DNA of 64,000 bases from assembly GCF_900155425.1 (NCBI RefSeq), contig NZ_LT700189.1, positions 737,787-801,786 on the forward strand, given 5' to 3'. Each line of letters starts with the position of its first letter. Within the stretch, counting starts at the first letter, position 1. Below the pieces are notes generated by a model. That model was not told the origin of the DNA and ran no database searches. It saw only the letters and a program-made list of their open reading frames with translations. Both the position numbers and the translations under genes were made by a program. Positions 1 to 64,000 of this stretch are shown here, piece by piece. This stretch comes from Parabacteroides massiliensis. GTDB lineage: Bacteria; Bacteroidota; Bacteroidia; Bacteroidales; Tannerellaceae.

Positions 1-1
1 A

Positions 2-268
2 AAATTTACCGAACGAGGCAGCATATCCTTCGGTTATGAAAAATCTGAACAAGACATCTACTTTTTTGTTAAAGATACAGGAATCGGTATTCCGCCAGAC
101 AAGAAAGACCTGATATTCGACCGCTTTGTCAAATTGAACGTTTTCGCACAAGGAACAGGACTCGGCCTGCCTATCTGTGCCATGATTGTCAACAAATTCG
201 GTGGAATAATCGGCGTAGATTCACAACAAGGCGAAGGGTCGACCTTTTGGTTTCGTTTGCCTCTCTGA
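2..268 (+). CDS. Sensor histidine kinase, C-terminal end (partial)
   Basis: The gene is cut by the window start. About 88 residues remain, all from the HATPase_c ATP-binding domain. A G1-box-like DTGIGIP is followed by an F-box-like LIFDRFVK and a G2-box GTGLGLPI, and the protein ends in the usual [10 protein letters not shown]. This is the autophosphorylation end of a two-component sensor kinase. The sensing part is not visible, so the signal and the partner regulator cannot be named. The next gene starts 54 bp downstream on the same strand and may or may not be co-transcribed. Confidence 0.85.
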
Positions 269-322
269 AATAAAATCCGGTTTCTTTAAAAATAGGTTTA
301 TCTACATTAATAAGAATAGTCA

Positions 323-1615
323 ATGTTTAAACATTTTGTAGTATTTGCAGGAGCCTCTTTGTTTGCAGTCTTTTTGCCGGCAAAGGCTCAGGAGCAACGC
401 GACATTATAGCGATCTCCTCCGAAGAAATAACGACTCCTTCAGATACTGCGTCACGGAAGGAAGTTGTCACCGTAGACGGAGTGGCACTGAACGAAAAGC
501 AGCAGAAACGCTACTACCGCCAATTACGTAAGGATTCCATCCGAGCCCGTAAAAACATCTGGTGGTCCATACTGGGCGGTCCTTCATACACACCGGAAGC
601 TTCGTTGGGCGTCGGCGGTGCTGTCCTCGCCAGCTTCCGGATGAATAAACAGGACACGATTTCCCAACGTTCTTTCCTGCCTGCCGGCTTGAACCTTTCC
701 ATAAACGGGACTATCGTTGCCGCAGGCGCCGGAACGTTTTTCTTCAATGAGAACCGTTTTCGCATCTACATGAATTATGGTTACCGGAACGAGCCTTCAC
801 ACTATTACGGGAAAGGATTTGAAAAGGCGGAGAATCTCGAAAGAGGCGACTCCACGACCCGGTTCCATCGAAGCTATTTTCAATTGTATCCTCGATTTGT
901 ATGGGAAGTCCGTCCGCATTTCTATTTAGGCGGCTTGTTTGACCTGAACTACACAAAGGTTTCGGATGTCAATCCGGTAATGAAAAACGATCCCTATTAC
1001 CAAAAATTCAAAAGCAAAGACTCGGATGGCAGCAAATACTTCAACGTCGGTATTGGCGGGCTCATCCAATATGACACTCGCGACGATGTGGCCACACCGA
1101 CACGCGGCATGCTGTTAGGAGCCAATTTCAAACTGTTCGGCAAATATTTGGGAGGCGCCTATAACTACGAGATCATCGAGCTTGAATACCGGCACTTCAA
1201 AAACGTGTTCCGTCCGCGCAGCACACTTGCCTGGATTGCCAAGAGCCAGGTCGGTTTAGGCGACGTCCCTTTTACGGAACTCCCGACTTTCGGTTCTCCA
1301 TTCGACCTTCGTGGTTATTATATGGGCAAATACCGCGACAAATCAATGGCCTACGGGATCGTTGAATACCGTCATATGTTCGGCTCCCCGGCCAAATACA
1401 AGAGCGGGAACTTCTGGGCAAAATGCGGCTTTGTCGCATGGGCCGGGACCGGGACGATCGGGGAAACTCCTTTTGACTGGCATAAATGGAAACTCAATTT
1501 CGGAGCCGGCCTCCGCTTCCAGATGCAGCCGGGAAAGAACTTCAGGCTGGATATCGGGAAAGAACCCGGACAACCGGGCATGCAGGTCTATATGAATATG
1601 ACAGAGGCTTTCTAA
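323..1615 (+). CDS. Outer-membrane beta-barrel protein, surface antigen (D15/BamA-like) family
   Basis: A 430-residue protein with a cleavable signal peptide (hydrophobic 4-18, cut after PAKA near residue 22). Residues from about 85 alternate polar and hydrophobic strands rich in Gly, Tyr and Phe. The stretch around PTRGMLLGANFKLFG resembles the bacterial surface-antigen barrel (Omp85 C-terminal half). The last residue is Phe, as expected for a barrel recognised by the BAM machine. No POTRA domains are evident, so it is not BamA itself. It probably sits in the outer membrane; substrate and partners are unknown. A DUF5686 outer-membrane protein follows convergently. Confidence 0.7.
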   Translation: MFKHFVVFAGASLFAVFLPAKAQEQRDIIAISSEEITTPSDTASRKEVVTVDGVALNEKQQKRYYRQLRKDSIRARKNIWWSILGGPSYTPEASLGVGGAVLASFRMNKQDTISQRSFLPAGLNLSINGTIVAAGAGTFFFNENRFRIYMNYGYRNEPSHYYGKGFEKAENLERGDSTTRFHRSYFQLYPRFVWEVRPHFYLGGLFDLNYTKVSDVNPVMKNDPYYQKFKSKDSDGSKYFNVGIGGLIQYDTRDDVATPTRGMLLGANFKLFGKYLGGAYNYEIIELEYRHFKNVFRPRSTLAWIAKSQVGLGDVPFTELPTFGSPFDLRGYYMGKYRDKSMAYGIVEYRHMFGSPAKYKSGNFWAKCGFVAWAGTGTIGETPFDWHKWKLNFGAGLRFQMQPGKNFRLDIGKEPGQPGMQVYMNMTEAF

Positions 1616-1661
1616 GCATACAAAATCCGTGCCTGAAAGCCCCCGTAATATGTCAGAATGA

Positions 1662-4217
1662 TCAGAATGACATTCGCATCATAAACCGAACGCCTCTCGT
1701 CTGGATACCCAGATGGTCGCGATAGTTCAAACGCCAAACATAATCAAGACGAAGGAACTTAAAGATGTTTTCAATGCCGACACTGGCTTCCATATAAGGA
1801 GCTTTACCAAACGTGTAGGAACCGTCAGGGAAAAGATACAGGCCGTCTCCCCCGTTCATCGGATTGTTTTTCTCCGTCAGATGTCCCCACATGCCACGGA
1901 AACAAAAGACCTCTCTCCATTTCAACTTCTTGACAAGCGGCAGGCGGTTCAGCAAGTTTCCGTTCATATAGTATGTCAAATCCCAAGAAGCATATTCATC
2001 GCTGATGAACTCCATCGCGTTCATGTTCGTATAAGACTCCGGCTGGATCGTATACGAAAGGTTGGCGTTCGGCAGGATCAACAAAGGATACGGAACCTTG
2101 TTCCATACTTTCCCTGCTTTCGTGATAAGGTCGATATAGCCGAAAGCCGAGAACCAGAAACGCTTCTGAATGCCGATATCCGTACGATGATAATCGTATG
2201 ACGAGCCCAGCAGATTCTTCTTTGCCATTACATGGCTGAAGTTGAAGATCAGCGCATCGAAAGTGATCGGATAACGGATGTTACGTGTCTGGTAGAACTT
2301 TTCATCCTTCGCATAGCGGAACTTCAATTCCAGTTCCGTCATGTCATAGCTCTTGACGGGGCTGATGGTCCCATCCGGCCCGATCCGGTCAAACACGGCA
2401 TATTCGGTTGCATATTCGCGACGGTTACGGACGACAGCCCCATAGGCCAGGCCGTTATAATGTTCATGGTAGTAGGTCAGTTCGGCTTGCCGCAAATAAG
2501 TGGCCCGCGTATCTTTCTGGCGTTTCCAGGCCAGGAACATATTATCCTTGCTGGCATACATATATTGCTGTCCCAACTGGTTGATATCGTACATATACTC
2601 CAAGCGGATCGAGTTCAGCGGGAACTCCTTGCGATATTCTTTACGGTCATTGAACGAATACTCGACAAGAGCATCATATTTCAGCTTTTCGTCTTTTGTC
2701 CCATACGCCATATATCCGTCAAAGAACAGGTTCTTGCTAAATGCCGTCGTCGTTGTCCCTCCCACGCGGAAACGGGCTCCTTCGATCGCATTACCACTGA
2801 TTGCCGTGTTCATGGGACCGAACTCGAACTTGCTCTTCAGCGGGTCCTTATTCGTCGGGATATAGCCGGAGACAAGGACCGAAACAACTTTTTCCGTTAT
2901 ATAGAAAATCGGGACGGAACGGAATTTGGCCATCAGTTTTTCGACCGAGTTCGGATTCTTCTTTATCGCTTCTTCCGGACGATTGCTTGTCCAGAAATCT
3001 TCCGATTGCTGATAGGCATCCTTCAGCGTTATGACAGGCGAACTTTCCTTAAACACAAGCGCCCGTTCGGCATCGGGTTCGTCAAAAGAATGGTTGCTGT
3101 AGATATTCAGCCGCCGTGCATACATGCCTTTCGATTTCTCGCTCAATTTGAAGTTTACATTGATGTCGTCCTTCGTAATGATACGGGTACTGTCGGGCGT
3201 ACGTTCGAACGTTTGCTCGATCGTCATTCCGGAAACGAAGTTCAGGTTGATGTCTTTAGGGACATTCAAGACGGCCTTCTGCACAAAGAACGTGGAGTCG
3301 AGCGTGACAAACAGATGGCCGGTGAAACCGAATGTCTCCGAGTTGAAAGGGACAAATCCCAAATCCACACATTTCTGTCCGTTCACATTCACGGTATCGA
3401 GCAAATAATATTTGTAATAATTCGGCCCGATGGTAGACAACGGACTGACAAAACGTTGTAGAAACAAAGGAATATCATTCTTGAAGATATCGACTTCCCG
3501 GAAAACTTCGTTCAAAAACTGCTGGATACCGTCACGCGAGAATATTTCATCCACACCGGACGATTTGTTTCCTTTTACAACACGTCTCTCGGACTTCGGC
3601 TCTTTGCGGTAGTAGACCGATTCCACTTTTTCCTTTTCCGACACCGGAAGAATGGTCGTACCGACATCAAGCGTATCGACAAAATCAATCAGGAAATCGA
3701 ACTTGCCCGGCTTTCCGTTCTTTTTGGGCTTGGGCTGATAGTCATTCATCGCAAAGACCATCTTCTCATATTGGTCGTATTGGAAATAATCGTGGTTGCG
3801 CGGGTCATTGCTTTCGCGTGAGGCGATCACCTGCTTTACAAACTTGACAGCCGGATTTTCTTTCTTGCTGTATTTTTCCTTCTTGGGTTTTACGACGACT
3901 TCATTCAACGTAATCCCGTTCGGAGCCAACTTTATATCCAGATTATTCGTCTTTCCCGGAACGATTTTTATTTCTTTCGTATCGTATCCCAAATAAGACA
4001 CTTCCAGGTTTCTGACATCGGTCGACGCCGAGAATGAGAAATTTCCATCTCCGTCCGTCGCTGTTCCTATCGTTGTTCCTTTAAATATAAGAGACACGTA
4101 AGGTAAACCCTCACCCGTAATCGAATCGGTTACAATTCCCTTTATAATCGTGTTCTGTCCGTTCGCAATCCATACCGTAAACAAGGATGCCAGCAAAAAA
4201 ACAATCTTTTTCCCCAT
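1662..4217 (-). CDS. DUF5686 outer-membrane protein with carboxypeptidase-regulatory-like domain
   Basis: An 851-residue protein. The start is the ATG at 4217; a GTG codon lies just before it. A signal peptide ends near IANGQ. Residues about 22-110 form a carboxypeptidase-regulatory-like Ig domain (GIVTDSITGEGLPYVSLIF, then GYDTKEI), followed by EVVVKPKKEKY, which opens DUF5686. The rest is a long barrel-like region ending in Phe. This architecture is common in Bacteroidetes outer membranes, where its function is not established. It is a clear paralogue of the gene at 42479-45064. A TATTTTTG -7-like box lies on the minus strand at 4270-4277. It converges on the beta-barrel gene with a 46-bp gap. 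Confidence 0.85.
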   Translation of the reverse strand: MGKKIVFLLASLFTVWIANGQNTIIKGIVTDSITGEGLPYVSLIFKGTTIGTATDGDGNFSFSASTDVRNLEVSYLGYDTKEIKIVPGKTNNLDIKLAPNGITLNEVVVKPKKEKYSKKENPAVKFVKQVIASRESNDPRNHDYFQYDQYEKMVFAMNDYQPKPKKNGKPGKFDFLIDFVDTLDVGTTILPVSEKEKVESVYYRKEPKSERRVVKGNKSSGVDEIFSRDGIQQFLNEVFREVDIFKNDIPLFLQRFVSPLSTIGPNYYKYYLLDTVNVNGQKCVDLGFVPFNSETFGFTGHLFVTLDSTFFVQKAVLNVPKDINLNFVSGMTIEQTFERTPDSTRIITKDDINVNFKLSEKSKGMYARRLNIYSNHSFDEPDAERALVFKESSPVITLKDAYQQSEDFWTSNRPEEAIKKNPNSVEKLMAKFRSVPIFYITEKVVSVLVSGYIPTNKDPLKSKFEFGPMNTAISGNAIEGARFRVGGTTTTAFSKNLFFDGYMAYGTKDEKLKYDALVEYSFNDRKEYRKEFPLNSIRLEYMYDINQLGQQYMYASKDNMFLAWKRQKDTRATYLRQAELTYYHEHYNGLAYGAVVRNRREYATEYAVFDRIGPDGTISPVKSYDMTELELKFRYAKDEKFYQTRNIRYPITFDALIFNFSHVMAKKNLLGSSYDYHRTDIGIQKRFWFSAFGYIDLITKAGKVWNKVPYPLLILPNANLSYTIQPESYTNMNAMEFISDEYASWDLTYYMNGNLLNRLPLVKKLKWREVFCFRGMWGHLTEKNNPMNGGDGLYLFPDGSYTFGKAPYMEASVGIENIFKFLRLDYVWRLNYRDHLGIQTRGVRFMMRMSF

Positions 4218-4343
4218 CACAACTTCTTTTCCTTATTATCTTTACTTTTTCCCTAAATAAAAACCGGTGCAAAAATATAACAGATTCTTCATATAGAGTG
4301 TTCCAAAACGCACACATTATATTCCATTTACAAAAAATCTTCC

Positions 4344-4351
4344 TACCTTTG
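4344..4351 (+). promoter_or_regulatory. -7 promoter element (TACCTTTG) of the thiamine operon
   Basis: TACCTTTG matches the Bacteroidetes -7 consensus TAnnTTTG and lies directly before the TPP aptamer, so transcription should start at about 4357-4360, at the first aptamer stem. No good TTTG -33 box is present at the usual distance. Confidence 0.6.
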
Positions 4352-4354
4352 CCT

Positions 4355-4440
4355 CCCGAAAGGGGTGCCATACTGTTAACGGGCTGAGATCATACCCTCG
4401 CGAACCTGATGCGGGTAATGCCGCCGTAGGAAAGGACAGA
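4355..4440 (+). promoter_or_regulatory. TPP riboswitch (THI element)
   Basis: The conserved thi-box parts appear in order: GGGGTGCC (4362-4369), CTGAGAT (4384-4390), ACCCTCGCGAACCTGAT (4394-4410), GGGTAATGCCGCCGTAGG (4413-4430) and AAAGGA. These form the pyrimidine- and pyrophosphate-sensing arms of the thiamine pyrophosphate aptamer. It sits in the leader of thiD, 33 bp before the start codon. Control of the whole thi operon by TPP is the expected role. The gap to the start codon is short and holds no clear terminator, so control at translation initiation is the more likely mode (inference). Confidence 0.95.
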
Positions 4441-4472
4441 CAAGGCTTTTTCCCTCCTTTTTATATGTAGAA

Positions 4473-5315
4473 ATGAATACAAACGCGACGTTTCGCTATC
4501 CGGTAGCGCTTACTATTGCCGGTTCAGACAGCGGCGGTGGGGCCGGAATACAGGCGGACCTGAAAACATTTTCGGCTTTAGGAGTCTTCGGAGCCTCTGC
4601 CATCACATCGATAACGGCTCAAAACACACAAGGAGTAAGAGGAATACAAGCTATTTCCCCGGAGATAGTCGAAGGGCAGATTCATGCCGTATTCGAAGAC
4701 TTGACCGTCGATGCCGTCAAGATCGGGATGCTGCATAACCGGGAAGCGGCCCGGATTGTAGCCCGTTCGATCGACCGTTTCTCCCCGTCAAAAATCATTC
4801 TCGATCCGGTTATGATCTCCACAAGCGGCAGCAAGCTGATAGAAGATGAAACCATCGAAATCATCGTGAGAGAACTTTTTCACCGCGTCACGCTGGTCAC
4901 CCCCAATATCGACGAAGCCGCTTTCCTTTCCGGCATGCCGATACGCGACGAGGAAGAAATGGGTATTGCCGCCCAGAAGTTGCTCTCTTTGGGATGCCGT
5001 GCCGTATTGATGAAAGGCGGCCACTTGGAAGGCAAAGAAATGGCCGATATCCTGTTCACACGCGACGAGGAAGCTCCGCTCCGTCTGGCAGTGCCGGCCA
5101 TTCATACTCAAAACACGCATGGAACCGGCTGTACGCTCTCGTCGGCCATTGCCGCCTACATGGCTTTGGGCAAAGAGTTGCCGGAGGCCGTACGTGCGGC
5201 AAAAGATTACATAACGGCAGCCCTTCGTGCCGGGGCCGATGTGAAGACCGGACACGGACACGGGCCCCTCGATCACTTCTTCGCTCCCGTTCCCCTCATA
5301 AAAATGAAAATATGA
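4473..5315 (+). CDS. thiD: Hydroxymethylpyrimidine/phosphomethylpyrimidine kinase
   Basis: A 280-residue ribokinase-fold enzyme that phosphorylates HMP and HMP-P to HMP-PP for thiamine synthesis. The N-terminal motif is [20 protein letters not shown], followed by [19 protein letters not shown]. The ATP/catalytic signature is [18 protein letters not shown] near residue 210. Length is normal for ThiD (about 265-280). It is the first gene after the TPP riboswitch. Its stop codon overlaps the next start (ATGA at 5312-5315), indicating translational coupling. Confidence 0.96.
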
Positions 5316-5901
5316 AAAAGCTGATTGTCATTACTTCGCCACGCTTTTTCCGGGGAGAAGAGGTCATTCTTTCACATCTGTTTGACGAAGGAATGCAGTG
5401 CCTGCACCTGCGAAAACCGGATAGCGACGCTAATGAATTGCGCAAGTTGCTGGATCGGCTTCCGGATGCCTGCTATCCGAAAATCGTGCTCCACGACTGT
5501 TTCGACCTGGCAATGGAATACGGTTTGGGCGGCGTGCACCTGAACAGACGCAACAGCCGGACACCGGACGGTTTTGCCGGCACAATCAGCCGTTCGTGCC
5601 ATTCGATCGAAGAGCTCGAACAGTTCCGTAAACTCGACTATCTGTTTCTAAGCCCTATCTATCAAAGCATATCCAAAGAAGGTTACGGAAACGGTTTTGA
5701 GACGGAAACACTCAGGCAGGCTTCCGAGGCCGGGATCATCAACGATAAAGTCATAGCCTTAGGAGGCATAGACCTGACGACGCTTCCGCTTCTGCGTCCC
5801 TTCCGTTTCGGGGGAGCTGCCGTATTGGGGGCTCTCTGGGGAAATCATCCTTCGGCGGATCAAGAGCACTCTATTCTCACACAATATAAAAAGCTACAAG
5901 C

Positions 5902-5911
<10 letters not shown>
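5312..5911 (+). CDS. TenI/ThiE-like thiamine phosphate synthase family protein
   Basis: A 199-residue TIM-barrel protein of the ThiE/TenI superfamily. The start is the ATG at 5312 in the ATGA overlap with thiD; an open frame extends further upstream but only inside thiD. Visible blocks are LHLRKPDS, GGVHLNRRN, SRSCHSIEELE, YLFLSPIYQSISKEGYG and VIALGGID. The SPxxxSxSKxGYG form is typical of TenI-like proteins, whereas true ThiE has GPxxxTxTK, as seen in the next gene. It may be a second thiamine phosphate synthase or a TenI-type thiazole tautomerase; sequence alone does not decide. It overlaps the next gene by 10 bp. Confidence 0.85.
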
Positions 5912-8360
<2,449 letters not shown>

Positions 8361-8369
8361 TCATAAGGA

Positions 8370-8984
8370 TCATTCCTCTTGTACCGTGGCAAGGATATAT
8401 ACACGATGTGTCTTATATCCTTGCCGCTGTACAAGTTTTTCTTCCTCATACTTTTTGAAATCGTTTTTCGCCATATAATACGTGCACCCCACAAACCTCT
8501 GGTAATCGGTCAGGTTTATAAAGTTGTGCATTTCCAAATAAGCCATCAACTTGGCCTTACGTCCCTCATAATTGAACTTCGACACGTTCGTCCGCTTCAC
8601 CTTCAAAGGCTGGCTTTCGCACACCTTCTTTTTCAGTTTCTTCGCGCAACGGAAATTCACGCCGTCCACCTTCACTTTATACAGCTCCTCGCCTTTCTCG
8701 TTCACGCCGTCCTTAACGGTCTTCAAGGAAGGCGAAAAGAACCCCAGTCCGTCCAGTTCCACACAGGAACCGTACGACAGTTCCCTCCCGACATACTTGG
8801 ACAAAGCATCCAAAACCCCTTTGATGTCGGCCGAGTTGACCGAACAGCACTCATTGATGAACGAGCAGATCTCATCCAGCTTCTTCGTCTCTTTACTGAT
8901 CAGCCGGGCATACGCACGCTTTTCACTTGTTCCCTGTTCGTTTTTTGCCGGCATTTGGTAAATACCGAATTGTACCCGTTTCAT
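8370..8984 (-). CDS. HU-like DNA-binding protein with extra C-terminal domain
   Basis: A 204-residue protein. Residues about 1-125 match the HU/IHF-like domain of Bacteroidetes (KEQGTSEKRAYARLI, then a three-helix part and VELDGLGFFSPSLKTV). The C-terminal 70 residues (KAKLMAYLEMHNFINLTDYQRFVG...) resemble a helix-turn-helix. Such proteins occur in many copies in Bacteroidales and are thought to be nucleoid-associated or regulatory. The gene converges on thiC with 9 bp between stop codons, and the probable thiC terminator lies inside its last 70 bases. The upstream leader holds a large inverted repeat (9078-9193). Confidence 0.8.
   Translation of the reverse strand: MKRVQFGIYQMPAKNEQGTSEKRAYARLISKETKKLDEICSFINECCSVNSADIKGVLDALSKYVGRELSYGSCVELDGLGFFSPSLKTVKDGVNEKGEELYKVKVDGVNFRCAKKLKKKVCESQPLKVKRTNVSKFNYEGRKAKLMAYLEMHNFINLTDYQRFVGCTYYMAKNDFKKYEEEKLVQRQGYKTHRVYILATVQEE
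8378..8440 (+). terminator. thiC terminator hairpin inside a convergent coding sequence
   Basis: The arms 8378-8399 and 8414-8435 form a 22-bp stem with two mismatches and a 14-base loop, followed on the plus strand by TTTTTCTTCC. This is a strong intrinsic terminator for the thi operon. All of it lies in the final codons of the minus-strand HU-like gene (stop at 8370). Confidence 0.8.
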
Positions 8985-9077
8985 CTCTTCTTTTCAATTT
9001 GATTGATAACAAAATCCCACCTCTCGCTTGTCGCCATCCGATATCATCACGGTTGCCAGGCAATGTATCCGAGATCA

Positions 9078-9193
9078 GATGCAAGTGTAATTTGTTTTCG
9101 ACAATGCCGTGTACATATACGACAACGACGAAAAGCTTCCCCGCAATGCCGTACATATACATGACAATGTCATAAACAGATTACACTTGCATC
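9078..9193. repeat. 14-bp perfect inverted repeat around an 88-bp segment
   Basis: GATGCAAGTGTAAT (9078-9091) is repeated in exact reverse complement at 9180-9193. The 88 bases between hold two imperfect direct repeats, CAATGCCGTGTACATATAC (9102-9120) and CAATGCCGTACATATAC (9144-9160), and the palindrome ATGACAATGTCAT (9161-9173). A minus-strand -7 box TACATTTG abuts the outer end (9193-9200). The structure lies in the leader of the HU-like gene. It could be a small invertible segment or a long structured 5' leader. Confidence 0.75.
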
Positions 9194-9274
9194 AAATGTA
9201 CGAAATATAATGATAAACAATCTATTTCTTCTCAGTATTTCGACTGTATTTCGGTACTCTTGTGGGAAAACCGC

Positions 9275-10051
9275 CTAAAGTTTCTTCCCGATATAGAATA
9301 CATATCCGTAGAATTCTTTATACCTGTGGTACAACTCCATTTCGTGGCGTTCACTGAGAATCAGTTCTTCAGCAGCCTTATTTCCTCGATGTTTCTCCCG
9401 GAAAGCCTGTTGCATTTTACAACATGGAGCAAAATAATGCTCCGTCCAGCAATTTTCAGGCAGGATGAAAGTTGCGACAGGAATATAGCCTGCATTCTGC
9501 ATTTGAGCGACTTTATTCGGGATCGTATCTATTTCCGTGTAGTGTGCCATCCAGTAGTCATAAATTTCTGCCGGCCGTTCGGCGGTAAACCACGAAGCCT
9601 CCGAGACGGCAATATATCCATCCTTCTTTAGATATTGCCTCCATTCATTTAAACCTCGTTCGAAACCAATATTATAGATCGCTCCTTCGGACCAAATCAG
9701 GTCTACGGATTCTTTCTCGAAAGGCAGCGTTTCCTGCATCGAACCGACGATTCCCTTTACCCGGCCGGACAAACCAAGAGTGCGGGCATTCCTGTTGAAG
9801 ATATTGATAAAGTCGGGAAAGAGATCAAGTCCCGTAATCTGTCCCGGAGTGTTTTGTGCCAGTGTCATGGTCTGCCCGCCTGTACCACAACCAAGGTCGG
9901 CAATACGGGATTCCGTGGTCAGATTGTCAATAAACCCCAACGCCTTTATCGTGACTTCGGGGCTACCCGGTCCCTGACGTTCTACATTCGAAAAGTATTC
10001 ACAGATTAAATTAAAATCGAATTCGTGGATAGTTTTACATTCGTTACTCAT
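9275..10051 (-). CDS. Class I SAM-dependent methyltransferase
   Basis: A 258-residue Rossmann-fold methyltransferase. Motif I is [17 protein letters not shown] at about 56-72. The acidic residue ending strand 2 is in [10 protein letters not shown], motif II/III is [14 protein letters not shown], and a post-motif [11 protein letters not shown] follows. A related fold occurs in UbiE/small-molecule methyltransferases; the substrate cannot be told. The C-terminal 100 residues contain several His, Tyr and Glu residues ([16 protein letters not shown]). It stands alone on the minus strand in the accessory stretch, with about 290 bp downstream and 257 bp upstream free of genes. Confidence 0.88.
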
Positions 10052-10190
10052 TATCGTAATGTGTTAGAAAGCATACACGTGAAAGACATAATGATGCCCA
10101 ACACCATATTGTATGCCGATTATTAAAATAAGAAATATAAATATATAAAGAACCACCCTCGGAAAGGACTATCCGAGAGCAAACGAAAAG

Positions 10191-10217
10191 ACAATCTGTT
10201 CCGGAAGAACAGATTGT
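10191..10217 (-). terminator. Hairpin terminator after the acetyltransferase gene
   Basis: ACAATCTGTTC (10191-10201) pairs with GAACAGATTGT (10207-10217), an 11-bp perfect stem with a 5-base loop. Read on the minus strand it is followed by CTTTTCGTTT, so it suits the gene ending at 10309. A weaker hairpin (CTCGGA/TCCGAG) lies next to it at about 10158-10177. Confidence 0.65.
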
Positions 10218-10308
10218 TTACTAAACCAAATCCGATTTACATGTTTTTGTCATGCCGCAAAAATATACAAACTTTTGTTTTTCAACAAATTCGTCGCGAA
10301 TAAAAATT

Positions 10309-10731
10309 CTACAACTGTAAGTGTAAAATAGGATATTCTTTGCCTTCTCCGTCTAAAGCCGATCTTTTGTATACGCTAAAGCCCATATGCTTATAAAAAC
10401 CGACGGCTTGGCCATTTTGCTCATTCACGTCCACCTTGGTCACTTGCAAATTATCGATGGCATAAGTGATTAGTTTTTTCCCTATTCCGGTACCTCGATA
10501 ATTGTTGTCAATAAACAGCATTTCAAGATTCCCTTCTGCAATTCCCATAAATCCGATTAAGATACCCTCTTGCTCAAAACCGAATAGAGCGACATGTTGA
10601 AAATATACCGGAAGTTGTTCTTTATAGTATAGAAAATCTTCTTCTTTAAGAAAATCATGCGTACTCAATACTGCACTTTCCCAAATCTCCATCAAACGCG
10701 GATAATCCGTAACTCTAATTTTTCTGATCAT
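10309..10731 (-). CDS. GNAT family N-acetyltransferase
   Basis: A 140-residue single-domain acetyltransferase. Motif A, the acetyl-CoA binding loop, is MLFIDNNYRGTGIGKKLITYAI in the middle (R/Q-x-x-G-x-G/A form). It follows GFMGIAEGNLEM, and KVDVNEQNGQAVGFYKHMGF gives the usual beta5-alpha4 region ending FYKHMGF. The N-terminus, MIRKIRVTDYPRLMEIWE, is typical of the RimI/YiaC-like group. The acceptor is unknown. It stands alone and has a good hairpin terminator. Confidence 0.9.
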   Translation of the reverse strand: MIRKIRVTDYPRLMEIWESAVLSTHDFLKEEDFLYYKEQLPVYFQHVALFGFEQEGILIGFMGIAEGNLEMLFIDNNYRGTGIGKKLITYAIDNLQVTKVDVNEQNGQAVGFYKHMGFSVYKRSALDGEGKEYPILHLQL

Positions 10732-10846
10732 AATGTTGTATTTGCCGATTCTAAAAGCCTACATTTTTCGGCATCGCAAATATACAATTTATTAATCTAT
10801 AACACGTTAAAAACGCATCTTTGATATTGGAGATATCCTATATTTC

Positions 10847-10877
10847 TTTGTTTTTCAAGTATATTTGACTACATTTG
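10847..10877 (+). promoter_or_regulatory. Promoter of the first Fic gene
   Basis: TTTG (10847-10850), 19 bases, then TACATTTG (10870-10877). This is a full match to the Bacteroidetes primary sigma consensus. The expected start, about 7 bases after the -7 box, falls inside the first of three 24-bp tandem repeats. Confidence 0.8.
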
Positions 10878-10880
10878 CAC

Positions 10881-10952
10881 AATATTCGTGTAATACAAAA
10901 ACATAATACTCGTGTAATACAAAAACACAATATCCGTGTAATACATAAAAGA
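10881..10952 (+). repeat. Three 24-bp tandem repeats at a transcription start
   Basis: The units are 10881-10904, 10905-10928 and 10929-10952. All share the core CGTGTAATAC (10887, 10911 and 10935). Units 1 and 2 differ at 2 of 24 positions; unit 3 drifts at its end. They fill the space between the promoter and the ATG of the Fic gene and look like an operator array for a protein that binds every 24 bp. Confidence 0.85.
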
Positions 10953-10961
10953 ATCAAGACA

Positions 10962-12455
10962 ATGGCAACAATAGCAGAGCTATTAGCATCTTCTTTGGAT
11001 GCACTGAAACAAGTACAACGGGGTGAGGATTTTATGATAATTAAAAATAGCGACTTATCCCGGACACACATAAAAAGATTGGTTGATAATCATTTTCTCA
11101 AACCCATCATAAAGGGCTGGTATGTGGTTACCGACCCAAGAGCGATGCCGGGCGACAGTACGGCGTGGTTTGCTTCGTTTTGGAACTTTATTACCCGTTA
11201 TGCAAATGAACGCTATGGCAATGAGTGGTGTCTATCTGCCGAACAATCGTTGTCGATATATACAGGTGCTACCACCATACCTAACCAAGTTCTTATAAGA
11301 GCACCTAAAGGCAATGATTATATGGTTTCGTTAATTCCTCCGACTTCCATTTTCAATTTAGAGGCGGAATTACCCTCGAAGATTGATACGAACAATCTGT
11401 ATAATCTCAATCTTTATACATTGGCGGAAGCTATTATTGTAGCTACGCCTACCATGTATCGCAATGATGCACTAACGATGCGGACTGCCCTTGCAATGGT
11501 TCATGATAGTTCAGATATTTTGAAGATATTGGTAGATACCGGGCAAACAGTCCGAGCAGGCAGGGTGATTGGCGCATTCCGTAATATCGGGCGGACGGAC
11601 ATTGCCAATGAAATTGCTGGAACAATGAAGCGTATGGGCTATACCGTTTATGAAGAAGACCCGTTTGAAAAGGTGATGGAAATTCAAGTTTCACAATCTC
11701 CATACACCACCCGTTTACGTTTAATGTGGCAGAATATGAGAGAGGATGTTGTAGCCAATTTCACTCGGCTTAAAAGTAATCTTTCCGTCAAAGAATTTTT
11801 AGAGCGAATGGAAACCCGATATAAGTTGGATGCTTATCACTCCCTGTCTATCGAGGGGTATCGGGTTACTGACGAATTAATAAATAAAGTAAAAAGCGGC
11901 GCATGGAAACCGGATGGAGAAGATATGGATTCAAAAAATGCGCTTGCTGCACGTGGTTATTGGCAAGCTTTTCAAGAAGTCAAAAAGAGTGTATCCGATA
12001 TTTTCAAAGGTAATAATAGTGCAGAGGTAGCGGAACGGGACTTAGCCGTATGGCACAGCGAAATGTTCAAGCCCTGCGTAACGGCGGGTATTGTCAAACC
12101 TTCCGATATTGTCGGTTATCGTTCCCATCAAGTCTATATTCGTAACTCAATGCACACGCCTCTGAATCCAAGTGCACTTCGTGATGCCATGGTCACTTTG
12201 TTCGAATTGCTTAAAGAAGAACCGGAAGCCTGCGTAAGAGCCGTTTTAGGACATTTCCTGTTTACTTATATTCATCCCTTTATGGATGGAAACGGTCGTA
12301 TCGGACGGTTCTTAATGAATACCATGTTGGCATCGGGCGGTTACGATTGGCTGATTATCCCCGTGGAAAGGCGGGATGAATACATGGCAACCCTCGAAAG
12401 AGCAAGTGTTGAGGGAGATATAGTTTCTTTTGCAAAATTTTTGTCGAGTATTTAA
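10962..12455 (+). CDS. Fic family protein (AMP-transferase fold) with N-terminal winged-helix-like domain
   Basis: A 497-residue protein. The Fic core motif HPFMDGNGRIGR (His438) is complete, so transfer of a nucleotide (usually AMP) to a target hydroxyl is expected. A class II inhibitory motif SLSIEG (S294, E298, G299) lies N-terminal to the core and would keep the enzyme off. Residues 1-60 (LKQVQRGEDFMIIKNSDLSRTHIKRLVD) look like the AbiEi-type helix-turn-helix of antitoxin/regulator proteins. The start is taken at ATG 10962; an in-frame ATG at 10875 would translate the 24-bp repeats and lies in the promoter. It may regulate itself through those repeats (inference). Confidence 0.9.
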   Translation: MATIAELLASSLDALKQVQRGEDFMIIKNSDLSRTHIKRLVDNHFLKPIIKGWYVVTDPRAMPGDSTAWFASFWNFITRYANERYGNEWCLSAEQSLSIYTGATTIPNQVLIRAPKGNDYMVSLIPPTSIFNLEAELPSKIDTNNLYNLNLYTLAEAIIVATPTMYRNDALTMRTALAMVHDSSDILKILVDTGQTVRAGRVIGAFRNIGRTDIANEIAGTMKRMGYTVYEEDPFEKVMEIQVSQSPYTTRLRLMWQNMREDVVANFTRLKSNLSVKEFLERMETRYKLDAYHSLSIEGYRVTDELINKVKSGAWKPDGEDMDSKNALAARGYWQAFQEVKKSVSDIFKGNNSAEVAERDLAVWHSEMFKPCVTAGIVKPSDIVGYRSHQVYIRNSMHTPLNPSALRDAMVTLFELLKEEPEACVRAVLGHFLFTYIHPFMDGNGRIGRFLMNTMLASGGYDWLIIPVERRDEYMATLERASVEGDIVSFAKFLSSI

Positions 12456-12526
12456 TTCAACAGTGGAAAGTCTTTTGCCAATACAGATCGGAGAGCATAC
12501 AAAAACACAATGGAAGTATTTGATAC

Positions 12527-12560
12527 AAAAAAAGGAGCTACTTGATTAAGTAACTCCTTT
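12527..12560 (-). terminator. Terminator between the Fic gene and tRNA-Pro
   Basis: GGAG-C-TACTT (12534-12543) pairs with AAGTA-A-CTCC (12548-12557). Seven A residues (12527-12533) give a U-run for minus-strand transcripts, and TTTTT follows on the plus strand, so it can end both the tRNA and the fic transcripts. Confidence 0.75.
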
Positions 12561-12569
12561 TTCTCAACG

Positions 12570-12644
12570 TCGGGGTACCAGGATTCGAACCTGGGACCCC
12601 CTGCTCCCAAAGCAGGTGCGCTAACCGGACTGCGCTACACCCCG
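12570..12644 (-). tRNA. tRNA-Pro (anticodon UGG)
   Basis: The minus strand folds into a cloverleaf: acceptor CGGGGTG with TACCCCG, anticodon arm CCTGC-TTTGGGA-GCAGG (anticodon TGG), and T-arm CCAGG-TTCGAAT-CCTGG. The discriminator base is A at 12570. The CCA end is not encoded. The promoter lies at 12677-12707 and a terminator at 12527-12560, so the gene is its own transcription unit. Confidence 0.97.
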
Positions 12645-12676
12645 TTTTTGCAATTCCTTTATTTTTGATTGCGGTG

Positions 12677-12707
12677 CAAAGGTATATATTTATTTTTAAC
12701 TACCAAA
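12677..12707 (-). promoter_or_regulatory. Promoter of tRNA-Pro
   Basis: On the minus strand, TTTG (12707-12704), 19 bases, TACCTTTG (12684-12677): an exact consensus promoter about 33 bp before the mature 5' end of the tRNA. Confidence 0.85.
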
Positions 12708-12866
12708 TATTTCATTGCTTTTTTTATTTGCGTACATTCGCATCAATTTAGGAGATCATTACAACAATGTGTATCCCTCCCCTTTATTGACTTTCTGGAT
12801 AAACATATTGCATACCAATCTGTTATATATCAAATAATGAAACAAAATTTAAATAATTAAGAATTT

Positions 12867-13499
12867 ATGACAATCGCTTATATACGTACATATTCAAATA
12901 AACAACAAGCGGAGAACCAGAAAAATGCAATCGAGCAATTTGCAAAAGCAAAGAAAATTGAGATTGATAAATGGTTGAAATGTGCTAAAGACTCTTTCCA
13001 AGGGGAAAACCGGCTCGAATACGTGATAAAGACTTTGCAGGAAGGCGATACTGTTATCGTAGCCGATGTTACCCGGATCAGCCGGAAATTGATGGAGATC
13101 ATGCATCTCATTTTGTTGTGCCTCGAAAAGAAAGTGACGCTTTACAGCATCAAGGAAGGCTATTTGTTTGAAGATAACGAAGACAACGGCAAAACACAGG
13201 CATTCGCATTCGGGCTTGTTTCCGAAATAGAAAGCAAGCTTATTTCCACCCGTACGAAAGAAGCACTAATGGCCAGCAAGAATAAAGGGACGAAATTGGG
13301 ACGTCCTTTAGGAAGCCTCAAAACCGATTTTCTCCTTTCCCAGAAGAAACAGATCGAAAGAGAACTGAAAGAAGAAAATGCGAAGTATAGCGAATTAGCC
13401 GATTATTACAAGGTCTCTCTAAGCAGTTTCAAGCGTTTCGTCCGGAAAAACATACCGGACCTTCCTTCAAAAAAGAAAAAGAAAGACGATGTCGAATAA
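12867..13499 (+). CDS. Small serine recombinase (resolvase/invertase family)
   Basis: A 210-residue protein with the catalytic N-terminal domain of serine recombinases. YIRTYSNKQQAENQK carries Ser10, and VIVADVTRISRKLMEIM corresponds to the conserved DRLSR region. LVSEIESKLISTRTKEAL is the long E helix and LGRPLGS the linker before the DNA-binding part. The C-terminal 50 residues (YSELADYYKVSLSSFKRFV) are a helix-turn-helix followed by a Lys-rich tail. The size fits the DNA invertases of Bacteroidales, including the Mpi group that flips many promoters, rather than large integrases. It lies just after tRNA-Pro, with a strong terminator. Target sites are not certain. Confidence 0.88.
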   Translation: MTIAYIRTYSNKQQAENQKNAIEQFAKAKKIEIDKWLKCAKDSFQGENRLEYVIKTLQEGDTVIVADVTRISRKLMEIMHLILLCLEKKVTLYSIKEGYLFEDNEDNGKTQAFAFGLVSEIESKLISTRTKEALMASKNKGTKLGRPLGSLKTDFLLSQKKQIERELKEENAKYSELADYYKVSLSSFKRFVRKNIPDLPSKKKKKDDVE

Positions 13500-13511
13500 A
13501 TACAAAAAGAG

Positions 13512-13554
13512 AGGCGGTGTGTCAAAAAAAATAAATTTGACACACCGCCTTTTA
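13512..13554 (+). terminator. Terminator of the recombinase gene
   Basis: A perfect 15-bp stem (AGGCGGTGTGTCAAA 13512-13526 with 13536-13550), a 9-base loop, then TTTTACTTT. The stem would also work on the minus strand, but the DJ-1 gene ends 70 bp away. Confidence 0.88.
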
Positions 13555-13620
13555 CTTTATGCTATTTGACAGTTTAGCACCGCCAAACCGGTTGGAAATC
13601 CGGAGCAAACAATCTGTTTC

Positions 13621-14148
13621 TTATTTCAAGGCTGCGAGCACCTGGGGCATCATTGTCCAGATGCTATTTTCATCTTGAGCCGTGTAAATATTACCATCGA
13701 CTTCAGACTTGTTGTCTGTTGCCTTTCCTTTTTGTATAGCCGGCTTTGCAAGCGGATGGACAGCAACCGTCTTTCCATCGATAGCACCTGCCATGTCGAA
13801 CAGCATTGCTCCGGCACAATGGCCGATCATGATTTTCCCCTTTTGCCCAAACGCTGCAAGGACAGCCATCAGGTCCTGGTTGTATGGTTCTCCTGCATGT
13901 TGGGCAAACTGCGGTATAGCGTCTCCACATGAAAATACCAGCGCATCAAAGTCATCTTCATGCCCTTTCAGGTTTGCGATGACATCGTCTACGGTCAAAG
14001 CGATACCGGAGTTTGTACGAATCTCCTTCGAATTGCTGACGGCAAACACTTTATAAGAAATGCCATTTTCAAAAAATGCTTCCAGATACTGGAACAATCC
14101 ACATCCGTTAACCGGATTCACTGCCAAAACTGCTACTTTCTTTGCCAT
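13621..14148 (-). CDS. DJ-1/PfpI family protein
   Basis: A 175-residue member of the class I glutamine amidotransferase-like superfamily. The nucleophile elbow is GKIMIGHCAGA with Cys111, and an early acidic residue lies in the NLKGHEDDFDALVFSCGDAIP region. The family includes glyoxalase III/deglycase-like proteins, stress chaperones and isonitrile hydratases, so the exact reaction is open. It is divergent from an HxlR regulator, and the two promoters overlap. A common arrangement is that such regulators respond to electrophiles or oxidants and switch on the DJ-1 gene; here that is inference from position. Confidence 0.85.
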   Translation of the reverse strand: MAKKVAVLAVNPVNGCGLFQYLEAFFENGISYKVFAVSNSKEIRTNSGIALTVDDVIANLKGHEDDFDALVFSCGDAIPQFAQHAGEPYNQDLMAVLAAFGQKGKIMIGHCAGAMLFDMAGAIDGKTVAVHPLAKPAIQKGKATDNKSEVDGNIYTAQDENSIWTMMPQVLAALK

Positions 14149-14195
14149 GATAATAATAATTTTAGTGACACATTAGTTCTTTTTGGTAAGTTTAT

Positions 14196-14240
14196 TACCT
14201 TTGTGCAGCAAAGATAAGCAGTCTGATTCGGTAAAACAAG
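14196..14240. promoter_or_regulatory. Overlapping divergent promoters (DJ-1 gene and hxlR)
   Basis: The plus-strand -7 box TACCTTTG is at 14196-14203. The minus-strand -7 box TATCTTTG is at 14216-14209, with CTTG (14240-14237) 20 bases further out as its -33. The two -7 boxes are only 5 bp apart, so polymerase can occupy one promoter at a time. The plus-strand -33 box is poor. Confidence 0.65.
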
Positions 14241-14315
14241 AACGCACCTCTGAATAAGCTACTTACACGAATGTAACTATTATTGAAACACAAGGCGCTA
14301 GTAAAAACAAAAAAA

Positions 14316-14666
14316 ATGAAAAATTTTCATCCGACAGGAAATTGTCCCATCCGGGACATCTTGTGCAGGCTCGGCGACAAATGGTCGATGCTTGTCATGG
14401 TCACTCTGAACGCAAACGGCACGATGCGTTTCAGCGACATCCAAAAAACGATTTCCGACATTTCCCAACGTATGCTGACCGTCACGCTCCGGACGTTGGA
14501 AACCGACGGGCTTGTTTCGAGAACGGTCTACGCCGAAGTCCCGCCCAGGGTCGAATACCAACTTACGGAAACCGGCCAAACGCTGATGCCACACATCGAA
14601 AGCCTTGTCGGTTGGGCATTGGAGCATATGGCGGTTATTTTCGAAAGCCGGGAAAAGGCAGGGTAG
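14316..14666 (+). CDS. HxlR family winged-helix transcriptional regulator
   Basis: A 116-residue protein from the ATG at 14316; a TTG 33 bp upstream is also in frame. It has the full HxlR pattern: NCPIRDILCRLGDKWSMLVM (with the conserved N-terminal Cys), FSDIQKTISDISQRMLTVTLR as the recognition-helix region, and the wing YAEVPPRVEYQLTETGQTL. Members often sense reactive electrophiles, oxidants or aldehydes through that Cys. The neighbour on the other strand is a DJ-1/PfpI gene with a shared promoter region, which is its most likely target. Confidence 0.92.
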   Translation: MKNFHPTGNCPIRDILCRLGDKWSMLVMVTLNANGTMRFSDIQKTISDISQRMLTVTLRTLETDGLVSRTVYAEVPPRVEYQLTETGQTLMPHIESLVGWALEHMAVIFESREKAG

Positions 14667-14690
14667 CCTCATAATGGATAGTCAAAATCT

Positions 14691-14738
14691 TTTGCGCAAA
14701 GTATTTTACGATGTATTTTATCTCTATCTTTGCGCAAA
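14691..14738 (+). promoter_or_regulatory. rlmD promoter region with two identical palindromes
   Basis: TTTGCGCAAA occurs at 14691-14700 and 14729-14738. The second copy shares its TTTG with the -7 box TATCTTTG (14725-14732). This is a plausible operator pair for a dimeric regulator that blocks rlmD transcription. Confidence 0.5.
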
Positions 14739-14756
14739 AATTAAAAATTAATCATC

Positions 14757-16175
14757 TTGGCAAGAAATAAGAAGCAGTTGCCTTTATTGGAAAAGGTAAC
14801 AATAACAGATGTAGCCGCAGAGGGAAAGGCTATCGCACGAGTGAACGACATGGTGGTATTCGTACCTTTTGTCGCCCCCGGAGATGTCATCGACATACAG
14901 TTGACACGTAAGAAACATAGTTATGCGGAGGGAAAAGCAGTACATTTTCATGAATATTCGCCCCTGCGTGCCGTACCGTTCTGCGAACATTTCGGCGTAT
15001 GCGGCGGCTGTAAATGGCAGCATCTTCCCTACGAGGAACAGATTCGCTACAAACACAAACAGGTTATCGACAACCTGACGCGCATCGGCAAGATCGAGAT
15101 GGAAGAAATCCTACCGATCAAAGGTTCCAAACACACGACTTTCTATCGTAACAAGCTCGAATTTACGTTCTCAAACAAGAAATGGCTGACGGAAGAGGAG
15201 GTGAAAACCGGAGCCAAATTCGATTGCATGAATGCGGTAGGTTTCCATATTCCGGGAATGTTCGACAAGGTGCTCGACATTCACAAATGCTGGTTGCAGA
15301 ACGACATATCGAACCGTATCCGTCTGGCGGTCAAGGAATATTGTCTGACACACGAAGGTTATCCGTTCTTCGACCTTCGTAATCAGGAAGGGTTTGTGCG
15401 TACATTGATGATCCGCACCGCTTCGACAGGCGACCTGATGGTGGTGTTGGTGTTCTTCCACGAAGATGTGGAACGTCGCGAAGCGCTTCTCTCCTATGTT
15501 GCCGAGCAGTTCCCGGAGATAACGTCACTGATGTATGTCATTAATGGAAAATGCAACGATACGATTACAGACCAGGACGTTCTCGTGTTCCGCGGAAAAG
15601 ATCATATCATCGAAGAGATGGAAGGGCTCCGATTCAAAGTCGGTCCGAAATCATTCTACCAGACCAACAGCGAACAGGCTTACGAGCTGTACAAGGTTGC
15701 CCGCGAGTTTGCCGGGCTGACCGGAAACGAAATGGTTTACGACTTGTACACCGGAACCGGCACGATCGCCAACTTCGTCTCCCGCCAGGCAAAGAAAGTG
15801 ATCGGCATCGAATATGTGCCCGAAGCAATCGAAGACGCCAAAGTCAACTCCGCACTGAACAAGATCGAAAATACACTGTTCTATGCCGGAGACATGAAAG
15901 ACATCCTGACACAGGATTTCATCAACCAACACGGCCGTCCGGATGTTATCATCACAGACCCGCCCCGTGCCGGCATGCATGACGACGTGATCAACACGAT
16001 CCTCTTTGCCGAGCCGGAACGTATCGTTTATGTGAGCTGCAACCCGGCGACACAGGCACGCGACCTGAGCTTGCTCTCCGTGAAATATGCCGTCAAGAAG
16101 GTACAACCGGTCGATATGTTCCCGCATACGCATCATGTGGAGAACGTAGTCCTCTTGGAGAAATTGGAAAAATAA
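14757..16175 (+). CDS. rlmD: 23S rRNA (uracil-C5)-methyltransferase, RlmD/RumA type
   Basis: A 472-residue enzyme that methylates a uracil C5 in 23S rRNA using SAM. An N-terminal TRAM domain (VTITDVAAEGKAIARVND) is followed by the 4Fe-4S cysteines CEHFGVCGGC and a later Cys in IHKCW. The methyltransferase part has YDLYTGTGTIANFV, ITDPPRAGMH and the catalytic Cys in VYVSCNPAT. The start is a TTG at 14757 (TTG GCA AGA AAT), since no ATG occurs before the TRAM domain. Bacteroidetes often carry several RlmD-like copies, so uracil position specificity (1939 or 747) is not proven. The next gene starts 10 bp later. Confidence 0.93.
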   Translation: MARNKKQLPLLEKVTITDVAAEGKAIARVNDMVVFVPFVAPGDVIDIQLTRKKHSYAEGKAVHFHEYSPLRAVPFCEHFGVCGGCKWQHLPYEEQIRYKHKQVIDNLTRIGKIEMEEILPIKGSKHTTFYRNKLEFTFSNKKWLTEEEVKTGAKFDCMNAVGFHIPGMFDKVLDIHKCWLQNDISNRIRLAVKEYCLTHEGYPFFDLRNQEGFVRTLMIRTASTGDLMVVLVFFHEDVERREALLSYVAEQFPEITSLMYVINGKCNDTITDQDVLVFRGKDHIIEEMEGLRFKVGPKSFYQTNSEQAYELYKVAREFAGLTGNEMVYDLYTGTGTIANFVSRQAKKVIGIEYVPEAIEDAKVNSALNKIENTLFYAGDMKDILTQDFINQHGRPDVIITDPPRAGMHDDVINTILFAEPERIVYVSCNPATQARDLSLLSVKYAVKKVQPVDMFPHTHHVENVVLLEKLEK

Positions 16176-16185
16176 GAATTAAGAA

Positions 16186-17583
16186 ATGAAAAAGGTCATC
16201 CTCTTGTTTTTTGTGACGCTGTTGTTGTCCGGCTGCAATCGTGCGAGGCAGGAACAAGGACAGGAGGATGACAACGTGACGATCGACCTGCCGCAACTGA
16301 AAGCGCAGGGCGAAATAACCGCCGTCACGCTATACAGCTCGACTTCCTATTTCCAGTATAAGATGCAGCCGATGGGTTACGAATATGAGCTGATCAAGGA
16401 TTTTGCCCGTTCGGAAGGATTGAAATTGAACATCAAGGTTGCAGAAAGCCCTACGAAGTTGATCGAGATGCTGGAAGCAGGCGAGGCGGATGTAGTCGCC
16501 TACCCGGTCCAGATCAGCAACCGCATGAAAGAAAAGCTGATCTACTGCGGACGGGAAGAGCAAGACTGCCAAGTGCTGGTCCAACGTGCCAACAAAGGCG
16601 ACAAGGTGATCACCGACGTGACGGAACTGCTCGGAAAAGATGTCTATGCAAAGCCGGGAACCAAATACTTCGAACGGCTGAAAAACCTCGATGTCGAACT
16701 GGGCGGCGGCATACGGATTCACGAAGTGGATGCCGACACGGTGACGACGGAGGATCTGATCGGCATGGTTTCGCAGGGAGAAATTCCTTACACCGTAAGC
16801 AATGAGAACATAGCCCGCCTGAATAAAACTTATTTCTGGAACCTGAACGTTTCGCTGAAGATCAGCTTCATGCAACGTTCCTCATGGGTCGTACGCAAAA
16901 GCAGTCCCGAACTGGCCAAAGCCATCGACACCTGGGCAACCGACAAGGCGGCAACGCATGTCTACAAAGCTTTGACGAAACGTTATTTCGAACTGGGCAA
17001 ACAACCCGTCACAGCTGAACTGCCGGAAGTCAAGAACGGCCATGTCTCGCCTTACGACGAACTCTTTCGCAAACATGCCAAAAACATCGGATGGAACTGG
17101 CAGTTGCTTGCCTCGATCAGCTACCAAGAATCCCGCTTCAATCCGGACGTCGTCTCATGGGCCGGCGCGGAAGGACTGATGGGGATCATGCCGAATACAG
17201 CCAAGGCTTTAGGTGTGACACCTCACGAACTGAAAGACCCCGATACGGGCATCCGCACAGGCGTGGATTGCCTGCGCCGTTTTCGCCAGGGATTCGGAAA
17301 GGTGACCGATCCGGTCGAAAAGATCAAGTTCACGCTGGCAGCCTACAATGCCGGAATCGGGCATGTTTACGACGCGCAACGTTTGGCCGAGAAATACGGC
17401 AAGAATCCGTATGTATGGGATGACAATGTGGCCGAATATATCCGGCTGAAAAACGATCCGGAATACTACAACGATCCGGTCTGCAAACACGGCTACCTGC
17501 GTGGTTCGGAAACCTTCAACTATGTGCGCGAAGTGATGGAACGTTACAACTACTACCTGACAAAGACTGGCAAAAAAGGTTAG
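16186..17583 (+). CDS. mltF: Membrane-bound lytic transglycosylase F-like protein
   Basis: A 465-residue lipoprotein: signal peptide with lipobox LLLSGC, Cys17. Residues about 40-265 form a periplasmic solute-binding (SBP_bac_3) domain, and residues about 280-450 an SLT lytic transglycosylase domain. The catalytic Glu is in LLASISYQESRFNP; AGAEGLMGIMPNTAKALGV and LAAYNAGIGHVYDAQRLA complete the fold. It cleaves peptidoglycan glycan chains to anhydro-muropeptides; in the E. coli MltF the N-terminal domain tunes activity by binding muropeptide. It follows rlmD by 10 bp and is probably in the same transcript. Confidence 0.9.
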   Translation: MKKVILLFFVTLLLSGCNRARQEQGQEDDNVTIDLPQLKAQGEITAVTLYSSTSYFQYKMQPMGYEYELIKDFARSEGLKLNIKVAESPTKLIEMLEAGEADVVAYPVQISNRMKEKLIYCGREEQDCQVLVQRANKGDKVITDVTELLGKDVYAKPGTKYFERLKNLDVELGGGIRIHEVDADTVTTEDLIGMVSQGEIPYTVSNENIARLNKTYFWNLNVSLKISFMQRSSWVVRKSSPELAKAIDTWATDKAATHVYKALTKRYFELGKQPVTAELPEVKNGHVSPYDELFRKHAKNIGWNWQLLASISYQESRFNPDVVSWAGAEGLMGIMPNTAKALGVTPHELKDPDTGIRTGVDCLRRFRQGFGKVTDPVEKIKFTLAAYNAGIGHVYDAQRLAEKYGKNPYVWDDNVAEYIRLKNDPEYYNDPVCKHGYLRGSETFNYVREVMERYNYYLTKTGKKG

Positions 17584-17765
17584 GACCTGATATTCAATGC
17601 AGACTGAAGGGCACACCCTCGCCGGCCTGCCCGCCATCCCGGATCGGAAAAAGAACGCCAAGCCCTACTTTGCATAGGGATACTAAAAAAATAATGCCTC
17701 CGAATATATATACGGATTACAATTTATTCCTATCTTTGGTAGCATTAAACTAAATTTATAATATC

Positions 17766-19142
17766 ATGTTCGCTAAAGAAACTTATATCGCCCGCAGGGC
17801 TAAATTAAAACAGACGATAGGTTCCGGCCTGCTGTTATTTTTAGGCAACGATGAGTCCGGCATGAACTATGCCGATAACACATACCATTTCCGCCAGGAT
17901 TCCACTTTCCTGTATTTCTTCGGACTTCCCTACGCCGGATTGTCTGCCATCATCGACATCGACAACGACCGGGAGATCATCTTCGGCGACGAATTGACGA
18001 TCGACGCGATCGTCTGGATGGGAACACAACCGACGCTGAAGGAAAAGAGCGAAGCCGCCGGTATCACCGAAGTCCGTCCGTTCAAGGAAATCGAAGCTTA
18101 TCTGAAGAACGCGCAGCAAAAAGGCCAGCCGATCCATTACCTGCCGACCTACCGTGCCGAACATCAGATCAAGCTGTTCCAATGGTTAGGCATCGTTCCG
18201 GGAGCCGAAAAACCTTCCGTTCCTTTCATCATGGGCGTAGTCAACCAGCGTAACTATAAGAGCGAAGAAGAAATTGCCGAAATAGAAAAGGCCTGTATCG
18301 TGACTGCCGACATGCATCTGGCCGCCATGCGTACCGTCCGTCCGGGCATCCGCGAAAGCGAAGTGGCTGCCGCCGTTGCCGAAGTGGCTTTTGCAAACAA
18401 TTACGAACTCTCCTTCCCGATCATCGCGACGATCAACGGACAGACTTTGCACAACCACGATCATAGCAACATGATCAAGAGCGGTGACATGCTTCTGCTC
18501 GATGCCGGCGCCGAAACGGAGATGGGATATGCCGGCGATATGTCGTCCACGATTCCTGCCGATGCCAAATTCACGCCTCGTCAACGCGAGATCTACGATA
18601 TCCAGGTTGCCGCCCACGAAGCGGCTGTCGCAGCTTTGCGTCCGGGTATCCCGTTTGTCGACGTATATGAATTGTCCTGCAAAGTGATCATGGAAGGCTT
18701 GAAGGACTTAGGATTCGTGAAAGGCGACCCGATGGAAGCCGTAAAAGCCGGCGCTCATGCCATGTTCATGCCTTGCGGCTTGGGACACATGATGGGACTG
18801 GATGTCCACGATATGGAAAACCTCGGCGAAGTGTATGTCGGGTATGACGGCCAGCCGAAAAGCACAGAGTTCGGACGCAAGTCTCTCCGCCTCGGACGCA
18901 AATTGGAACCGGGCTTTGTCCTGACCATCGAGCCGGGTGTTTATTTCATCCCCGAACTGATGGACCTCTGGAGAAGCCAGAACAAGTTCACTGAATTCAT
19001 CAACTACGACAAGCTCTTCACATACAAGGATTTCAGCGGTATACGCAACGAAGAGGACTACCTGATCACCGAAAACGGCGCCCGCCTGTTAGGTAAAAAG
19101 ATCCCTCTCCACGCAGAAGACGTAGAAGCCGTAAAAAAATAA
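17766..19142 (+). CDS. pepP: Xaa-Pro aminopeptidase (aminopeptidase P, M24B)
   Basis: A 458-residue metallopeptidase that removes an N-terminal residue before proline. The N-terminal creatinase-like domain covers about 1-170 and the pita-bread domain about 180-450. Metal ligands are visible: Asp pair in LLLDAGAETEMGYAGDMSS, His in GLGHMMGLDVHD, Glu in LTIEPGVYF, and Glu near the end in IRNEEDYLITENG. No signal peptide, so cytosolic. A -7 box TATCTTTG at 17731-17738 precedes the start. A hairpin terminator follows at 19166-19212. Confidence 0.93.
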   Translation: MFAKETYIARRAKLKQTIGSGLLLFLGNDESGMNYADNTYHFRQDSTFLYFFGLPYAGLSAIIDIDNDREIIFGDELTIDAIVWMGTQPTLKEKSEAAGITEVRPFKEIEAYLKNAQQKGQPIHYLPTYRAEHQIKLFQWLGIVPGAEKPSVPFIMGVVNQRNYKSEEEIAEIEKACIVTADMHLAAMRTVRPGIRESEVAAAVAEVAFANNYELSFPIIATINGQTLHNHDHSNMIKSGDMLLLDAGAETEMGYAGDMSSTIPADAKFTPRQREIYDIQVAAHEAAVAALRPGIPFVDVYELSCKVIMEGLKDLGFVKGDPMEAVKAGAHAMFMPCGLGHMMGLDVHDMENLGEVYVGYDGQPKSTEFGRKSLRLGRKLEPGFVLTIEPGVYFIPELMDLWRSQNKFTEFINYDKLFTYKDFSGIRNEEDYLITENGARLLGKKIPLHAEDVEAVKK

Positions 19143-19165
19143 AAAACAAAACCAACACAATAAGA

Positions 19166-19212
19166 GAGAGAGTGCCCCGCATTGTATTTGCGAGACACTC
19201 TCTCGTGTTTTT
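19166..19212 (+). terminator. Terminator after pepP
   Basis: GAGAGAGTG (19166-19174) pairs with CACTCTCTC (19196-19204) over a 21-base loop, followed by GTGTTTTT. An ORF reading upstream from 19295 would start in this hairpin, which argues against any start before 19295 for the next gene. Confidence 0.7.
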
Positions 19213-19294
19213 ATCTGATTTTTTTACAACTTTTATCCCTTTCCGGAAGTTATATACTCGAGAACTGTTTCTATTTTGTGCCGTGATAAAGAAG

Positions 19295-19687
19295 ATGTTG
19301 TTCATATTATCTCTGATCTGCCTGTTCGTGCAGGAAGGGAAGATTGCAACCGAAGAAAACAGCGCATCCCCCTTACCTTCCGCCGTCGTGGCAATCCTTG
19401 ACAGGTTGCCGGATTCCGGTACAGAGCAGGAACAGCTCGATTACGGAAAAATATCCCGGTTCTCATGTATCGGGCTTTGCGTGGCGCCCCGTTCACAGGT
19501 CTTGCAGGAGAACTACAAACGGCTGGCAAAAACAGTGTCCAGGCAGTTTGAAGTGTTTCTGCAAAAAGAACAAGACTTGCTCAACAAAACTTCCGAGACT
19601 TTACGAATCGTACAATCCTTAAAATTCTCTTCTCTCCGCATACGTGCAGGCCATTGGGTCTACACACTCCGAAAAATTATTATTTAG
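19295..19687 (+). CDS. Hypothetical small exported protein
   Basis: About 130 residues, not recognised. The start is taken as ATG 19295, which gives a signal-peptide-like N-terminus (MLFILSLICLFVQEG). Further ATG codons upstream fall in the pepP terminator. The rest holds a region with two Cys (FSCIGLCVAP) and a coiled-coil-like helix (LQENYKRLAKTVSRQFEVFL). The codon choice is similar to neighbouring genes, but no family is evident, so it could be a spurious frame. It lies 88 bp before the gamma-like subunit gene. Confidence 0.4.
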   Translation: MLFILSLICLFVQEGKIATEENSASPLPSAVVAILDRLPDSGTEQEQLDYGKISRFSCIGLCVAPRSQVLQENYKRLAKTVSRQFEVFLQKEQDLLNKTSETLRIVQSLKFSSLRIRAGHWVYTLRKIII

Positions 19688-19775
19688 CACTCTCCGGGAA
19701 CTTGGTGATTTTACGTTACTTCCGGCATTTGCACCGGGAGCAGAATTGTTATTCGTTTATTTTAATCAAGAATTT

Positions 19776-20216
19776 ATGTTAAGTCTATTCATTTCTACGC
19801 TGGAGATGATGGGCCTTACCTTTGTCATCGGCCTTTTTGTCGCCGGTGTCATCAAAGGTATTGCTTTCTGGGCCGACTCCCTGGAATATCATCACTCGCA
19901 TGCTGCCGAACTGGCGCAATTCAACAAAATAAACAAGCTCCGTGTCAAGCTCGGTGAACTGTTAGGCCTTGTTTCTCCCGAAGGGACAGAGCAACTCGAC
20001 GACGAACGCGAAGACTTCGCAAGAGGCGAGAATCCGGATCTGGCCAATATGAGGCCTGAAGGCTACTATCATGGTGTCAGCCACGGAATATCGCAACTCA
20101 ACTTGATCGACTATTACTACCCTCATGACAGCCACTTCATGCATCTGAAAAAGAAAGGACAGATCATGAAGAAACGAAACTCAAATAAAAACAAATCTCT
20201 TTCTCCTGAAGAATAA
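19776..20216 (+). CDS. Small membrane protein, probable gamma-like partner of a Na+-decarboxylase
   Basis: A 146-residue protein from ATG 19776. One N-terminal membrane helix (LEMMGLTFVIGLFVAGVIKG) is followed by a long, charged, His-rich cytoplasmic tail (HHSH, YYHGVSHGIS, YYYPHDSHFMHL). The first 25 residues resemble the gamma (OadG/MmdD-like) subunits of sodium-translocating decarboxylases, which anchor the complex. In OadG the C-terminal His residues bind zinc, consistent with the His clusters here. It lies 18 bp before the beta subunit, the expected partner. No full match to OadG can be claimed from the sequence. Confidence 0.5.
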   Translation: MLSLFISTLEMMGLTFVIGLFVAGVIKGIAFWADSLEYHHSHAAELAQFNKINKLRVKLGELLGLVSPEGTEQLDDEREDFARGENPDLANMRPEGYYHGVSHGISQLNLIDYYYPHDSHFMHLKKKGQIMKKRNSNKNKSLSPEE

Positions 20217-20234
20217 AAAAACGTAACTGGCAAT

Positions 20235-21449
20235 ATGGAAAATATAGATTTCTTAGGACTGTTCCAAGGTTTTGGGACAATGGTGGCCGGTGGATGGCTA
20301 TTGGCTGCGGCCCGTATATTTCTGATCTTTTTAGGTGGGTTACTGGTCTATCTGGGTTGGAAAAATGTGCTCGAACCGATGGTTATGATCCCGATGGGAT
20401 TAGGTATGATCGCAATCAATTGCGGTACGCTGATTATGCCGGGCGGTACATTGGGCAACCTTTTCCTAGACCCGATGCTTTCCGACACGGACGAATTGAT
20501 GAACGTCATGCAGATCGACTTCCTGCAACCGGTCTATACGCTGACATTCAGCAACGGATTGATAGCCTGTTTTGTGTTTATGGGAATCGGTACGCTGCTG
20601 GACGTCGGCTACCTGTTGCAAAAACCGTTTGCAAGCCTGTTCCTGGCACTGTGTGCCGAACTGGGTACATTCCTGACTCTCCCGATTGCCTCCGCCATCG
20701 GTTTGAATTTGGAAGAAAGCGCCTCCGTAGCTATGGTTGGAGGAGCCGACGGCCCGATGGTATTGTTCACTTCACTCGTGCTGGCCAAGCATCTGTTCGT
20801 GCCGATCACGGTAGTTGCCTATCTCTATCTCGGACTTACCTACGGAGGCTATCCGTATCTGGTGAAACTACTGATTCCAAAACGCCTGCGTGCAATCAAG
20901 ATGACGACAAAAAAGGCGCCCAAAACCTATGATGCCAAAGTAAAGCTGGCTTTTTCCGTAATCTTATGCGCGGTGCTGTGTTTTCTGTTTCCAGTTGCTT
21001 CCCCGCTGTTCTTCTCCCTGTTTCTGGGTGTTGCGATCCGCGAATCCGGCATGAAGCATATTTATGATTTCGTCAGCGGTCCGCTTCTGTATGGTTCGAC
21101 TTTCATGTTGGGCCTGCTGTTGGGAGTCCTTTGCGACGCCAAGCTATTGCTCGATCCGAAAATCTTGAAACTCCTGGTCTTGGGTATCGCAGCTTTATTA
21201 TTGTCCGGCATCGGTGGTATCATTGGTGGATATGTCATGTATTTCATCAAGAAAGGCAATTATAATCCGGTGATCGGCATCGCAGCCGTAAGTTGCGTAC
21301 CGACCACGGCCAAGGTGGCGCAGAAATTGGTCAGCAAGGAGAACCCCGATTCCTTCATTTTGGGAGACGCTTTAGGCGCCAACATCTCCGGTGTTATCAC
21401 TTCTGCCATCATCACAGGTATCTATATAACGCTTATTCCATATCTATGA
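20235..21449 (+). CDS. oadB: Sodium ion-translocating decarboxylase, beta subunit
   Basis: A 404-residue polytopic inner-membrane protein with about 9 to 11 hydrophobic segments. The signature GGADGPMVLFTSLVLA carries the Asp of the sodium channel. The C-terminal repeat, with GDALGANISGVITSAIITG, is also typical of OadB/MmdB/GcdB. The beta subunit couples biotin-linked decarboxylation of oxaloacetate, methylmalonyl-CoA or glutaconyl-CoA to sodium export. No alpha (carboxyltransferase) or biotin-carrier gene is adjacent, so the specificity is unknown; oadB is a family label. The preceding small membrane protein may be its gamma-like partner. Confidence 0.9.
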   Translation: MENIDFLGLFQGFGTMVAGGWLLAAARIFLIFLGGLLVYLGWKNVLEPMVMIPMGLGMIAINCGTLIMPGGTLGNLFLDPMLSDTDELMNVMQIDFLQPVYTLTFSNGLIACFVFMGIGTLLDVGYLLQKPFASLFLALCAELGTFLTLPIASAIGLNLEESASVAMVGGADGPMVLFTSLVLAKHLFVPITVVAYLYLGLTYGGYPYLVKLLIPKRLRAIKMTTKKAPKTYDAKVKLAFSVILCAVLCFLFPVASPLFFSLFLGVAIRESGMKHIYDFVSGPLLYGSTFMLGLLLGVLCDAKLLLDPKILKLLVLGIAALLLSGIGGIIGGYVMYFIKKGNYNPVIGIAAVSCVPTTAKVAQKLVSKENPDSFILGDALGANISGVITSAIITGIYITLIPYL

Positions 21450-21526
21450 TAAAGCGGTATTATTTTAGGAAAACACTTTTTAGTTAAAAGAATTATTCGT
21501 TTCTTCGCCTTACAATTACAATAAGT

Positions 21527-22753
21527 ATGGAACAAAAAGACGAAATAATACTGATAAACATAAATGGCACGGATCGTCCGGGAGTGACTGCCGCCCTAAC
21601 CGAGATACTGGCCCAGAATAATGCGGTTATTCTGGACATCGGTCAGGCAGACATCCATAGCAATCTCTCCTTGGGCATCTTGTTTCAAAGTAGCGAAGGC
21701 AATTCGGGAAATATCCTGAAAGAGCTGCTCTTCAAAAGCTATGAACTCGATGTGAACATCCGTTTCAACCCCATCACCGAAGAGGCTTATAACCAATGGG
21801 TCTCCATGCAAGGCAAGAACCGGTATATCATAACGATCCTGGGGCGGAAACTGACTGCCCGGCAGATTGCCGGCGTTACGCGCATTGTTGCCGACCAGGA
21901 TATGAACATCGACGACATCAAACGCCTGACAGGACGTATCCCTTTGGACGAGAATGCCCGTACGCCGAAAGCCAGTGTGGAATTTTCCGTACGCGGTACG
22001 CCGAGGGATAAGGAACAGATGAAGGCCGACTTCATGAAACTTTCCGCCGAACAGGAGATGGATATCTCTTTTCAGGAAGAAAGTATGTTCCGACGCATGC
22101 GCCGCCTGATCTGCTTCGATATGGATTCGACACTGATCGAAACGGAGGTGATCGATGAACTGGCCATCCGGGCCGGTGTCGGCGACCAGGTGAAAGCCAT
22201 TACCGAAGCAGCCATGCGGGGAGAAATCGACTTCTGTGAAAGTTTCCGCCAACGTTGTGCTTTGTTGAAGGGCCTGGATGTTTCCGTTATGCAGGAAATA
22301 GCCGAGAATCTGCCGATTACCGAAGGGGTGGACCGCTTGATGCGTATATTGAAAAAGGTAGGTTTCAAGATTGCAATCCTTTCCGGTGGCTTTACCTATT
22401 TCGGCAACTATCTGAAACAGAAATACAACATCGACTATGTCTATGCCAACGAACTTGAAGTGGAGAACGGAAAACTGACCGGGCGCCATGTCGGCGACAT
22501 AGTGGACGGGAAACGCAAAGCGGAACTGCTCCGCCTCATTGCGCAAGTCGAGAACGTGGATATCCGCCAGACGGTCGCTGTCGGAGACGGTGCCAACGAC
22601 TTGCCGATGATCAGTATTGCCGGTCTCGGAATCGCTTTCCACGCCAAGCCGAAAGTAAAGGCTACGGCCAAACAGTCCATTTCAACGATCGGGCTGGACG
22701 GTATCCTGTACTTCTTGGGCTACAAAGATTCCTATCTGGATGAAAGAATGTGA
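21527..22753 (+). CDS. serB: Phosphoserine phosphatase with N-terminal ACT domains
   Basis: A 408-residue enzyme for the last step of serine synthesis. The first 170 residues hold two ACT-like repeats (ILININGTDRPGVTAALTE and YIITILGRKLTARQIAGV), which may bind serine as feedback inhibitor. The HAD phosphatase part starts with FDMDSTLIETEVIDELA (DxDxT nucleophile), then ILSGGFTYFGNYLK (motif II Ser) and TVAVGDGANDLPMIS (motif IV). It is cytosolic and stands apart from oadB by 77 bp. Confidence 0.95.
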   Translation: MEQKDEIILININGTDRPGVTAALTEILAQNNAVILDIGQADIHSNLSLGILFQSSEGNSGNILKELLFKSYELDVNIRFNPITEEAYNQWVSMQGKNRYIITILGRKLTARQIAGVTRIVADQDMNIDDIKRLTGRIPLDENARTPKASVEFSVRGTPRDKEQMKADFMKLSAEQEMDISFQEESMFRRMRRLICFDMDSTLIETEVIDELAIRAGVGDQVKAITEAAMRGEIDFCESFRQRCALLKGLDVSVMQEIAENLPITEGVDRLMRILKKVGFKIAILSGGFTYFGNYLKQKYNIDYVYANELEVENGKLTGRHVGDIVDGKRKAELLRLIAQVENVDIRQTVAVGDGANDLPMISIAGLGIAFHAKPKVKATAKQSISTIGLDGILYFLGYKDSYLDERM

Positions 22754-22812
22754 AATCGATTTATGATGTATAATTATTATATAGGCATAAATCATAAATC
22801 ATAAATAGTAAA

Positions 22813-23115
22813 ATGATCAGACACATCGTAATGTTCAAATTGAAGGAGTTTGCAACTCCGGCCGATAAACAGGCCAAAATGCAGGAAATCAAAACGGGAT
22901 TAGAAGCATTGATCGACAAAATTGACGTATTGCGCATGATCCGCGTAGATTTTAACGTAAACCCGGCAGAGACATGGGATATCATCCTGACTACGGAGCT
23001 GGACACACTTGAAGATGTCAGCACGTATGCCAACCATCCCGAACATGTAGCCGTAGCCAAAGGCATCATCGGTCCCGTCAAGGCAGACAGGGCTTGCGTC
23101 GATTATGAATATTAA
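22813..23115 (+). CDS. Dabb (stress-responsive alpha/beta barrel) domain protein
   Basis: A 100-residue protein of the Dabb family. It begins IRHIVMFKLKEFATPA, ends with STYANHPEHVAVAKGII and keeps the conserved His residues (IRHIV, NHPEHVAV). Such proteins form ferredoxin-like dimeric barrels; bacterial members are mostly uncharacterised. The next gene can start inside its end (an ATG at 23105 overlaps), so the two are probably co-transcribed. Confidence 0.9.
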   Translation: MIRHIVMFKLKEFATPADKQAKMQEIKTGLEALIDKIDVLRMIRVDFNVNPAETWDIILTTELDTLEDVSTYANHPEHVAVAKGIIGPVKADRACVDYEY

Positions 23116-23131
23116 AAACAAAGGATTCCAC

Positions 23132-23605
23132 ATGAAAGACATCGATATTGAGGAACGAGCGAACCGGGCGACTCGAAATTTCGAAGCAGGTTATAATTGT
23201 GCACAATCTGTCTTTCTGGCTTACTCGGATGTCTTTGATTTGGATATGGAGACAGCCAAGAAGATATCTGTCTCTTTTGGAGGGGGTGTAGGCCGTATGC
23301 GTGAGATTTGCGGAACAGTCAGTGCAATGGCTATGCTGGCGGGATTCAAATATCCGGTTTTGGATATCACCGATCAGGAAGCCCGCACCAGAAATTATGC
23401 GATGGTGCAGAAAATGGCTGATATATTTAAGGAAAAGCACGGGACGATCATCTGTCGCCAGCTTTTGCCGCCTGAAGACGCAGCAGCCACAACACCGGCA
23501 CCCGCCGCCCGTACACAAGAATATTATCAGAAGCGGCCCTGTAGAAGATTTATTGAAGATTCGGCCCGCATTGCAGGGAAAATGCTGAAAGGTGAATTGG
23601 ATTGA
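23132..23605 (+). CDS. C_GCAxxG_C_C family protein
   Basis: About 157 residues from ATG 23132; the ATG at 23105 is in frame and would overlap the Dabb gene by 11 bp. The family signature is seen as YNCAQSVFLAY, then GGGVGRMREICGTVSAMAMLAG, IICRQLL and RPCRRFIEDSARI, that is, conserved Cys spread over the protein. These are thought to be metal- or redox-active proteins of anaerobes, with unknown reaction. Its stop codon lies in a hairpin shared with the convergent MgtC gene. Confidence 0.9.
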   Translation: MKDIDIEERANRATRNFEAGYNCAQSVFLAYSDVFDLDMETAKKISVSFGGGVGRMREICGTVSAMAMLAGFKYPVLDITDQEARTRNYAMVQKMADIFKEKHGTIICRQLLPPEDAAATTPAPAARTQEYYQKRPCRRFIEDSARIAGKMLKGELD

Positions 23606-23623
23606 TGGCTTATGCCATCAATC
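23600..23623. terminator. Shared hairpin between convergent genes
   Basis: GATTGATGGC (23600-23609), TTAT loop, GCCATCAATC (23614-23623): a perfect 10-bp stem. The stem holds the TGA of the C_GCAxxG gene and the loop holds the TAA of the MgtC gene (23610-23612, minus). There is no U-run, so it may be a weak bidirectional terminator or a 3' end stabiliser. Confidence 0.5.
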
Positions 23624-24314
23624 TGATTTGTGTAACAATACCCAAACTCCGTATTTCGTTGAATAAGTTCGTATAAGAGGAAATTGCTTTTACGTTCACT
23701 TTGTATGTGATAACGGACCGGTCCTCTTTATAAAATGTTTCGAAAGAAACACTCACGATAAAAACGCCCTTACTTTCCAATATTTTACGGACAGCCTTTA
23801 AATCGGGTGTTGCCGTAGAGCAAGTAATAGTCAGTATCTTATTGACGCCATTCAGGAACATTCTTCTCTCCAAACGTTCCAAACTGACCAGTATGAAAAG
23901 TGTTATGACAGTCGCCATAGCAGCCGGAATATACATTCCGGCTCCTACAGCCAAACCTATTACCGCCATTACCCAGATACAAGCCGCCGTAGTCAGTCCA
24001 TGCACACTCCCGTGGCTTTGGATAATTGCTCCCGCTCCGAGGAAACCGATACCCGAAAGCACTTGTGCCGCAATACGTCCCGGATCGCCATTCAAGAAAT
24101 TGGGATAACATTGAGGAATCCAAATAGAGACCAGCATGGCTGCTGTCGAACCCATACAGATCAACGTAAAGGTTCGCATACCCGCTTCCCGTCTCCTGAA
24201 CTGGCGTTCTATCCCGATGACAGCTCCCAGGAAGAAACTGATCAACAACTTTACGGCTGCCGTATAGGGGGTAATAACCGTGTTTTGTAATATGTCGTTT
24301 ATCTGTTCTAACAT
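23610..24314 (-). CDS. MgtC/SapB family membrane protein
   Basis: A 234-residue protein from the ATG at 24314; a TTG eight codons upstream is in frame. Four to five membrane helices lie in the first 150 residues. The MgtC core is AVIGIERQFRRREAGMRTFTLICMGS, AAQVLSGIGFLGAGAII and GLTTAACIWVMAVIGLAVG. A C-terminal ACT-like cytoplasmic domain follows (VSVSFETFYKEDRSVITYKVNV). MgtC proteins modulate magnesium homeostasis and F-ATPase in pathogens; in gut commensals the role is mostly unknown. It is convergent with the C_GCAxxG gene. Confidence 0.9.
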   Translation of the reverse strand: MLEQINDILQNTVITPYTAAVKLLISFFLGAVIGIERQFRRREAGMRTFTLICMGSTAAMLVSIWIPQCYPNFLNGDPGRIAAQVLSGIGFLGAGAIIQSHGSVHGLTTAACIWVMAVIGLAVGAGMYIPAAMATVITLFILVSLERLERRMFLNGVNKILTITCSTATPDLKAVRKILESKGVFIVSVSFETFYKEDRSVITYKVNVKAISSYTNLFNEIRSLGIVTQIRLMA

Positions 24315-24358
24315 ACTTATTGCTTTAGTAACATGCAAATATAAATATATTTGTTTGA

Positions 24359-26518
24359 TTACTTGACCTCTGTAATTTCAATCACATGACTATTGGTCGG
24401 CCGGCTTGAAAATACAGGAATGCCGACATTCATCAAGAACTCTCCGGAGAACGTTTTGCCATTGCAGGACAATCTGGATTGCGTACCCGGAACCAGGTTG
24501 ATTTCCTTCAGCTCGTAACGGGCGTCCTTCTTCAACCCCTGTAAACGAAGAGATTGCATCGGCTCTGCATATCTCGGATGGATATCGAAGGCAAACAAGA
24601 CTGCCTTGTCCGCATTGCCGTTGGCATACATAACGGCAGCGTGTTGGTTTTCATAAGGCGAATGCAAACGGTATTGGTCTCCGTCCATAATAACATCGTT
24701 CAGGCGTTTGAAGTTAGCCACAGCCTCCTTGCAATATTGCTGGTCCGCCTGGCTCATTTCATAGACACGGATATCGAAACCTAATTTACACATACTGGCT
24801 ACATCCGTACGGAACTTGACCGACTGTTTTCCCCAACTCGTTACATGGGCAGCCATGCTTTTAGCCGGGAAGAAGTGAGAATACCCCCATTGGATATAGA
24901 TGCGCTCTACGGCATCCGTATTATCGCTCGGCCAGAACTCAGTGAAATACTTCAACGCTTCATAGTCGCAACGGCCACCACCACCGGAACACAGCATCAT
25001 CGGCAGATTCGGATATTTCTGTTTGATCCGTTCCAGCACATTATACAGACCACGTACATACTCGATGTATAAATGGGACTGCTGGTCTTTCAGATACGGA
25101 GAGTAGATATTCGTTATCGGGCTGTTGCAATCCCATTTGAAATAAGCGATACCCGGATATTTCGTCATCAGATTGTCTACCACGCCATATACATAATCCT
25201 GGACTTTCGGATTAGTCAAATCCAAAACCATCTGGTTTCTAAAGTAATACTCGTCACGATTCGGCAAATGGATCACCCAGTCCTTATGTTTCTCATACAA
25301 TTCGCTTTTCGGGCTTACCATTTCCGGCTCGATCCACAAACCGAACTTAATGCCTCTGTCCGTTGCTTCCTTCACCAGCTTTCCGATACCGTTAGGCAAC
25401 TTGGTCACGGTCTCTTCCCAGTCTCCCAAGCCCTGATGGTCACTGCTGCGAGGATATTTATTGGCAAACCAACCATCGTCAAGCAGGAACATGTCGACTC
25501 CCAAAGCGACGGCTTCATCCATAATATTCACCAACTTGTCTTCGTTAAAGTCAAAATAGGTCGCTTCCCAATTGTTCAGCAATGTCATACGGGATTTCTC
25601 TCCGTCTTTCAACTGATGCTTGCGTGCCCAACGTTGGAAATCGCGGCTGGCCTTGCCTTTCCCTTCCGTGCTGTAGGTGAAAATAAATTCCGGCGTGCGA
25701 AACACTTCGTTCGGTTTCAGCGAGTATTCCGAAGCATACGGGTTGATGCCGGAAAGGATGCGCAGGCCGTTCTCGTTGTCCACTTCGAACGTGAAACGGT
25801 AATTACCTGTCCATCCGATAGTTCCGAATAATACATTCCCCACGTTCTCCTCCGCTTTTCTGTCCAGGGCAAGCAAAAAGAACGGAGAACAAAACATGTT
25901 GGAACGGCTTCCCAATTTGGTGTCCAACATCTTTTTGCCGAAAGTCAGTTCGGTTTCCTTCATATTGACTTCATGTGCCCAATCTCCTGCAAATTCGGTC
26001 AGAAAATACTTGCTGCCGTTCAAATGCAACAAAGAGGAAGCATAGTTGTAAAGGGTTACGGGCTTCTTCTCCTGATGTGAAATCTCGGCATATTCCTTGA
26101 TGATGTTTTCCTTTGGATAAGCGATGAAATGCAACTTCACTTCGACCGGGTATTTATCATCTTTCAAAAGGATTACCGTCTCGTTAACTCCCGGCTGAAG
26201 CTGTTTGCTTTCGTGGGAGACGTATTTCAGGAGCAGGGACGGGTTGCCGTCATTATGCAAAACACGGATGGCAGGTTCGAAATAATCTTCCATACCATGT
26301 GTCAGATAGGCTTCATTTCCGAGAGGTAATTGTGCAATATCCGAATCAAATGACAGTTTTTGTCCCAGATAAGATTGATACAAACGACCATTTTTATCAT
26401 CAACCTTATAAATAAGGCTAATGTCATCGGTCGTAATTGGAATCACAGTTTTTCCATTTGCATTCAGCGTTGCTGATATCGCTATTAGACATAGCAAAAA
26501 AAGATGTCTGATCTTCAT
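24359..26518 (-). CDS. Alpha-galactosidase, GH36 family
   Basis: A 719-residue glycoside hydrolase with a signal peptide (MKIRHLFLLCLIAISATLNA), so it acts in the periplasm or is anchored outside. The catalytic nucleophile is the Asp in FKWDCNSPIT (about residue 463) and the acid/base Asp is in FWPSDNTDAVERI (about 532). MFLLDDGWFANKYP and GLWIEPEMVSPKS are typical substrate-binding blocks. It removes alpha-1,6-galactose, as in melibiose, raffinose or galactomannan. No SusC/SusD pair is nearby, so it is a stand-alone enzyme here. A -7 box TATCTTTG lies on the minus strand (26587-26580). Confidence 0.93.
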   Translation of the reverse strand: MKIRHLFLLCLIAISATLNANGKTVIPITTDDISLIYKVDDKNGRLYQSYLGQKLSFDSDIAQLPLGNEAYLTHGMEDYFEPAIRVLHNDGNPSLLLKYVSHESKQLQPGVNETVILLKDDKYPVEVKLHFIAYPKENIIKEYAEISHQEKKPVTLYNYASSLLHLNGSKYFLTEFAGDWAHEVNMKETELTFGKKMLDTKLGSRSNMFCSPFFLLALDRKAEENVGNVLFGTIGWTGNYRFTFEVDNENGLRILSGINPYASEYSLKPNEVFRTPEFIFTYSTEGKGKASRDFQRWARKHQLKDGEKSRMTLLNNWEATYFDFNEDKLVNIMDEAVALGVDMFLLDDGWFANKYPRSSDHQGLGDWEETVTKLPNGIGKLVKEATDRGIKFGLWIEPEMVSPKSELYEKHKDWVIHLPNRDEYYFRNQMVLDLTNPKVQDYVYGVVDNLMTKYPGIAYFKWDCNSPITNIYSPYLKDQQSHLYIEYVRGLYNVLERIKQKYPNLPMMLCSGGGGRCDYEALKYFTEFWPSDNTDAVERIYIQWGYSHFFPAKSMAAHVTSWGKQSVKFRTDVASMCKLGFDIRVYEMSQADQQYCKEAVANFKRLNDVIMDGDQYRLHSPYENQHAAVMYANGNADKAVLFAFDIHPRYAEPMQSLRLQGLKKDARYELKEINLVPGTQSRLSCNGKTFSGEFLMNVGIPVFSSRPTNSHVIEITEVK

Positions 26519-26635
26519 GTTTTTCTTCTACAATTTATTAAATAGATATTACAATTCCAAGGTTTATTTTATTTACGAACAAAGATATTATAATTATTGG
26601 AATAATAATGTTCCAAGAAATAAAAAAACACAATA

Positions 26636-26680
26636 AAAAAGCCGGTAAAACGCATAAAATAAGTCGTTTTACCAGCTTTT
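26636..26680 (-). terminator. Terminator after pyrD
   Basis: AAAAGCCGGTAAAACG pairs with CGTTTTACCAGCTTTT (one mismatch) over a 12- to 13-base loop. On the minus strand it runs into TTTTTTATTG, so it ends the pyrK-pyrD transcript before the galactosidase promoter. Confidence 0.8.
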
Positions 26681-26723
26681 CCTTAATATGTTATTCCGAA
26701 AAGGATTATTTCATCCTTTTTCT

Positions 26724-27635
26724 TTATGCATTCAAAGCTCCGGTCAATTCGCGGACAGACGAAAATCCGTGTCTGTTACAATAATCGTCCATCCCTTCAA
26801 TAACCTTTATGCCAACGGCAGGGTCTATAAAATTGTAGGTTCCGATCTGGATTGCCGTAGCTCCGGCCAGCATGAACTCCACTGCATCTTTCCAGTTTGA
26901 AATACCGCCCAGACCGATAATAGGAATCTTCACCGCCTTATAAGTCTGCCATACCATCCGTAAGGCAACCGGCTTTACACAAGGGCCGGAAAGACCGCCG
27001 GTTATTGTAGATAACACCGGTTTACGCTTCTCCGCGTCAATGGCCATTCCCAGCATGGTATTAATCAATGAAACGGAATCAGCTCCCTCGGCTTCGACCG
27101 CCTTAGCGATCTCCGTGATGTCGGTCACATTAGGGGAAAGTTTTACAATAAGGGTCTTCGGATAAACCTTACGGACAGCCTTCACTACTTCGCTTGCCCC
27201 ACTTGTCGTCACTCCGAAAGCCATGCCTCCCTGCTTTACATTCGGACAGGAAATATTCAGTTCGATAGCCGGTATCTTGTCCAGATCCGCTATCTTTTCA
27301 GCACATTCCACATACGTTTCTACAGAGGAACCGCTTACATTTACAATCATGTTCGTATCGATATCCTTAATCTTCGGATAAATATGATCAACAAAATATT
27401 GTGCTCCTTTATTCTGCAGACCTACTGCATTCAACATTCCCGAAGGGGTTTCCGCCATACGGGGATACAGGTTCCCTTCGCGTGGCTGGATCGTTGTTCC
27501 TTTCACAAAAATACCGCCCAAACGGGAGATATCCATAAAGTCCGAATATTCAATGCCATATCCGAAAGTACCCGATGCCGTCATAACCGGGTTCTTCAAT
27601 TGTAAATTACCGATGTTTACGTTTAATTCAGCCAT
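26724..27635 (-). CDS. pyrD: Dihydroorotate dehydrogenase B, catalytic subunit
   Basis: A 303-residue FMN enzyme that oxidises dihydroorotate to orotate in pyrimidine synthesis. The catalytic Cys is in [14 protein letters not shown]; class 1B enzymes use Cys here where class 2 uses Ser. [22 protein letters not shown] and [28 protein letters not shown] are the FMN and substrate blocks. It needs PyrK for electron transfer to NAD+, and the pyrK gene overlaps its start by 13 bp, so the two form one operon. Confidence 0.95.
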
Positions 27636-28405
27636 GTCAAATTTTCTATATTAAATACAGGTCCTTCAGTACATACACACACATGATGTTCATCCTTAGT
27701 CTTCTCCACGCAGCATAAACAAGCTCCTATACCACAAGCCATTGTGTTTTCAAGAGATACTTCGCATGCAATAGAGTTTGCGTGAGCATATTTGGCAACA
27801 GCCATCATCATTGGTTTGGGGCCACAAGTGTAAATCTGGTCGAAATGTACATCTTTCAAGATGGAATGATTGGTTACATATCCCTTTTCGCCCAATGAAC
27901 CGTCTTCTGTTGTAACATACACGGTTCCAAACTGTTCGAACTGTTTCAATTGTAACACATCCTCTTTAGAACGGGCTCCCAAAAGGAACGTAGGTGTATA
28001 ACCGGCTTTTTTCAGGATTGCACCCAGGTACAACATCGGAGCCGTCCCGACACCGCCGCCGATCAGCAGAAGTTTCTGTCCTTTATCGGTGGCTGGCAAC
28101 GTGAAACCGTTCCCCAAAGGCAGCATGATATTAATAATATCGCCCGGCTTATACTCGGCCATCCGGCGCGTCCCGTCACCAACTAACTGAACGAGCAACC
28201 ACAGTTCATTTGTCGTTCTGTCAACATAATTAATTGAGATCGGACGACGAAGAAATGTGGTCGGAGAGTTATCCACGCGTACCTGAACGAACTGTCCCGG
28301 CAACATATCCGGCAGGATCTGATCAGATGTTAGTTTAAGCAGGCAGTAATTTTTGTGAAGGTTGCAGTTTTCAGTCACCTTCATGTCAAGCATGTACTTC
28401 TTCAT
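27623..28405 (-). CDS. pyrK: Dihydroorotate dehydrogenase B, electron transfer subunit
   Basis: A 260-residue flavin-iron-sulfur subunit that passes electrons from PyrD to NAD+. The ferredoxin reductase-like part shows [11 protein letters not shown] (FAD) and [16 protein letters not shown] (NAD). The 2Fe-2S cysteines are in [15 protein letters not shown] and the later [10 protein letters not shown]. It is upstream of and overlapping pyrD, the normal order being variable among bacteria. It is read from the minus strand with the XRE regulator 63 bp upstream on the same strand. Confidence 0.95.
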
Positions 28406-28468
28406 ATAATATGATTAGTCTAATTCTTATACAAAGATACATGAATATGGTATATAAACCAAAGCAAG

Positions 28469-28918
28469 CTATTCTTTCTTGTTCTTTTCAGAAATAAAAG
28501 TGTCAAATGTATTATCGGTATAAAACACCATTATTTTACTTATTTTTCTGGTAGTTGTTTCTTGTTGTATAATATGCTCAACAACAGGCTGTTTGACACT
28601 GTTTACAGGTGTATCAACCCTCATTTCCTTGCGATATTCGAGAGCAACTTGACCTTCGGGCGGATTTATTGCCGTATTCGAGAACAAATCGGGCTGTGTC
28701 AACACATGATCCCGAATCATTTCGCCTTTGCCGAAAAGGAGCCAGTCGGAATCCACATAAGTGAATCGCCCCAGAATCTTTATAAGGACATCCAGACTTA
28801 CATTATTTCTTCCGTTCAAAATATGCGACATTGCTGAACGCTGGATACCGATTGCTTCTGCAAATTTAGAAGGAGTCAAGCCTTCACGTTCCATTATTTG
28901 GGTAATACGTTCTATCAT
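28469..28918 (-). CDS. XRE-type helix-turn-helix regulator
   Basis: A 149-residue protein from ATG 28918; an in-frame upstream extension to 28978 would overlap the operator-like region and is unlikely. Residues about 1-60 are a Cro/C1 helix-turn-helix (LTPSKFAEAIGIQRSAMSHILNGRNNVSLDVLIKIL). The rest is a mostly polar tail with several Pro and Thr (YRKEMRVDTPVNSVKQPVVEH), typical of a family common in Bacteroidales. Palindromes directly upstream (28965-28990) suggest it binds its own promoter. The regulon is unknown. Confidence 0.88.
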   Translation of the reverse strand: MIERITQIMEREGLTPSKFAEAIGIQRSAMSHILNGRNNVSLDVLIKILGRFTYVDSDWLLFGKGEMIRDHVLTQPDLFSNTAINPPEGQVALEYRKEMRVDTPVNSVKQPVVEHIIQQETTTRKISKIMVFYTDNTFDTFISEKNKKE

Positions 28919-28964
28919 TTTTGTAAATCCTGATTTATTTATAGAAATACTGACATTATGTCTG

Positions 28965-29034
28965 TTTGTATAGTACAAAATGTATACAAATCAATGATGA
29001 TACAAATATACACCATAATTCTCAATTGTGCAAT
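28965..29034 (-). promoter_or_regulatory. XRE gene promoter with operator-like palindromes
   Basis: On the minus strand, ATTG (29034-29031), 20 bases, TATATTTG (29010-29003). Just downstream lie TTTGTA-TAG-TACAAA (28965-28979) and TGTATACA (28981-28988). A third copy, TTTGTATACAAA, lies 400 bp away at 29387-29398. These share a TTTGTA/TACAAA half-site and are the best candidates for autoregulation. Confidence 0.55.
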
Positions 29035-29680
29035 TCAATTATATAAACTTAAACCGTTATAATTGTAATCAAATAGTAACAAATGTTTGTGGTATAATTG
29101 TAAACCGATTGTTTTAGCGTAATAAACATATTAAAGTTTTACTTTACAAATAATATTTATTTTATTGTTATTCTTTTTGTTATAGATAGGTACAATCTGA
29201 AAAAAACTCCTGTTTACCCACATTTGTTACATATGTAGCAGAATAATTAATGTATTAGATTAATTATTCGACATAATAGGGTGGCTTATGATTATTTATG
29301 CCGAAAACATAAAGTAGAGATAAATGTTTTATTTTTACTTGTTCAAGATAGTAATGTAAACAGGAACAAATGTTACTCCTTTATTATTTGTATACAAAAC
29401 GAACCAACACGACCTCTCTTTTATGCAAAAAGTCGAAGTTTACATTTATAACATGGCACTGTATTGTTCACGATTAAACACATTACTAAGAGGGAGTGAT
29501 TTTGTTTACTGACAAAGTGTCCCTATTTATTCTCGTCTCGTAATGGAATGAATAATTTTTGTAACGTTCGGCCTCTAATCCTTCTCATTTGGGAGATTTT
29601 TGTGAACTGATATTAGGGAAAAGACAAATATTAAAATCTCAAGAGGGTAAAATCAATGATAAAAGACTGATAAACAAGAA
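29035..29680. other. AT-rich intergenic region without a supported gene
   Basis: About 650 bp between the XRE promoter and the holA terminator. No ORF over about 20 codons looks real. It holds a perfect 11-bp inverted repeat GAATAATTAAT/ATTAATTATTC with a 7-base loop (29241-29269). The palindrome TTTGTATACAAA is at 29387-29398, and three copies of the motif AACAAATGTT or its reverse lie near 29079, 29221 and 29365. It could be an extended regulatory region or carry a small RNA. Confidence 0.4.
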
Positions 29681-29681
29681 A

Positions 29682-29735
29682 AAGAGGCTTTTTATCCGGT
29701 TCAACTTTCCTGTTGTTCCAGACAAAAAGCCTCTT
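29682..29735 (-). terminator. Terminator after holA
   Basis: AAGAGGCTTTTT (29682-29693) pairs with AAAAAGCCTCTT (29724-29735), a perfect 12-bp stem with a 30-base loop. On the minus strand the U-rich half of the stem ends the RNA. Confidence 0.75.
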
Positions 29736-29764
29736 CTTTGGGCTAATCAAGTGTGAAAATCGTT

Positions 29765-30787
29765 TTAATGCAGGATTTTGTAGAGCAATTCCTTTAAAAG
29801 CTCGGCATCGGATACGGATGTGTTTTCCACTCCCTTCGAACGGGCATCCGTCAGACGGATATCGCTGATCAGGTTGAACACCTTCATCGCCGAGTAGTTT
29901 CGCATTCCTAAAAGATAATCCTTAACCTGAAATGTTCCCCGAAGTCCGAGTGCCGTCATCAGGCCGGTTTCGGAACGATCCTTCGTATAGTAGCAAATCA
30001 GGAGGTTCGAGAAATAGTTAAATAATACAGGAAGGGTCATCTGGATCGGATTGCTTTTCGGGTTCTTCTCGAAGTAGCGGGCAATGCGGTTCGCCTTCAA
30101 TACATCTTTCACGGCAAGTGCCTTTATCAGCTCGAAGTTATTGTATTCTTTACTGATCCCGATATTCTGCTCCACCAGCTCCGGCGTGATGCGTTTTGCG
30201 CCTTTTTCAGGCAAGATCAGTGCCAGTTTATCCAATTCCTTACTCAGGCGGCTCAAGTCGTTTCCAAGAAAATCTGAAAGCATCTGTGCCGCCTTTCCGT
30301 CTATTCCTATCGAACGCAGTTGCATGAAAGAAGTGATAAAGGCCAGCATCTTGTAGTCGGGAATCTTTTTGGACTCGAACAGCACTCCGATTTTATCCGT
30401 CGCAGAAGCCAGCGACTTGCGGCGATCCAGGTTTTTATATTTATAATTGATGACCAGAACAGTCGACATTAACGGGTTCTTGACATAGTTCGACAGAAGC
30501 TCGATATCTCGAATTAATTGAGCTTCCCGGACAACTACTAACTGATATTTTGACATCATCGGAAAACGACGTGCCGCATTAATTATAGATGCCGCATCCG
30601 TATCTGCTCCATACATGATAATTTGGTTAAAATCTCGTTCGGATTCTTCCAATACATTTTCGAGAAGCAGGTCCGTTATCCGATCCATAAAAAAAGGTTC
30701 GTCGCCCATCATTATATAGACAGGTGCGAATTTTTTAGCGACAATATCCCGACATATTTCCTCGTATGTATATTCTTTTTTTGCCAT
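29765..30787 (-). CDS. holA: DNA polymerase III, delta subunit
   Basis: A 340-residue clamp-loader subunit from ATG 30787; the ORF runs six codons further. It opens the beta clamp during replication. The delta signature is APVYIMMGDEPFFMDRITDLLL, MSKYQLVVVREAQLI, and a C-terminal helical domain (LSKELDKLALILPEKG, then YYTKDRSETG). It is read in the order amn, holA on the minus strand, with 24 bp between them. Confidence 0.93.
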   Translation of the reverse strand: MAKKEYTYEEICRDIVAKKFAPVYIMMGDEPFFMDRITDLLLENVLEESERDFNQIIMYGADTDAASIINAARRFPMMSKYQLVVVREAQLIRDIELLSNYVKNPLMSTVLVINYKYKNLDRRKSLASATDKIGVLFESKKIPDYKMLAFITSFMQLRSIGIDGKAAQMLSDFLGNDLSRLSKELDKLALILPEKGAKRITPELVEQNIGISKEYNNFELIKALAVKDVLKANRIARYFEKNPKSNPIQMTLPVLFNYFSNLLICYYTKDRSETGLMTALGLRGTFQVKDYLLGMRNYSAMKVFNLISDIRLTDARSKGVENTSVSDAELLKELLYKILH

Positions 30788-30811
30788 ATTTGCGTGTGAT
30801 TTCAATTAAAA

Positions 30812-31588
30812 TTACCAACTGAAACGGATGTGTCGGATCGTCTTTTTTCCATCAATAATCTGGCGAAGCGCTTCCACCCCCAACATCACATGCTCTTCCG
30901 CAAAGTTCCGGGTCACTTCCCGGTCGCTGGCTTCCGTTTTCACTCCGTCTTCTTCCATCGGTTTGTCGGAAATCATCAATAAGGCACCTGTCGGGATTTC
31001 GTTTGCAAAGCCTGCCGTGAACAAGGTGGCCGTTTCCATATCGATACCGGTGGCATGCGTACGGCGAAGGTAGTTTTTGAAATCATTGTCATATTCCCAT
31101 ACCCGCCGGTTCGTCGTATAGACGGTCCCGGTCCAGTAGTCTTTTCCCCGGTCACGTATGGCGGACGAGATGGCACGCATCATCGAGAAAGCCGGGAGCG
31201 ACGGCACTTCTGCCGGCAGGTATTCGTTCGAAGTCCCTTCTCCCCGGATAGCCGCAATCGGCATGACATAGTCTCCCAGGTTGTTTGCCTTCTTCAATCC
31301 TCCGCATTTTCCCAGAAAGAGCACGGCCGTCGGCTTTATTGCCGATAGCAAATCCATGATTGTCGCCGCATTCGCACTTCCCATCCCGAAGTTGATAATC
31401 GTGATGCCATTGGCAGCTGCGTTAGGCATGGAGTTTTTCAGTCCTAAGATCGGCACGTTAAAATGGTTGGCAAACAGCTCCACATACTTCGTAAAGTTGG
31501 TAAGCAGGATATATTTATCGAAGTCCTCCAGTTTCCGTTCCGTATAGCGTGGCAACCAATTTTCGACAATTTCTTGTTTTGTTTTCAT
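30812..31588 (-). CDS. amn: AMP nucleosidase, short form
   Basis: A 258-residue enzyme that splits AMP into adenine and ribose 5-phosphate. The nucleoside phosphorylase fold is visible: IINFGMGSANAATIMDLLSAI, AVLFLGKCGGLKKA, and the substrate block TGIDMETATLFTAGFANE. The E. coli enzyme has an extra N-terminal domain; this short form is the usual one in Bacteroidetes. The gene overlaps no neighbour and ends 24 bp before holA; 55 bp separate it from the divergent HsdR-N gene. Confidence 0.92.
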   Translation of the reverse strand: MKTKQEIVENWLPRYTERKLEDFDKYILLTNFTKYVELFANHFNVPILGLKNSMPNAAANGITIINFGMGSANAATIMDLLSAIKPTAVLFLGKCGGLKKANNLGDYVMPIAAIRGEGTSNEYLPAEVPSLPAFSMMRAISSAIRDRGKDYWTGTVYTTNRRVWEYDNDFKNYLRRTHATGIDMETATLFTAGFANEIPTGALLMISDKPMEEDGVKTEASDREVTRNFAEEHVMLGVEALRQIIDGKKTIRHIRFSW

Positions 31589-31643
31589 AAATCACTACCT
31601 TTGATGGTCTATTTTTCACAGAATAAAAGAACAAATATACTAA

Positions 31644-32093
31644 ATGCTTGCATTAAACTTACCCGGTTTCGCACCTAAAGTGGCAGAAAAAGATGGAAAA
31701 CGTACAATCTTCGATCCCGTACGGCAAAAATATGTGGCCCTGACTCCCGAAGAATGGGTACGCCAGCATTTTGTCAATTATCTGATCACCCGGAAGAGTT
31801 ACCCGAAAGAGCTGTTGGCAAACGAAGTGCTGGTCAAGCTGAACGGAACCGCCAAACGTTGCGACACGGTCGCTTACAACCGTTTTCTGGAGCCTTTGGT
31901 CATTGTCGAGTATAAAGCGCCCCACATAAACATCAGCAAGGCTGTTTTTGACCAGATAGCCCGTTACAATATGGTGCTGCATGTCGAATACCTGATCGTC
32001 AGCAACGGCTTGAACCATTATTGCTGCAAAATCGACTATAACAACCGGACATACGCTTTTTTGGAAGGAATACCTGCATACGACGAACTATAA
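31644..32093 (+). CDS. HsdR-N nuclease-fold protein (type I restriction enzyme R N-terminal domain)
   Basis: A 149-residue protein made only of the PD-(D/E)XK-type N-terminal domain of HsdR subunits. The catalytic pattern is an early Glu (LLANEVLVKL), then CDTVAYNRFLEPLVIVEYKAP (Asp, Glu and Lys). No helicase or methylase gene is near, so it is not part of a restriction system. The same small protein sits beside holA and amn in other Bacteroidetes (recalled, not checked), which points to a housekeeping role in DNA repair or maintenance (inference). Confidence 0.85.
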   Translation: MLALNLPGFAPKVAEKDGKRTIFDPVRQKYVALTPEEWVRQHFVNYLITRKSYPKELLANEVLVKLNGTAKRCDTVAYNRFLEPLVIVEYKAPHINISKAVFDQIARYNMVLHVEYLIVSNGLNHYCCKIDYNNRTYAFLEGIPAYDEL

Positions 32094-32120
32094 AGCTGTT
32101 TTTGCCAAAGATGAGTATCA

Positions 32121-32190
32121 TTTTCAAAACACCTATGTTTTGCATTCAAATCATAGGTGTTTTGAAATCAAATCATATATGTTTTGAAAA
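32121..32190 (+). terminator. Hairpin after the HsdR-N gene, with an extra repeat copy
   Basis: TTTCAAAACACCTATG (32122-32137) pairs perfectly with CATAGGTGTTTTGAAA (32152-32167). A third, direct copy with two changes, CATATATGTTTTGAAAA, follows at 32174-32190. There is no long U-run, so termination is likely but weak. Confidence 0.55.
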
Positions 32191-32259
32191 GAGATGTCTG
32201 TTGCAATGAACACAAATACAAAAGACACATACAGGTAAACAACAAACCCTACTTAAGAT

Positions 32260-32445
32260 TCACAGAACGGATGCGGTCTGATCCTTATATATCATAACGG
32301 AATCGGAGATTGGCATATTGACCGGCCTGTTGACATATACGGAATTACTATCCTTTATGACAGGCTGGTCAGTCGTTTTCTTCTCATTGAAGATGAGTGA
32401 ATACCCTAAGATTACTGCAAAAAAAGATAATATCAACGCTTTCAT
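32260..32445 (-). CDS. Small exported or membrane-anchored protein
   Basis: A 61-residue ORF not recognised as any family. The N-terminus is a clean hydrophobic helix (ALILSFFAVILGYSLIF) after Lys2, and the rest is short and polar (VYVNRPVNMPISDS). This is what a small periplasmic or lipoprotein-like peptide would look like. It is alone between the HsdR-N gene and nqrF, on the minus strand, with no clear promoter box. It may be spurious. Confidence 0.35.
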   Translation of the reverse strand: MKALILSFFAVILGYSLIFNEKKTTDQPVIKDSNSVYVNRPVNMPISDSVMIYKDQTASVL

Positions 32446-32611
32446 ATTCTATTACAATTTTAATATCATATATAAGTATGATGTATTAAAAACGCAAAAT
32501 GCTGCACTATATTACAAAATAGATACACTTTCTTTGTATTTCTTTCGTTGCAGCTCGTCTTTCATCCTTGACTTCTGAAGATAACAAGCTAATACATAGA
32601 ATAGTTTAAAC

Positions 32612-32647
32612 AAAAAAATCGGGGAAAGAATAAATTCCCTTCCCCGA
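32612..32647 (-). terminator. Terminator of the nqr operon
   Basis: TCGGGGAA (32619-32626) pairs with TTCCCCGA (32640-32647), with seven A residues at 32612-32618 giving a U-run on the minus strand. It lies 30 bp after the nqrF stop. Confidence 0.8.
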
Positions 32648-32676
32648 CTCTATTTTTGTTATGTTCGAATAACCGG

Positions 32677-33966
32677 TTATGCGCCGAAATTGTCGAAATG
32701 CAACATTTCAAGCGGCACGCCCAGATTGTCCAGCATATTTTCCACTGCTTTTGACATCGGGCCCGGACCACACATGTAGTATTCGATATCTTCCGGAGCT
32801 TCGTGATCCTTCAGGTACGTATCGTAGATTACCTGATGAACGAAACCTGCCGTGTACTTCACTCCTGCCGCATCTGCTGCCGGATCCGGACGGTCGAGCG
32901 CCAGATGGAATGTGAAGTTCGGGAATTCTTTTTCGATTTCCAGGAAATCGTTCAGATAGAATACTTCGTTCAGAGCACGTGCGCCGTAGAAGTATGACAT
33001 CTTGCGATCCGTCGTCTTCAGAGTCTTCGTCATGTGCATGATCTGAGCACGAAGCGGAGCCATACCGGCACCACCGCCGATCCACATCATCTCTCTCTTC
33101 GAGTTGAAGATCGGATGGAAATCACCGTAAGGACCGCTCATCGTCACCTTATCGCCCGGTTTCAGGGTAAAGATATAAGAAGAAGCGATACCCGGCATCA
33201 CATCCTGGAAGCCCACTTCGGGTTTCGGTTTGAACGGCGGGGTAGCGATACGTACCGTCAACATGATACGGTCGCCTTCAGCAGGATAGTTAGCCATAGA
33301 ATATGCACGGATGGTCGGCGTGTCGTTCTTGCATTTCAGCGTGAACAGGCCGAACTTTTCCCATGCCGGCAAATATTCATCGCCGATCAACGATTTGTCG
33401 ATATCCTTGTTGTAATCCATTGCGTATGCCGGAATTTTGATCTGTGCATAAGAACCCGGCACGAAGTCCATGTGTTCGCCCTTAGGCAACGCCACGATAA
33501 ACTCTTTGATAAAAGTAGCCACGTTCTTGTTGGAGATCACTTCGCATTCCCATTCCTTTACGCCGAAAACTTCGTCCGGAACCTGAACGACCATATCTTC
33601 CTTCACTTTGCACTGACATGCCAGACGCCAGTGTTCCTTAATCTGTTTACGAGAGAAAAAGCCTTTCTCTGTCGGCAGGATTTCTCCGCCGCCTTCCAAC
33701 ACCTGTGCACGGCACTGGCCACATTTACCACCACCGCCACAAGCCGAAGACAAGAAGATACCACCACTCTGCAAGCCTGCCAGCAAAGTACTTCCTATCG
33801 GAGTCTCAATATCTTTTTCTCCATTTACCTTCAGGTCTACATTTCCTGACGGTACCAATTTTGCTTTGGCCACCAACAACGCGCCTACCAGGATCAGCGT
33901 AATCACCAAGAAGATTACGGCACCTGCTGCGATCGTAAGACTGCCAGTCGTCATTAATAAAGTCAT
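32677..33966 (-). CDS. nqrF: Na+-translocating NADH:quinone reductase, subunit F
   Basis: A 429-residue subunit that takes electrons from NADH. One N-terminal membrane helix (AAGAVIFLVITLILVGALLV) is followed by a 2Fe-2S ferredoxin domain with CGGGGKCGQC and a later LACQC. Then comes an FAD/NADH reductase domain (RAYSMANYP for FAD, MMWIGGGAGMAPLRAQI and YYMCGPGPMSKAVENML for NADH). It is the last gene of the nqr operon, 27 bp after nqrE. Confidence 0.97.
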   Translation of the reverse strand: MTLLMTTGSLTIAAGAVIFLVITLILVGALLVAKAKLVPSGNVDLKVNGEKDIETPIGSTLLAGLQSGGIFLSSACGGGGKCGQCRAQVLEGGGEILPTEKGFFSRKQIKEHWRLACQCKVKEDMVVQVPDEVFGVKEWECEVISNKNVATFIKEFIVALPKGEHMDFVPGSYAQIKIPAYAMDYNKDIDKSLIGDEYLPAWEKFGLFTLKCKNDTPTIRAYSMANYPAEGDRIMLTVRIATPPFKPKPEVGFQDVMPGIASSYIFTLKPGDKVTMSGPYGDFHPIFNSKREMMWIGGGAGMAPLRAQIMHMTKTLKTTDRKMSYFYGARALNEVFYLNDFLEIEKEFPNFTFHLALDRPDPAADAAGVKYTAGFVHQVIYDTYLKDHEAPEDIEYYMCGPGPMSKAVENMLDNLGVPLEMLHFDNFGA

Positions 33967-33993
33967 TTCTGTAATAAGTTTAATGCGTTAATA

Positions 33994-34611
33994 TTATATC
34001 TTAAGACCTGAGAAGCACATGAATGCCATACCCATCAAACCTGTGATGATAAAGGTAATACCAAGACCTTTCAACGGTTTGGGGATATCCGAGTATGCCA
34101 GTTTTTCACGGATGGCGGCCATACCGACGATAGCCAGCATCCAACCGATACCAGAACCTAAGCCATAAACAGTAGCAACACCTACGTTAGAAAATGCCTT
34201 TTGTTGCATAAACAGAGAACCACCCAGGATAGCGCAGTTTACAGCGATCAGCGGCAAAAAGATACCCAGAGAAGCATACAGGGCCGGAGCAAACTTTTCC
34301 ACTACCATTTCCACCAGCTGCGTAAACGAAGCGATGATGGCGATAAAGATAATGAAAGCAAGGAAGCTCAGGTTCACACCAGCAAATTCAGCACCCAGCC
34401 ATTGCAGAGCGCCTTCCTTCAATACATAATTTTCAAGCATATAGTTGATCGGCAACGTACATGTCAGAATGAACGTCACAGCCATACCTAATCCCAAAGC
34501 AGTCTTCACGTTCTTGGAAACAGCCAGGAAAGAACACATACCCAGATAGTATGCGAAAATCATGTTGTCTACAAAGATCGAGCGGACAAATGTGCTTAAT
34601 AATTCTTCCAT
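33994..34611 (-). CDS. nqrE: Na+-translocating NADH:quinone reductase, subunit E
   Basis: A 205-residue membrane subunit with six helices, homologous to RnfA and to NqrD. Family landmarks are VDNMIFAYYLGMCSFLAVSK at the N-terminus and the Cys-containing LIAVNCAILGGSLFM. NqrD and NqrE together hold an intramembrane iron site with cysteines from both. It lies 25 bp after nqrD. Confidence 0.97.
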   Translation of the reverse strand: MEELLSTFVRSIFVDNMIFAYYLGMCSFLAVSKNVKTALGLGMAVTFILTCTLPINYMLENYVLKEGALQWLGAEFAGVNLSFLAFIIFIAIIASFTQLVEMVVEKFAPALYASLGIFLPLIAVNCAILGGSLFMQQKAFSNVGVATVYGLGSGIGWMLAIVGMAAIREKLAYSDIPKPLKGLGITFIITGLMGMAFMCFSGLKI

Positions 34612-34636
34612 TCTATTATTCTTTTAATAGTTAGCA

Positions 34637-35266
34637 TTAATTTTCCTGAAGTTCCTTGTTACGAGAACGATGAACCCAAATAATCACGGCGATCACGATC
34701 AACGCCATCGGAGGCAGGATCATCAAACCGTTGTTCACATAACCGAAGTCATAGAATGCCTGCGGAATAACCTGGAATCCCAGCAACGTACCGGAGCCTA
34801 ACAGCTCGCGGAAGAAACCGACGATCACCAGGATCAATGCATAACCCAGACCGTTGCCGATACCGTCGAGGAACGATTCCCACGGGCCGTTACCCAACGC
34901 AAAAGCTTCCAGGCGTCCCATCAGGATACAGTTGGTAATGATCAGACCCACAAACACGGAAAGCTGTTTGTTTACGTCATAGGCAAACGCTTTCAGCACT
35001 TCACTCACAATAGTCACCAACGCAGCAACCACTACCAGCTGCACGATAATACGGATACGGTTAGGAATCGTATTACGAAGTAATGAAATAATCACGTTGG
35101 CAAAAGCCACAACAGCTGTTACTGAAAGCCCCATTACGATAGCCGGCTCCAGTTTTGATGTTACAGCCAGCGCAGAGCAGATACCCAACATCTGGACGAT
35201 GACCGGGTTGTTTACGCTAAGCGGGCCTAACAGAACTTCTTTATTCTTTTCAGATAATAATCCCAT
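34637..35266 (-). CDS. nqrD: Na+-translocating NADH:quinone reductase, subunit D
   Basis: A 209-residue six-helix subunit, paralogue of NqrE and homologue of RnfE. The conserved Cys residues are in VQMLGICSALAVTSKL and LIITNCILMGRLEAFA, which with NqrE hold the membrane iron cofactor. It ends with a charged tail (WVHRSRNKELQEN). It lies 7 bp after nqrC. Confidence 0.97.
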   Translation of the reverse strand: MGLLSEKNKEVLLGPLSVNNPVIVQMLGICSALAVTSKLEPAIVMGLSVTAVVAFANVIISLLRNTIPNRIRIIVQLVVVAALVTIVSEVLKAFAYDVNKQLSVFVGLIITNCILMGRLEAFALGNGPWESFLDGIGNGLGYALILVIVGFFRELLGSGTLLGFQVIPQAFYDFGYVNNGLMILPPMALIVIAVIIWVHRSRNKELQEN

Positions 35267-35273
35267 CTTCTAC

Positions 35274-36092
35274 TTAATTTTGTGAGGTTAAAAACTTAAC
35301 ATAACCATTCAAACTATTAAATAACATCGCCTGTACTCCCTGGCTTGTAATCGTACCGCCGGAAATACCGTCTACATAATCCTGACCGGCAACGCTCTTG
35401 CCAGGCTTAACGACTGCGATAGACTTGAATGTACCGTCCATGAACAGTTTCTTACCCTTGAATTCATTGCTGAATGCAGGTTTTGCTATTTCAGCTCCCA
35501 ATCCCGGAGTTTCACCCTGGTGGCTGAAATCGGTACCATAAACCGTGTTCTTATCGCTGTCTACAGAGAGATATCCCCACAGCGGTCCCCACAAACCAGC
35601 ACCATGCAAAGCCATGATATATTTGAGCTGTCCGTCCACGTTTGCAACAAAAACCGGATACTGGTGTTCGGATGCCGCTTTCACAACATCGGTTGCAAAC
35701 GCATCACCTTCTACCTTTTCCCCGTTTTCATTTACCAGAAATGCTTCTTTAATCAATTCGTTATATTTGGCTTCGGCCTCATTGGCAGGAACCGACACAT
35801 TGATCGAACGCAAAATCTGTTGCCGTTTGTCGTTCTCTTCATTCTTCTGCTGGAAGGTTCTCAGCGATTGCGACGTGAATGCCAAAACAACAGCTACCAA
35901 TACGACCATAACAGAAGCATAAACAACAGTATACGCGTTACTGTCTCTATCCAATCCCTTTTTCTTGCCGGCAGCCGCCTCGTTTTTCACCTCTTCGAAA
36001 TCGGAAGCGGGAGCTGCACATACAGGACAAACATCCGGAGCTTTATTTCCTTCGTGGATATATCCACATACATTACATTTATATTTAGCCAT
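35274..36092 (-). CDS. nqrC: NqrC with an N-terminal rubredoxin-like domain
   Basis: A 272-residue fusion. Residues 1-35 form a rubredoxin-type iron site: Cys6-x2-Cys9 (KCNVCGY) and Cys22-x2-Cys25 (CPVCAAP), as in the small domain of rubrerythrin. A Lys-rich linker leads to the single NqrC membrane helix (about 53-73). The periplasmic NqrC domain follows, with the covalent FMN site DGISGGTIT (Thr247). Usual NqrC proteins start at the membrane helix. Cytoplasmic placement of the rubredoxin part follows from the known topology. The frame is open throughout, with 13 bp to nqrB, so this is not a reading error. Confidence 0.95.
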   Translation of the reverse strand: MAKYKCNVCGYIHEGNKAPDVCPVCAAPASDFEEVKNEAAAGKKKGLDRDSNAYTVVYASVMVVLVAVVLAFTSQSLRTFQQKNEENDKRQQILRSINVSVPANEAEAKYNELIKEAFLVNENGEKVEGDAFATDVVKAASEHQYPVFVANVDGQLKYIMALHGAGLWGPLWGYLSVDSDKNTVYGTDFSHQGETPGLGAEIAKPAFSNEFKGKKLFMDGTFKSIAVVKPGKSVAGQDYVDGISGGTITSQGVQAMLFNSLNGYVKFLTSQN

Positions 36093-36105
36093 ACTCCTTC
36101 TTTCT

Positions 36106-37308
36106 TTATTTGATTACACGTTTCAATCTGCGGTTGATGTTAGCTTCCACTACATAGTAGTCGATCAGCGGAGCGAATACATTCATCAACAGGATAGCGA
36201 GCATCATACCTTCAGGATAACCCGGATTCAATGCACGAATGATGATAGCCATAGCTCCTACCAGGAAACCATAGATATACTTGCCTGTCTCCGTACGGGC
36301 AGAAGTGACAGGGTCGGTAGCCATAAACACAGCACCGAATGCGAAACCACCCAGGAACAGCTGATCCAACGGAGATACGCACATGGCCACTGTCGTTCCG
36401 ATCATATTGAAGATAAGCGACATGACTGCGCCACCCACAAATACGGAAACCATTGTCTTCCAGCTTGCGATCTTTGTGAACAGAAGGATAACCGCACCGA
36501 TCAGGATCGCCAATACGGACGTTTCACCGATCGAACCCGGAATCAGACCTAAGAACATGTCCCATGTGGAGATCGGATGCCCGAGAACATCGACAGCCTG
36601 GAACGAACCGATCATATCCTTGCCTGCGATAGCAACCTGCCCCAGCGGAGTCGCACCGGAGAAACCGTCTACCACCTGGCCACCACCGATACCGAACGTA
36701 TCAGCCGTACGGACAAACACCTGGTCGCCAGACATGGCTGCCGGATATGCGAAGAACAGGAAGGCACGCGTAACCAACGCTACGTTAAATACGTTATAAC
36801 CTGTACCGCCAAATACTTCCTTGGCAAAAACAACGGCGAATGCAGTAGCTACGGCGATCATCCACAGCGGAGTGTCGACAGGGACGATCATCGGGATCAG
36901 GATACCCGAAACCAGGAAACCTTCCTGGATTTCTTCCTTCTTTACCTGGGCAACAGCAAATTCGATACCCAAACCTACCACATACGAAACAATGATTTTA
37001 GGCAATACAGCCAGAAAACCAAAAATAAAAGTCATGAGAAATCCCGGATCAGCCCCTACTGCGAGGTTATGCTGATAACCGACATTGTACATACCAAAAA
37101 GCAAAGCGGGCAACAAAGCAATGATGACCACGGTCATCGTACGCTTCGAGTCAATATAGTCATGAATGTGTACGCCTGATTTGGAAGTTGTGTTCGGAAC
37201 AAACAGGAATGTTTCGAAACCTTCAAAAACAGAACGGAACATCGCCAGCTTTCCGCCTTCCTCGAAGTTAGGCTTAATCTTGTCGAGGTAATTCCTTAAC
37301 GCTTTCAA
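36106..37308 (-). CDS. nqrB: Na+-translocating NADH:quinone reductase, subunit B
   Basis: A 400-residue membrane subunit with about ten helices that binds FMN covalently and forms the sodium channel. The flavin attachment motif is DGFSGATPLG, with Thr220. The opening, MKALRNYLDKIKPNFEEGG, is the normal NqrB N-terminus, and it is read from a TTG at 37308, so the start is non-ATG. It lies 22 bp after nqrA. Confidence 0.97.
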   Translation of the reverse strand: MKALRNYLDKIKPNFEEGGKLAMFRSVFEGFETFLFVPNTTSKSGVHIHDYIDSKRTMTVVIIALLPALLFGMYNVGYQHNLAVGADPGFLMTFIFGFLAVLPKIIVSYVVGLGIEFAVAQVKKEEIQEGFLVSGILIPMIVPVDTPLWMIAVATAFAVVFAKEVFGGTGYNVFNVALVTRAFLFFAYPAAMSGDQVFVRTADTFGIGGGQVVDGFSGATPLGQVAIAGKDMIGSFQAVDVLGHPISTWDMFLGLIPGSIGETSVLAILIGAVILLFTKIASWKTMVSVFVGGAVMSLIFNMIGTTVAMCVSPLDQLFLGGFAFGAVFMATDPVTSARTETGKYIYGFLVGAMAIIIRALNPGYPEGMMLAILLMNVFAPLIDYYVVEANINRRLKRVIK

Positions 37309-37330
37309 TGTATTCTAATTTTTAATGTTA

Positions 37331-38680
37331 TTAATTCATTTCCTTGTATAATAGATCCAAACCTTGACGAACGATCTTCTGAATTTCGAGTTTGGACGTA
37401 TCGACGAATTCGCAAAGGGCAAAATCCTCGGGCGCTACTTCATAAATACCCAGGTTTTCCATCTTATCGATATCGAATGCGATAATAGCCTTCAACAGAT
37501 ATTCCGGCATGATGTCCATCGGGAACACTTTATCGTATTCGTTGGACATGATCATGGCACGTTTACCTCCCTTGATACGGGCGTCTATTACATATTCCTT
37601 GTTCTTGCCCATCAACCAGGCAGGGAATGAATGGCTCACACTGAATTTTCCGAAGCCGGGGGTTGCCCAACCTAAGAAGTCGTGCGTCTCGTCTCCTTCC
37701 GGGATAACCGTTATCTGATTGTCATAGGCTCCCAGGTAATCGTCTTTCATGACTTTCGTACCGCTCAACACGTTGCCGCTGATGATACGGATGTCTTCGT
37801 TGCCGTTCATGATCTTTCCGTCAACCAGGCTACTGATCGTACAACCGGCGATTGTCTTGATGTATCCTCTCTCGGTCGTTTCGGAACCGGTTATCACAAC
37901 CAGACGGCCGAAATCGGCAACGCCCTTATTGAACAAACGGCCGATTATGATCACGTCGGCAGGATTCACCGTCCAAACCACTTCTCCCTTGTTGATGGGC
38001 TTGATGTGATTAATCTGTACTCCCACATTGGCTGCCGGATGCGGACCTTCCACTTCTACCGTTTCAACGCCTTTCACACTAACGGAAGAACCCTTGCGGA
38101 TGCCGACATATACCTTGCCGTCGGTCAGTTTGGCAAGAGCATCCAACCCGGCCTGAAAATCAGCTTCCTGTCCTTTCACGATGAAATCGAAGTTCGGAGC
38201 TAACGGTGCGGAATAGAATGCAGAAACAAAAATGTCACGCGGTTCGTCAGCCGGCGAAGCGACGATGTCATACGGACGTTGTTTGATAAACGGCCACATA
38301 CCGGCTTGCAGTATTGCCTCCTTTACCTCTTCTCTCTTCAGGGAAGCTACATTTTTCTTACCGAAATCTTCGTACTCGACTTGCGCTTCCGGCTTAACGA
38401 CCACGCTAAGCACTTTACGCTTCTCTCCTCGATTTACGGCAGTTACTTCGCCACTGACGGGCGAAACAAACTTGATCTCCGGGCGGTTCTTATCGATCAT
38501 CAATACAGAACCGGCTTTGACTTTTTCTCCTACTTTGGCAACAACTTTGGGTACAATACCGTTATAATGATCGGGAACGATAGCATAACTATCGCTTTTC
38601 CCTCCGTTTAACAGTACGTCCGAAGCTTTACCCTTCAGATTAATGTCTAAACCCTTTTTAATCTTAATCACATTTGCCAT
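37331..38680 (-). CDS. nqrA: Na+-translocating NADH:quinone reductase, subunit A
   Basis: A 449-residue cytoplasmic subunit, first gene of nqrABCDEF. The start is ATG 38680 (ANVIKIKKGLDINLKG); an in-frame extension upstream lacks homology. KVGEKVKAGSVLMIDKNRPEIKFVSPVSGEV is the barrel-sandwich (biotinyl-like) N-domain typical of NqrA and RnfC. GGKRAMIMSNEYDKVFPMDIMPEYLLKAI lies near the C-terminus. A TACTTTTG -7 box is on the minus strand (38723-38716). The divergent type IX plug-like gene starts 126 bp away. Confidence 0.96.
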   Translation of the reverse strand: MANVIKIKKGLDINLKGKASDVLLNGGKSDSYAIVPDHYNGIVPKVVAKVGEKVKAGSVLMIDKNRPEIKFVSPVSGEVTAVNRGEKRKVLSVVVKPEAQVEYEDFGKKNVASLKREEVKEAILQAGMWPFIKQRPYDIVASPADEPRDIFVSAFYSAPLAPNFDFIVKGQEADFQAGLDALAKLTDGKVYVGIRKGSSVSVKGVETVEVEGPHPAANVGVQINHIKPINKGEVVWTVNPADVIIIGRLFNKGVADFGRLVVITGSETTERGYIKTIAGCTISSLVDGKIMNGNEDIRIISGNVLSGTKVMKDDYLGAYDNQITVIPEGDETHDFLGWATPGFGKFSVSHSFPAWLMGKNKEYVIDARIKGGKRAMIMSNEYDKVFPMDIMPEYLLKAIIAFDIDKMENLGIYEVAPEDFALCEFVDTSKLEIQKIVRQGLDLLYKEMN

Positions 38681-38806
38681 GATACAACTAAAATTGTTTA
38701 TATGTAATTTTCCCGCAAAAGTAAGCAATTTTTTATGCTTTAAAGCAGAGAAAGGGAAATAATTAAAGAAATAATTCCATAATTTTGCATCAAGAAAGAT
38801 AGAAAT

Positions 38807-40081
38807 ATGAAAAAGAGAGTGTACAGTTTACTATTTATGATGCTTTTTGCCCTTTCCATCGGGGCAGATGCACAGGTGAAGTACTTCACCAATGTCAATA
38901 GCAAGCAGATAAAAACGCTTCAGGTGAAAGTCGCCGGAGAGTTGATATCCGAGCCCTACATAACCCTGGGAGGAGAAGAACGGATCGAAATCAATTTCGA
39001 CGGTTTGGGCAGCGGATACACACGGTATGCTTATAATGTGGTGTACTGCAATGCCGACTGGACACAATCGCAACTGAGCCCGATCGAATACATGAACGGC
39101 TTCCAAGGAACGACGATCGACGATTTCGCCAATTCCATCGGGACCACGACCCAATATTCGAACTACCGGTTGTTGCTCCCGAACGACGACATCCAGTTCA
39201 AAGTCTCCGGCAACTACGCCATCCAGGTCTACAATGAAGACACGCCGGACCAGATCATTCTCACGGCCTGCTTCTCCGTGGCAGAACCGGTCGTCAACAT
39301 TTCGGCCTCGGTGAGCGGAAACACGGACATCGACACCAACCAGAGCCACCAGCAGGTCAGCTTCAACATCAACAACAAGAATTTCCCGATCACTTATCCG
39401 CAGACGGACCTGAAGATATTCGTTTATCAGGATAACCGGCGCGATAACGCCGTGACAGACCTGCAACCGATGAGCATCCTGGAGAACCAAATCTCCTATA
39501 CGTATAACCGCAACCTGATTTTCCCGGCCGGAAACGAGTACCGCCGCATGGAATTCCTAAGCAACAAATACAACGGCATGCACGTCGAAAACATCTCCTT
39601 CCACAATCCCTACTATAATGTGGAACTCATGACCGATTACAAACGGGATAAAGGCACCTACCAATACGACCAGGACCAGGACGGCCGCTTCTTCATCCGT
39701 TGCAGCGACTGTAACGATCCGGATACGGAAGCGGATTATTATATCGTGCATTTCACGCTTGCATGCGATCCGCTGCCCGACGGGAGCGTCTATCTGAACG
39801 GCGAGCTATTTAATAATGTATTGGACGAAAAGAGCAAGATGGGCTATAACTTCGAGACAAAGCAATACGAAAAAGCGGTACTCCTCAAACAGGGAAGTTA
39901 CAATTACCAGTATTTGTTTGTCCCGACCGGCTCCACTGTCGGCCAGACAGGCCCGATAGAAGGCAATTTCTACCAGACGCAAAACGAATACAGCATCTAT
40001 GTCTATTACCGTCCGATGGGCGCCCGCTACGACCGGCTGATCGGCGTCACGACCGTAAGAAACGAGATGCAGGTATTCTAA
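38807..40081 (+). CDS. DUF5103 / type IX secretion plug-like protein
   Basis: A 424-residue exported protein: signal peptide to IGADAQ, then beta-rich domains with YITLGGEERIEINFDGL, YNVVYCNADWTQSQLSP and FSVAEP. The C-terminus, from about residue 320, has VYLNGELFNN and MGYNFETKQYEKAVLLKQGSY, an Ig-like domain that resembles glycogen-binding folds. It matches the family whose structural member plugs the SprA translocon of the type IX secretion system. Other T9SS genes are absent here. A TAATTTTG -7 box is at 38780-38787. Confidence 0.85.
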   Translation: MKKRVYSLLFMMLFALSIGADAQVKYFTNVNSKQIKTLQVKVAGELISEPYITLGGEERIEINFDGLGSGYTRYAYNVVYCNADWTQSQLSPIEYMNGFQGTTIDDFANSIGTTTQYSNYRLLLPNDDIQFKVSGNYAIQVYNEDTPDQIILTACFSVAEPVVNISASVSGNTDIDTNQSHQQVSFNINNKNFPITYPQTDLKIFVYQDNRRDNAVTDLQPMSILENQISYTYNRNLIFPAGNEYRRMEFLSNKYNGMHVENISFHNPYYNVELMTDYKRDKGTYQYDQDQDGRFFIRCSDCNDPDTEADYYIVHFTLACDPLPDGSVYLNGELFNNVLDEKSKMGYNFETKQYEKAVLLKQGSYNYQYLFVPTGSTVGQTGPIEGNFYQTQNEYSIYVYYRPMGARYDRLIGVTTVRNEMQVF

Positions 40082-40086
40082 GTCGC

Positions 40087-41388
40087 TCACTTCACCCGCT
40101 TTCCTATCACATAGGTAGCCAGGATATTCCGGTCATCCCCGATGGTTTGCAGGCCGAACAGTTTGTTCTCCAACGTCCACTTTCCATTGCGCTTCAGATA
40201 ATCCATGCGTACTTGCTGGGAGGGCGTGGCGGCATAGTCCACGACGATGAAGTCCGCCTTCCGGGCTTTCCCGAAACAGCCGATTTCATCGTCCAGATGA
40301 AGTGCTTTAGCGGCTCCCAACGTACATTTATATAACGACTCGAACACAGACATCGGATATCCGTTAAGTTGCTGCACCTTATACGACTCTCCCATCGTGC
40401 GCAGCAAAGAGAAAGAGGTCCCGGCTCCGACATCCGTCGCCAATACCGTTTGCATGCCGATGCGGTTGGCTTGCTGCATATCGAACAGGCCGCTGCCCAA
40501 AAAGAGATTGGATGTAGGACAATGCGCTACGACGGAACCGGATTCGGCCAGCCGTCGGCATTCGGAATCAGACAGATGAATACAATGCCCGAAGACGGAG
40601 CGGTCCGTAACCAATCCTGCCCGCTCGTATACTTCCAGGTAATCCCGGCAATCGGGAAACAAGGAAAGCGTGTTGTCGATCTCGTCTTTATTTTCGGAAA
40701 GATGTGTCTGGATATAAGTGTCCGGATATTGCTCGTGCAAACGTCCGGCAGCAATCAGTTGTCCCGCCGAACAGGATATGGCGAAACGAGGCGTGATGAC
40801 ATAGCGGTTCCGTCCTTTGCCATGCCAGGTTTCAATCAAGGAGCGGCTTTCGGATTCTCCCTGCTCCGCCGTATCGGTCAACCCCGCCGGAGCATTCCGG
40901 TCCATCAGCACTTTTCCCGCCAGCATGCACATATCATATTCCGACGCGACGGAGAAGAGGGCGGTGACGGATGCCGGATGTACCGTCGCGTAAGCCATGC
41001 AGGCCGTCGTTCCGTTCCGGAACAACTCCTGTATAAAGAAACGGGCCATCCTGTCCGCATGCTCCGAAGAAGCAAACGCCTGTTCCGCAGGAAAGGTATA
41101 GTCATCCAGCCAATCCAGCAACTGCTTCCCATACATGCCGGTTATCTCGGTTTGCGGGTAATGGATATGGGAGTCGATAAATCCGGGCATCAGGAGTTTA
41201 CCGGAATAATCAACCAGTCCATAATCGCCATAACGCCCTTTAATCTCCTCAAAAGGCCCGCAATCGACTATCTCCCCTTTCCGTACGGCCAGTGCCCCAT
41301 CGGGGAAATAGCGATAAGCGTCTTTTCTGTTTGACGGAGAATCGATAAAATCAAAAACTTCTCCTCTGTATAATGTCAGTTCACTCAT
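40087..41388 (-). CDS. guaD: Guanine deaminase
   Basis: A 433-residue amidohydrolase that turns guanine into xanthine. Zinc ligands and catalytic residues are in MPGFIDSHIHYPQTE (HxH), QTHLSENKDEID, FGHCIHLSD and VLATDVGAGTSFS; the CPTSNLFLGSG block is also typical of guanine deaminases. It is cytosolic. It ends 5 bp from the end of the plug-like gene and overlaps the CDF transporter gene by 8 bp, so those two minus-strand genes are co-transcribed. Confidence 0.93.
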   Translation of the reverse strand: MSELTLYRGEVFDFIDSPSNRKDAYRYFPDGALAVRKGEIVDCGPFEEIKGRYGDYGLVDYSGKLLMPGFIDSHIHYPQTEITGMYGKQLLDWLDDYTFPAEQAFASSEHADRMARFFIQELFRNGTTACMAYATVHPASVTALFSVASEYDMCMLAGKVLMDRNAPAGLTDTAEQGESESRSLIETWHGKGRNRYVITPRFAISCSAGQLIAAGRLHEQYPDTYIQTHLSENKDEIDNTLSLFPDCRDYLEVYERAGLVTDRSVFGHCIHLSDSECRRLAESGSVVAHCPTSNLFLGSGLFDMQQANRIGMQTVLATDVGAGTSFSLLRTMGESYKVQQLNGYPMSVFESLYKCTLGAAKALHLDDEIGCFGKARKADFIVVDYAATPSQQVRMDYLKRNGKWTLENKLFGLQTIGDDRNILATYVIGKRVK

Positions 41389-42292
41389 CTTTCTTTTCTT
41401 TTATTGGTTCGACATGTAAGACGATATGGGTTGACGGGCCGTATTTCAAACGCAACTTCTTTTCTATCTCCTTCGTCAACTCATGCGCACGGCCTACGGT
41501 TGTTTGCCCGTCGACCCGGATATGTACTTCTATTGCGAAATCATTACCGATCCTGCGCGTACATAAATTATGGGGGTTCCTGACCTCCGGCGTCTCATTT
41601 ATGATAGAGAGAATCTCTTCTTCGATCTCGCCCGGCAACGATTTTTCCAGCAAATCATTAATTGCAGGTATGACCAGTTGAAAGGCCACCTTCACGATCA
41701 ATATGCTGACGATCACGGCAGCTATCGGGTCCAGCACACGCCAGTTGTCGCCCAAGAGGATGGCGCCTCCGATACCTAACGCCGTCCCGATAGAAGAAAA
41801 AGCATCCGAACGATGATGCCACGCATTCGCGATAACGGCCTGGCTGTTCTCCCGCTTTCCGACATGTAGCGTCAGTCGAAACAGGGCTTCCTTTATCAGA
41901 ATAGAGACAATGGCGGCAATAAACGCAATCTTACCGGGGCTTTCCAACTGTTCGCCTCTAAAATAGAACCCGAAAATCTTATTCGTCCCTTCCCAAAAGA
42001 GGCCGGCTCCCACACACACCAAGACGATCCCGATGACCGTGGTAGCCAGGGTCTCGTATTTTCCGTGCCCGTAGTCATGGCTTTTGTCTTTCGGTTTGGA
42101 CGATATGTCGATGAAGAGCAAAACGATTACATCCGTCACGAAATCGGACAACGAATGGACAGCATCTGCTATCATGGCGCTACTGTGCCCTAACACACCT
42201 GCTATGAATTTGAAAACCAATAGCAGAAAATTGGCGAGCGATCCGGTCAAGGTCACAGCCATGATTTTTCTTTTTCTATTATGCTCTTTCAT
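41381..42292 (-). CDS. Cation diffusion facilitator family transporter
   Basis: A 303-residue CDF antiporter with six membrane helices. The two metal motifs are SSAMIADAVHSLSDFVTDVI (HxxxD) and NAWHHRSDAFSSIGTALG (HxxxD). A cytoplasmic C-terminal ferredoxin-like domain follows (VRNPHNLCTRRIGNDFAIEVHIRVDGQ). It exports zinc, iron or manganese in exchange for protons; the metal is not fixed by the sequence. It is translated just after a 7-codon mini-ORF made by a 20-bp duplication of its own start. Confidence 0.92.
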   Translation of the reverse strand: MKEHNRKRKIMAVTLTGSLANFLLLVFKFIAGVLGHSSAMIADAVHSLSDFVTDVIVLLFIDISSKPKDKSHDYGHGKYETLATTVIGIVLVCVGAGLFWEGTNKIFGFYFRGEQLESPGKIAFIAAIVSILIKEALFRLTLHVGKRENSQAVIANAWHHRSDAFSSIGTALGIGGAILLGDNWRVLDPIAAVIVSILIVKVAFQLVIPAINDLLEKSLPGEIEEEILSIINETPEVRNPHNLCTRRIGNDFAIEVHIRVDGQTTVGRAHELTKEIEKKLRLKYGPSTHIVLHVEPIKEKKDE

Positions 42293-42312
42293 TTTCTATT
42301 ATGCTCTTTCAT
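42273..42312 (-). repeat. 20-bp tandem duplication over a start codon
   Basis: The unit ATGAAAGAGCATAATAGAAA is read twice in a row on the minus strand (42312-42293 and 42292-42273). The second copy starts the CDF gene. The first gives a mini-ORF of seven codons plus TGA, whose stop overlaps the real start as ATGA (42292-42289). Confidence 0.85.
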
Positions 42313-42478
42313 TATTCTCTTTAATGGGCAACAAATTTATAAAAAAACAAATCCTTTTTCCCCTCTTCTAACGGCAAGCCGCCGTGCGATTAAATATTAT
42401 TAATATCGCCCATAAGACTGTAAACAATAAAAATCTTACCTTTGCCGTCTACATCCGAGAAGGAACAACGTTAAATAC

Positions 42479-45064
42479 ATGGTAAGATTTATCCGTTATA
42501 TAATATTAATAGCCCTGCTACAACCAGTAGCAGGAACTCCCCTATCATACGCCCAAAGTGTCACTTCGGCATCCGGTATTGTCAAAGATTCGATCACCGG
42601 CGAACCGCTTCCGTTCGTATCCGTCTATTTTGACGGGTCGACTATCGGAGCCATGACAGACGACAACGGAGCGTTCACCCTCCAGAACAACCAAGGCTAC
42701 ACCAAACTGGCTGCCGCCTCATTGGGCTACGATACTAAATTCATCGACCTCAAGCCCGGCAAGACGAACGACAATCTGGAATTGCTGTTAAAGCCGACAG
42801 CTTTCGAGATATCGGAAGTCGTGGTCAAACCCAAAAGAGAAAAATATACCCGCAAGGACAACCCGGCTGTAGAGCTTATCAAAAAAGTAATTGCCCACAA
42901 GAACGACAACCGGATCGAGGCAAAACCGGAATATCAAACGGAAGTGTACGAAAAACTCAGCCTGTCGCTGGATAATTTCAATCCGAACCTCGACAAGAAC
43001 AAGTTCTTGAAAAAGTTCAAGTTCATCAAAAACTACCTGGACACGTCCGAGTTTAACGGCAAACCGATCCTGACCGTTTCCGTGCGTGAAAACCTGTCGG
43101 ACTTCTACTACCGGAAAAATCCGAAGACGGAAAAGACGATCGTCAGAGCCAAACGCATGCAGGGGATCGACAAGTCTTTGGATGATGGTGGCGGCATAAC
43201 GTCCAACCTGGAAGAGATATTCAAGAGCATCAATATTTTCGACAACAACATTCCCATCCTACTGAACCGGTTCGTCAGCCCGTTGTCATCGACATTAGCG
43301 ACCACCTACTACCATTACTACATCATGGATACGCTCGATGTGGGAGGAGACAAATGTGTGGATCTGGCTTTCGTCCCGGCAAACAGCGAAAGCTACGGGT
43401 TTACGGGACGGCTTTACATAACGCTCGACGGCAATTATGCGGTCAAGAAAGTACTGTTGAACACCCCCGCCAACATCAACCTGAACTGGGTGGACAAGCT
43501 CCGTATCGAACAGGAGTTCAAGCAACTGCCGGATAGCACTTGGATACTCGACCAAGAAAACACCTTTGTCAATTTCTACGTGGTGAAGGGGACCCAACAA
43601 CTCTATGCGCACCAGCTCAGGAATTACGACAATTATCAGTTCAGCGTGCAAAATGCAGACTCCGTTTTCGGTCTCTTGGGGGCAATGCATGTCTTGCCGG
43701 AAGCGACGGAACAGCCGGATACGTTCTGGGTGCACAACCGCCCTATCCCGCTGAAAGAGAAGGAAGACGCACTAAAAGATTTATTGGGGCAATTGCGGAA
43801 AGTCCCCGCCTTCAATGCCATCATCAAAACCGCGGAAATCCTGATAACGGGCTATATACCGACAGCCAATGACAAGAAAGTGACCAAATTCGACTTCGGC
43901 CCGATGAATACGACCTTCAGCGCGAACCACCTGGAAGGGTTCCGCATGCGTGTGGGAGGAATGACGACCGCCAACCTTAATCCGTATTGGTTTGCAAGCG
44001 GCTATCTGGCTTACGGGACAAACGACCGCAAGTTCAAATACAACCTGAAACTAACGCACAGCTTTACCAAAAAAGAATATCACGAAGGAGAAAACCCGGT
44101 CAACAACCTGTCGTTCATCCAGGAATATGACGTGTACACTCCGGGGCAGGATTTCCTTTTCACAAGCAAGGATAATATTTTCGTCGCTTGGAAAGTAGGC
44201 GAACCGGTGACCAAGATGCAGTATATCCGTAAAAGCGTACTGCAATACGAGAAAGAATGGCTGAACGGCTTGACTTGGAAGTCTTGGATGATGAACCAGA
44301 ACAACGAGGCGGCAGGAACGCTTCAGTACATCAGACGAGACGAATCCGGAAATTTATTCAACATAAAAGACTTCACGACATCCGAAATCGGGACACAGTT
44401 GCGTTTCGCTCCGGGCGAACGCGCCTACAACGGACGTTCGGGTAAAGAATCCATATTCAACCTCTCCAAAGACGCTCCCGTATTCAAGCTCTCCCACCAA
44501 TTGGGCTTTAAAGGCGTGTTGGGCGGCGATTACAACTACAACCATACGGAGCTCAGCGCCGAGAAACGCATCTGGCTTTCTTCGTTCGGGCATATCGATG
44601 CGCAGGTTAAAGCGGGCAAAGTGTGGGACAAGGTTCCTTTCCCTCTGCTGATTCTGCCGAATACGAACCAATCCATCACCATCCAGCCGGAAGCGTTCCA
44701 CATGATGAACGCGTTGGAATTCGTGACCGACCAATACGTATCGTTCAATGCCACCTACTACATGAAAGGTTGGCTTCTGAACCGCATTCCGGGCATCAAG
44801 TGGCTGCGTCTGCGTGAAGTCCTTTCCTTTAATATGATCTATGGCGGACTGACGGATAAAAACAATCCGACCTTGACACCGGGGCTTTTCCTGCTGCCGG
44901 AAGGGACACAGCCGTTAGGCAACACTCCATACATGGAATGCAGCGTCGGTTTGGAAAACATATTCAAGATACTGCGCATCGATTATTACAGACGCCTGAC
45001 CTACCTGGACCATCCAGACATCAAGAAGGGAGGCATCCGTATTGCGTTGAGATTCACTTTCTAA
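42479..45064 (+). CDS. DUF5686 outer-membrane protein with carboxypeptidase-regulatory-like domain (second copy)
   Basis: An 861-residue paralogue of the protein at 1662-4217. The order is signal peptide to YAQS, Ig-like regulatory domain (GIVKDSITGEPLPFVSVYF, LGYDTKFIDL), EVVVKPKREKYTRKDNPAV, and a long barrel-like part ending in Phe. Positions such as KVWDKVPFPLLILPN and GLENIFK(I/F)LRLDY are shared by the two. Substrate and partners are unknown. It is followed 20 bp later by an NhaC-type antiporter gene, which may belong to the same transcript. Confidence 0.88.
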   Translation: MVRFIRYIILIALLQPVAGTPLSYAQSVTSASGIVKDSITGEPLPFVSVYFDGSTIGAMTDDNGAFTLQNNQGYTKLAAASLGYDTKFIDLKPGKTNDNLELLLKPTAFEISEVVVKPKREKYTRKDNPAVELIKKVIAHKNDNRIEAKPEYQTEVYEKLSLSLDNFNPNLDKNKFLKKFKFIKNYLDTSEFNGKPILTVSVRENLSDFYYRKNPKTEKTIVRAKRMQGIDKSLDDGGGITSNLEEIFKSINIFDNNIPILLNRFVSPLSSTLATTYYHYYIMDTLDVGGDKCVDLAFVPANSESYGFTGRLYITLDGNYAVKKVLLNTPANINLNWVDKLRIEQEFKQLPDSTWILDQENTFVNFYVVKGTQQLYAHQLRNYDNYQFSVQNADSVFGLLGAMHVLPEATEQPDTFWVHNRPIPLKEKEDALKDLLGQLRKVPAFNAIIKTAEILITGYIPTANDKKVTKFDFGPMNTTFSANHLEGFRMRVGGMTTANLNPYWFASGYLAYGTNDRKFKYNLKLTHSFTKKEYHEGENPVNNLSFIQEYDVYTPGQDFLFTSKDNIFVAWKVGEPVTKMQYIRKSVLQYEKEWLNGLTWKSWMMNQNNEAAGTLQYIRRDESGNLFNIKDFTTSEIGTQLRFAPGERAYNGRSGKESIFNLSKDAPVFKLSHQLGFKGVLGGDYNYNHTELSAEKRIWLSSFGHIDAQVKAGKVWDKVPFPLLILPNTNQSITIQPEAFHMMNALEFVTDQYVSFNATYYMKGWLLNRIPGIKWLRLREVLSFNMIYGGLTDKNNPTLTPGLFLLPEGTQPLGNTPYMECSVGLENIFKILRIDYYRRLTYLDHPDIKKGGIRIALRFTF

Positions 45065-45084
45065 CATGCGAGACTTAAAGAAGA

Positions 45085-46401
45085 ATGGTTGATCCGAATA
45101 GCTCACATTTACATCATGCCCCTAACCCCTGGGCGCTGACACCTCTGGTTGTTTTTCTATTATCCTACCTTGCCGTGTCTGTCATTGCTGGCGATTTCTA
45201 CAAGATGCCAATCACCGTCGCCTTTGTCATCGCCTCGGTAGTAGCCATCGCCATCTCCAAAGGAGGCAGACTCAGCAACCGGATCGAACAATTCTGCCGG
45301 GGAGCGGCCAACAGTAATATCATGCTGATGGTATTGATCTTCATCCTTGCCGGAGCTTTCGCCCAGACCGCCAAAGCGATGGGTGCGGTGGACGCGACCG
45401 TGAATTTGGCCATGTCCATCCTGCCGGGCAATCTGTTGGCAGCCGGAATTTTCCTTGCCGCCTGTTTCATTTCCATCTCCGTCGGGACATCAGTCGGGAC
45501 AATCGTCGCCCTGGCCCCTGTTGCCGTAGGGATCGCCGGGAAAACCGGAATGCCCGATGCCCTGATGTTGGGCGTTGTCGTGAGCGGAGCCATGTTCGGA
45601 GACAACCTGTCTTTCATCTCGGATACCACAATCGTCGCCACCCGTACGCAAGGTTGCAATATGAACGACAAGTTCAAGATGAACATTCGGATCGCCCTTC
45701 CGATCGCCCTGTTGACCGGCTTCATCTATGTGCTGATCGGAAACGGAGTCGGGAGCGGATATGAGACAGGACCGGTCGAATGGGGCAAAGTCCTGCCCTA
45801 TCTGGTTGTCCTCGTAACGGCCATTTGCGGCGTGAATGTCATGATGGTCCTGATAATCGGGATTGTCCTTTCCGGTATCGTCGGGCTGCTGACAGGCGGG
45901 TTCGATATCTGGGGATGGAATGCTTCGATGGGGTTAGGTATCACGAATATGGGCGAACTGATCATCGTGACTCTGCTGGCCGGCGGGATGCTGGAAATGA
46001 TCCGGTACAACGGAGGCATCGACTGGATCATCCTGAAACTCACTTCCCGCATCCGTTCCTCCAAAGGAGCCGAATTGAGCATCGCTTCGCTGATCAGCTT
46101 CGCCAACCTTTGTACCGCAAACAACACCATCGCCCTGATCATGGCAGGCCCGATAGCCAAAGATATCGCCGATCGCTTCAAGATAGATCCGCGCCGCAGC
46201 GCCAGCCTGTTAGACATTTTTTCCTGCTTCGTACAGGGCATCATACCATACGGCGCACAATTGCTGATGGCGGCCGGCCTGGGGCATGTCTCTCCCATCG
46301 AGATCATGCAATATCTGTATTATCCCTATCTGTTGGGAGCCGGGGCCTTACTGGCGATCGCCTTCAATTATCCTCGCAAATACAGCCTGAACAAAGGATA
46401 A
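45085..46401 (+). CDS. Na+/H+ antiporter, NhaC family
   Basis: A 438-residue transporter with about 11 to 12 membrane helices. FLAACFISISVGTSVGTIVALAPVAVGIA and VSGAMFGDNLSFISDTTIVATRTQGCNM are the NhaC-family core, including the charged Asp residues expected in ion binding. It would exchange sodium for protons, or a related substrate, at the inner membrane. It lies downstream of the DUF5686 gene. After its stop, about 320 bp hold a possible insertion-sequence remnant. Confidence 0.9.
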   Translation: MVDPNSSHLHHAPNPWALTPLVVFLLSYLAVSVIAGDFYKMPITVAFVIASVVAIAISKGGRLSNRIEQFCRGAANSNIMLMVLIFILAGAFAQTAKAMGAVDATVNLAMSILPGNLLAAGIFLAACFISISVGTSVGTIVALAPVAVGIAGKTGMPDALMLGVVVSGAMFGDNLSFISDTTIVATRTQGCNMNDKFKMNIRIALPIALLTGFIYVLIGNGVGSGYETGPVEWGKVLPYLVVLVTAICGVNVMMVLIIGIVLSGIVGLLTGGFDIWGWNASMGLGITNMGELIIVTLLAGGMLEMIRYNGGIDWIILKLTSRIRSSKGAELSIASLISFANLCTANNTIALIMAGPIAKDIADRFKIDPRRSASLLDIFSCFVQGIIPYGAQLLMAAGLGHVSPIEIMQYLYYPYLLGAGALLAIAFNYPRKYSLNKG

Positions 46402-46510
46402 GGCAACTTGCCGGACCAAAGTTCAAACACATCCTTGCCAAGCAAACCGGAATTTGCCCGACAGGCAGCTTCCGAAGGCACGAGACTTCACAAATTCAGA
46501 ATTATCAAAA

Positions 46511-46566
46511 TGACACTGCTACCCCACCAAAATCGAATTAGTACCCCATATATCAGAATTTACACT
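46511..46566. mobile_element. Possible IS21-type end (remnant)
   Basis: TGACACTG begins a region with two TACCCCA repeats, each before an A-rich ATC-ATT segment (46520-46530 and 46541-46560). Short, TG-starting ends with several TACCCC-like repeats are recalled from Bacteroidales IS21 elements. No transposase is nearby. This is a hint, not an identification; the rest of the 46402-46724 gap shows nothing further. Confidence 0.3.
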
Positions 46567-46724
46567 AAAGGGTAATATTTTTTAACAATCTTCGTGGTAG
46601 CCAAAACCTCCTTTTGCTATCAAAATGACCAAATGACCAAGAGAGAAAATAGTCCCTGTGTTTAATTATATAAATCTCAATTTATATCGTAAATTTGCAT
46701 TACGTTTTATCTATAACAAAAAAG

Positions 46725-47720
46725 ATGTACACACCGCCATTCACCATATCGCCCCAAGCCATCAATCTGATTGCCGAGATAGCCGCACAGATCGAACGCT
46801 ACGCTATCCGGCTGGAACAAACAGACGGCATCAGGTTGCGTAAAGCAAATCGTATCAAGACGATTCATAGCTCATTGGCCATCGAAGGCAACAGCTTGAC
46901 CGAAGGGCAGGTTAAGGATATCATCAACGGTAAAACCATCGTTGCTCCTCTTCGCGAAATACAAGAGGTAAAAAATGCAATTGATACATACGAACTTTAT
47001 CCACTTCTGGATCCTTTTAGCATAAAGGATTTGCTGAAAGCCCACAGTGTCATGATGAAAGCGTTGATTGACGATGCCGGACGCTTTCGCCGTACCGGCG
47101 TAGGGATTTTCGGCGAACAAGGCTGCGTGCATGTTGCCCCACCTGCCGACCTTGTGCCCTCTTTGATGCACGATTTGTTCGATTGGTTGATAAACGCACC
47201 GGACCATTTGCTTGTTCGCTCCTGTGTATTCCATTACGAATTTGAATTCATCCACCCGTTCAGCGACGGGAATGGACGTTGCGGACGTTTGTGGCAATCA
47301 CTCATATTAGGGCAACTGCATCCGCTATTTGCCCATCTGCCTGTTGAAAATATGGTTTACGCCAATCAACAAGAATATTACAATGCCATTACGGAAAGCA
47401 ATAGCCGCACAGATTGTTGCCCTTTTATCAATTTCATGCTTCAGGAAATATTAAACACATTGAAGTCCCACCAAGGAGAAGCAATAGATCCGCATGTCGG
47501 TATAAATGTCGGAACAAATGTCGGTATAAATGTCGGTATAAACGAACAGAAGCTTCTCTCCCTTATCGCCCGTTCTCCTCATATTTCCGCACGCGAAATG
47601 GCTGCCTCCTTAGGGATAACACAACGCCAATGTGAACGCATTCTGGCAACACTGAAACAACAACAACGAATCCGTCGTTCCGGTTCCAACAAATCCGGTT
47701 ATTGGGAAATCATTGGCTGA
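46725..47720 (+). CDS. Fic family protein with C-terminal winged helix and a variable repeat linker
   Basis: A 331-residue protein from ATG 46725; a TTG at 46695 lies in the -7 box TAAATTTG (46690-46697) and is not used. The class II inhibitory motif is S50-LAI-E54-G55, the Fic core HPFSDGNGRCGR has His177, and the N-terminus is typical (YTPPFTISPQAINLIAEIA). After the core a 12-bp repeat gives four VGxN units (about 257-272). The last 60 residues form a winged-helix-like domain (ISAREMAASLGITQRQCERIL). AMP transfer is the likely activity, with the target unknown. Confidence 0.92.
   Translation: MYTPPFTISPQAINLIAEIAAQIERYAIRLEQTDGIRLRKANRIKTIHSSLAIEGNSLTEGQVKDIINGKTIVAPLREIQEVKNAIDTYELYPLLDPFSIKDLLKAHSVMMKALIDDAGRFRRTGVGIFGEQGCVHVAPPADLVPSLMHDLFDWLINAPDHLLVRSCVFHYEFEFIHPFSDGNGRCGRLWQSLILGQLHPLFAHLPVENMVYANQQEYYNAITESNSRTDCCPFINFMLQEILNTLKSHQGEAIDPHVGINVGTNVGINVGINEQKLLSLIARSPHISAREMAASLGITQRQCERILATLKQQQRIRRSGSNKSGYWEIIG
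47493..47540 (+). repeat. Four 12-bp tandem repeats inside a Fic gene
   Basis: Units 47493-47504, 47505-47516, 47517-47528 and 47529-47540 are copies of AATGTCGGTATA with one to three changes. They encode VGIN, VGTN, VGIN, VGIN. A 12-bp unit keeps frame, so slipping would change only the length of the linker between the Fic core and the winged helix. Confidence 0.9.
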
Positions 47721-47819
47721 CTACTGGATTTTCCCAATAAAACGCCATAAAAATCCAAAATAAACCATACATTTGCATTCTAATAACATGAATCAAACAC
47801 AATTATAATACCAAAAACG

Positions 47820-49121
47820 ATGGAATATTGGCAGAAAGATATTGAGACCATGAATCGCAAAGACTTGGAGAAACTACAGTTGGAGCGATTGAAAAAGACA
47901 ATTGAAGCAGCCGGGAATTCACCTTTCTACAAAAAAGTATTGGCAGAAAACGGCATCACCGCCGACAGTATACAATCATTGGACGATTTGCAGAAGATCC
48001 CTTTCACGACGAAAGACGACCTCCGCAACAATTATCCGTTCGGCATGGCGGCTATTCCTATCCGGAAATGCGTACGCATCCACTCGTCGAGCGGCACGAC
48101 AGGCAACCCTACGGTCGTGTTGCATTCGGCCAAGGACCTGGACCAATGGGCTAACCAGGTGGCACGCTGTATGTATATGGTAGGCATCCGCGACACGGAC
48201 GTATTCCAGAACACTTCCGGCTACGGAATGTTTACCGGCGGGCTGGGGTTCCAATACGGAGCCGAAAAATTAGGCTGCCTGACCGTACCGGCAGCAGCAG
48301 GCAATACCAAACGGCAGATCAAGTTCATCACGGATTTCGGGACGACCTGCCTCCACATCATTCCCAGCTATGCCACCCGCCTGGCGGAAGTGATGTATGA
48401 AATGGGGATCGACCCCCGCCGCGACACCAAGCTGCACACCGTTTGTATCGGCGCCGAGCCCCACTCGGAAGAACAACGCCGCCGGATCGAACAGCTGTTA
48501 GGCGTAAAAGCATACAACTGTTTCGGGATGTCGGAAATGAACGGTCCCGGCGTCGCTTTCGAATGCACGGAACAGAACGGGCTCCATATCTGGGAAGATA
48601 ACGTAATCGTAGAGATTATCGACCCTGTCACGCTCCAACCGGTAAAAGAAGGCGAAGTCGGCGAATTGGTCCTGACGACCATTAACCGCGAGGCAATGCC
48701 TTTGCTCCGCTACCGTACCCGCGACCTGACCTGTATCCTTCCGGGAGAATGCCCTTGCGGACGGACACACAAACGCCTGGCGCGTTTCAAAGGCCGCAGC
48801 GACGACATGATTATCCTGAAAGGGGTCAACCTCTTCCCGATCCAGATCGAAAAGATACTGATGCAGTTTAAAGAACTGGGCAGCAACTACCTGATTACGA
48901 TCGAAACGGTAGGCAACAACGACGAAATGCTGATCGAAGTGGAACTGAGCGACCTGTTTACCGACGATTACAGCGTCTTGCAACGTCTGACAAAGGAAAT
49001 CACCCGCCAGTTGAAAGACGAGTTGCTCCTCACTCCCCACCTGAAACTGGTAGCCAAAGGTTCTCTGCCGGTACAGGACGGGAAAGCCGTCCGGGTGAAA
49101 GATTTGCGCAGGCTTTGTTAA
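47820..49121 (+). CDS. paaK: Phenylacetate-CoA ligase family protein
   Basis: A 433-residue acyl-adenylate enzyme that activates an aryl acid such as phenylacetate with ATP and CoA. The P-loop-like motif is RIHSSSGTTGNPTVV; YNCFGMSEMNGPGVAFEC and RTRDLTCILPGECPCG are further ANL blocks, and the hinge is FKGRSDDMIILKGVNLFP. Length is normal (about 430). In anaerobes it often works with indolepyruvate ferredoxin oxidoreductase genes in amino-acid fermentation; none is in the window. It precedes an ACT protein and a symporter with short gaps. Confidence 0.93.
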   Translation: MEYWQKDIETMNRKDLEKLQLERLKKTIEAAGNSPFYKKVLAENGITADSIQSLDDLQKIPFTTKDDLRNNYPFGMAAIPIRKCVRIHSSSGTTGNPTVVLHSAKDLDQWANQVARCMYMVGIRDTDVFQNTSGYGMFTGGLGFQYGAEKLGCLTVPAAAGNTKRQIKFITDFGTTCLHIIPSYATRLAEVMYEMGIDPRRDTKLHTVCIGAEPHSEEQRRRIEQLLGVKAYNCFGMSEMNGPGVAFECTEQNGLHIWEDNVIVEIIDPVTLQPVKEGEVGELVLTTINREAMPLLRYRTRDLTCILPGECPCGRTHKRLARFKGRSDDMIILKGVNLFPIQIEKILMQFKELGSNYLITIETVGNNDEMLIEVELSDLFTDDYSVLQRLTKEITRQLKDELLLTPHLKLVAKGSLPVQDGKAVRVKDLRRLC

Positions 49122-49155
49122 TTCATCATTCATACATCTAAAATCATAAATCAAC

Positions 49156-49581
49156 ATGACAGTCAATCAGATTTCTATTTTTCTGGAAAACAAATACGGG
49201 AAGCTAAGCGAAATCCTCGCTATGCTGGCCGAAGAGAAGATACGGATCATTGCCGCGACAGTGGCAGACACGTCCGAATACGGTATTCTGCGCATCATCG
49301 TCAGCGATCCCCAAAAGGCATATAAAATCCTGAAAGGCAACAATGTCAGCGCGAACCTGACCGATGTGCTGGCAATCGTCACGAACTCCTGTGCAGGCAG
49401 CTTTGCCCAAACCTTGTCCTGCTTCACGAAAGCCGGCGTCAGCATCGAATATATGTATTGCTTCTCAGCCAATGGGAAATCGATCCTGATCTTACGCACG
49501 AACAACCGGGAAGCCGCCCGCGAAGTGATCCGCCGTCAGAACCTGGAATATATCTGTGAAAGTGATTTGATCAAATTATAA
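49156..49581 (+). CDS. ACT domain protein
   Basis: A 141-residue protein made of two ACT domains (VNQISIFLENKYGKLSEILAML and SFAQTLSCFTKAGVSIEYMYC). It has no catalytic domain, so it probably binds an amino acid and signals to a partner. It lies 34 bp after paaK, a pairing seen in many Bacteroidales genomes (recalled), which suggests it senses an aromatic amino acid in the same pathway. Confidence 0.88.
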   Translation: MTVNQISIFLENKYGKLSEILAMLAEEKIRIIAATVADTSEYGILRIIVSDPQKAYKILKGNNVSANLTDVLAIVTNSCAGSFAQTLSCFTKAGVSIEYMYCFSANGKSILILRTNNREAAREVIRRQNLEYICESDLIKL

Positions 49582-49595
49582 AAAAACAACAATAC

Positions 49596-49736
49596 ATGTT
49601 CGGAATAAGCGACCCCGGCATCTGGCTGGCCTACCTGTTAGCCCTCGTCTGCCTGTTTTATTCCATTTGGTTCGGAATAACCCATTGGAATAAAGACGAC
49701 GAGGATAGTACTAACCCACAACAGCCGGAAAAATGA
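49596..49736 (+). CDS. Symporter small accessory protein
   Basis: A 46-residue membrane peptide. One helix (IWLAYLLALVCLFYSIWFG) is followed by a short acidic, polar tail (HWNKDDEDSTNPQQPEK). Its stop codon overlaps the ATG of the next symporter gene by 4 bp (ATGA at 49733-49736). The sequence and position match the small accessory proteins found before SSS symporters. A role in stability or assembly of the transporter is likely but not shown. Confidence 0.85.
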   Translation: MFGISDPGIWLAYLLALVCLFYSIWFGITHWNKDDEDSTNPQQPEK

Positions 49737-51298
49737 GCACACTGACTTTAGGTATCGTAGTAATCATCTATATGTTCATTCTGGCCTGGCTGGGATACAT
49801 CGGATACAAACAGACGAAAAATGCCAGCGATTACTTGCTGGGGGGACGAAAAGTGAATCCCATCATCATGGCCCTTTCATACGGGGCGACCTTTATCTCC
49901 GCATCGGCCATTGTCGGTTTCGGAGGAGTAGCGGCCACGTTCGGGATGGGAATCCAATGGCTTTGCTTGCTGAATATGTTCATGGGCGTTGTCATCGCTT
50001 TCATCATATTCGGGCGAAACACCCGTAAGTTAGGCGAAAGATACAATGCCCGCACATTCCCGCAATTATTGGGATTGCACTATAATTCGCGTGCCATACA
50101 GGTGTTCATCGCCGCCATCATCTTTATCGGCATGCCGCTGTATGCGGCTGTCGTGATGAAAGGAGGCGCAGTGTTCATCGAACAGATGTTCCACATAGAC
50201 CTGCATCTGGCACTGCTCATTTTCACGCTTATAGTAGCAGCCTACGTCATCACGGGAGGCATTAAAGGCGTGCTATACACGGACGCTTTGCAGGCCGTCA
50301 TCATGTTCGCCTGCATGCTGTTCCTGCTGTTCTGGTTCTACCGGGTGATGGATATGGGCTTCATCGAAGCCAACCGGAAACTGACGGAAATCGCCCCGCT
50401 TGTCCCTGAACGGTTCAAGGAGGTCGGACACCAGGGCTGGACGGCCATGCCGGTGGCAGGGTCTCCGCAGTGGTACACCCTCGTCACCTCGCTTATCCTG
50501 GGCGTCGGCATCGGCTGCCTCGCCCAACCACAGCTGGTCGTACGCTTCATGATGGTGGAAAGCACCAAGCAGTTGAACCGGGGCGTCCTGATCGGGTGTG
50601 TATTCCTGATCGTGACCGTCGGCGCCATTTATCATGTCGGCGCGTTATCGAACCTCTTTTTCCTGAAAACGGATGGCGTGGTGGCGTCTGAAGCCATCAA
50701 GGATATGGACAAGATCATCCCGCTGTTTATCGACCGGGCAATGCCGGAATGGTTCAGCGCCGTTTTCATGCTCTGCATCCTGTCGGCAAGCATGTCCACG
50801 CTCAGCGCCCAGTTCCACACGATGGGAGCCTCTTTCGGGGCAGACATATTCCCCAAGCTGGGACACCGGAAGAACACCAACTCGACGATGGGCGTACGCA
50901 TCGGAGTGCTTTGTTCCATCCTGGTCAGCTACATAATCTGCTATACGCTGAGCGCAGGGATCATAGCACGCGGAACAGCCTTGTTCATGGGAATTTGCGC
51001 CGCCACCTTCCTCCCGGCCTACTTCTGCTCCCTTTTCTGGAAGAAAGCGACCAAGGAAGGAGCGTTGGCAAGCTTATGGACGGGTGCGCTGGCAAGCTTG
51101 TTCGCCATGCTGTTCCTTCACAAGGCGGAAGCCGGAGCGGTCGGCCTATGCAAAATGCTGTTCGGCCGCGATGTCCTGATCGACGTCTATCCCTGGTTCG
51201 CCATCGACCCGATCCTGTTCGCTTTGCCTTTATCCGCCCTTGCGATGGTTCTCGTGAGCCTGGCAACATATAAGAAGCAAGATATCCGAAGAGACTGA
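49733..51298 (+). CDS. Sodium:solute symporter (SSS family)
   Basis: A 521-residue transporter with 13 predicted membrane helices. The SSS core is present: ASDYLLGGRKVNPIIMALSYGATFISASAIVGFGG at the N-terminus and CLAQPQLVVRFMMVES later. It imports a solute with sodium; PanF/ActP-like members carry carboxylic acids, which fits the adjacent CoA ligase. Translation is coupled to the small accessory gene. The substrate is not fixed by sequence. Confidence 0.92.
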   Translation: MSTLTLGIVVIIYMFILAWLGYIGYKQTKNASDYLLGGRKVNPIIMALSYGATFISASAIVGFGGVAATFGMGIQWLCLLNMFMGVVIAFIIFGRNTRKLGERYNARTFPQLLGLHYNSRAIQVFIAAIIFIGMPLYAAVVMKGGAVFIEQMFHIDLHLALLIFTLIVAAYVITGGIKGVLYTDALQAVIMFACMLFLLFWFYRVMDMGFIEANRKLTEIAPLVPERFKEVGHQGWTAMPVAGSPQWYTLVTSLILGVGIGCLAQPQLVVRFMMVESTKQLNRGVLIGCVFLIVTVGAIYHVGALSNLFFLKTDGVVASEAIKDMDKIIPLFIDRAMPEWFSAVFMLCILSASMSTLSAQFHTMGASFGADIFPKLGHRKNTNSTMGVRIGVLCSILVSYIICYTLSAGIIARGTALFMGICAATFLPAYFCSLFWKKATKEGALASLWTGALASLFAMLFLHKAEAGAVGLCKMLFGRDVLIDVYPWFAIDPILFALPLSALAMVLVSLATYKKQDIRRD

Positions 51299-51419
51299 TA
51301 ACTTGTCAGTCAAAATGTCATTTTGTTTGTTTGGCATTGTTTTTGTAACTAAACATTGCGTAACTGATCATAGTTACAGGAAACAATAAGTATAACATCA
51401 AAATATTTTATATCGGATT

Positions 51420-53471
51420 ATGGCAAAACAAGGAAACATAGGTGTTACGAGTGAGAACATCTTCCCTATCATCAAAAAATTTTTGTATAGTGATCACGAA
51501 ATTTTTCTTCGTGAATTGGTATCTAACGCCGTTGATGCAACGCAGAAGTTGAAAACATTGGCTTCCGTCGGTGAGTTCAAAGGAGAACTGGGAGATTTGG
51601 CCGTACATGTCAGTTTCGATAACGATACGATCAAAATCTCCGACCGCGGTATCGGTATGACCGCCGAAGAGATCGACAAATATATCAACCAGATCGCCTT
51701 CTCCGGCGCTGAAGAGTTCGTTGAAAAATACAAGAACGACGCAGCCGCCATCATCGGTCACTTCGGACTCGGTTTCTATTCTTCCTTCATGGTTTCCAAG
51801 AAAGTGGAGATCGTCACCAAATCGTATAAAGAAGGAGCCGTTCCTATGAAATGGAGCTGCGACGGCACACCCGAATACACTCTGGAAGAAACGGAAAAAG
51901 AAGATCGCGGAACAGATATCATCCTGTATATCGACGACGAGAACAAAGATTTCCTGAACAAAGACAAGATCAACGGCCTTCTGACCAAATACTGCCGTTA
52001 CCTGCCGGTCCCCATCGCATTCGGAAAGAAGCAGGAATGGAAAGACGGGAAATATGTCGATACAGACGAAGACAACATCATCAACGACATCCAGCCGGCA
52101 TGGGTTCGCAAGCCGACCGACATGACCGATGAAGACTATAAGAAATTCTATCAGGACCTGTATCCGATGTCCGACGAACCTCTGTTCTGGATTCACCTGA
52201 ACGTGGACTACCCGTTCCATCTGACCGGTATTCTGTATTTCCCGCGTATCAAGAGCAACATCGACCTGCATCGCAACAAGATACAGTTATACTGCAACCA
52301 AGTGTTCGTCACCGATTCGGTCGAAGGCATCGTTCCTGAATTCCTGACACTGCTGCACGGTGTGCTCGACTCTCCGGATATCCCGCTGAACGTGTCCCGT
52401 TCTTACCTGCAGAGCGACCAGAATGTGAAAAAGATCTCCAACCACATCATGAAAAAAGTGGCAGATCGTCTGGAAGAAATATTCAAGAACGACCGTCCGC
52501 AATTCGAAGAAAAGTGGGACAGCCTGAAACTCTTCATCCAGTACGGAATGCTGAGCGAAGAGAAATTCTACGACCGCGCAGCCAAATTCGCTCTCTTGAA
52601 GGATGTGGACGGCAAATATTATACATTCGAAGAGTACAAAGCGCTGACGGAAGCCAACCAGACAGACAAGGAAGGCAACCTCGTCTACCTTTATACGACG
52701 AACGCGAATGACCAGTACAGCTATATCCAGGCGGCAAAAGACAAAGCTTACAGCGTGTTGATCATGGACGGCCAGTTGGATGTCCACGCCATCAGCCAGA
52801 TGGAACAGAAGTTCGAAAAGACACGTTTTGTACGTGTGGATAGCGACACGATCGATAATCTGATCCGCAAGGAGGATGCCAACAAGGTCACGCTGAATGA
52901 AGATGAAAAGAACGCCCTGCAGGAAATGTTCAAGAGCCAGTTGCCGAAGATCGAAAAGACTGACTTCATCGTCACATTCGAGGCATTGGGCGAAAACTCC
53001 AATCCGGTCATGCTGACCCAGAGCGAGTATATGCGCCGTATGCGTGAAATGTCTGCCATGCAGCCGGGCATGTCGTTCTACGGCGAATTGCCTGACAGCT
53101 ACAACATGGTGCTGAACACAGACCACGAACTGGTCAAGAAAATCCTGACTGAAGAAGAAGCAGCCTGTGCCGAGAAACTGAACCCGATCCTTTCCGACCT
53201 GAAAGGCTGGAAAGCACGTCAGTCCGACCTGCGCGAAGCCCAGAGCAAGAAGAAAGAAGAAGAAATCACTTCTGAAGAAAAGGAAGACATGACGAATACG
53301 AACAAAAAGATCGACGAGCTGGTAGGACAGCGCAACAGCATCCTGTCCGAATATGCCGCCGGAAACAAACTGGTCAGCCAGTTGATCGACCTTGCCCTGT
53401 TGGCAAACGGCATGTTGAAGGGTGAAGCATTGAGCCGGTTCATCAAACGCAGCGTCCAGATGATCGGTTAA
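51420..53471 (+). CDS. htpG: Molecular chaperone HtpG (Hsp90)
   Basis: A 683-residue Hsp90. The N-terminal ATP-binding domain has EIFLRELVSNAVDATQKLK, KISDRGIGMTAEEID and IGHFGLGFYSSFMV. The middle domain has LPVPIAFGKKQEWKDGKY and FHLTGILYFPRIKSN, and the C-terminal dimer domain ends LSRFIKRSVQMIG. It is about 60 residues longer than the E. coli protein. The 120-bp upstream region has no TAnnTTTG box but holds TGTAACT/AGTTACA half-sites, so control may differ from the housekeeping sigma factor (inference). Confidence 0.96.
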   Translation: MAKQGNIGVTSENIFPIIKKFLYSDHEIFLRELVSNAVDATQKLKTLASVGEFKGELGDLAVHVSFDNDTIKISDRGIGMTAEEIDKYINQIAFSGAEEFVEKYKNDAAAIIGHFGLGFYSSFMVSKKVEIVTKSYKEGAVPMKWSCDGTPEYTLEETEKEDRGTDIILYIDDENKDFLNKDKINGLLTKYCRYLPVPIAFGKKQEWKDGKYVDTDEDNIINDIQPAWVRKPTDMTDEDYKKFYQDLYPMSDEPLFWIHLNVDYPFHLTGILYFPRIKSNIDLHRNKIQLYCNQVFVTDSVEGIVPEFLTLLHGVLDSPDIPLNVSRSYLQSDQNVKKISNHIMKKVADRLEEIFKNDRPQFEEKWDSLKLFIQYGMLSEEKFYDRAAKFALLKDVDGKYYTFEEYKALTEANQTDKEGNLVYLYTTNANDQYSYIQAAKDKAYSVLIMDGQLDVHAISQMEQKFEKTRFVRVDSDTIDNLIRKEDANKVTLNEDEKNALQEMFKSQLPKIEKTDFIVTFEALGENSNPVMLTQSEYMRRMREMSAMQPGMSFYGELPDSYNMVLNTDHELVKKILTEEEAACAEKLNPILSDLKGWKARQSDLREAQSKKKEEEITSEEKEDMTNTNKKIDELVGQRNSILSEYAAGNKLVSQLIDLALLANGMLKGEALSRFIKRSVQMIG

Positions 53472-53504
53472 AGCTAAACCGGAAGATAGAAGATCATAAT
53501 AACA

Positions 53505-53573
53505 AAAGGGTGTCAAAACTCCCAACCGGTGTCGTGCCTGGCACCGGTTGGGATGGTTTTGACACCCTTTTTT
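53505..53573 (+). terminator. Large terminator hairpin after htpG
   Basis: AAAAGGGTGTCAAAAC pairs with GTTTTGACACCCTTTT, and inside it CCCAACCGGTG pairs with CACCGGTTGGG over a 10-base loop, then TTTTTTTGTC. A stacked double stem with a U-run. Confidence 0.9.
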
Positions 53574-53706
53574 GTCTCTTTCTTCTTATTCCGGCAATTA
53601 TCCACCCTCCCCCTCTCATTGCATTTCGACCGGTAGCCTGAACCCCCGTTAGCCTGCCGGATCAACAAAACGGACCGATTTTATGTTGTATTTTATATTT
53701 CAAACT

Positions 53707-53737
53707 CTTGTAGTCTGAAAAATAACGACTACATTTG
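53707..53737 (+). promoter_or_regulatory. Promoter of the patatin-like gene
   Basis: CTTG (53707-53710), 19 bases, TACATTTG (53730-53737). A near-consensus Bacteroidetes promoter 28 bp before the start codon. Confidence 0.75.
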
Positions 53738-53764
53738 AGTTCTTTAAGCAGAGAAGAGACAAGT

Positions 53765-56080
53765 ATGAAAAAAATAGCTGTACTGGCAGCCCTGTTATTT
53801 GTGGCCTTGCAAACAGGATATGCCCAAAAAGTGGGACTGGTTTTGAGTGGCGGCGGTGCAAAAGGCGCCGCCCATATAGGAGTAATCAAAGCTTTGGAAG
53901 AGAACGGGATACCCATTGATTACATCACGGGGACATCTGCCGGTGCAATTGTCGGCAGCCTCTATGCGATGGGATATACGCCTGAAGAAATGGTGGAACT
54001 GATGCTCTCCGAAGAGTTCAGTTACTGGCAAACCGGAACAGTGGAAAACGAGTACAAATATTATTTCAAACGCCCGGACCCGACACCTGAATTCGGCCAT
54101 TTCTCCATCGACATGACCGACTCGCTGCAGGTGAAAGCCAATTTCCTCCCACAAAGTCTGATCAATCCGATCCAGATGAATCAAGCATTTATGGCCTTGT
54201 TTTCGCAGGCTACGGCAAAGGCCGGCTGGAATTTCGACAACCTCTTCGTCCCGTTCCGCTGCGTGGCCTCGGATATCTACAGCAAGAAAGCCATTATCTT
54301 CAAAAACGGAGATCTCGGAGATGCCGTCCGCGCATCGATGACGTTCCCCTTCTTCTTCCAACCTATCTGGAAAGACAGCGTCCCTATTTTCGACGGCGGC
54401 ATCTACGACAACTTCCCGGTCGGCCCGATGAAGGAGGCTTTCCATCCGGACTTCATCTTCGGTTCGACCGTGGCAGGAGGCAACAACAAGCCTTCGTCCA
54501 ATCCTTATAACCAACTGGAAACGATGATCATGCAGAAAACGGAATACGACGTTCCCGAAGACGAAGGCATGATGATCAAATTCAGCTTTCCCACCGTCTC
54601 CCTGCTCGATTTCCAAAAGGCGCGGGAATTGATGGATATCGGCTACAAACGGACGATGGAGATGATCGACTCCATCAAAGCACGTGTTCCCCGGCGCGTG
54701 GAGCTAAGCGAAGTCAACAAGCACCGCGAGGCTTACAAACAGAGCCTTCCGCCGCTGATTTTCCAGAATATATATGTGACAGGCGTGAATGAATCGCAAA
54801 AGAAATATATTGAATCACAGCTCCATCGCGACATCAACCACGAATTCTCGATGGAAGAGTTCAAACGTGCTTATTTCAAGATGCTGACCTATTCCAAAAT
54901 CAAAGAGATATTGCCCCACGCCGTTTATAACCGGAAGGAAAAGAAGTTCGACCTCTATCTCGATGTCAAGATGAAGGAAGAGATCACGGTAGGATTCGGA
55001 GGCAACGTCTCTTCCTACCAAGCCAACCAGTTGTTCCTCGGACTGGGATACCAGTATTTGAGACGGTATGCCGCTGACGTGAACGCCAATTTCCAAGTAG
55101 GCAACTCGTTCAGCGGCGTGATGCTGAACGGCCGTATCTATTTGCAGACGAGGATACCGACCTACCTGAATTGGCAAGGCGTGTTCTCGGACAAGAAATA
55201 CTCCGAAAGCCAGTCTTTGTTCTACGAAGACGTGCTGCCGGCTTTCATCCACCAGAAAGAACTGTACACGAAAGTCAAGTTGGGATTCCCGTTCCTGAAC
55301 CGCGCCAAAGCCGAGATCGGTTTTGCTTACGGCCGGCTGAACGATTACTATTTCCAGACTTCCAACATGACGTTCCCGAACGCGACCACCGACCACAGTT
55401 GGTATGACCTGTTTGCCGGTTCACTCAGCATCGAACGCAACTCGCTGGACTACAAACAATATCCGATCTCCGGACGAAAACAATTCTTGGTGGCGCAATA
55501 TGTAACCGGAACAGAAAAATACATGCCGTCTCCCATTACGGATATGGGCACATTCGACCGGGAAGTTCATAGCTGGCTGCAAATGAAAGGCGAATGGGAA
55601 CAGTACAAAACAATCAGCCCGCATTTCAACCTCGGCTTCATGAGTGAATTCGTGCTCTCCAGCAAGAATCTGCTGAACAACTACACCGCTTCCGTCTTGC
55701 AAGCGCCAGCCTTCACGCCGACGCCCCATAGCCAGATTGTCTTCAACGAAGCGTTTCGTGCCAATCAGTATGCGGCATTCGGATTGTCGCCGATCTGGAA
55801 ATTCAGCAAATTGCTGCACTTCCGCCTCGACATGTACGGTTTCGCCCCGTTATACGAGATAAAAAAAGAAGAAATATGGAACAACAACACATACACGGCA
55901 ATCCCCTATTACGGGAAATTCCTTCGTTCTTTTAAGTATATGGGCGAAGCAGCCCTTGTTTTACAACTGCCTTTCGCCTGCATCAGCCTGTATGCAAACG
56001 GATACAGCTATCCGGCTAAAAATTTTAACTTCGGCTTGAATATTGGTTATCTGATATTTAACCCGAAGATGCTTGATTAG
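53765..56080 (+). CDS. Patatin-like phospholipase fused to an outer-membrane beta-barrel
   Basis: A 771-residue protein from ATG 53765 (signal peptide to TGYAQ). The patatin domain covers about 25-310: LVLSGGGAKGAAHIGV (oxyanion hole), nucleophile in YITGTSAGAIVGSL (GxSxG) and the Asp of the dyad in PIFDGGIYDNFPVG. A POTRA-like region (IYVTGVNESQKKYIESQL) follows, then a 16-strand-like barrel to the end. This is the layout of type Vd (PlpD/FplA) autotransporters, in which the barrel holds or secretes the lipase. Whether it is cleaved cannot be seen. Confidence 0.9.
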   Translation: MKKIAVLAALLFVALQTGYAQKVGLVLSGGGAKGAAHIGVIKALEENGIPIDYITGTSAGAIVGSLYAMGYTPEEMVELMLSEEFSYWQTGTVENEYKYYFKRPDPTPEFGHFSIDMTDSLQVKANFLPQSLINPIQMNQAFMALFSQATAKAGWNFDNLFVPFRCVASDIYSKKAIIFKNGDLGDAVRASMTFPFFFQPIWKDSVPIFDGGIYDNFPVGPMKEAFHPDFIFGSTVAGGNNKPSSNPYNQLETMIMQKTEYDVPEDEGMMIKFSFPTVSLLDFQKARELMDIGYKRTMEMIDSIKARVPRRVELSEVNKHREAYKQSLPPLIFQNIYVTGVNESQKKYIESQLHRDINHEFSMEEFKRAYFKMLTYSKIKEILPHAVYNRKEKKFDLYLDVKMKEEITVGFGGNVSSYQANQLFLGLGYQYLRRYAADVNANFQVGNSFSGVMLNGRIYLQTRIPTYLNWQGVFSDKKYSESQSLFYEDVLPAFIHQKELYTKVKLGFPFLNRAKAEIGFAYGRLNDYYFQTSNMTFPNATTDHSWYDLFAGSLSIERNSLDYKQYPISGRKQFLVAQYVTGTEKYMPSPITDMGTFDREVHSWLQMKGEWEQYKTISPHFNLGFMSEFVLSSKNLLNNYTASVLQAPAFTPTPHSQIVFNEAFRANQYAAFGLSPIWKFSKLLHFRLDMYGFAPLYEIKKEEIWNNNTYTAIPYYGKFLRSFKYMGEAALVLQLPFACISLYANGYSYPAKNFNFGLNIGYLIFNPKMLD

Positions 56081-56103
56081 TTAAAAAAAAGATATCGAAA
56101 AGA

Positions 56104-56134
56104 CTTGCACATATAAAAGAAAGTGCTACCTTTG
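56104..56134 (+). promoter_or_regulatory. Promoter of the tRNA-Arg cluster
   Basis: CTTG (56104-56107), 19 bases, TACCTTTG (56127-56134), 21 bp before the first tRNA. The -33 differs from TTTG at its first base. Confidence 0.8.
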
Positions 56135-56155
56135 CACACGCAATCACGAAATAAT

Positions 56156-56232
56156 GGCCGCGTAGCTCAACTGAATAGAGTAGCTGACTACGGATCAGCC
56201 GGTTACAGGTTTGAATCCTGTCGCGGTCACCA
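56156..56232 (+). tRNA. tRNA-Arg (anticodon ACG), copy 1
   Basis: Cloverleaf: acceptor GGCCGCG with CGCGGTC, anticodon arm GCTGA-CTACGGA-TCAGC (anticodon ACG), T-arm ACAGG-TTTGAAT-CCTGT. A74 would be edited to inosine to read CGN codons. The CCA end is encoded (56230-56232). It is the first of three identical genes in one transcript. Confidence 0.97.
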
Positions 56233-56265
56233 TTTCAAGATGAAGTTTGAACAAAAATGAAGATT

Positions 56266-56342
56266 GGCCGCGTAGCTCAACTGAATAGAGTAGCTGACTA
56301 CGGATCAGCCGGTTACAGGTTTGAATCCTGTCGCGGTCACCA
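56266..56342 (+). tRNA. tRNA-Arg (anticodon ACG), copy 2
   Basis: Identical in sequence to copy 1, including the encoded CCA (56340-56342). The spacer before it (56233-56265) is similar to the next one (AAGTTT-AACAAAAAT-AAGATT), so the unit of duplication includes the spacer. Confidence 0.97.
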
Positions 56343-56375
56343 TTCAGATAAAGTTTAAACAAAAATATAAAGATT

Positions 56376-56449
56376 GGCCGCGTAGCTCAACTGAATAGAG
56401 TAGCTGACTACGGATCAGCCGGTTACAGGTTTGAATCCTGTCGCGGTCA
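56376..56449 (+). tRNA. tRNA-Arg (anticodon ACG), copy 3, no encoded CCA
   Basis: The tRNA body matches copies 1 and 2, but after the discriminator A (56449) the sequence is CAACAAC, so CCA is not encoded and must be added by the CCA-adding enzyme. The terminator begins directly after it. Confidence 0.96.
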
Positions 56450-56451
56450 CA

Positions 56452-56503
56452 ACAACAAAAAAGACTGTTCAACTAAGCGTGGACAGTCTTTTTTGTTGTT
56501 TAA
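56452..56503 (+). terminator. Terminator of the tRNA-Arg cluster
   Basis: ACAACAAAAAAGACTGT (56452-56468) pairs perfectly with ACAGTCTTTTTTGTTGT (56483-56499), a 17-bp stem with a U-rich half. The arm starts 2 bp after the last tRNA. Confidence 0.92.
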
Positions 56504-56572
56504 AAACGGAATTACCCCCGGTGGGTCTATTTTTATCATCTCAAACTGTTTCCCTGCCCACAGCCCTCTGTT

Positions 56573-56827
56573 TCAAGAAATCTGCTTCAAAGCCTGTGCC
56601 AACTGGTCCGGGCACGATGTCCCACGTCCGCGGCAATCGATGCCTTCCAGGCGGCGGATCGCTTCGCCGACCTCCATACCGACCAGCAGTTTGGACAGGC
56701 CTTGCGTATTTCCCTGGCAACCGCCGATGATCTGAACATTTTTAATTACGTTGTCTTCCGAGTCGATAATCATCATTTTAGAACACACTCCGCCGGTCGG
56801 AGTATAAGCAACACGTTGTTTATTCAT
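56573..56827 (-). CDS. TSCPD domain protein (TIGR03905 family)
   Basis: An 84-residue protein with the family ending: VEGMEVGEAIRRLEGIDCRGRGTSCPDQLAQAL, giving the TSCPD name motif. The same domain occurs at the C-terminus of some ribonucleotide reductases. Three Cys residues (VCSKM, GGCQGN, DCRGRGTSC) could bind metal. Function is unknown. It is on the minus strand, opposite the tRNA cluster. Confidence 0.92.
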   Translation of the reverse strand: MNKQRVAYTPTGGVCSKMMIIDSEDNVIKNVQIIGGCQGNTQGLSKLLVGMEVGEAIRRLEGIDCRGRGTSCPDQLAQALKQIS

Positions 56828-57126
56828 ACTTTTCTGTTTCTAATTATAATGTAACAGGCCACAAAGATAAAATAATTTGAGACAACGACCAATCCTTAAG
56901 TATTGGCCTAATTTCACAAAAGAAACAAATTATTCAAGATATATCGGGAAGTATGATGTTTTATCCGAAAAGAATGCTTTCCTTTGTATCAACAAACAAT
57001 AAGAGATTATATCGATTTGATTTTTCACATGTATCTTCTCAATTATATATTGAGCATTTTCACCTCTGATAAATAACTTCCTTAAATTCGATTGTTGAAT
57101 TATTAATTTTTTTATTTTTATATTTT
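56828..57126. other. AT-rich region before the RRM gene
   Basis: No gene is supported. Two small hairpins are visible: CCAAT-CCTTAAGT-ATTGG (about 56890-56907) and CTCAAT-TATAT-ATTGAG (about 57038-57054). It may hold the promoter and a long leader for the RNA-binding protein, which in other bacteria often controls its own mRNA. Confidence 0.35.
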
Positions 57127-57372
57127 ATGAACATGTATATTGGTAACCTTAGCTACAATGTTAGGGAATCGGATTTAAGAGATGTAATGGAAGAGTTCGG
57201 AACAGTTGATTCAGTAAAACTTATCATCGATCGCGACACAAGAAGATCAAAAGGTTTTGCATTCGTCGAAATGCCGGAAACATCCGAAGCACAGAAAGCA
57301 ATCAGAGATTTGAACGGAGCCACTTATGAAGGCCGTCAAATGATTGTAAAAGAAGCACTCCCAAGAAATTAA
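57127..57372 (+). CDS. RRM-type RNA-binding protein
   Basis: An 81-residue protein that is a single RNA recognition motif. RNP2 is MYIGNL near the N-terminus and RNP1 is RSKGFAFVEM in the middle, followed by AIRDLNGATYEGRQMIVKEA. Such small RRM proteins (RbpA/B/C type) are known in Bacteroidetes as post-transcriptional regulators. A terminator follows at 57399-57433. The upstream 300 bp hold no gene. Confidence 0.95.
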   Translation: MNMYIGNLSYNVRESDLRDVMEEFGTVDSVKLIIDRDTRRSKGFAFVEMPETSEAQKAIRDLNGATYEGRQMIVKEALPRN

Positions 57373-57398
57373 TTCTACTGAATTATAAAAGCTAATTT

Positions 57399-57433
57399 GA
57401 GAAGGATATCCGTTTTCGGGTATCCTTCTCTTG
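57399..57433 (+). terminator. Terminator after the RRM gene
   Basis: GAGAAGGATA (57399-57408) pairs perfectly with TATCCTTCTC (57421-57430), a 12-base loop, then TTGTTT. Confidence 0.85.
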
Positions 57434-57515
57434 TTTATTCCAACTATCATTTTAAACAAACTCTTTTTTCCTAAAAGATTTGTGCCTAACTTTGCAAGAT
57501 ATAAATAACAACAAC

Positions 57516-58823
57516 ATGACATACGAAGAGACGCTACACTATCTATATACCAGTATTCCTGTTTTTCAGAATGCCGGACCTTCAGCCTACAAACCCGGAT
57601 TAGGAACCAGTATCGCACTGGACGACCATTTAGGCAATCCGCATAAAGCATACAAAACAATACACGTTGCCGGAACGAACGGCAAAGGTTCCGTCAGCCA
57701 CCTGCTGGCTGCGATCCTGCGCCAATCGGGATATAAAGTCGGGCTTTACACCTCCCCGCACCTGATCGACTTCCGCGAACGAATCCGGGTAAACGGGCAA
57801 AAGATCCCCAAAGAATATGTAATGGATTTTGTAGAACGCAACCGCTCTTTCTTCGAACCTCTCCAACCGTCCTTCTTCGAACTGACTTCCAGCATGGCTT
57901 TCGACTATTTTCGTGCAGAGAAGGTGGACTATGCCGTTATCGAAGTCGGCATGGGCGGCCGCCTGGACAGTACCAATATCATCACTCCCATCCTGAGCAT
58001 CATTACGAACATCAGCCTGGACCACACCCAGTTCTTGGGAGATACGGTCGAAAAGATAGCTTTTGAGAAAGCCGGCATCATCAAGAAAGACGTTCCGGCA
58101 CTGATCGGCGAAGTCGACCGCCACAGTGTGGCAAAAGTCTTTGCCGATGCAGCCGTCAAAGCCGGCACATTGGTCTATTTCGCCCAGGACGAAGGGTTGC
58201 TGAAAGAATCGTACCTGATGGACACGGGCGAATGGTATCTGGATTCTGCAGAATACGGGCAGCTGTTCGGCGAACTGGGCGGTGTCGTGCAGTTCAGGAA
58301 CGCAATTACCGTATTGGGGGCTATCAACCTGTTGAAGGTTGCCGGCGTAAACATTCCGGTTGAAGCGATACGGGAAGGTTTCGGACATGTGGTCGAACTG
58401 ACAGGGCTGATGGGGCGCTGGCAGGTCCTGCAACAAAACCCGAAAGTCGTGTGCGACACCGGGCACAACGTCGGAGGTTGGCAATACCTGAGCATCCAGC
58501 TTAAAGAAGAACTGAAGCAGCATAAGCATCTCTTCATGATCGTCGGCATGGTGAACGACAAAGATATAGACGGCGTGTTGGACCTGATGCCGGAAAACGC
58601 CTTTTACTTTTTCACGCAAGCATCCGTGCAACGGGCAATGCCTGCGGAAGATTTTGCGACGAAAGCTCTCCTCCACGGTTTGTCGGGCACGATCTGCGAC
58701 TCCGTACCGGAAGCCGTGGAAAAGGCATTGGCACGAGCCGGGAAGGACGACATGATCTTTATCGGCGGCAGCACTTTCGTCGTGGCAGATGCTCTGCCTT
58801 TGTTTCCCGAAGAAAACAAATAA
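57516..58823 (+). CDS. folC: Folylpolyglutamate / dihydrofolate synthase
   Basis: A 435-residue Mur-ligase-type enzyme from ATG 57516; a longer frame begins inside the promoter. It joins dihydropteroate with glutamate and adds further glutamates to folates. The ATP P-loop is HVAGTNGKGSVSHLLAAIL, then GLYTSPHLIDFRERI, YAVIEVGMGGRLDSTN and the C-terminal VCDTGHNVGGWQYLS. A TAACTTTG -7 box is at 57487-57494. The MFS gene follows after 21 bp. Confidence 0.94.
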   Translation: MTYEETLHYLYTSIPVFQNAGPSAYKPGLGTSIALDDHLGNPHKAYKTIHVAGTNGKGSVSHLLAAILRQSGYKVGLYTSPHLIDFRERIRVNGQKIPKEYVMDFVERNRSFFEPLQPSFFELTSSMAFDYFRAEKVDYAVIEVGMGGRLDSTNIITPILSIITNISLDHTQFLGDTVEKIAFEKAGIIKKDVPALIGEVDRHSVAKVFADAAVKAGTLVYFAQDEGLLKESYLMDTGEWYLDSAEYGQLFGELGGVVQFRNAITVLGAINLLKVAGVNIPVEAIREGFGHVVELTGLMGRWQVLQQNPKVVCDTGHNVGGWQYLSIQLKEELKQHKHLFMIVGMVNDKDIDGVLDLMPENAFYFFTQASVQRAMPAEDFATKALLHGLSGTICDSVPEAVEKALARAGKDDMIFIGGSTFVVADALPLFPEENK

Positions 58824-58844
58824 CATAATTCAATAACAAATATC

Positions 58845-60287
58845 ATGACAGAACAAATTCAAAGAAAACTGAGTGAATCGAAGACAGCGAGATGGTTCGT
58901 ACTGGCGCTCGTCGCATTCACTATGCTCTGCGGATACTTCATCACGGATATGATGGCTCCGCTGCAGGACTTACTGCAAACTCCCGTCGAAGGCGGCGGA
59001 CTGGGATGGACAGCCAATGAATATGGTAAATTCACCAGTGCCTACGGTTGGTTCAACGTATTTTTCCTGATGCTTATCTTCGGAGGGATGATCCTGGACA
59101 AGATGGGCGTACGCTTCACCGGCTTGATGTCAACATGCATCATGCTTATCGGTGTGTTTATCAAATGGTTCGGTATATCGCACAACTTCGATGGGGCAAC
59201 CGTCACCATTTTCGGTTCCGAATATGGGTATCCGTTGGTGATCGCTTCATTAGGATACGCCTTGTTCGGTGTCGGCGTCGAGATTGCCGGTATCACCGTT
59301 TCGAAAATCATCGTAAAGTGGTTCAAAGGCAAAGAGATGGCTCTGGCAATGGGGCTGGAAATGGCTTGTGCCCGTATCGGCACGGGGTTGGCGATCGGTG
59401 TCACGCCTTTGCTGAGCCGCGCGTTCGGCAACTCCATCAGCATGCCGATCTTCATCGGTTTGATTTTGCTTTGCATCGGTTTGTTGTCCTTCATCGTATT
59501 CGTTGTCATGGATAAAAAACGGGATGCCGAAGATGCCGCCAACGCTACCGGAGAAGAAGATGCGGAAGAGCCGTTCCGTTTCGGCGATATCTTGGATATC
59601 ATTACGTTAAAGGGATTCTGGTATATGGCGCTCCTTTGCGTTCTGTTCTATTCGGCCGTTTTCCCCTTCCTGAAATATGCTCCGAACCTGATGATCAACA
59701 AGTTTGGTATCGATCCGGAATGGTCCGGTGTCATTCCGGCCTTACTGCCGTTCGGTAATATCCTCCTGACCCCGTTCTTCGGAAACTTGTACGACCGCAA
59801 GGGAAAGGGAGCCACCATCATGATTATCGGTTCCATCATGCTGATATTTATCCACCTCACATTCTCCATCCCGATGCTGGACAACTGGCTGGTCGCCCTG
59901 GGGCTGATCCTGCTGTTAGGCATCGCCTTCTCACTGGTTCCTTCCGCCATGTGGCCTTCCGTTCCGAAGATCATTCCGGAAAACAAATTGGGGACTGCCT
60001 ACGCTCTGATATTCTGGGTACAGAACTGGGGGCTGATGGGGGTTCCGTATATGATCGGCATCGTGTTGGATGCATACTGCATCACCGGAGAAATCAACGG
60101 CAAACCGACCTACGACTATACGATCCCGATGTTGATCTTCACCTGCTTCGGTATTCTGGCGCTTGTGATCTCCTTGTTGCTGAAACGTGAAGACCGCATC
60201 AAGGGCTACGGCCTGGAACTCCCGAACATCAAAAAGGAAGCAGATGTTGTTCTGGCTGAAGAGATGATCGGCGAAGGACAAAGATAA
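58845..60287 (+). CDS. MFS transporter
   Basis: A 480-residue transporter with 12 membrane helices in two halves joined by a charged loop (DKKRDAEDAANATGEEDAEE). FGGMILDKMGVRFTG is the MFS loop 2-3 motif (GxxxD-R/K), with a second copy at FFGNLYDRKGKGA. The family member and substrate are not clear; nitrate/nitrite or sugar-phosphate groups share this size. It follows folC by 21 bp and may be in the same transcript. Confidence 0.88.
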   Translation: MTEQIQRKLSESKTARWFVLALVAFTMLCGYFITDMMAPLQDLLQTPVEGGGLGWTANEYGKFTSAYGWFNVFFLMLIFGGMILDKMGVRFTGLMSTCIMLIGVFIKWFGISHNFDGATVTIFGSEYGYPLVIASLGYALFGVGVEIAGITVSKIIVKWFKGKEMALAMGLEMACARIGTGLAIGVTPLLSRAFGNSISMPIFIGLILLCIGLLSFIVFVVMDKKRDAEDAANATGEEDAEEPFRFGDILDIITLKGFWYMALLCVLFYSAVFPFLKYAPNLMINKFGIDPEWSGVIPALLPFGNILLTPFFGNLYDRKGKGATIMIIGSIMLIFIHLTFSIPMLDNWLVALGLILLLGIAFSLVPSAMWPSVPKIIPENKLGTAYALIFWVQNWGLMGVPYMIGIVLDAYCITGEINGKPTYDYTIPMLIFTCFGILALVISLLLKREDRIKGYGLELPNIKKEADVVLAEEMIGEGQR

Positions 60288-60326
60288 GCACCGGAAGGCG
60301 AGGTAAAACTTCTTCCTTCAGGATTT

Positions 60327-60363
60327 TTCAGGCACGGAATTTTCCATGAAATCCGTGCCTGAA
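60327..60363 (+). terminator. Hairpin after the MFS gene
   Basis: TTCAGGCACGGA (60327-60338) pairs perfectly with TCCGTGCCTGAA (60352-60363) over a 13-base loop. No U-run follows, so it may be only a weak terminator. Confidence 0.6.
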
Positions 60364-60418
60364 TCATATCAATAAGAATTTTTTACAATTGTCAATCATT
60401 AAAAAGAGACTATATAAT

Positions 60419-61228
60419 ATGATCTGTTTTCCCAATGCCAAAATAAACCTGGGGCTGAATGTCGTAAGCAAACGTCCGGATGGTTACCATAATATCGAAA
60501 CCATTTTCTATCCGATCCCGGTGAAAGATGCGCTGGAAATAGTCAGGGCCGATACATTCTCTTTCACGCAAACGGGGATTCCGGTAGATGCTCCGGCGGA
60601 AAAGAATCTGGTTGTAAAAGCTCTGAACCTGCTGAAGTCGCGGTATGAAATCCCGGAACTGGAAGTTCATCTGCTGAAAGCCATTCCCTTCGGGGCCGGA
60701 CTTGGCGGAGGCTCGGCCGATGCCGCCTTTATGCTGAAACTGCTGAACGACTATTGCCGGCTTCATCTTCCACAAGATGATCTGGAAAAACTGGCCTCTT
60801 CCATCGGGGCGGATTGTCCGTTCTTTATCCGCAATACGCCGGTATTCGCTTCCGGCACGGGAAATATCTTCGAAACGGTCGAATTGTCGCTGGCCGGTTA
60901 CCATCTCTGCCTCGTCAAACCGGATGTCGCCGTCTCGACACCTGAAGCCTATTCGATGGTGACGCCCGCTGCTCCGGCAATCTCTCTGAAAGAAATCGTC
61001 CGGAGACCTGTCGAAGAATGGAAAGAACTGATGGTAAACGATTTCGAGAGAAGCGTCTTCCCGAAACATCCGGTCATTGCCGGGATCAAAGAGACACTGT
61101 ACGAAAAGGGGGCCGTATATGCTTCCATGTCCGGATCAGGCTCTTCCGTGTTCGGCTTGTTCAGAGAAGCGACCGACCTCAAAGGCTTGTTTACCGATTG
61201 TTTTGTCTGGGAAGGACAACTGCCATGA
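60419..61228 (+). CDS. ispE: 4-diphosphocytidyl-2-C-methyl-D-erythritol kinase
   Basis: A 269-residue GHMP kinase of the non-mevalonate isoprenoid pathway, from ATG 60419; an in-frame TTG upstream is less likely. Substrate and ATP blocks are FPNAKINLGLNVVSKRPDGYHNIETIFYPI, AIPFGAGLGGGSADAAFML (GHMP loop) and YASMSGSGSSVFGLF. Its stop overlaps an ATG of the next gene (ATGA at 61225-61228). Confidence 0.95.
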   Translation: MICFPNAKINLGLNVVSKRPDGYHNIETIFYPIPVKDALEIVRADTFSFTQTGIPVDAPAEKNLVVKALNLLKSRYEIPELEVHLLKAIPFGAGLGGGSADAAFMLKLLNDYCRLHLPQDDLEKLASSIGADCPFFIRNTPVFASGTGNIFETVELSLAGYHLCLVKPDVAVSTPEAYSMVTPAAPAISLKEIVRRPVEEWKELMVNDFERSVFPKHPVIAGIKETLYEKGAVYASMSGSGSSVFGLFREATDLKGLFTDCFVWEGQLP

Positions 61229-61251
61229 ACAATTCCAAATACACACAATAC

Positions 61252-63744
61252 ATGAATCAGAAAATTAAACTTATCCCGTTACTCCTCTTTTCGGTTTTTG
61301 CCACACAAGCGGCGGAAGACGTTAAAGTGAAGCAGTACTTCCATGCCGGGCCGATAACGGTCAATAAACCGATCCTGGCAGACAGCCTGAATGTCAATGG
61401 AAAGCCTTTCGATGCGAAAAACCTGGTCAAATCGACTATCCCGTTCGAGCGTGCCTTGAGCAACGCAAGCGTGGTCGAAACAGACACCGCCGGACTGATT
61501 ACCGTCCCGGCACCCGAAAAAGGATATGCCTTGCATCTCTATTCGTTCTACCTGAACAGCGACCGCTACACGAAAGGTTCGCTGGAAGTTTCCGGACCGG
61601 GGACATTCGAAGTGTTTGTCAACGATAAACCGGTCGGCGCCACTTCCGAGTTGGCCTTGGAACCATACCGCTATAAAGTGGTCATCAAATATCTGACAGC
61701 CGCCACCGACACCTGTCCAGCCACGCTGACAGCCAAATTCAAGAGCGAAGAGGAAGCCCGGGTCATAGCCTCCCTCGATCCTGAAAAGCGATACACGCCA
61801 CGCGATATCCTGAAAGGAACGCAATTCAGTGGAACGAGCCTCTCGCCGGACGGGAAATATGTGTTGGTCAAATATTATACCTGCATGGAAGGTGGGAAAA
61901 ACGAACAATACGCCCAGTTGCGGGATGCGGCGACCGGACGGGTTTTATTGCAGGACAAAGGGTTTATCCTGACTGCCGACTGGATGCCGACGAGCAACAA
62001 GATGTATTTCACCCGCACCGGAATGAACGGAAAAGAACTGGTGACCGTCGATCCGTCGACCATGCAGGAAGATGTCCTGGCGGAAAACCTGCCGGAAGGC
62101 AGCTTCAGCTTCACCCCGGACGAAAAGACATTGCTCTACACCATCCGGGAAGAAGGCCCTAAAGACGGACCGGATATGCTTCGCATCCTGGAACCGAACG
62201 ACCGTCTGCCGGGGTTCCGCAACCGCTACTTCATCTGGCGCTACGATCTTCAGACCGGCCTGTACGAGCAGTTGACATATGGGCATAACAACACCTTCAT
62301 CAACGATGTCAGTGCCGACAGCCGTTACCTGCTGTTCAGCACCAGCGAACAGGATTACACTTCGCTGCCTCACTCCAGCAATTCCATGTATAAGTTGGAT
62401 TTGCAGACCATGGCGGTCGACACCTTATGGGAAAAAGCCAAATACATCAATGGAGCGACCTTCTCGCCGGACGGCAAACAGTTGATGGTGTCCGGTTCCG
62501 GCAATGCGTTCGACAACATCGGCCTGAACATCAAAGAGGGGCAGATATCCAACACCTACGACGGACAGCTTTTCCTCTACGATCCGGCAACGCGGAAAGC
62601 GAAAGCGCTTACCAAAGACTTCAACCCGAACGTCACGAGTGCAGTGTGGAGCAAATTCGACGGACAGATATACATGTTGACAGAGGATCAGGATTACCAG
62701 CGTGTCTATACCTGCAATCCGGCCAACGGAAAAATCAGCCGACTCGACCTGCCGGAAGATGTCATCTACAATTATTCACTGGCCGAAACCGCTCCGGTCA
62801 TGTACTACTACGGACAGAGCGTATCCAACGCCAACCGCCTGTACAGCTACAACACCAAGAGCAGGAAGACGCAACTGATCTACGACTTGTCGGCCGACAG
62901 GCTGAAAGACATCAAGTTCGGAGAAGTGCACGACTGGAATTTCACTTCTGACGACGGAACCGTCATTCAAGGCCGCTATTATCTCCCGCCCAACTTCGAC
63001 GCTTCCCGGAAATATCCGATGATCGTCTATTACTACGGTGGAACCTCTCCTACTAACCGTGCGTTGGAACTCAGATACTCCATGCACATGTATGCCGCCC
63101 TCGGCTATGTGGTCTATACGTTGAACCCAAGCGGTACGACCGGGTTCGGACAAGAATTCGCCGCCCGTCACGTAAATGCCTGGGGAGACAAGACTGCCGA
63201 TGAAATCATCCGGGGGACAGAACTGTTCTGCAAAGAACATTCGTTTGTCAACCCGAAGAAAATCGGTTGTATCGGTGCCAGCTACGGCGGCTTCATGACA
63301 CAATATCTACAGACAAAAACCAACCTGTTTGCCGCCGCCGTCAGTCATGCAGGTATCAGTGCCCTGAGCGGATATTGGGGTGAAGGTTATTGGGGATACG
63401 GATATTGCTCGGTTGCCAATACAGGCACTTACCCGTGGAATAATCCGGAGTTTTATACCAAACATAGTCCGCTGTTCAATGCCGACAAGATCAAAACTCC
63501 TCTCCTTCTGCTTCACGGAAATGCCGACACGAATGTGCCCGTCGGTGAAAGCATCCAGATGTTCCTGGCTTTGAAACTACTTGGAAAAACAGTCGAATTC
63601 GTACAGGTAGACGGAGAGAACCACGGTATTGCGGATTATAAGAAACGCCTCGAATGGCAGAATACCATCTTTGCCTGGTTCGCCAAATACCTGAAAGACG
63701 AACCACAGTGGTGGGATGCTCTTTATCCGGAAAGACATCTATGA
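61252..63744 (+). CDS. S9 prolyl oligopeptidase family peptidase, exported
   Basis: An 830-residue peptidase with a signal peptide (MNQKIKLIPLLLFSVFATQA). The ATG at 61225 overlaps ispE and is an alternative, but it puts nine extra residues before the signal peptide. A beta-propeller-like region spans about 100-560. The catalytic domain then has the nucleophile in IGCIGASYGGFMTQY (GxSxGG), Asp in LLHGNADTNVPV and His in GENHGIADYKK. It would cut after Pro or Ala in small peptides in the periplasm, alongside other DPP-type peptidases of the genus. Confidence 0.92.
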   Translation: MNQKIKLIPLLLFSVFATQAAEDVKVKQYFHAGPITVNKPILADSLNVNGKPFDAKNLVKSTIPFERALSNASVVETDTAGLITVPAPEKGYALHLYSFYLNSDRYTKGSLEVSGPGTFEVFVNDKPVGATSELALEPYRYKVVIKYLTAATDTCPATLTAKFKSEEEARVIASLDPEKRYTPRDILKGTQFSGTSLSPDGKYVLVKYYTCMEGGKNEQYAQLRDAATGRVLLQDKGFILTADWMPTSNKMYFTRTGMNGKELVTVDPSTMQEDVLAENLPEGSFSFTPDEKTLLYTIREEGPKDGPDMLRILEPNDRLPGFRNRYFIWRYDLQTGLYEQLTYGHNNTFINDVSADSRYLLFSTSEQDYTSLPHSSNSMYKLDLQTMAVDTLWEKAKYINGATFSPDGKQLMVSGSGNAFDNIGLNIKEGQISNTYDGQLFLYDPATRKAKALTKDFNPNVTSAVWSKFDGQIYMLTEDQDYQRVYTCNPANGKISRLDLPEDVIYNYSLAETAPVMYYYGQSVSNANRLYSYNTKSRKTQLIYDLSADRLKDIKFGEVHDWNFTSDDGTVIQGRYYLPPNFDASRKYPMIVYYYGGTSPTNRALELRYSMHMYAALGYVVYTLNPSGTTGFGQEFAARHVNAWGDKTADEIIRGTELFCKEHSFVNPKKIGCIGASYGGFMTQYLQTKTNLFAAAVSHAGISALSGYWGEGYWGYGYCSVANTGTYPWNNPEFYTKHSPLFNADKIKTPLLLLHGNADTNVPVGESIQMFLALKLLGKTVEFVQVDGENHGIADYKKRLEWQNTIFAWFAKYLKDEPQWWDALYPERHL

Positions 63745-63771
63745 CAGAATATAATTCGTATCTTTGCAGCC

Positions 63772-64000
63772 ATGAAAACATTCAGACCGGAGGCATGGCT
63801 GCCTACTACAAAAAAAGAAGTTGAAGCCCGCGGATGGGACTATATAGATGTGATACTTTTCAGCGGAGACGCCTATGTGGACCATCCTTCATTCGGGGCT
63901 GCCGTCATCGGACGGACACTCGAAGCGATGGGACTGCGCGTAGCAATCGTTCCGCAACCGGACTGGCGTGGGGATTACCGGGATTTCAAAAAGCTGGGAG
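63772..64000 (+). CDS. YgiQ family radical SAM protein, N-terminal part
   Basis: The gene runs past the window end. The first 76 residues match the N-terminal domain of YgiQ/UPF0313: [40 protein letters not shown] and [16 protein letters not shown]. The radical SAM cysteines would come later. Function is unknown; the family occurs widely in anaerobes. A TATCTTTG -7-like box is at 63759-63766. Confidence 0.9.

Follow-up and report, generated by a model that had tools for sequence, protein, structure and literature searches.

A rubrerythrin-type rubredoxin domain fused to NqrC: a conserved but removable addition to the Na+-pumping NADH:quinone oxidoreductase of some Bacteroidales

Why should a subunit of a Na+-pumping NADH:quinone oxidoreductase (Na+-NQR) carry a rubredoxin? 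The question is raised by the genome of Parabacteroides massiliensis, in which a stretch of 64,000 nucleotides (hereafter the window; contig NZ_LT700189.1, positions 737,787 to 801,786) encodes an NqrC protein with an additional N-terminal domain. The nqrC gene is a single unbroken open reading frame (ORF) of 272 amino acids on the minus strand (35274..36092), with an ATG start and a translation that begins with MAKYKCNVCGYIHEGNKAPDVCPVC. The whole protein scores 204.7 bits against the NCBIfam model of NqrC (TIGR01938; cut-off 144), and its neighbors NqrA, NqrB, NqrD, NqrE and NqrF each score above a curated NCBIfam cut-off. By ORFs, Pfam and NCBIfam, the complete operon nqrABCDEF consists of six adjacent genes on the same, minus strand: nqrA (37331..38728, probable ATG start near 38680), nqrB (36106..37308, with an apparent TTG start and an end 13 nt before nqrC), nqrC itself, nqrD (34637..35266), nqrE (33994..34611) and nqrF (32677..33966), the last of which encodes [2Fe-2S], FAD and NADH domains and is the proposed source of electrons for the rubredoxin. 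The listed nqrA ORF opens 16 codons upstream of the ATG near 38680 (MANVIKIKKG). Model match and operon context both identify the protein as a predicted subunit of the Na+-NQR.

The N-terminal part of this NqrC matches RUBY_RBDX (PF21349, "Rubrerythrin, rubredoxin-like domain") at residues 4-33 with 55 bits (E 5e-15; gathering cut-off 26.5 bits) and over the full length of the model (30 of 30 positions). The domain, delimited at residues 3-35 (35988..36086, minus strand) from PF21349, AlphaFold2 and Foldseek, has the short-spaced CxxC-12-CxxC pattern, with 12 residues between Cys9 and Cys22; the codons of Cys6, Cys9, Cys22 and Cys25 span 36018..36077 (minus strand). The ligand set for an Fe(Cys)4 site is in place, and the domain may bind iron. 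An AlphaFold2 model, built from the alignment of 51 sequences denoted A2, has a mean pLDDT of 91.5, with residues 1-30 at 94-97, a drop to 57 at residues 41-50, and one helix (residues 52-96) that then enters the periplasmic domain. The modeled N-terminus superposes with an rmsd of 0.9 on rubrerythrin 1b71 (35 columns, Foldseek E 0.05) and of 0.5 on 4tpu (33 columns, E 0.06), where the E values are no lower because the matched stretch is short; the model thus predicts a rubredoxin fold at the N-terminus of NqrC. No rubrerythrin or ferritin-like Pfam match, and no diiron four-helix domain, was found in the fused protein.

Behind the domain, a linker at residues 36-51 (35940..35987, minus strand), with a Lys-rich end ahead of the helix and a pLDDT of 57 over residues 41-50, varies in sequence and length (11-23 residues from Phe32 to Asn52 in 51 fused proteins), and each of these 51 proteins has 2-5 Lys or Arg within the 12 residues preceding Asn52. 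It leads to the membrane part of the helix (residues 52-80; 35853..35939, minus strand), which is delimited from the AlphaFold2 helix and similarity to Vibrio cholerae NqrC, its end at residue 80 being an estimate. Because NqrC is known to have one helix and a periplasmic FMN domain, according to the available portion of PMC10643135, the rubredoxin would be placed in the cytoplasm, and the Lys and Arg residues before Asn52 agree with this location.

The remainder of the protein is ordinary NqrC. The periplasmic FMN-binding domain (FMN_bind, PF04205; residues 166-261, 35310..35597, minus strand; E 1.7e-16) includes Thr247 (35352..35354, minus strand), the predicted site of covalent FMN attachment, which aligns with Thr225 of V. 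cholerae NqrC, described as the covalent FMN site (PMC10739449, in part), and with the residue that is Tyr in 9u5g (T225Y according to the title of the structure). A second FMN_bind gene, possibly rnfG, is found elsewhere in the same genome (G000:C3:333369-333635, L001). Foldseek matches the rest of the model to V. cholerae NqrC and to 3lwx, the crystal structure of the soluble part of Parabacteroides distasonis NqrC. With these two proteins the fused NqrC shares the membrane helix, the FMN_bind fold, the FMN-binding threonine and the nqrABCDEF operon. However, residue 11 of V. cholerae NqrC already aligns with residue 55 of the fused protein, which leaves no room for a rubredoxin domain, and 3lwx, which covers residues 75-272 only, does not extend to the fused domain. 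The original prediction, made from this sequence, of a rubrerythrin-type rubredoxin joined in one frame to an otherwise complete NqrC with membrane helix and FMN site is therefore upheld on both counts, by PF21349 and TIGR01938 in one uninterrupted ORF and by PF04205 and Thr247.

The fusion is widespread in the window's genus and patchy around it. It was detected in 30 of the 38 genomes of the genus, the other eight comprising six with an NqrC that lacks the domain and two without an NqrC match, and in 33 of 123 genomes of the family. Among 80 named loci, 27 are fused (23 from Parabacteroides, two from Tannerella MAGs and two from Dysgonomonadaceae MAGs); the loci of P. goldsteinii, P. faecis, T. 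forsythia and Massilibacteroides are without the domain. A strain of P. distasonis (L037) carries the fusion. A spread of 393 Bacteroidales genomes yielded eight fused genomes, and two further families of this order have the fusion, f42 in 18 of 91 genomes and f19 in 10 of 20. Across Bacteroidota, only two of 395 genomes are fused, both in the window's genus, and none of these 395 has the fusion beyond Bacteroidales. Comparison of NqrC from Parabacteroides and other Bacteroidales, the check suggested with the original prediction, thus recovers the fusion not only in the genus but also in part of Tannerella and Dysgonomonadaceae and in f42 and f19. The same prediction had named absence from all close strains as evidence against a real fusion, and here the outcome is mixed: most congeners have the domain, whereas it is cleanly absent from P. 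goldsteinii and P. faecis, among others. Since close relatives without the domain retain a complete nqr operon, their pump presumably works without it. One genome (G1003) encodes both fused and non-fused NqrC on contigs C76 and C84 (L217 and L236), which points either to two operons or to a mixed assembly. Four Bacteroidales ORFs without stops past a rubredoxin (L282-L285, from G291, G383, G293 and G289) encode another membrane protein, not NqrC, and were not counted as fused; this protein of ~200 aa has several hydrophobic stretches and an N-terminal rubredoxin-like Cys4 module (CRPCGY/F...CPACG).

Where present, the domain is well conserved. All 51 fused proteins have the four cysteines, Gly10, Tyr11, Gly15, Pro23 and Phe32, and 50 of the 51 have Pro19. 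Mean identity between families is 0.72 for the rubredoxin, compared with 0.38 for the linker, 0.48 for the membrane part and 0.47 for the periplasmic part (0.58 for its FMN core). The pN/pS of the rubredoxin, 0.17 in 27 Tannerellaceae proteins and 0.22 in 18 proteins of f42, is in both groups the lowest of the regions compared, with pS near saturation. Judged by these values, the domain is under purifying selection, which together with its conservation argues that the module is used where it is present, even though it can be dropped. Two features set it apart from its relatives. The stretch after the second CxxC is acidic in NqrC (mean net charge -2.2, 42 rows) but basic in reverse rubrerythrin (+1.4, 36 rows), a contrast that marks a different predicted docking face on the same fold. 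Furthermore, the residues beside the cysteines are aliphatic (position 8 is Val, Ile or Leu in 48 of 51 proteins, position 27 Ala in 46 of 51), where the rubrerythrin of Desulfovibrio vulgaris has Asn and His, substitutions that have been cited for its high potential (PMC6033852, in part); the NqrC rubredoxin could accordingly possess a lower redox potential than the D. vulgaris protein.

Where did the domain come from, and how often? Trees built from NqrA+B+D+E+F require a minimum of 14 changes of fusion state with 106 rows and of 15 with 127 rows, and these changes often fall within a genus. The 106-row tree was derived by removing 25 rows from, and adding 40 to, a set of 91 that comprised 55 of the 80 named loci, 35 of 40 further regions and L003; left out of that set were 25 named loci, all non-fused, and the regions L149, L173, L174, L176 and L177. 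Non-fused NqrC mostly begins with MN..SN immediately before the helix, and several non-fused proteins retain a linker-like stub (MEKEKKSKAGLNTNSN in T. forsythia; MAENETKKGLNKNSN and MSQEKKKLNTDSN in f42) of the kind that removal of the rubredoxin would leave. In P. goldsteinii, P. faecis and L059, ATGAATAGAGATAGTAAT lies within about 20-25 bases of the end of nqrB, as read from the sequences themselves, because the automatic alignment of the nqrB-nqrC junction misplaces part of this stretch.

Other rubredoxin domains in these genomes are mostly N-terminal in reverse rubrerythrin (about 183 aa), as in the copy of the window's own genome (G000:C4:140746-141294, 183 aa). When 42 NqrC rubredoxins were set against 46 rubredoxin domains of other proteins (36 from reverse rubrerythrins), in 40 of the 42 cases some NqrC rubredoxin from a different family was closer than every one of the 46, the two exceptions (L147 and L231) being ties at 0.59. 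(The "mini" group of nine rows in this comparison includes L139, which is actually the C-terminal rubredoxin of a rubrerythrin.) Constraining the 42 NqrC rubredoxins to one group raises the log likelihood by 23.9 units over that of the free tree (p-AU 0.78). Because of these nearest-neighbor relationships and the better likelihood of the constrained tree, a single origin is favored over repeated independent captures of a rubredoxin from rubrerythrin. The latter are the less likely history, although the free tree, built on 38 columns and joining long branches, shows four changes of the NqrC label, at least two of them forced by starred branches, and a single NqrC clade appears in 0% of 200 bootstrap trees on the same 38 columns. 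A single origin of the domain, near the rubredoxin found at the N-terminus of reverse rubrerythrin, is thus probable, followed by repeated clean losses; whether or not lateral transfer contributed, this is the most economical history, although an alignment of 38 columns cannot prove it.

This affinity directs attention to reverse rubrerythrin as a partner. In a sample of 162 genomes, reverse rubrerythrin is encoded in 56 of 58 fused but only 41 of 104 non-fused genomes and, among genomes at least 95% complete, in 37 of 37 compared with 27 of 61. The fused genome G489 was left out of this sample, and G1003 was counted as fused, its non-fused copy L236 being excluded. The plain Fisher test gives p 1.8e-14, a value that ignores relatedness and comes from genomes picked with their fusion status already known. 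With relatedness controlled through 13 independent pairs, a mean of 3.6 pairs differ in the same direction, 0 in the opposite direction and 9.4 not at all, which is not significant (median p 0.125). The association is thus suggestive, not established. Of the link to peroxide detoxification contained in the original prediction, the kinship of the domain with reverse rubrerythrin rubredoxins and the raw co-occurrence stand, whereas statistical significance independent of relatedness does not.

The individual genomes add detail. The two fused genomes in which reverse rubrerythrin was not detected are 82% (G955) and 94% (G065) complete, and G955 has a small separate rubredoxin gene. Both fused Dysgonomonadaceae encode reverse rubrerythrin; of their non-fused relatives in the tree, the closest, G314, has it, whereas G400 and L111 lack it. 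Genomes that lost the domain recently (G041, G045, G038, G050 and G051) retain the enzyme and, because it is present in 41 of the 104 non-fused genomes, including these and G314, reverse rubrerythrin does not need the fusion. In the window's own genome it is encoded on another contig (C4), away from nqr. Eight loci of f42 (L261-L268, from G163, G944, G913, G930, G926, G962, G980 and G919), chosen for retrieval because of a double match, contain rubredoxin-like ORFs of 37-59 aa from Met that adjoin reverse rubrerythrin on the same strand and perhaps encode a dedicated electron carrier for it.

Cytochrome bd, included for comparison, shows no overall association with the fusion (19 of 37 fused and 23 of 35 non-fused genomes, Fisher p 0.24) and was therefore set aside as an explanation; its subunit I is found in 2 of 19 fused and 6 of 18 non-fused genomes of f42 and f19 combined, whereas in the window's genus it occurs in 16 of the 17 fused genomes. 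Other proteins with rubredoxin domains are near-universal (36 of 36 fused genomes tested, 33 of 35 non-fused). The RUBY_RBDX model matches in 70 of 72 genomes, the other two being G077 and G079 (g15); G077 shares its coordinates with locus L085 of T. forsythia, in which NqrC has a linker-like stub.

What, then, might the domain do? In V. cholerae, electrons pass from NADH to the FAD and [2Fe-2S] of NqrF, the [2Fe-2S] cluster of NqrD-E, the FMN of NqrC, then NqrB and quinone (PMC10643135, PMC10739449, both in part), and NqrF has a flexibly tethered ferredoxin-like domain that reaches NqrD-E from the cytoplasmic side and docks there (PMC10643135, in part). Supplied with a foreign donor, namely the rubredoxin domain cut from Escherichia coli flavorubredoxin together with its reductase, the reverse rubrerythrins of Clostridioides difficile use NADH to reduce both O2 and H2O2; which donor serves them naturally is, by the account of the same study, unknown (PMC7482061, in part). 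From this pathway and these results, a side branch, NADH to NqrF to the NqrC rubredoxin to reverse rubrerythrin, can be proposed. The linker of 11-23 residues would tether the short-spaced rubredoxin to the NqrC helix at its cytoplasmic end, where the rubredoxin would share the space of the NqrF ferredoxin domain. Once NADH has reduced NqrF, its ferredoxin-like domain, swinging at the cytoplasmic face, would reduce the rubredoxin instead of, or besides, the NqrD/E cluster; the rubredoxin would hand the electrons to soluble reverse rubrerythrin, which would reduce H2O2 and O2. We infer this route and its direction, as we do iron binding and the cytoplasmic location, and to the rubredoxin as a tethered electron take-off we assign a probability of about 0.4. 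The broader proposition is held still more tentatively, as one that is rather more apt to fail than to hold: that the Bacteroidales Na+-NQR is branched, pumping Na+ on the way to menaquinone and also acting as a membrane NADH:rubredoxin reductase for reverse rubrerythrin, through a module added once and lost cleanly many times.

Known proteins resemble parts of this arrangement. The reverse rubrerythrin of the same genome likewise begins with a short-spaced rubredoxin, which is one of the closest relatives of the domain in NqrC, but there, as in the family described in PMC7482061 (in part), the rubredoxin is followed by a diiron bundle rather than NqrC, and the stretch after its second CxxC is basic rather than acidic. 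The class F flavodiiron protein of C. difficile (FDP_F) unites a short-spaced rubredoxin, which relays electrons from NADH, with NADH-oxidizing and O2-reducing parts in one chain (PMC6033852, in part); unlike the fused NqrC, it is soluble and self-contained and includes no ion pump. The natural AlkB-rubredoxin fusion of Fontimonas thermophila also attaches a rubredoxin to a membrane redox enzyme (PMC10113152, in part), but AlkB is an unrelated membrane protein, a hydroxylase.

Three other functions for the rubredoxin deserve consideration. It could be a redox or metal switch that carries no catalytic electrons but senses O2, peroxide or iron and, by being attached to the mobile helix of NqrC, slows or assists the swing of this subunit between NqrB and NqrD-E. 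The NqrC helix and domain do move during the cycle (PMC10643135, in part), the linker joins the moving helix directly in the AlphaFold2 model, and the optional nature of the domain, without which the operon is intact, fits a regulator. However, the linker, with between-family identity of 0.38, variable length and low predicted confidence, would make a poor lever, and a switch gives no expectation of co-occurrence with reverse rubrerythrin; we consider it unlikely. Improbable, too, is a redox-inert structural or docking element, containing Zn or Fe, that steadies the complex or keeps a soluble partner at the membrane. CxxC...CxxC modules are able to bind Zn, and a domain that is conserved yet dispensable would suit such a role, but the match to all 30 positions of the rubrerythrin rubredoxin model and the invariance of Cys6, Cys9, Gly10, Tyr11, Gly15, Cys22, Pro23, Cys25 and Phe32 in all 51 proteins argue against it. 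Electrons might also enter, either from another reductase through the rubredoxin into the Na+-NQR or by way of a rubredoxin that speeds transfer from NqrF to NqrD/E. The location of the rubredoxin, next to the point where the NqrD/E cluster is accessible from the cytoplasm (PMC10643135, in part), and the possibly lower potential conferred by aliphatic residues near the cysteines (PMC6033852, in part, for the D. vulgaris contrast) are compatible with entry. Yet even a potential like the -110 mV of FDP_F (PMC6033852, in part) is already high for feeding the pump from donors at the level of NADH, and the nearest relatives of the domain belong to reverse rubrerythrin, which makes entry distinctly improbable.

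An artefact of annotation or assembly, with the true protein beginning at the membrane helix, deserves almost no credence: codon 47 is TTG, a possible start at the position of the ATG of non-fused relatives, and several fused relatives (e.g., L033 and L038) have ATG there, but other fused proteins have Ile, Phe or Val at position 47, so that an internal start is not conserved, and the recurrence of the fusion across many genomes, the purifying selection and the four cysteines, each kept in 51 of 51 fused proteins, rule out a frameshift or a wrong start. Support from a Shine-Dalgarno sequence for the upstream start was dropped, the AGGAG lying just one base ahead of the ATG.

NqrC and rubredoxin are each known, and the statement that no description of their fusion exists agrees with the open-access full-text literature, in which the combination is not described: no paper was found that combines "rubredoxin domain" with "Na+-NQR", or NqrC with "rubredoxin-like", or that joins Na+-NQR, Bacteroides and rubredoxin. 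The single open-access paper with both NqrC and rubredoxin mentions them separately in its available portion, and the word rubredoxin has 0 occurrences in the main text of PMC8238504, PMC12174285, PMC4014512 and PMC10739449.

The tethered take-off would have several consequences. Na+-NQR is described with one linear electron path (in the available portions of PMC10643135 and PMC10739449); if the proposal is true, the enzyme can carry a side exit. A rubredoxin tethered to an NADH-oxidizing pump is a concrete candidate for the donor of Bacteroidales reverse rubrerythrin, and natural pairs that differ in the presence of the domain occur inside a single genus. The rubredoxin of NqrC is thus a conserved but removable addition that may tap electrons of the pump for an enzyme that removes O2 and peroxide, in which case a main respiratory pump of these bacteria would become a hub of defense against O2 and H2O2.
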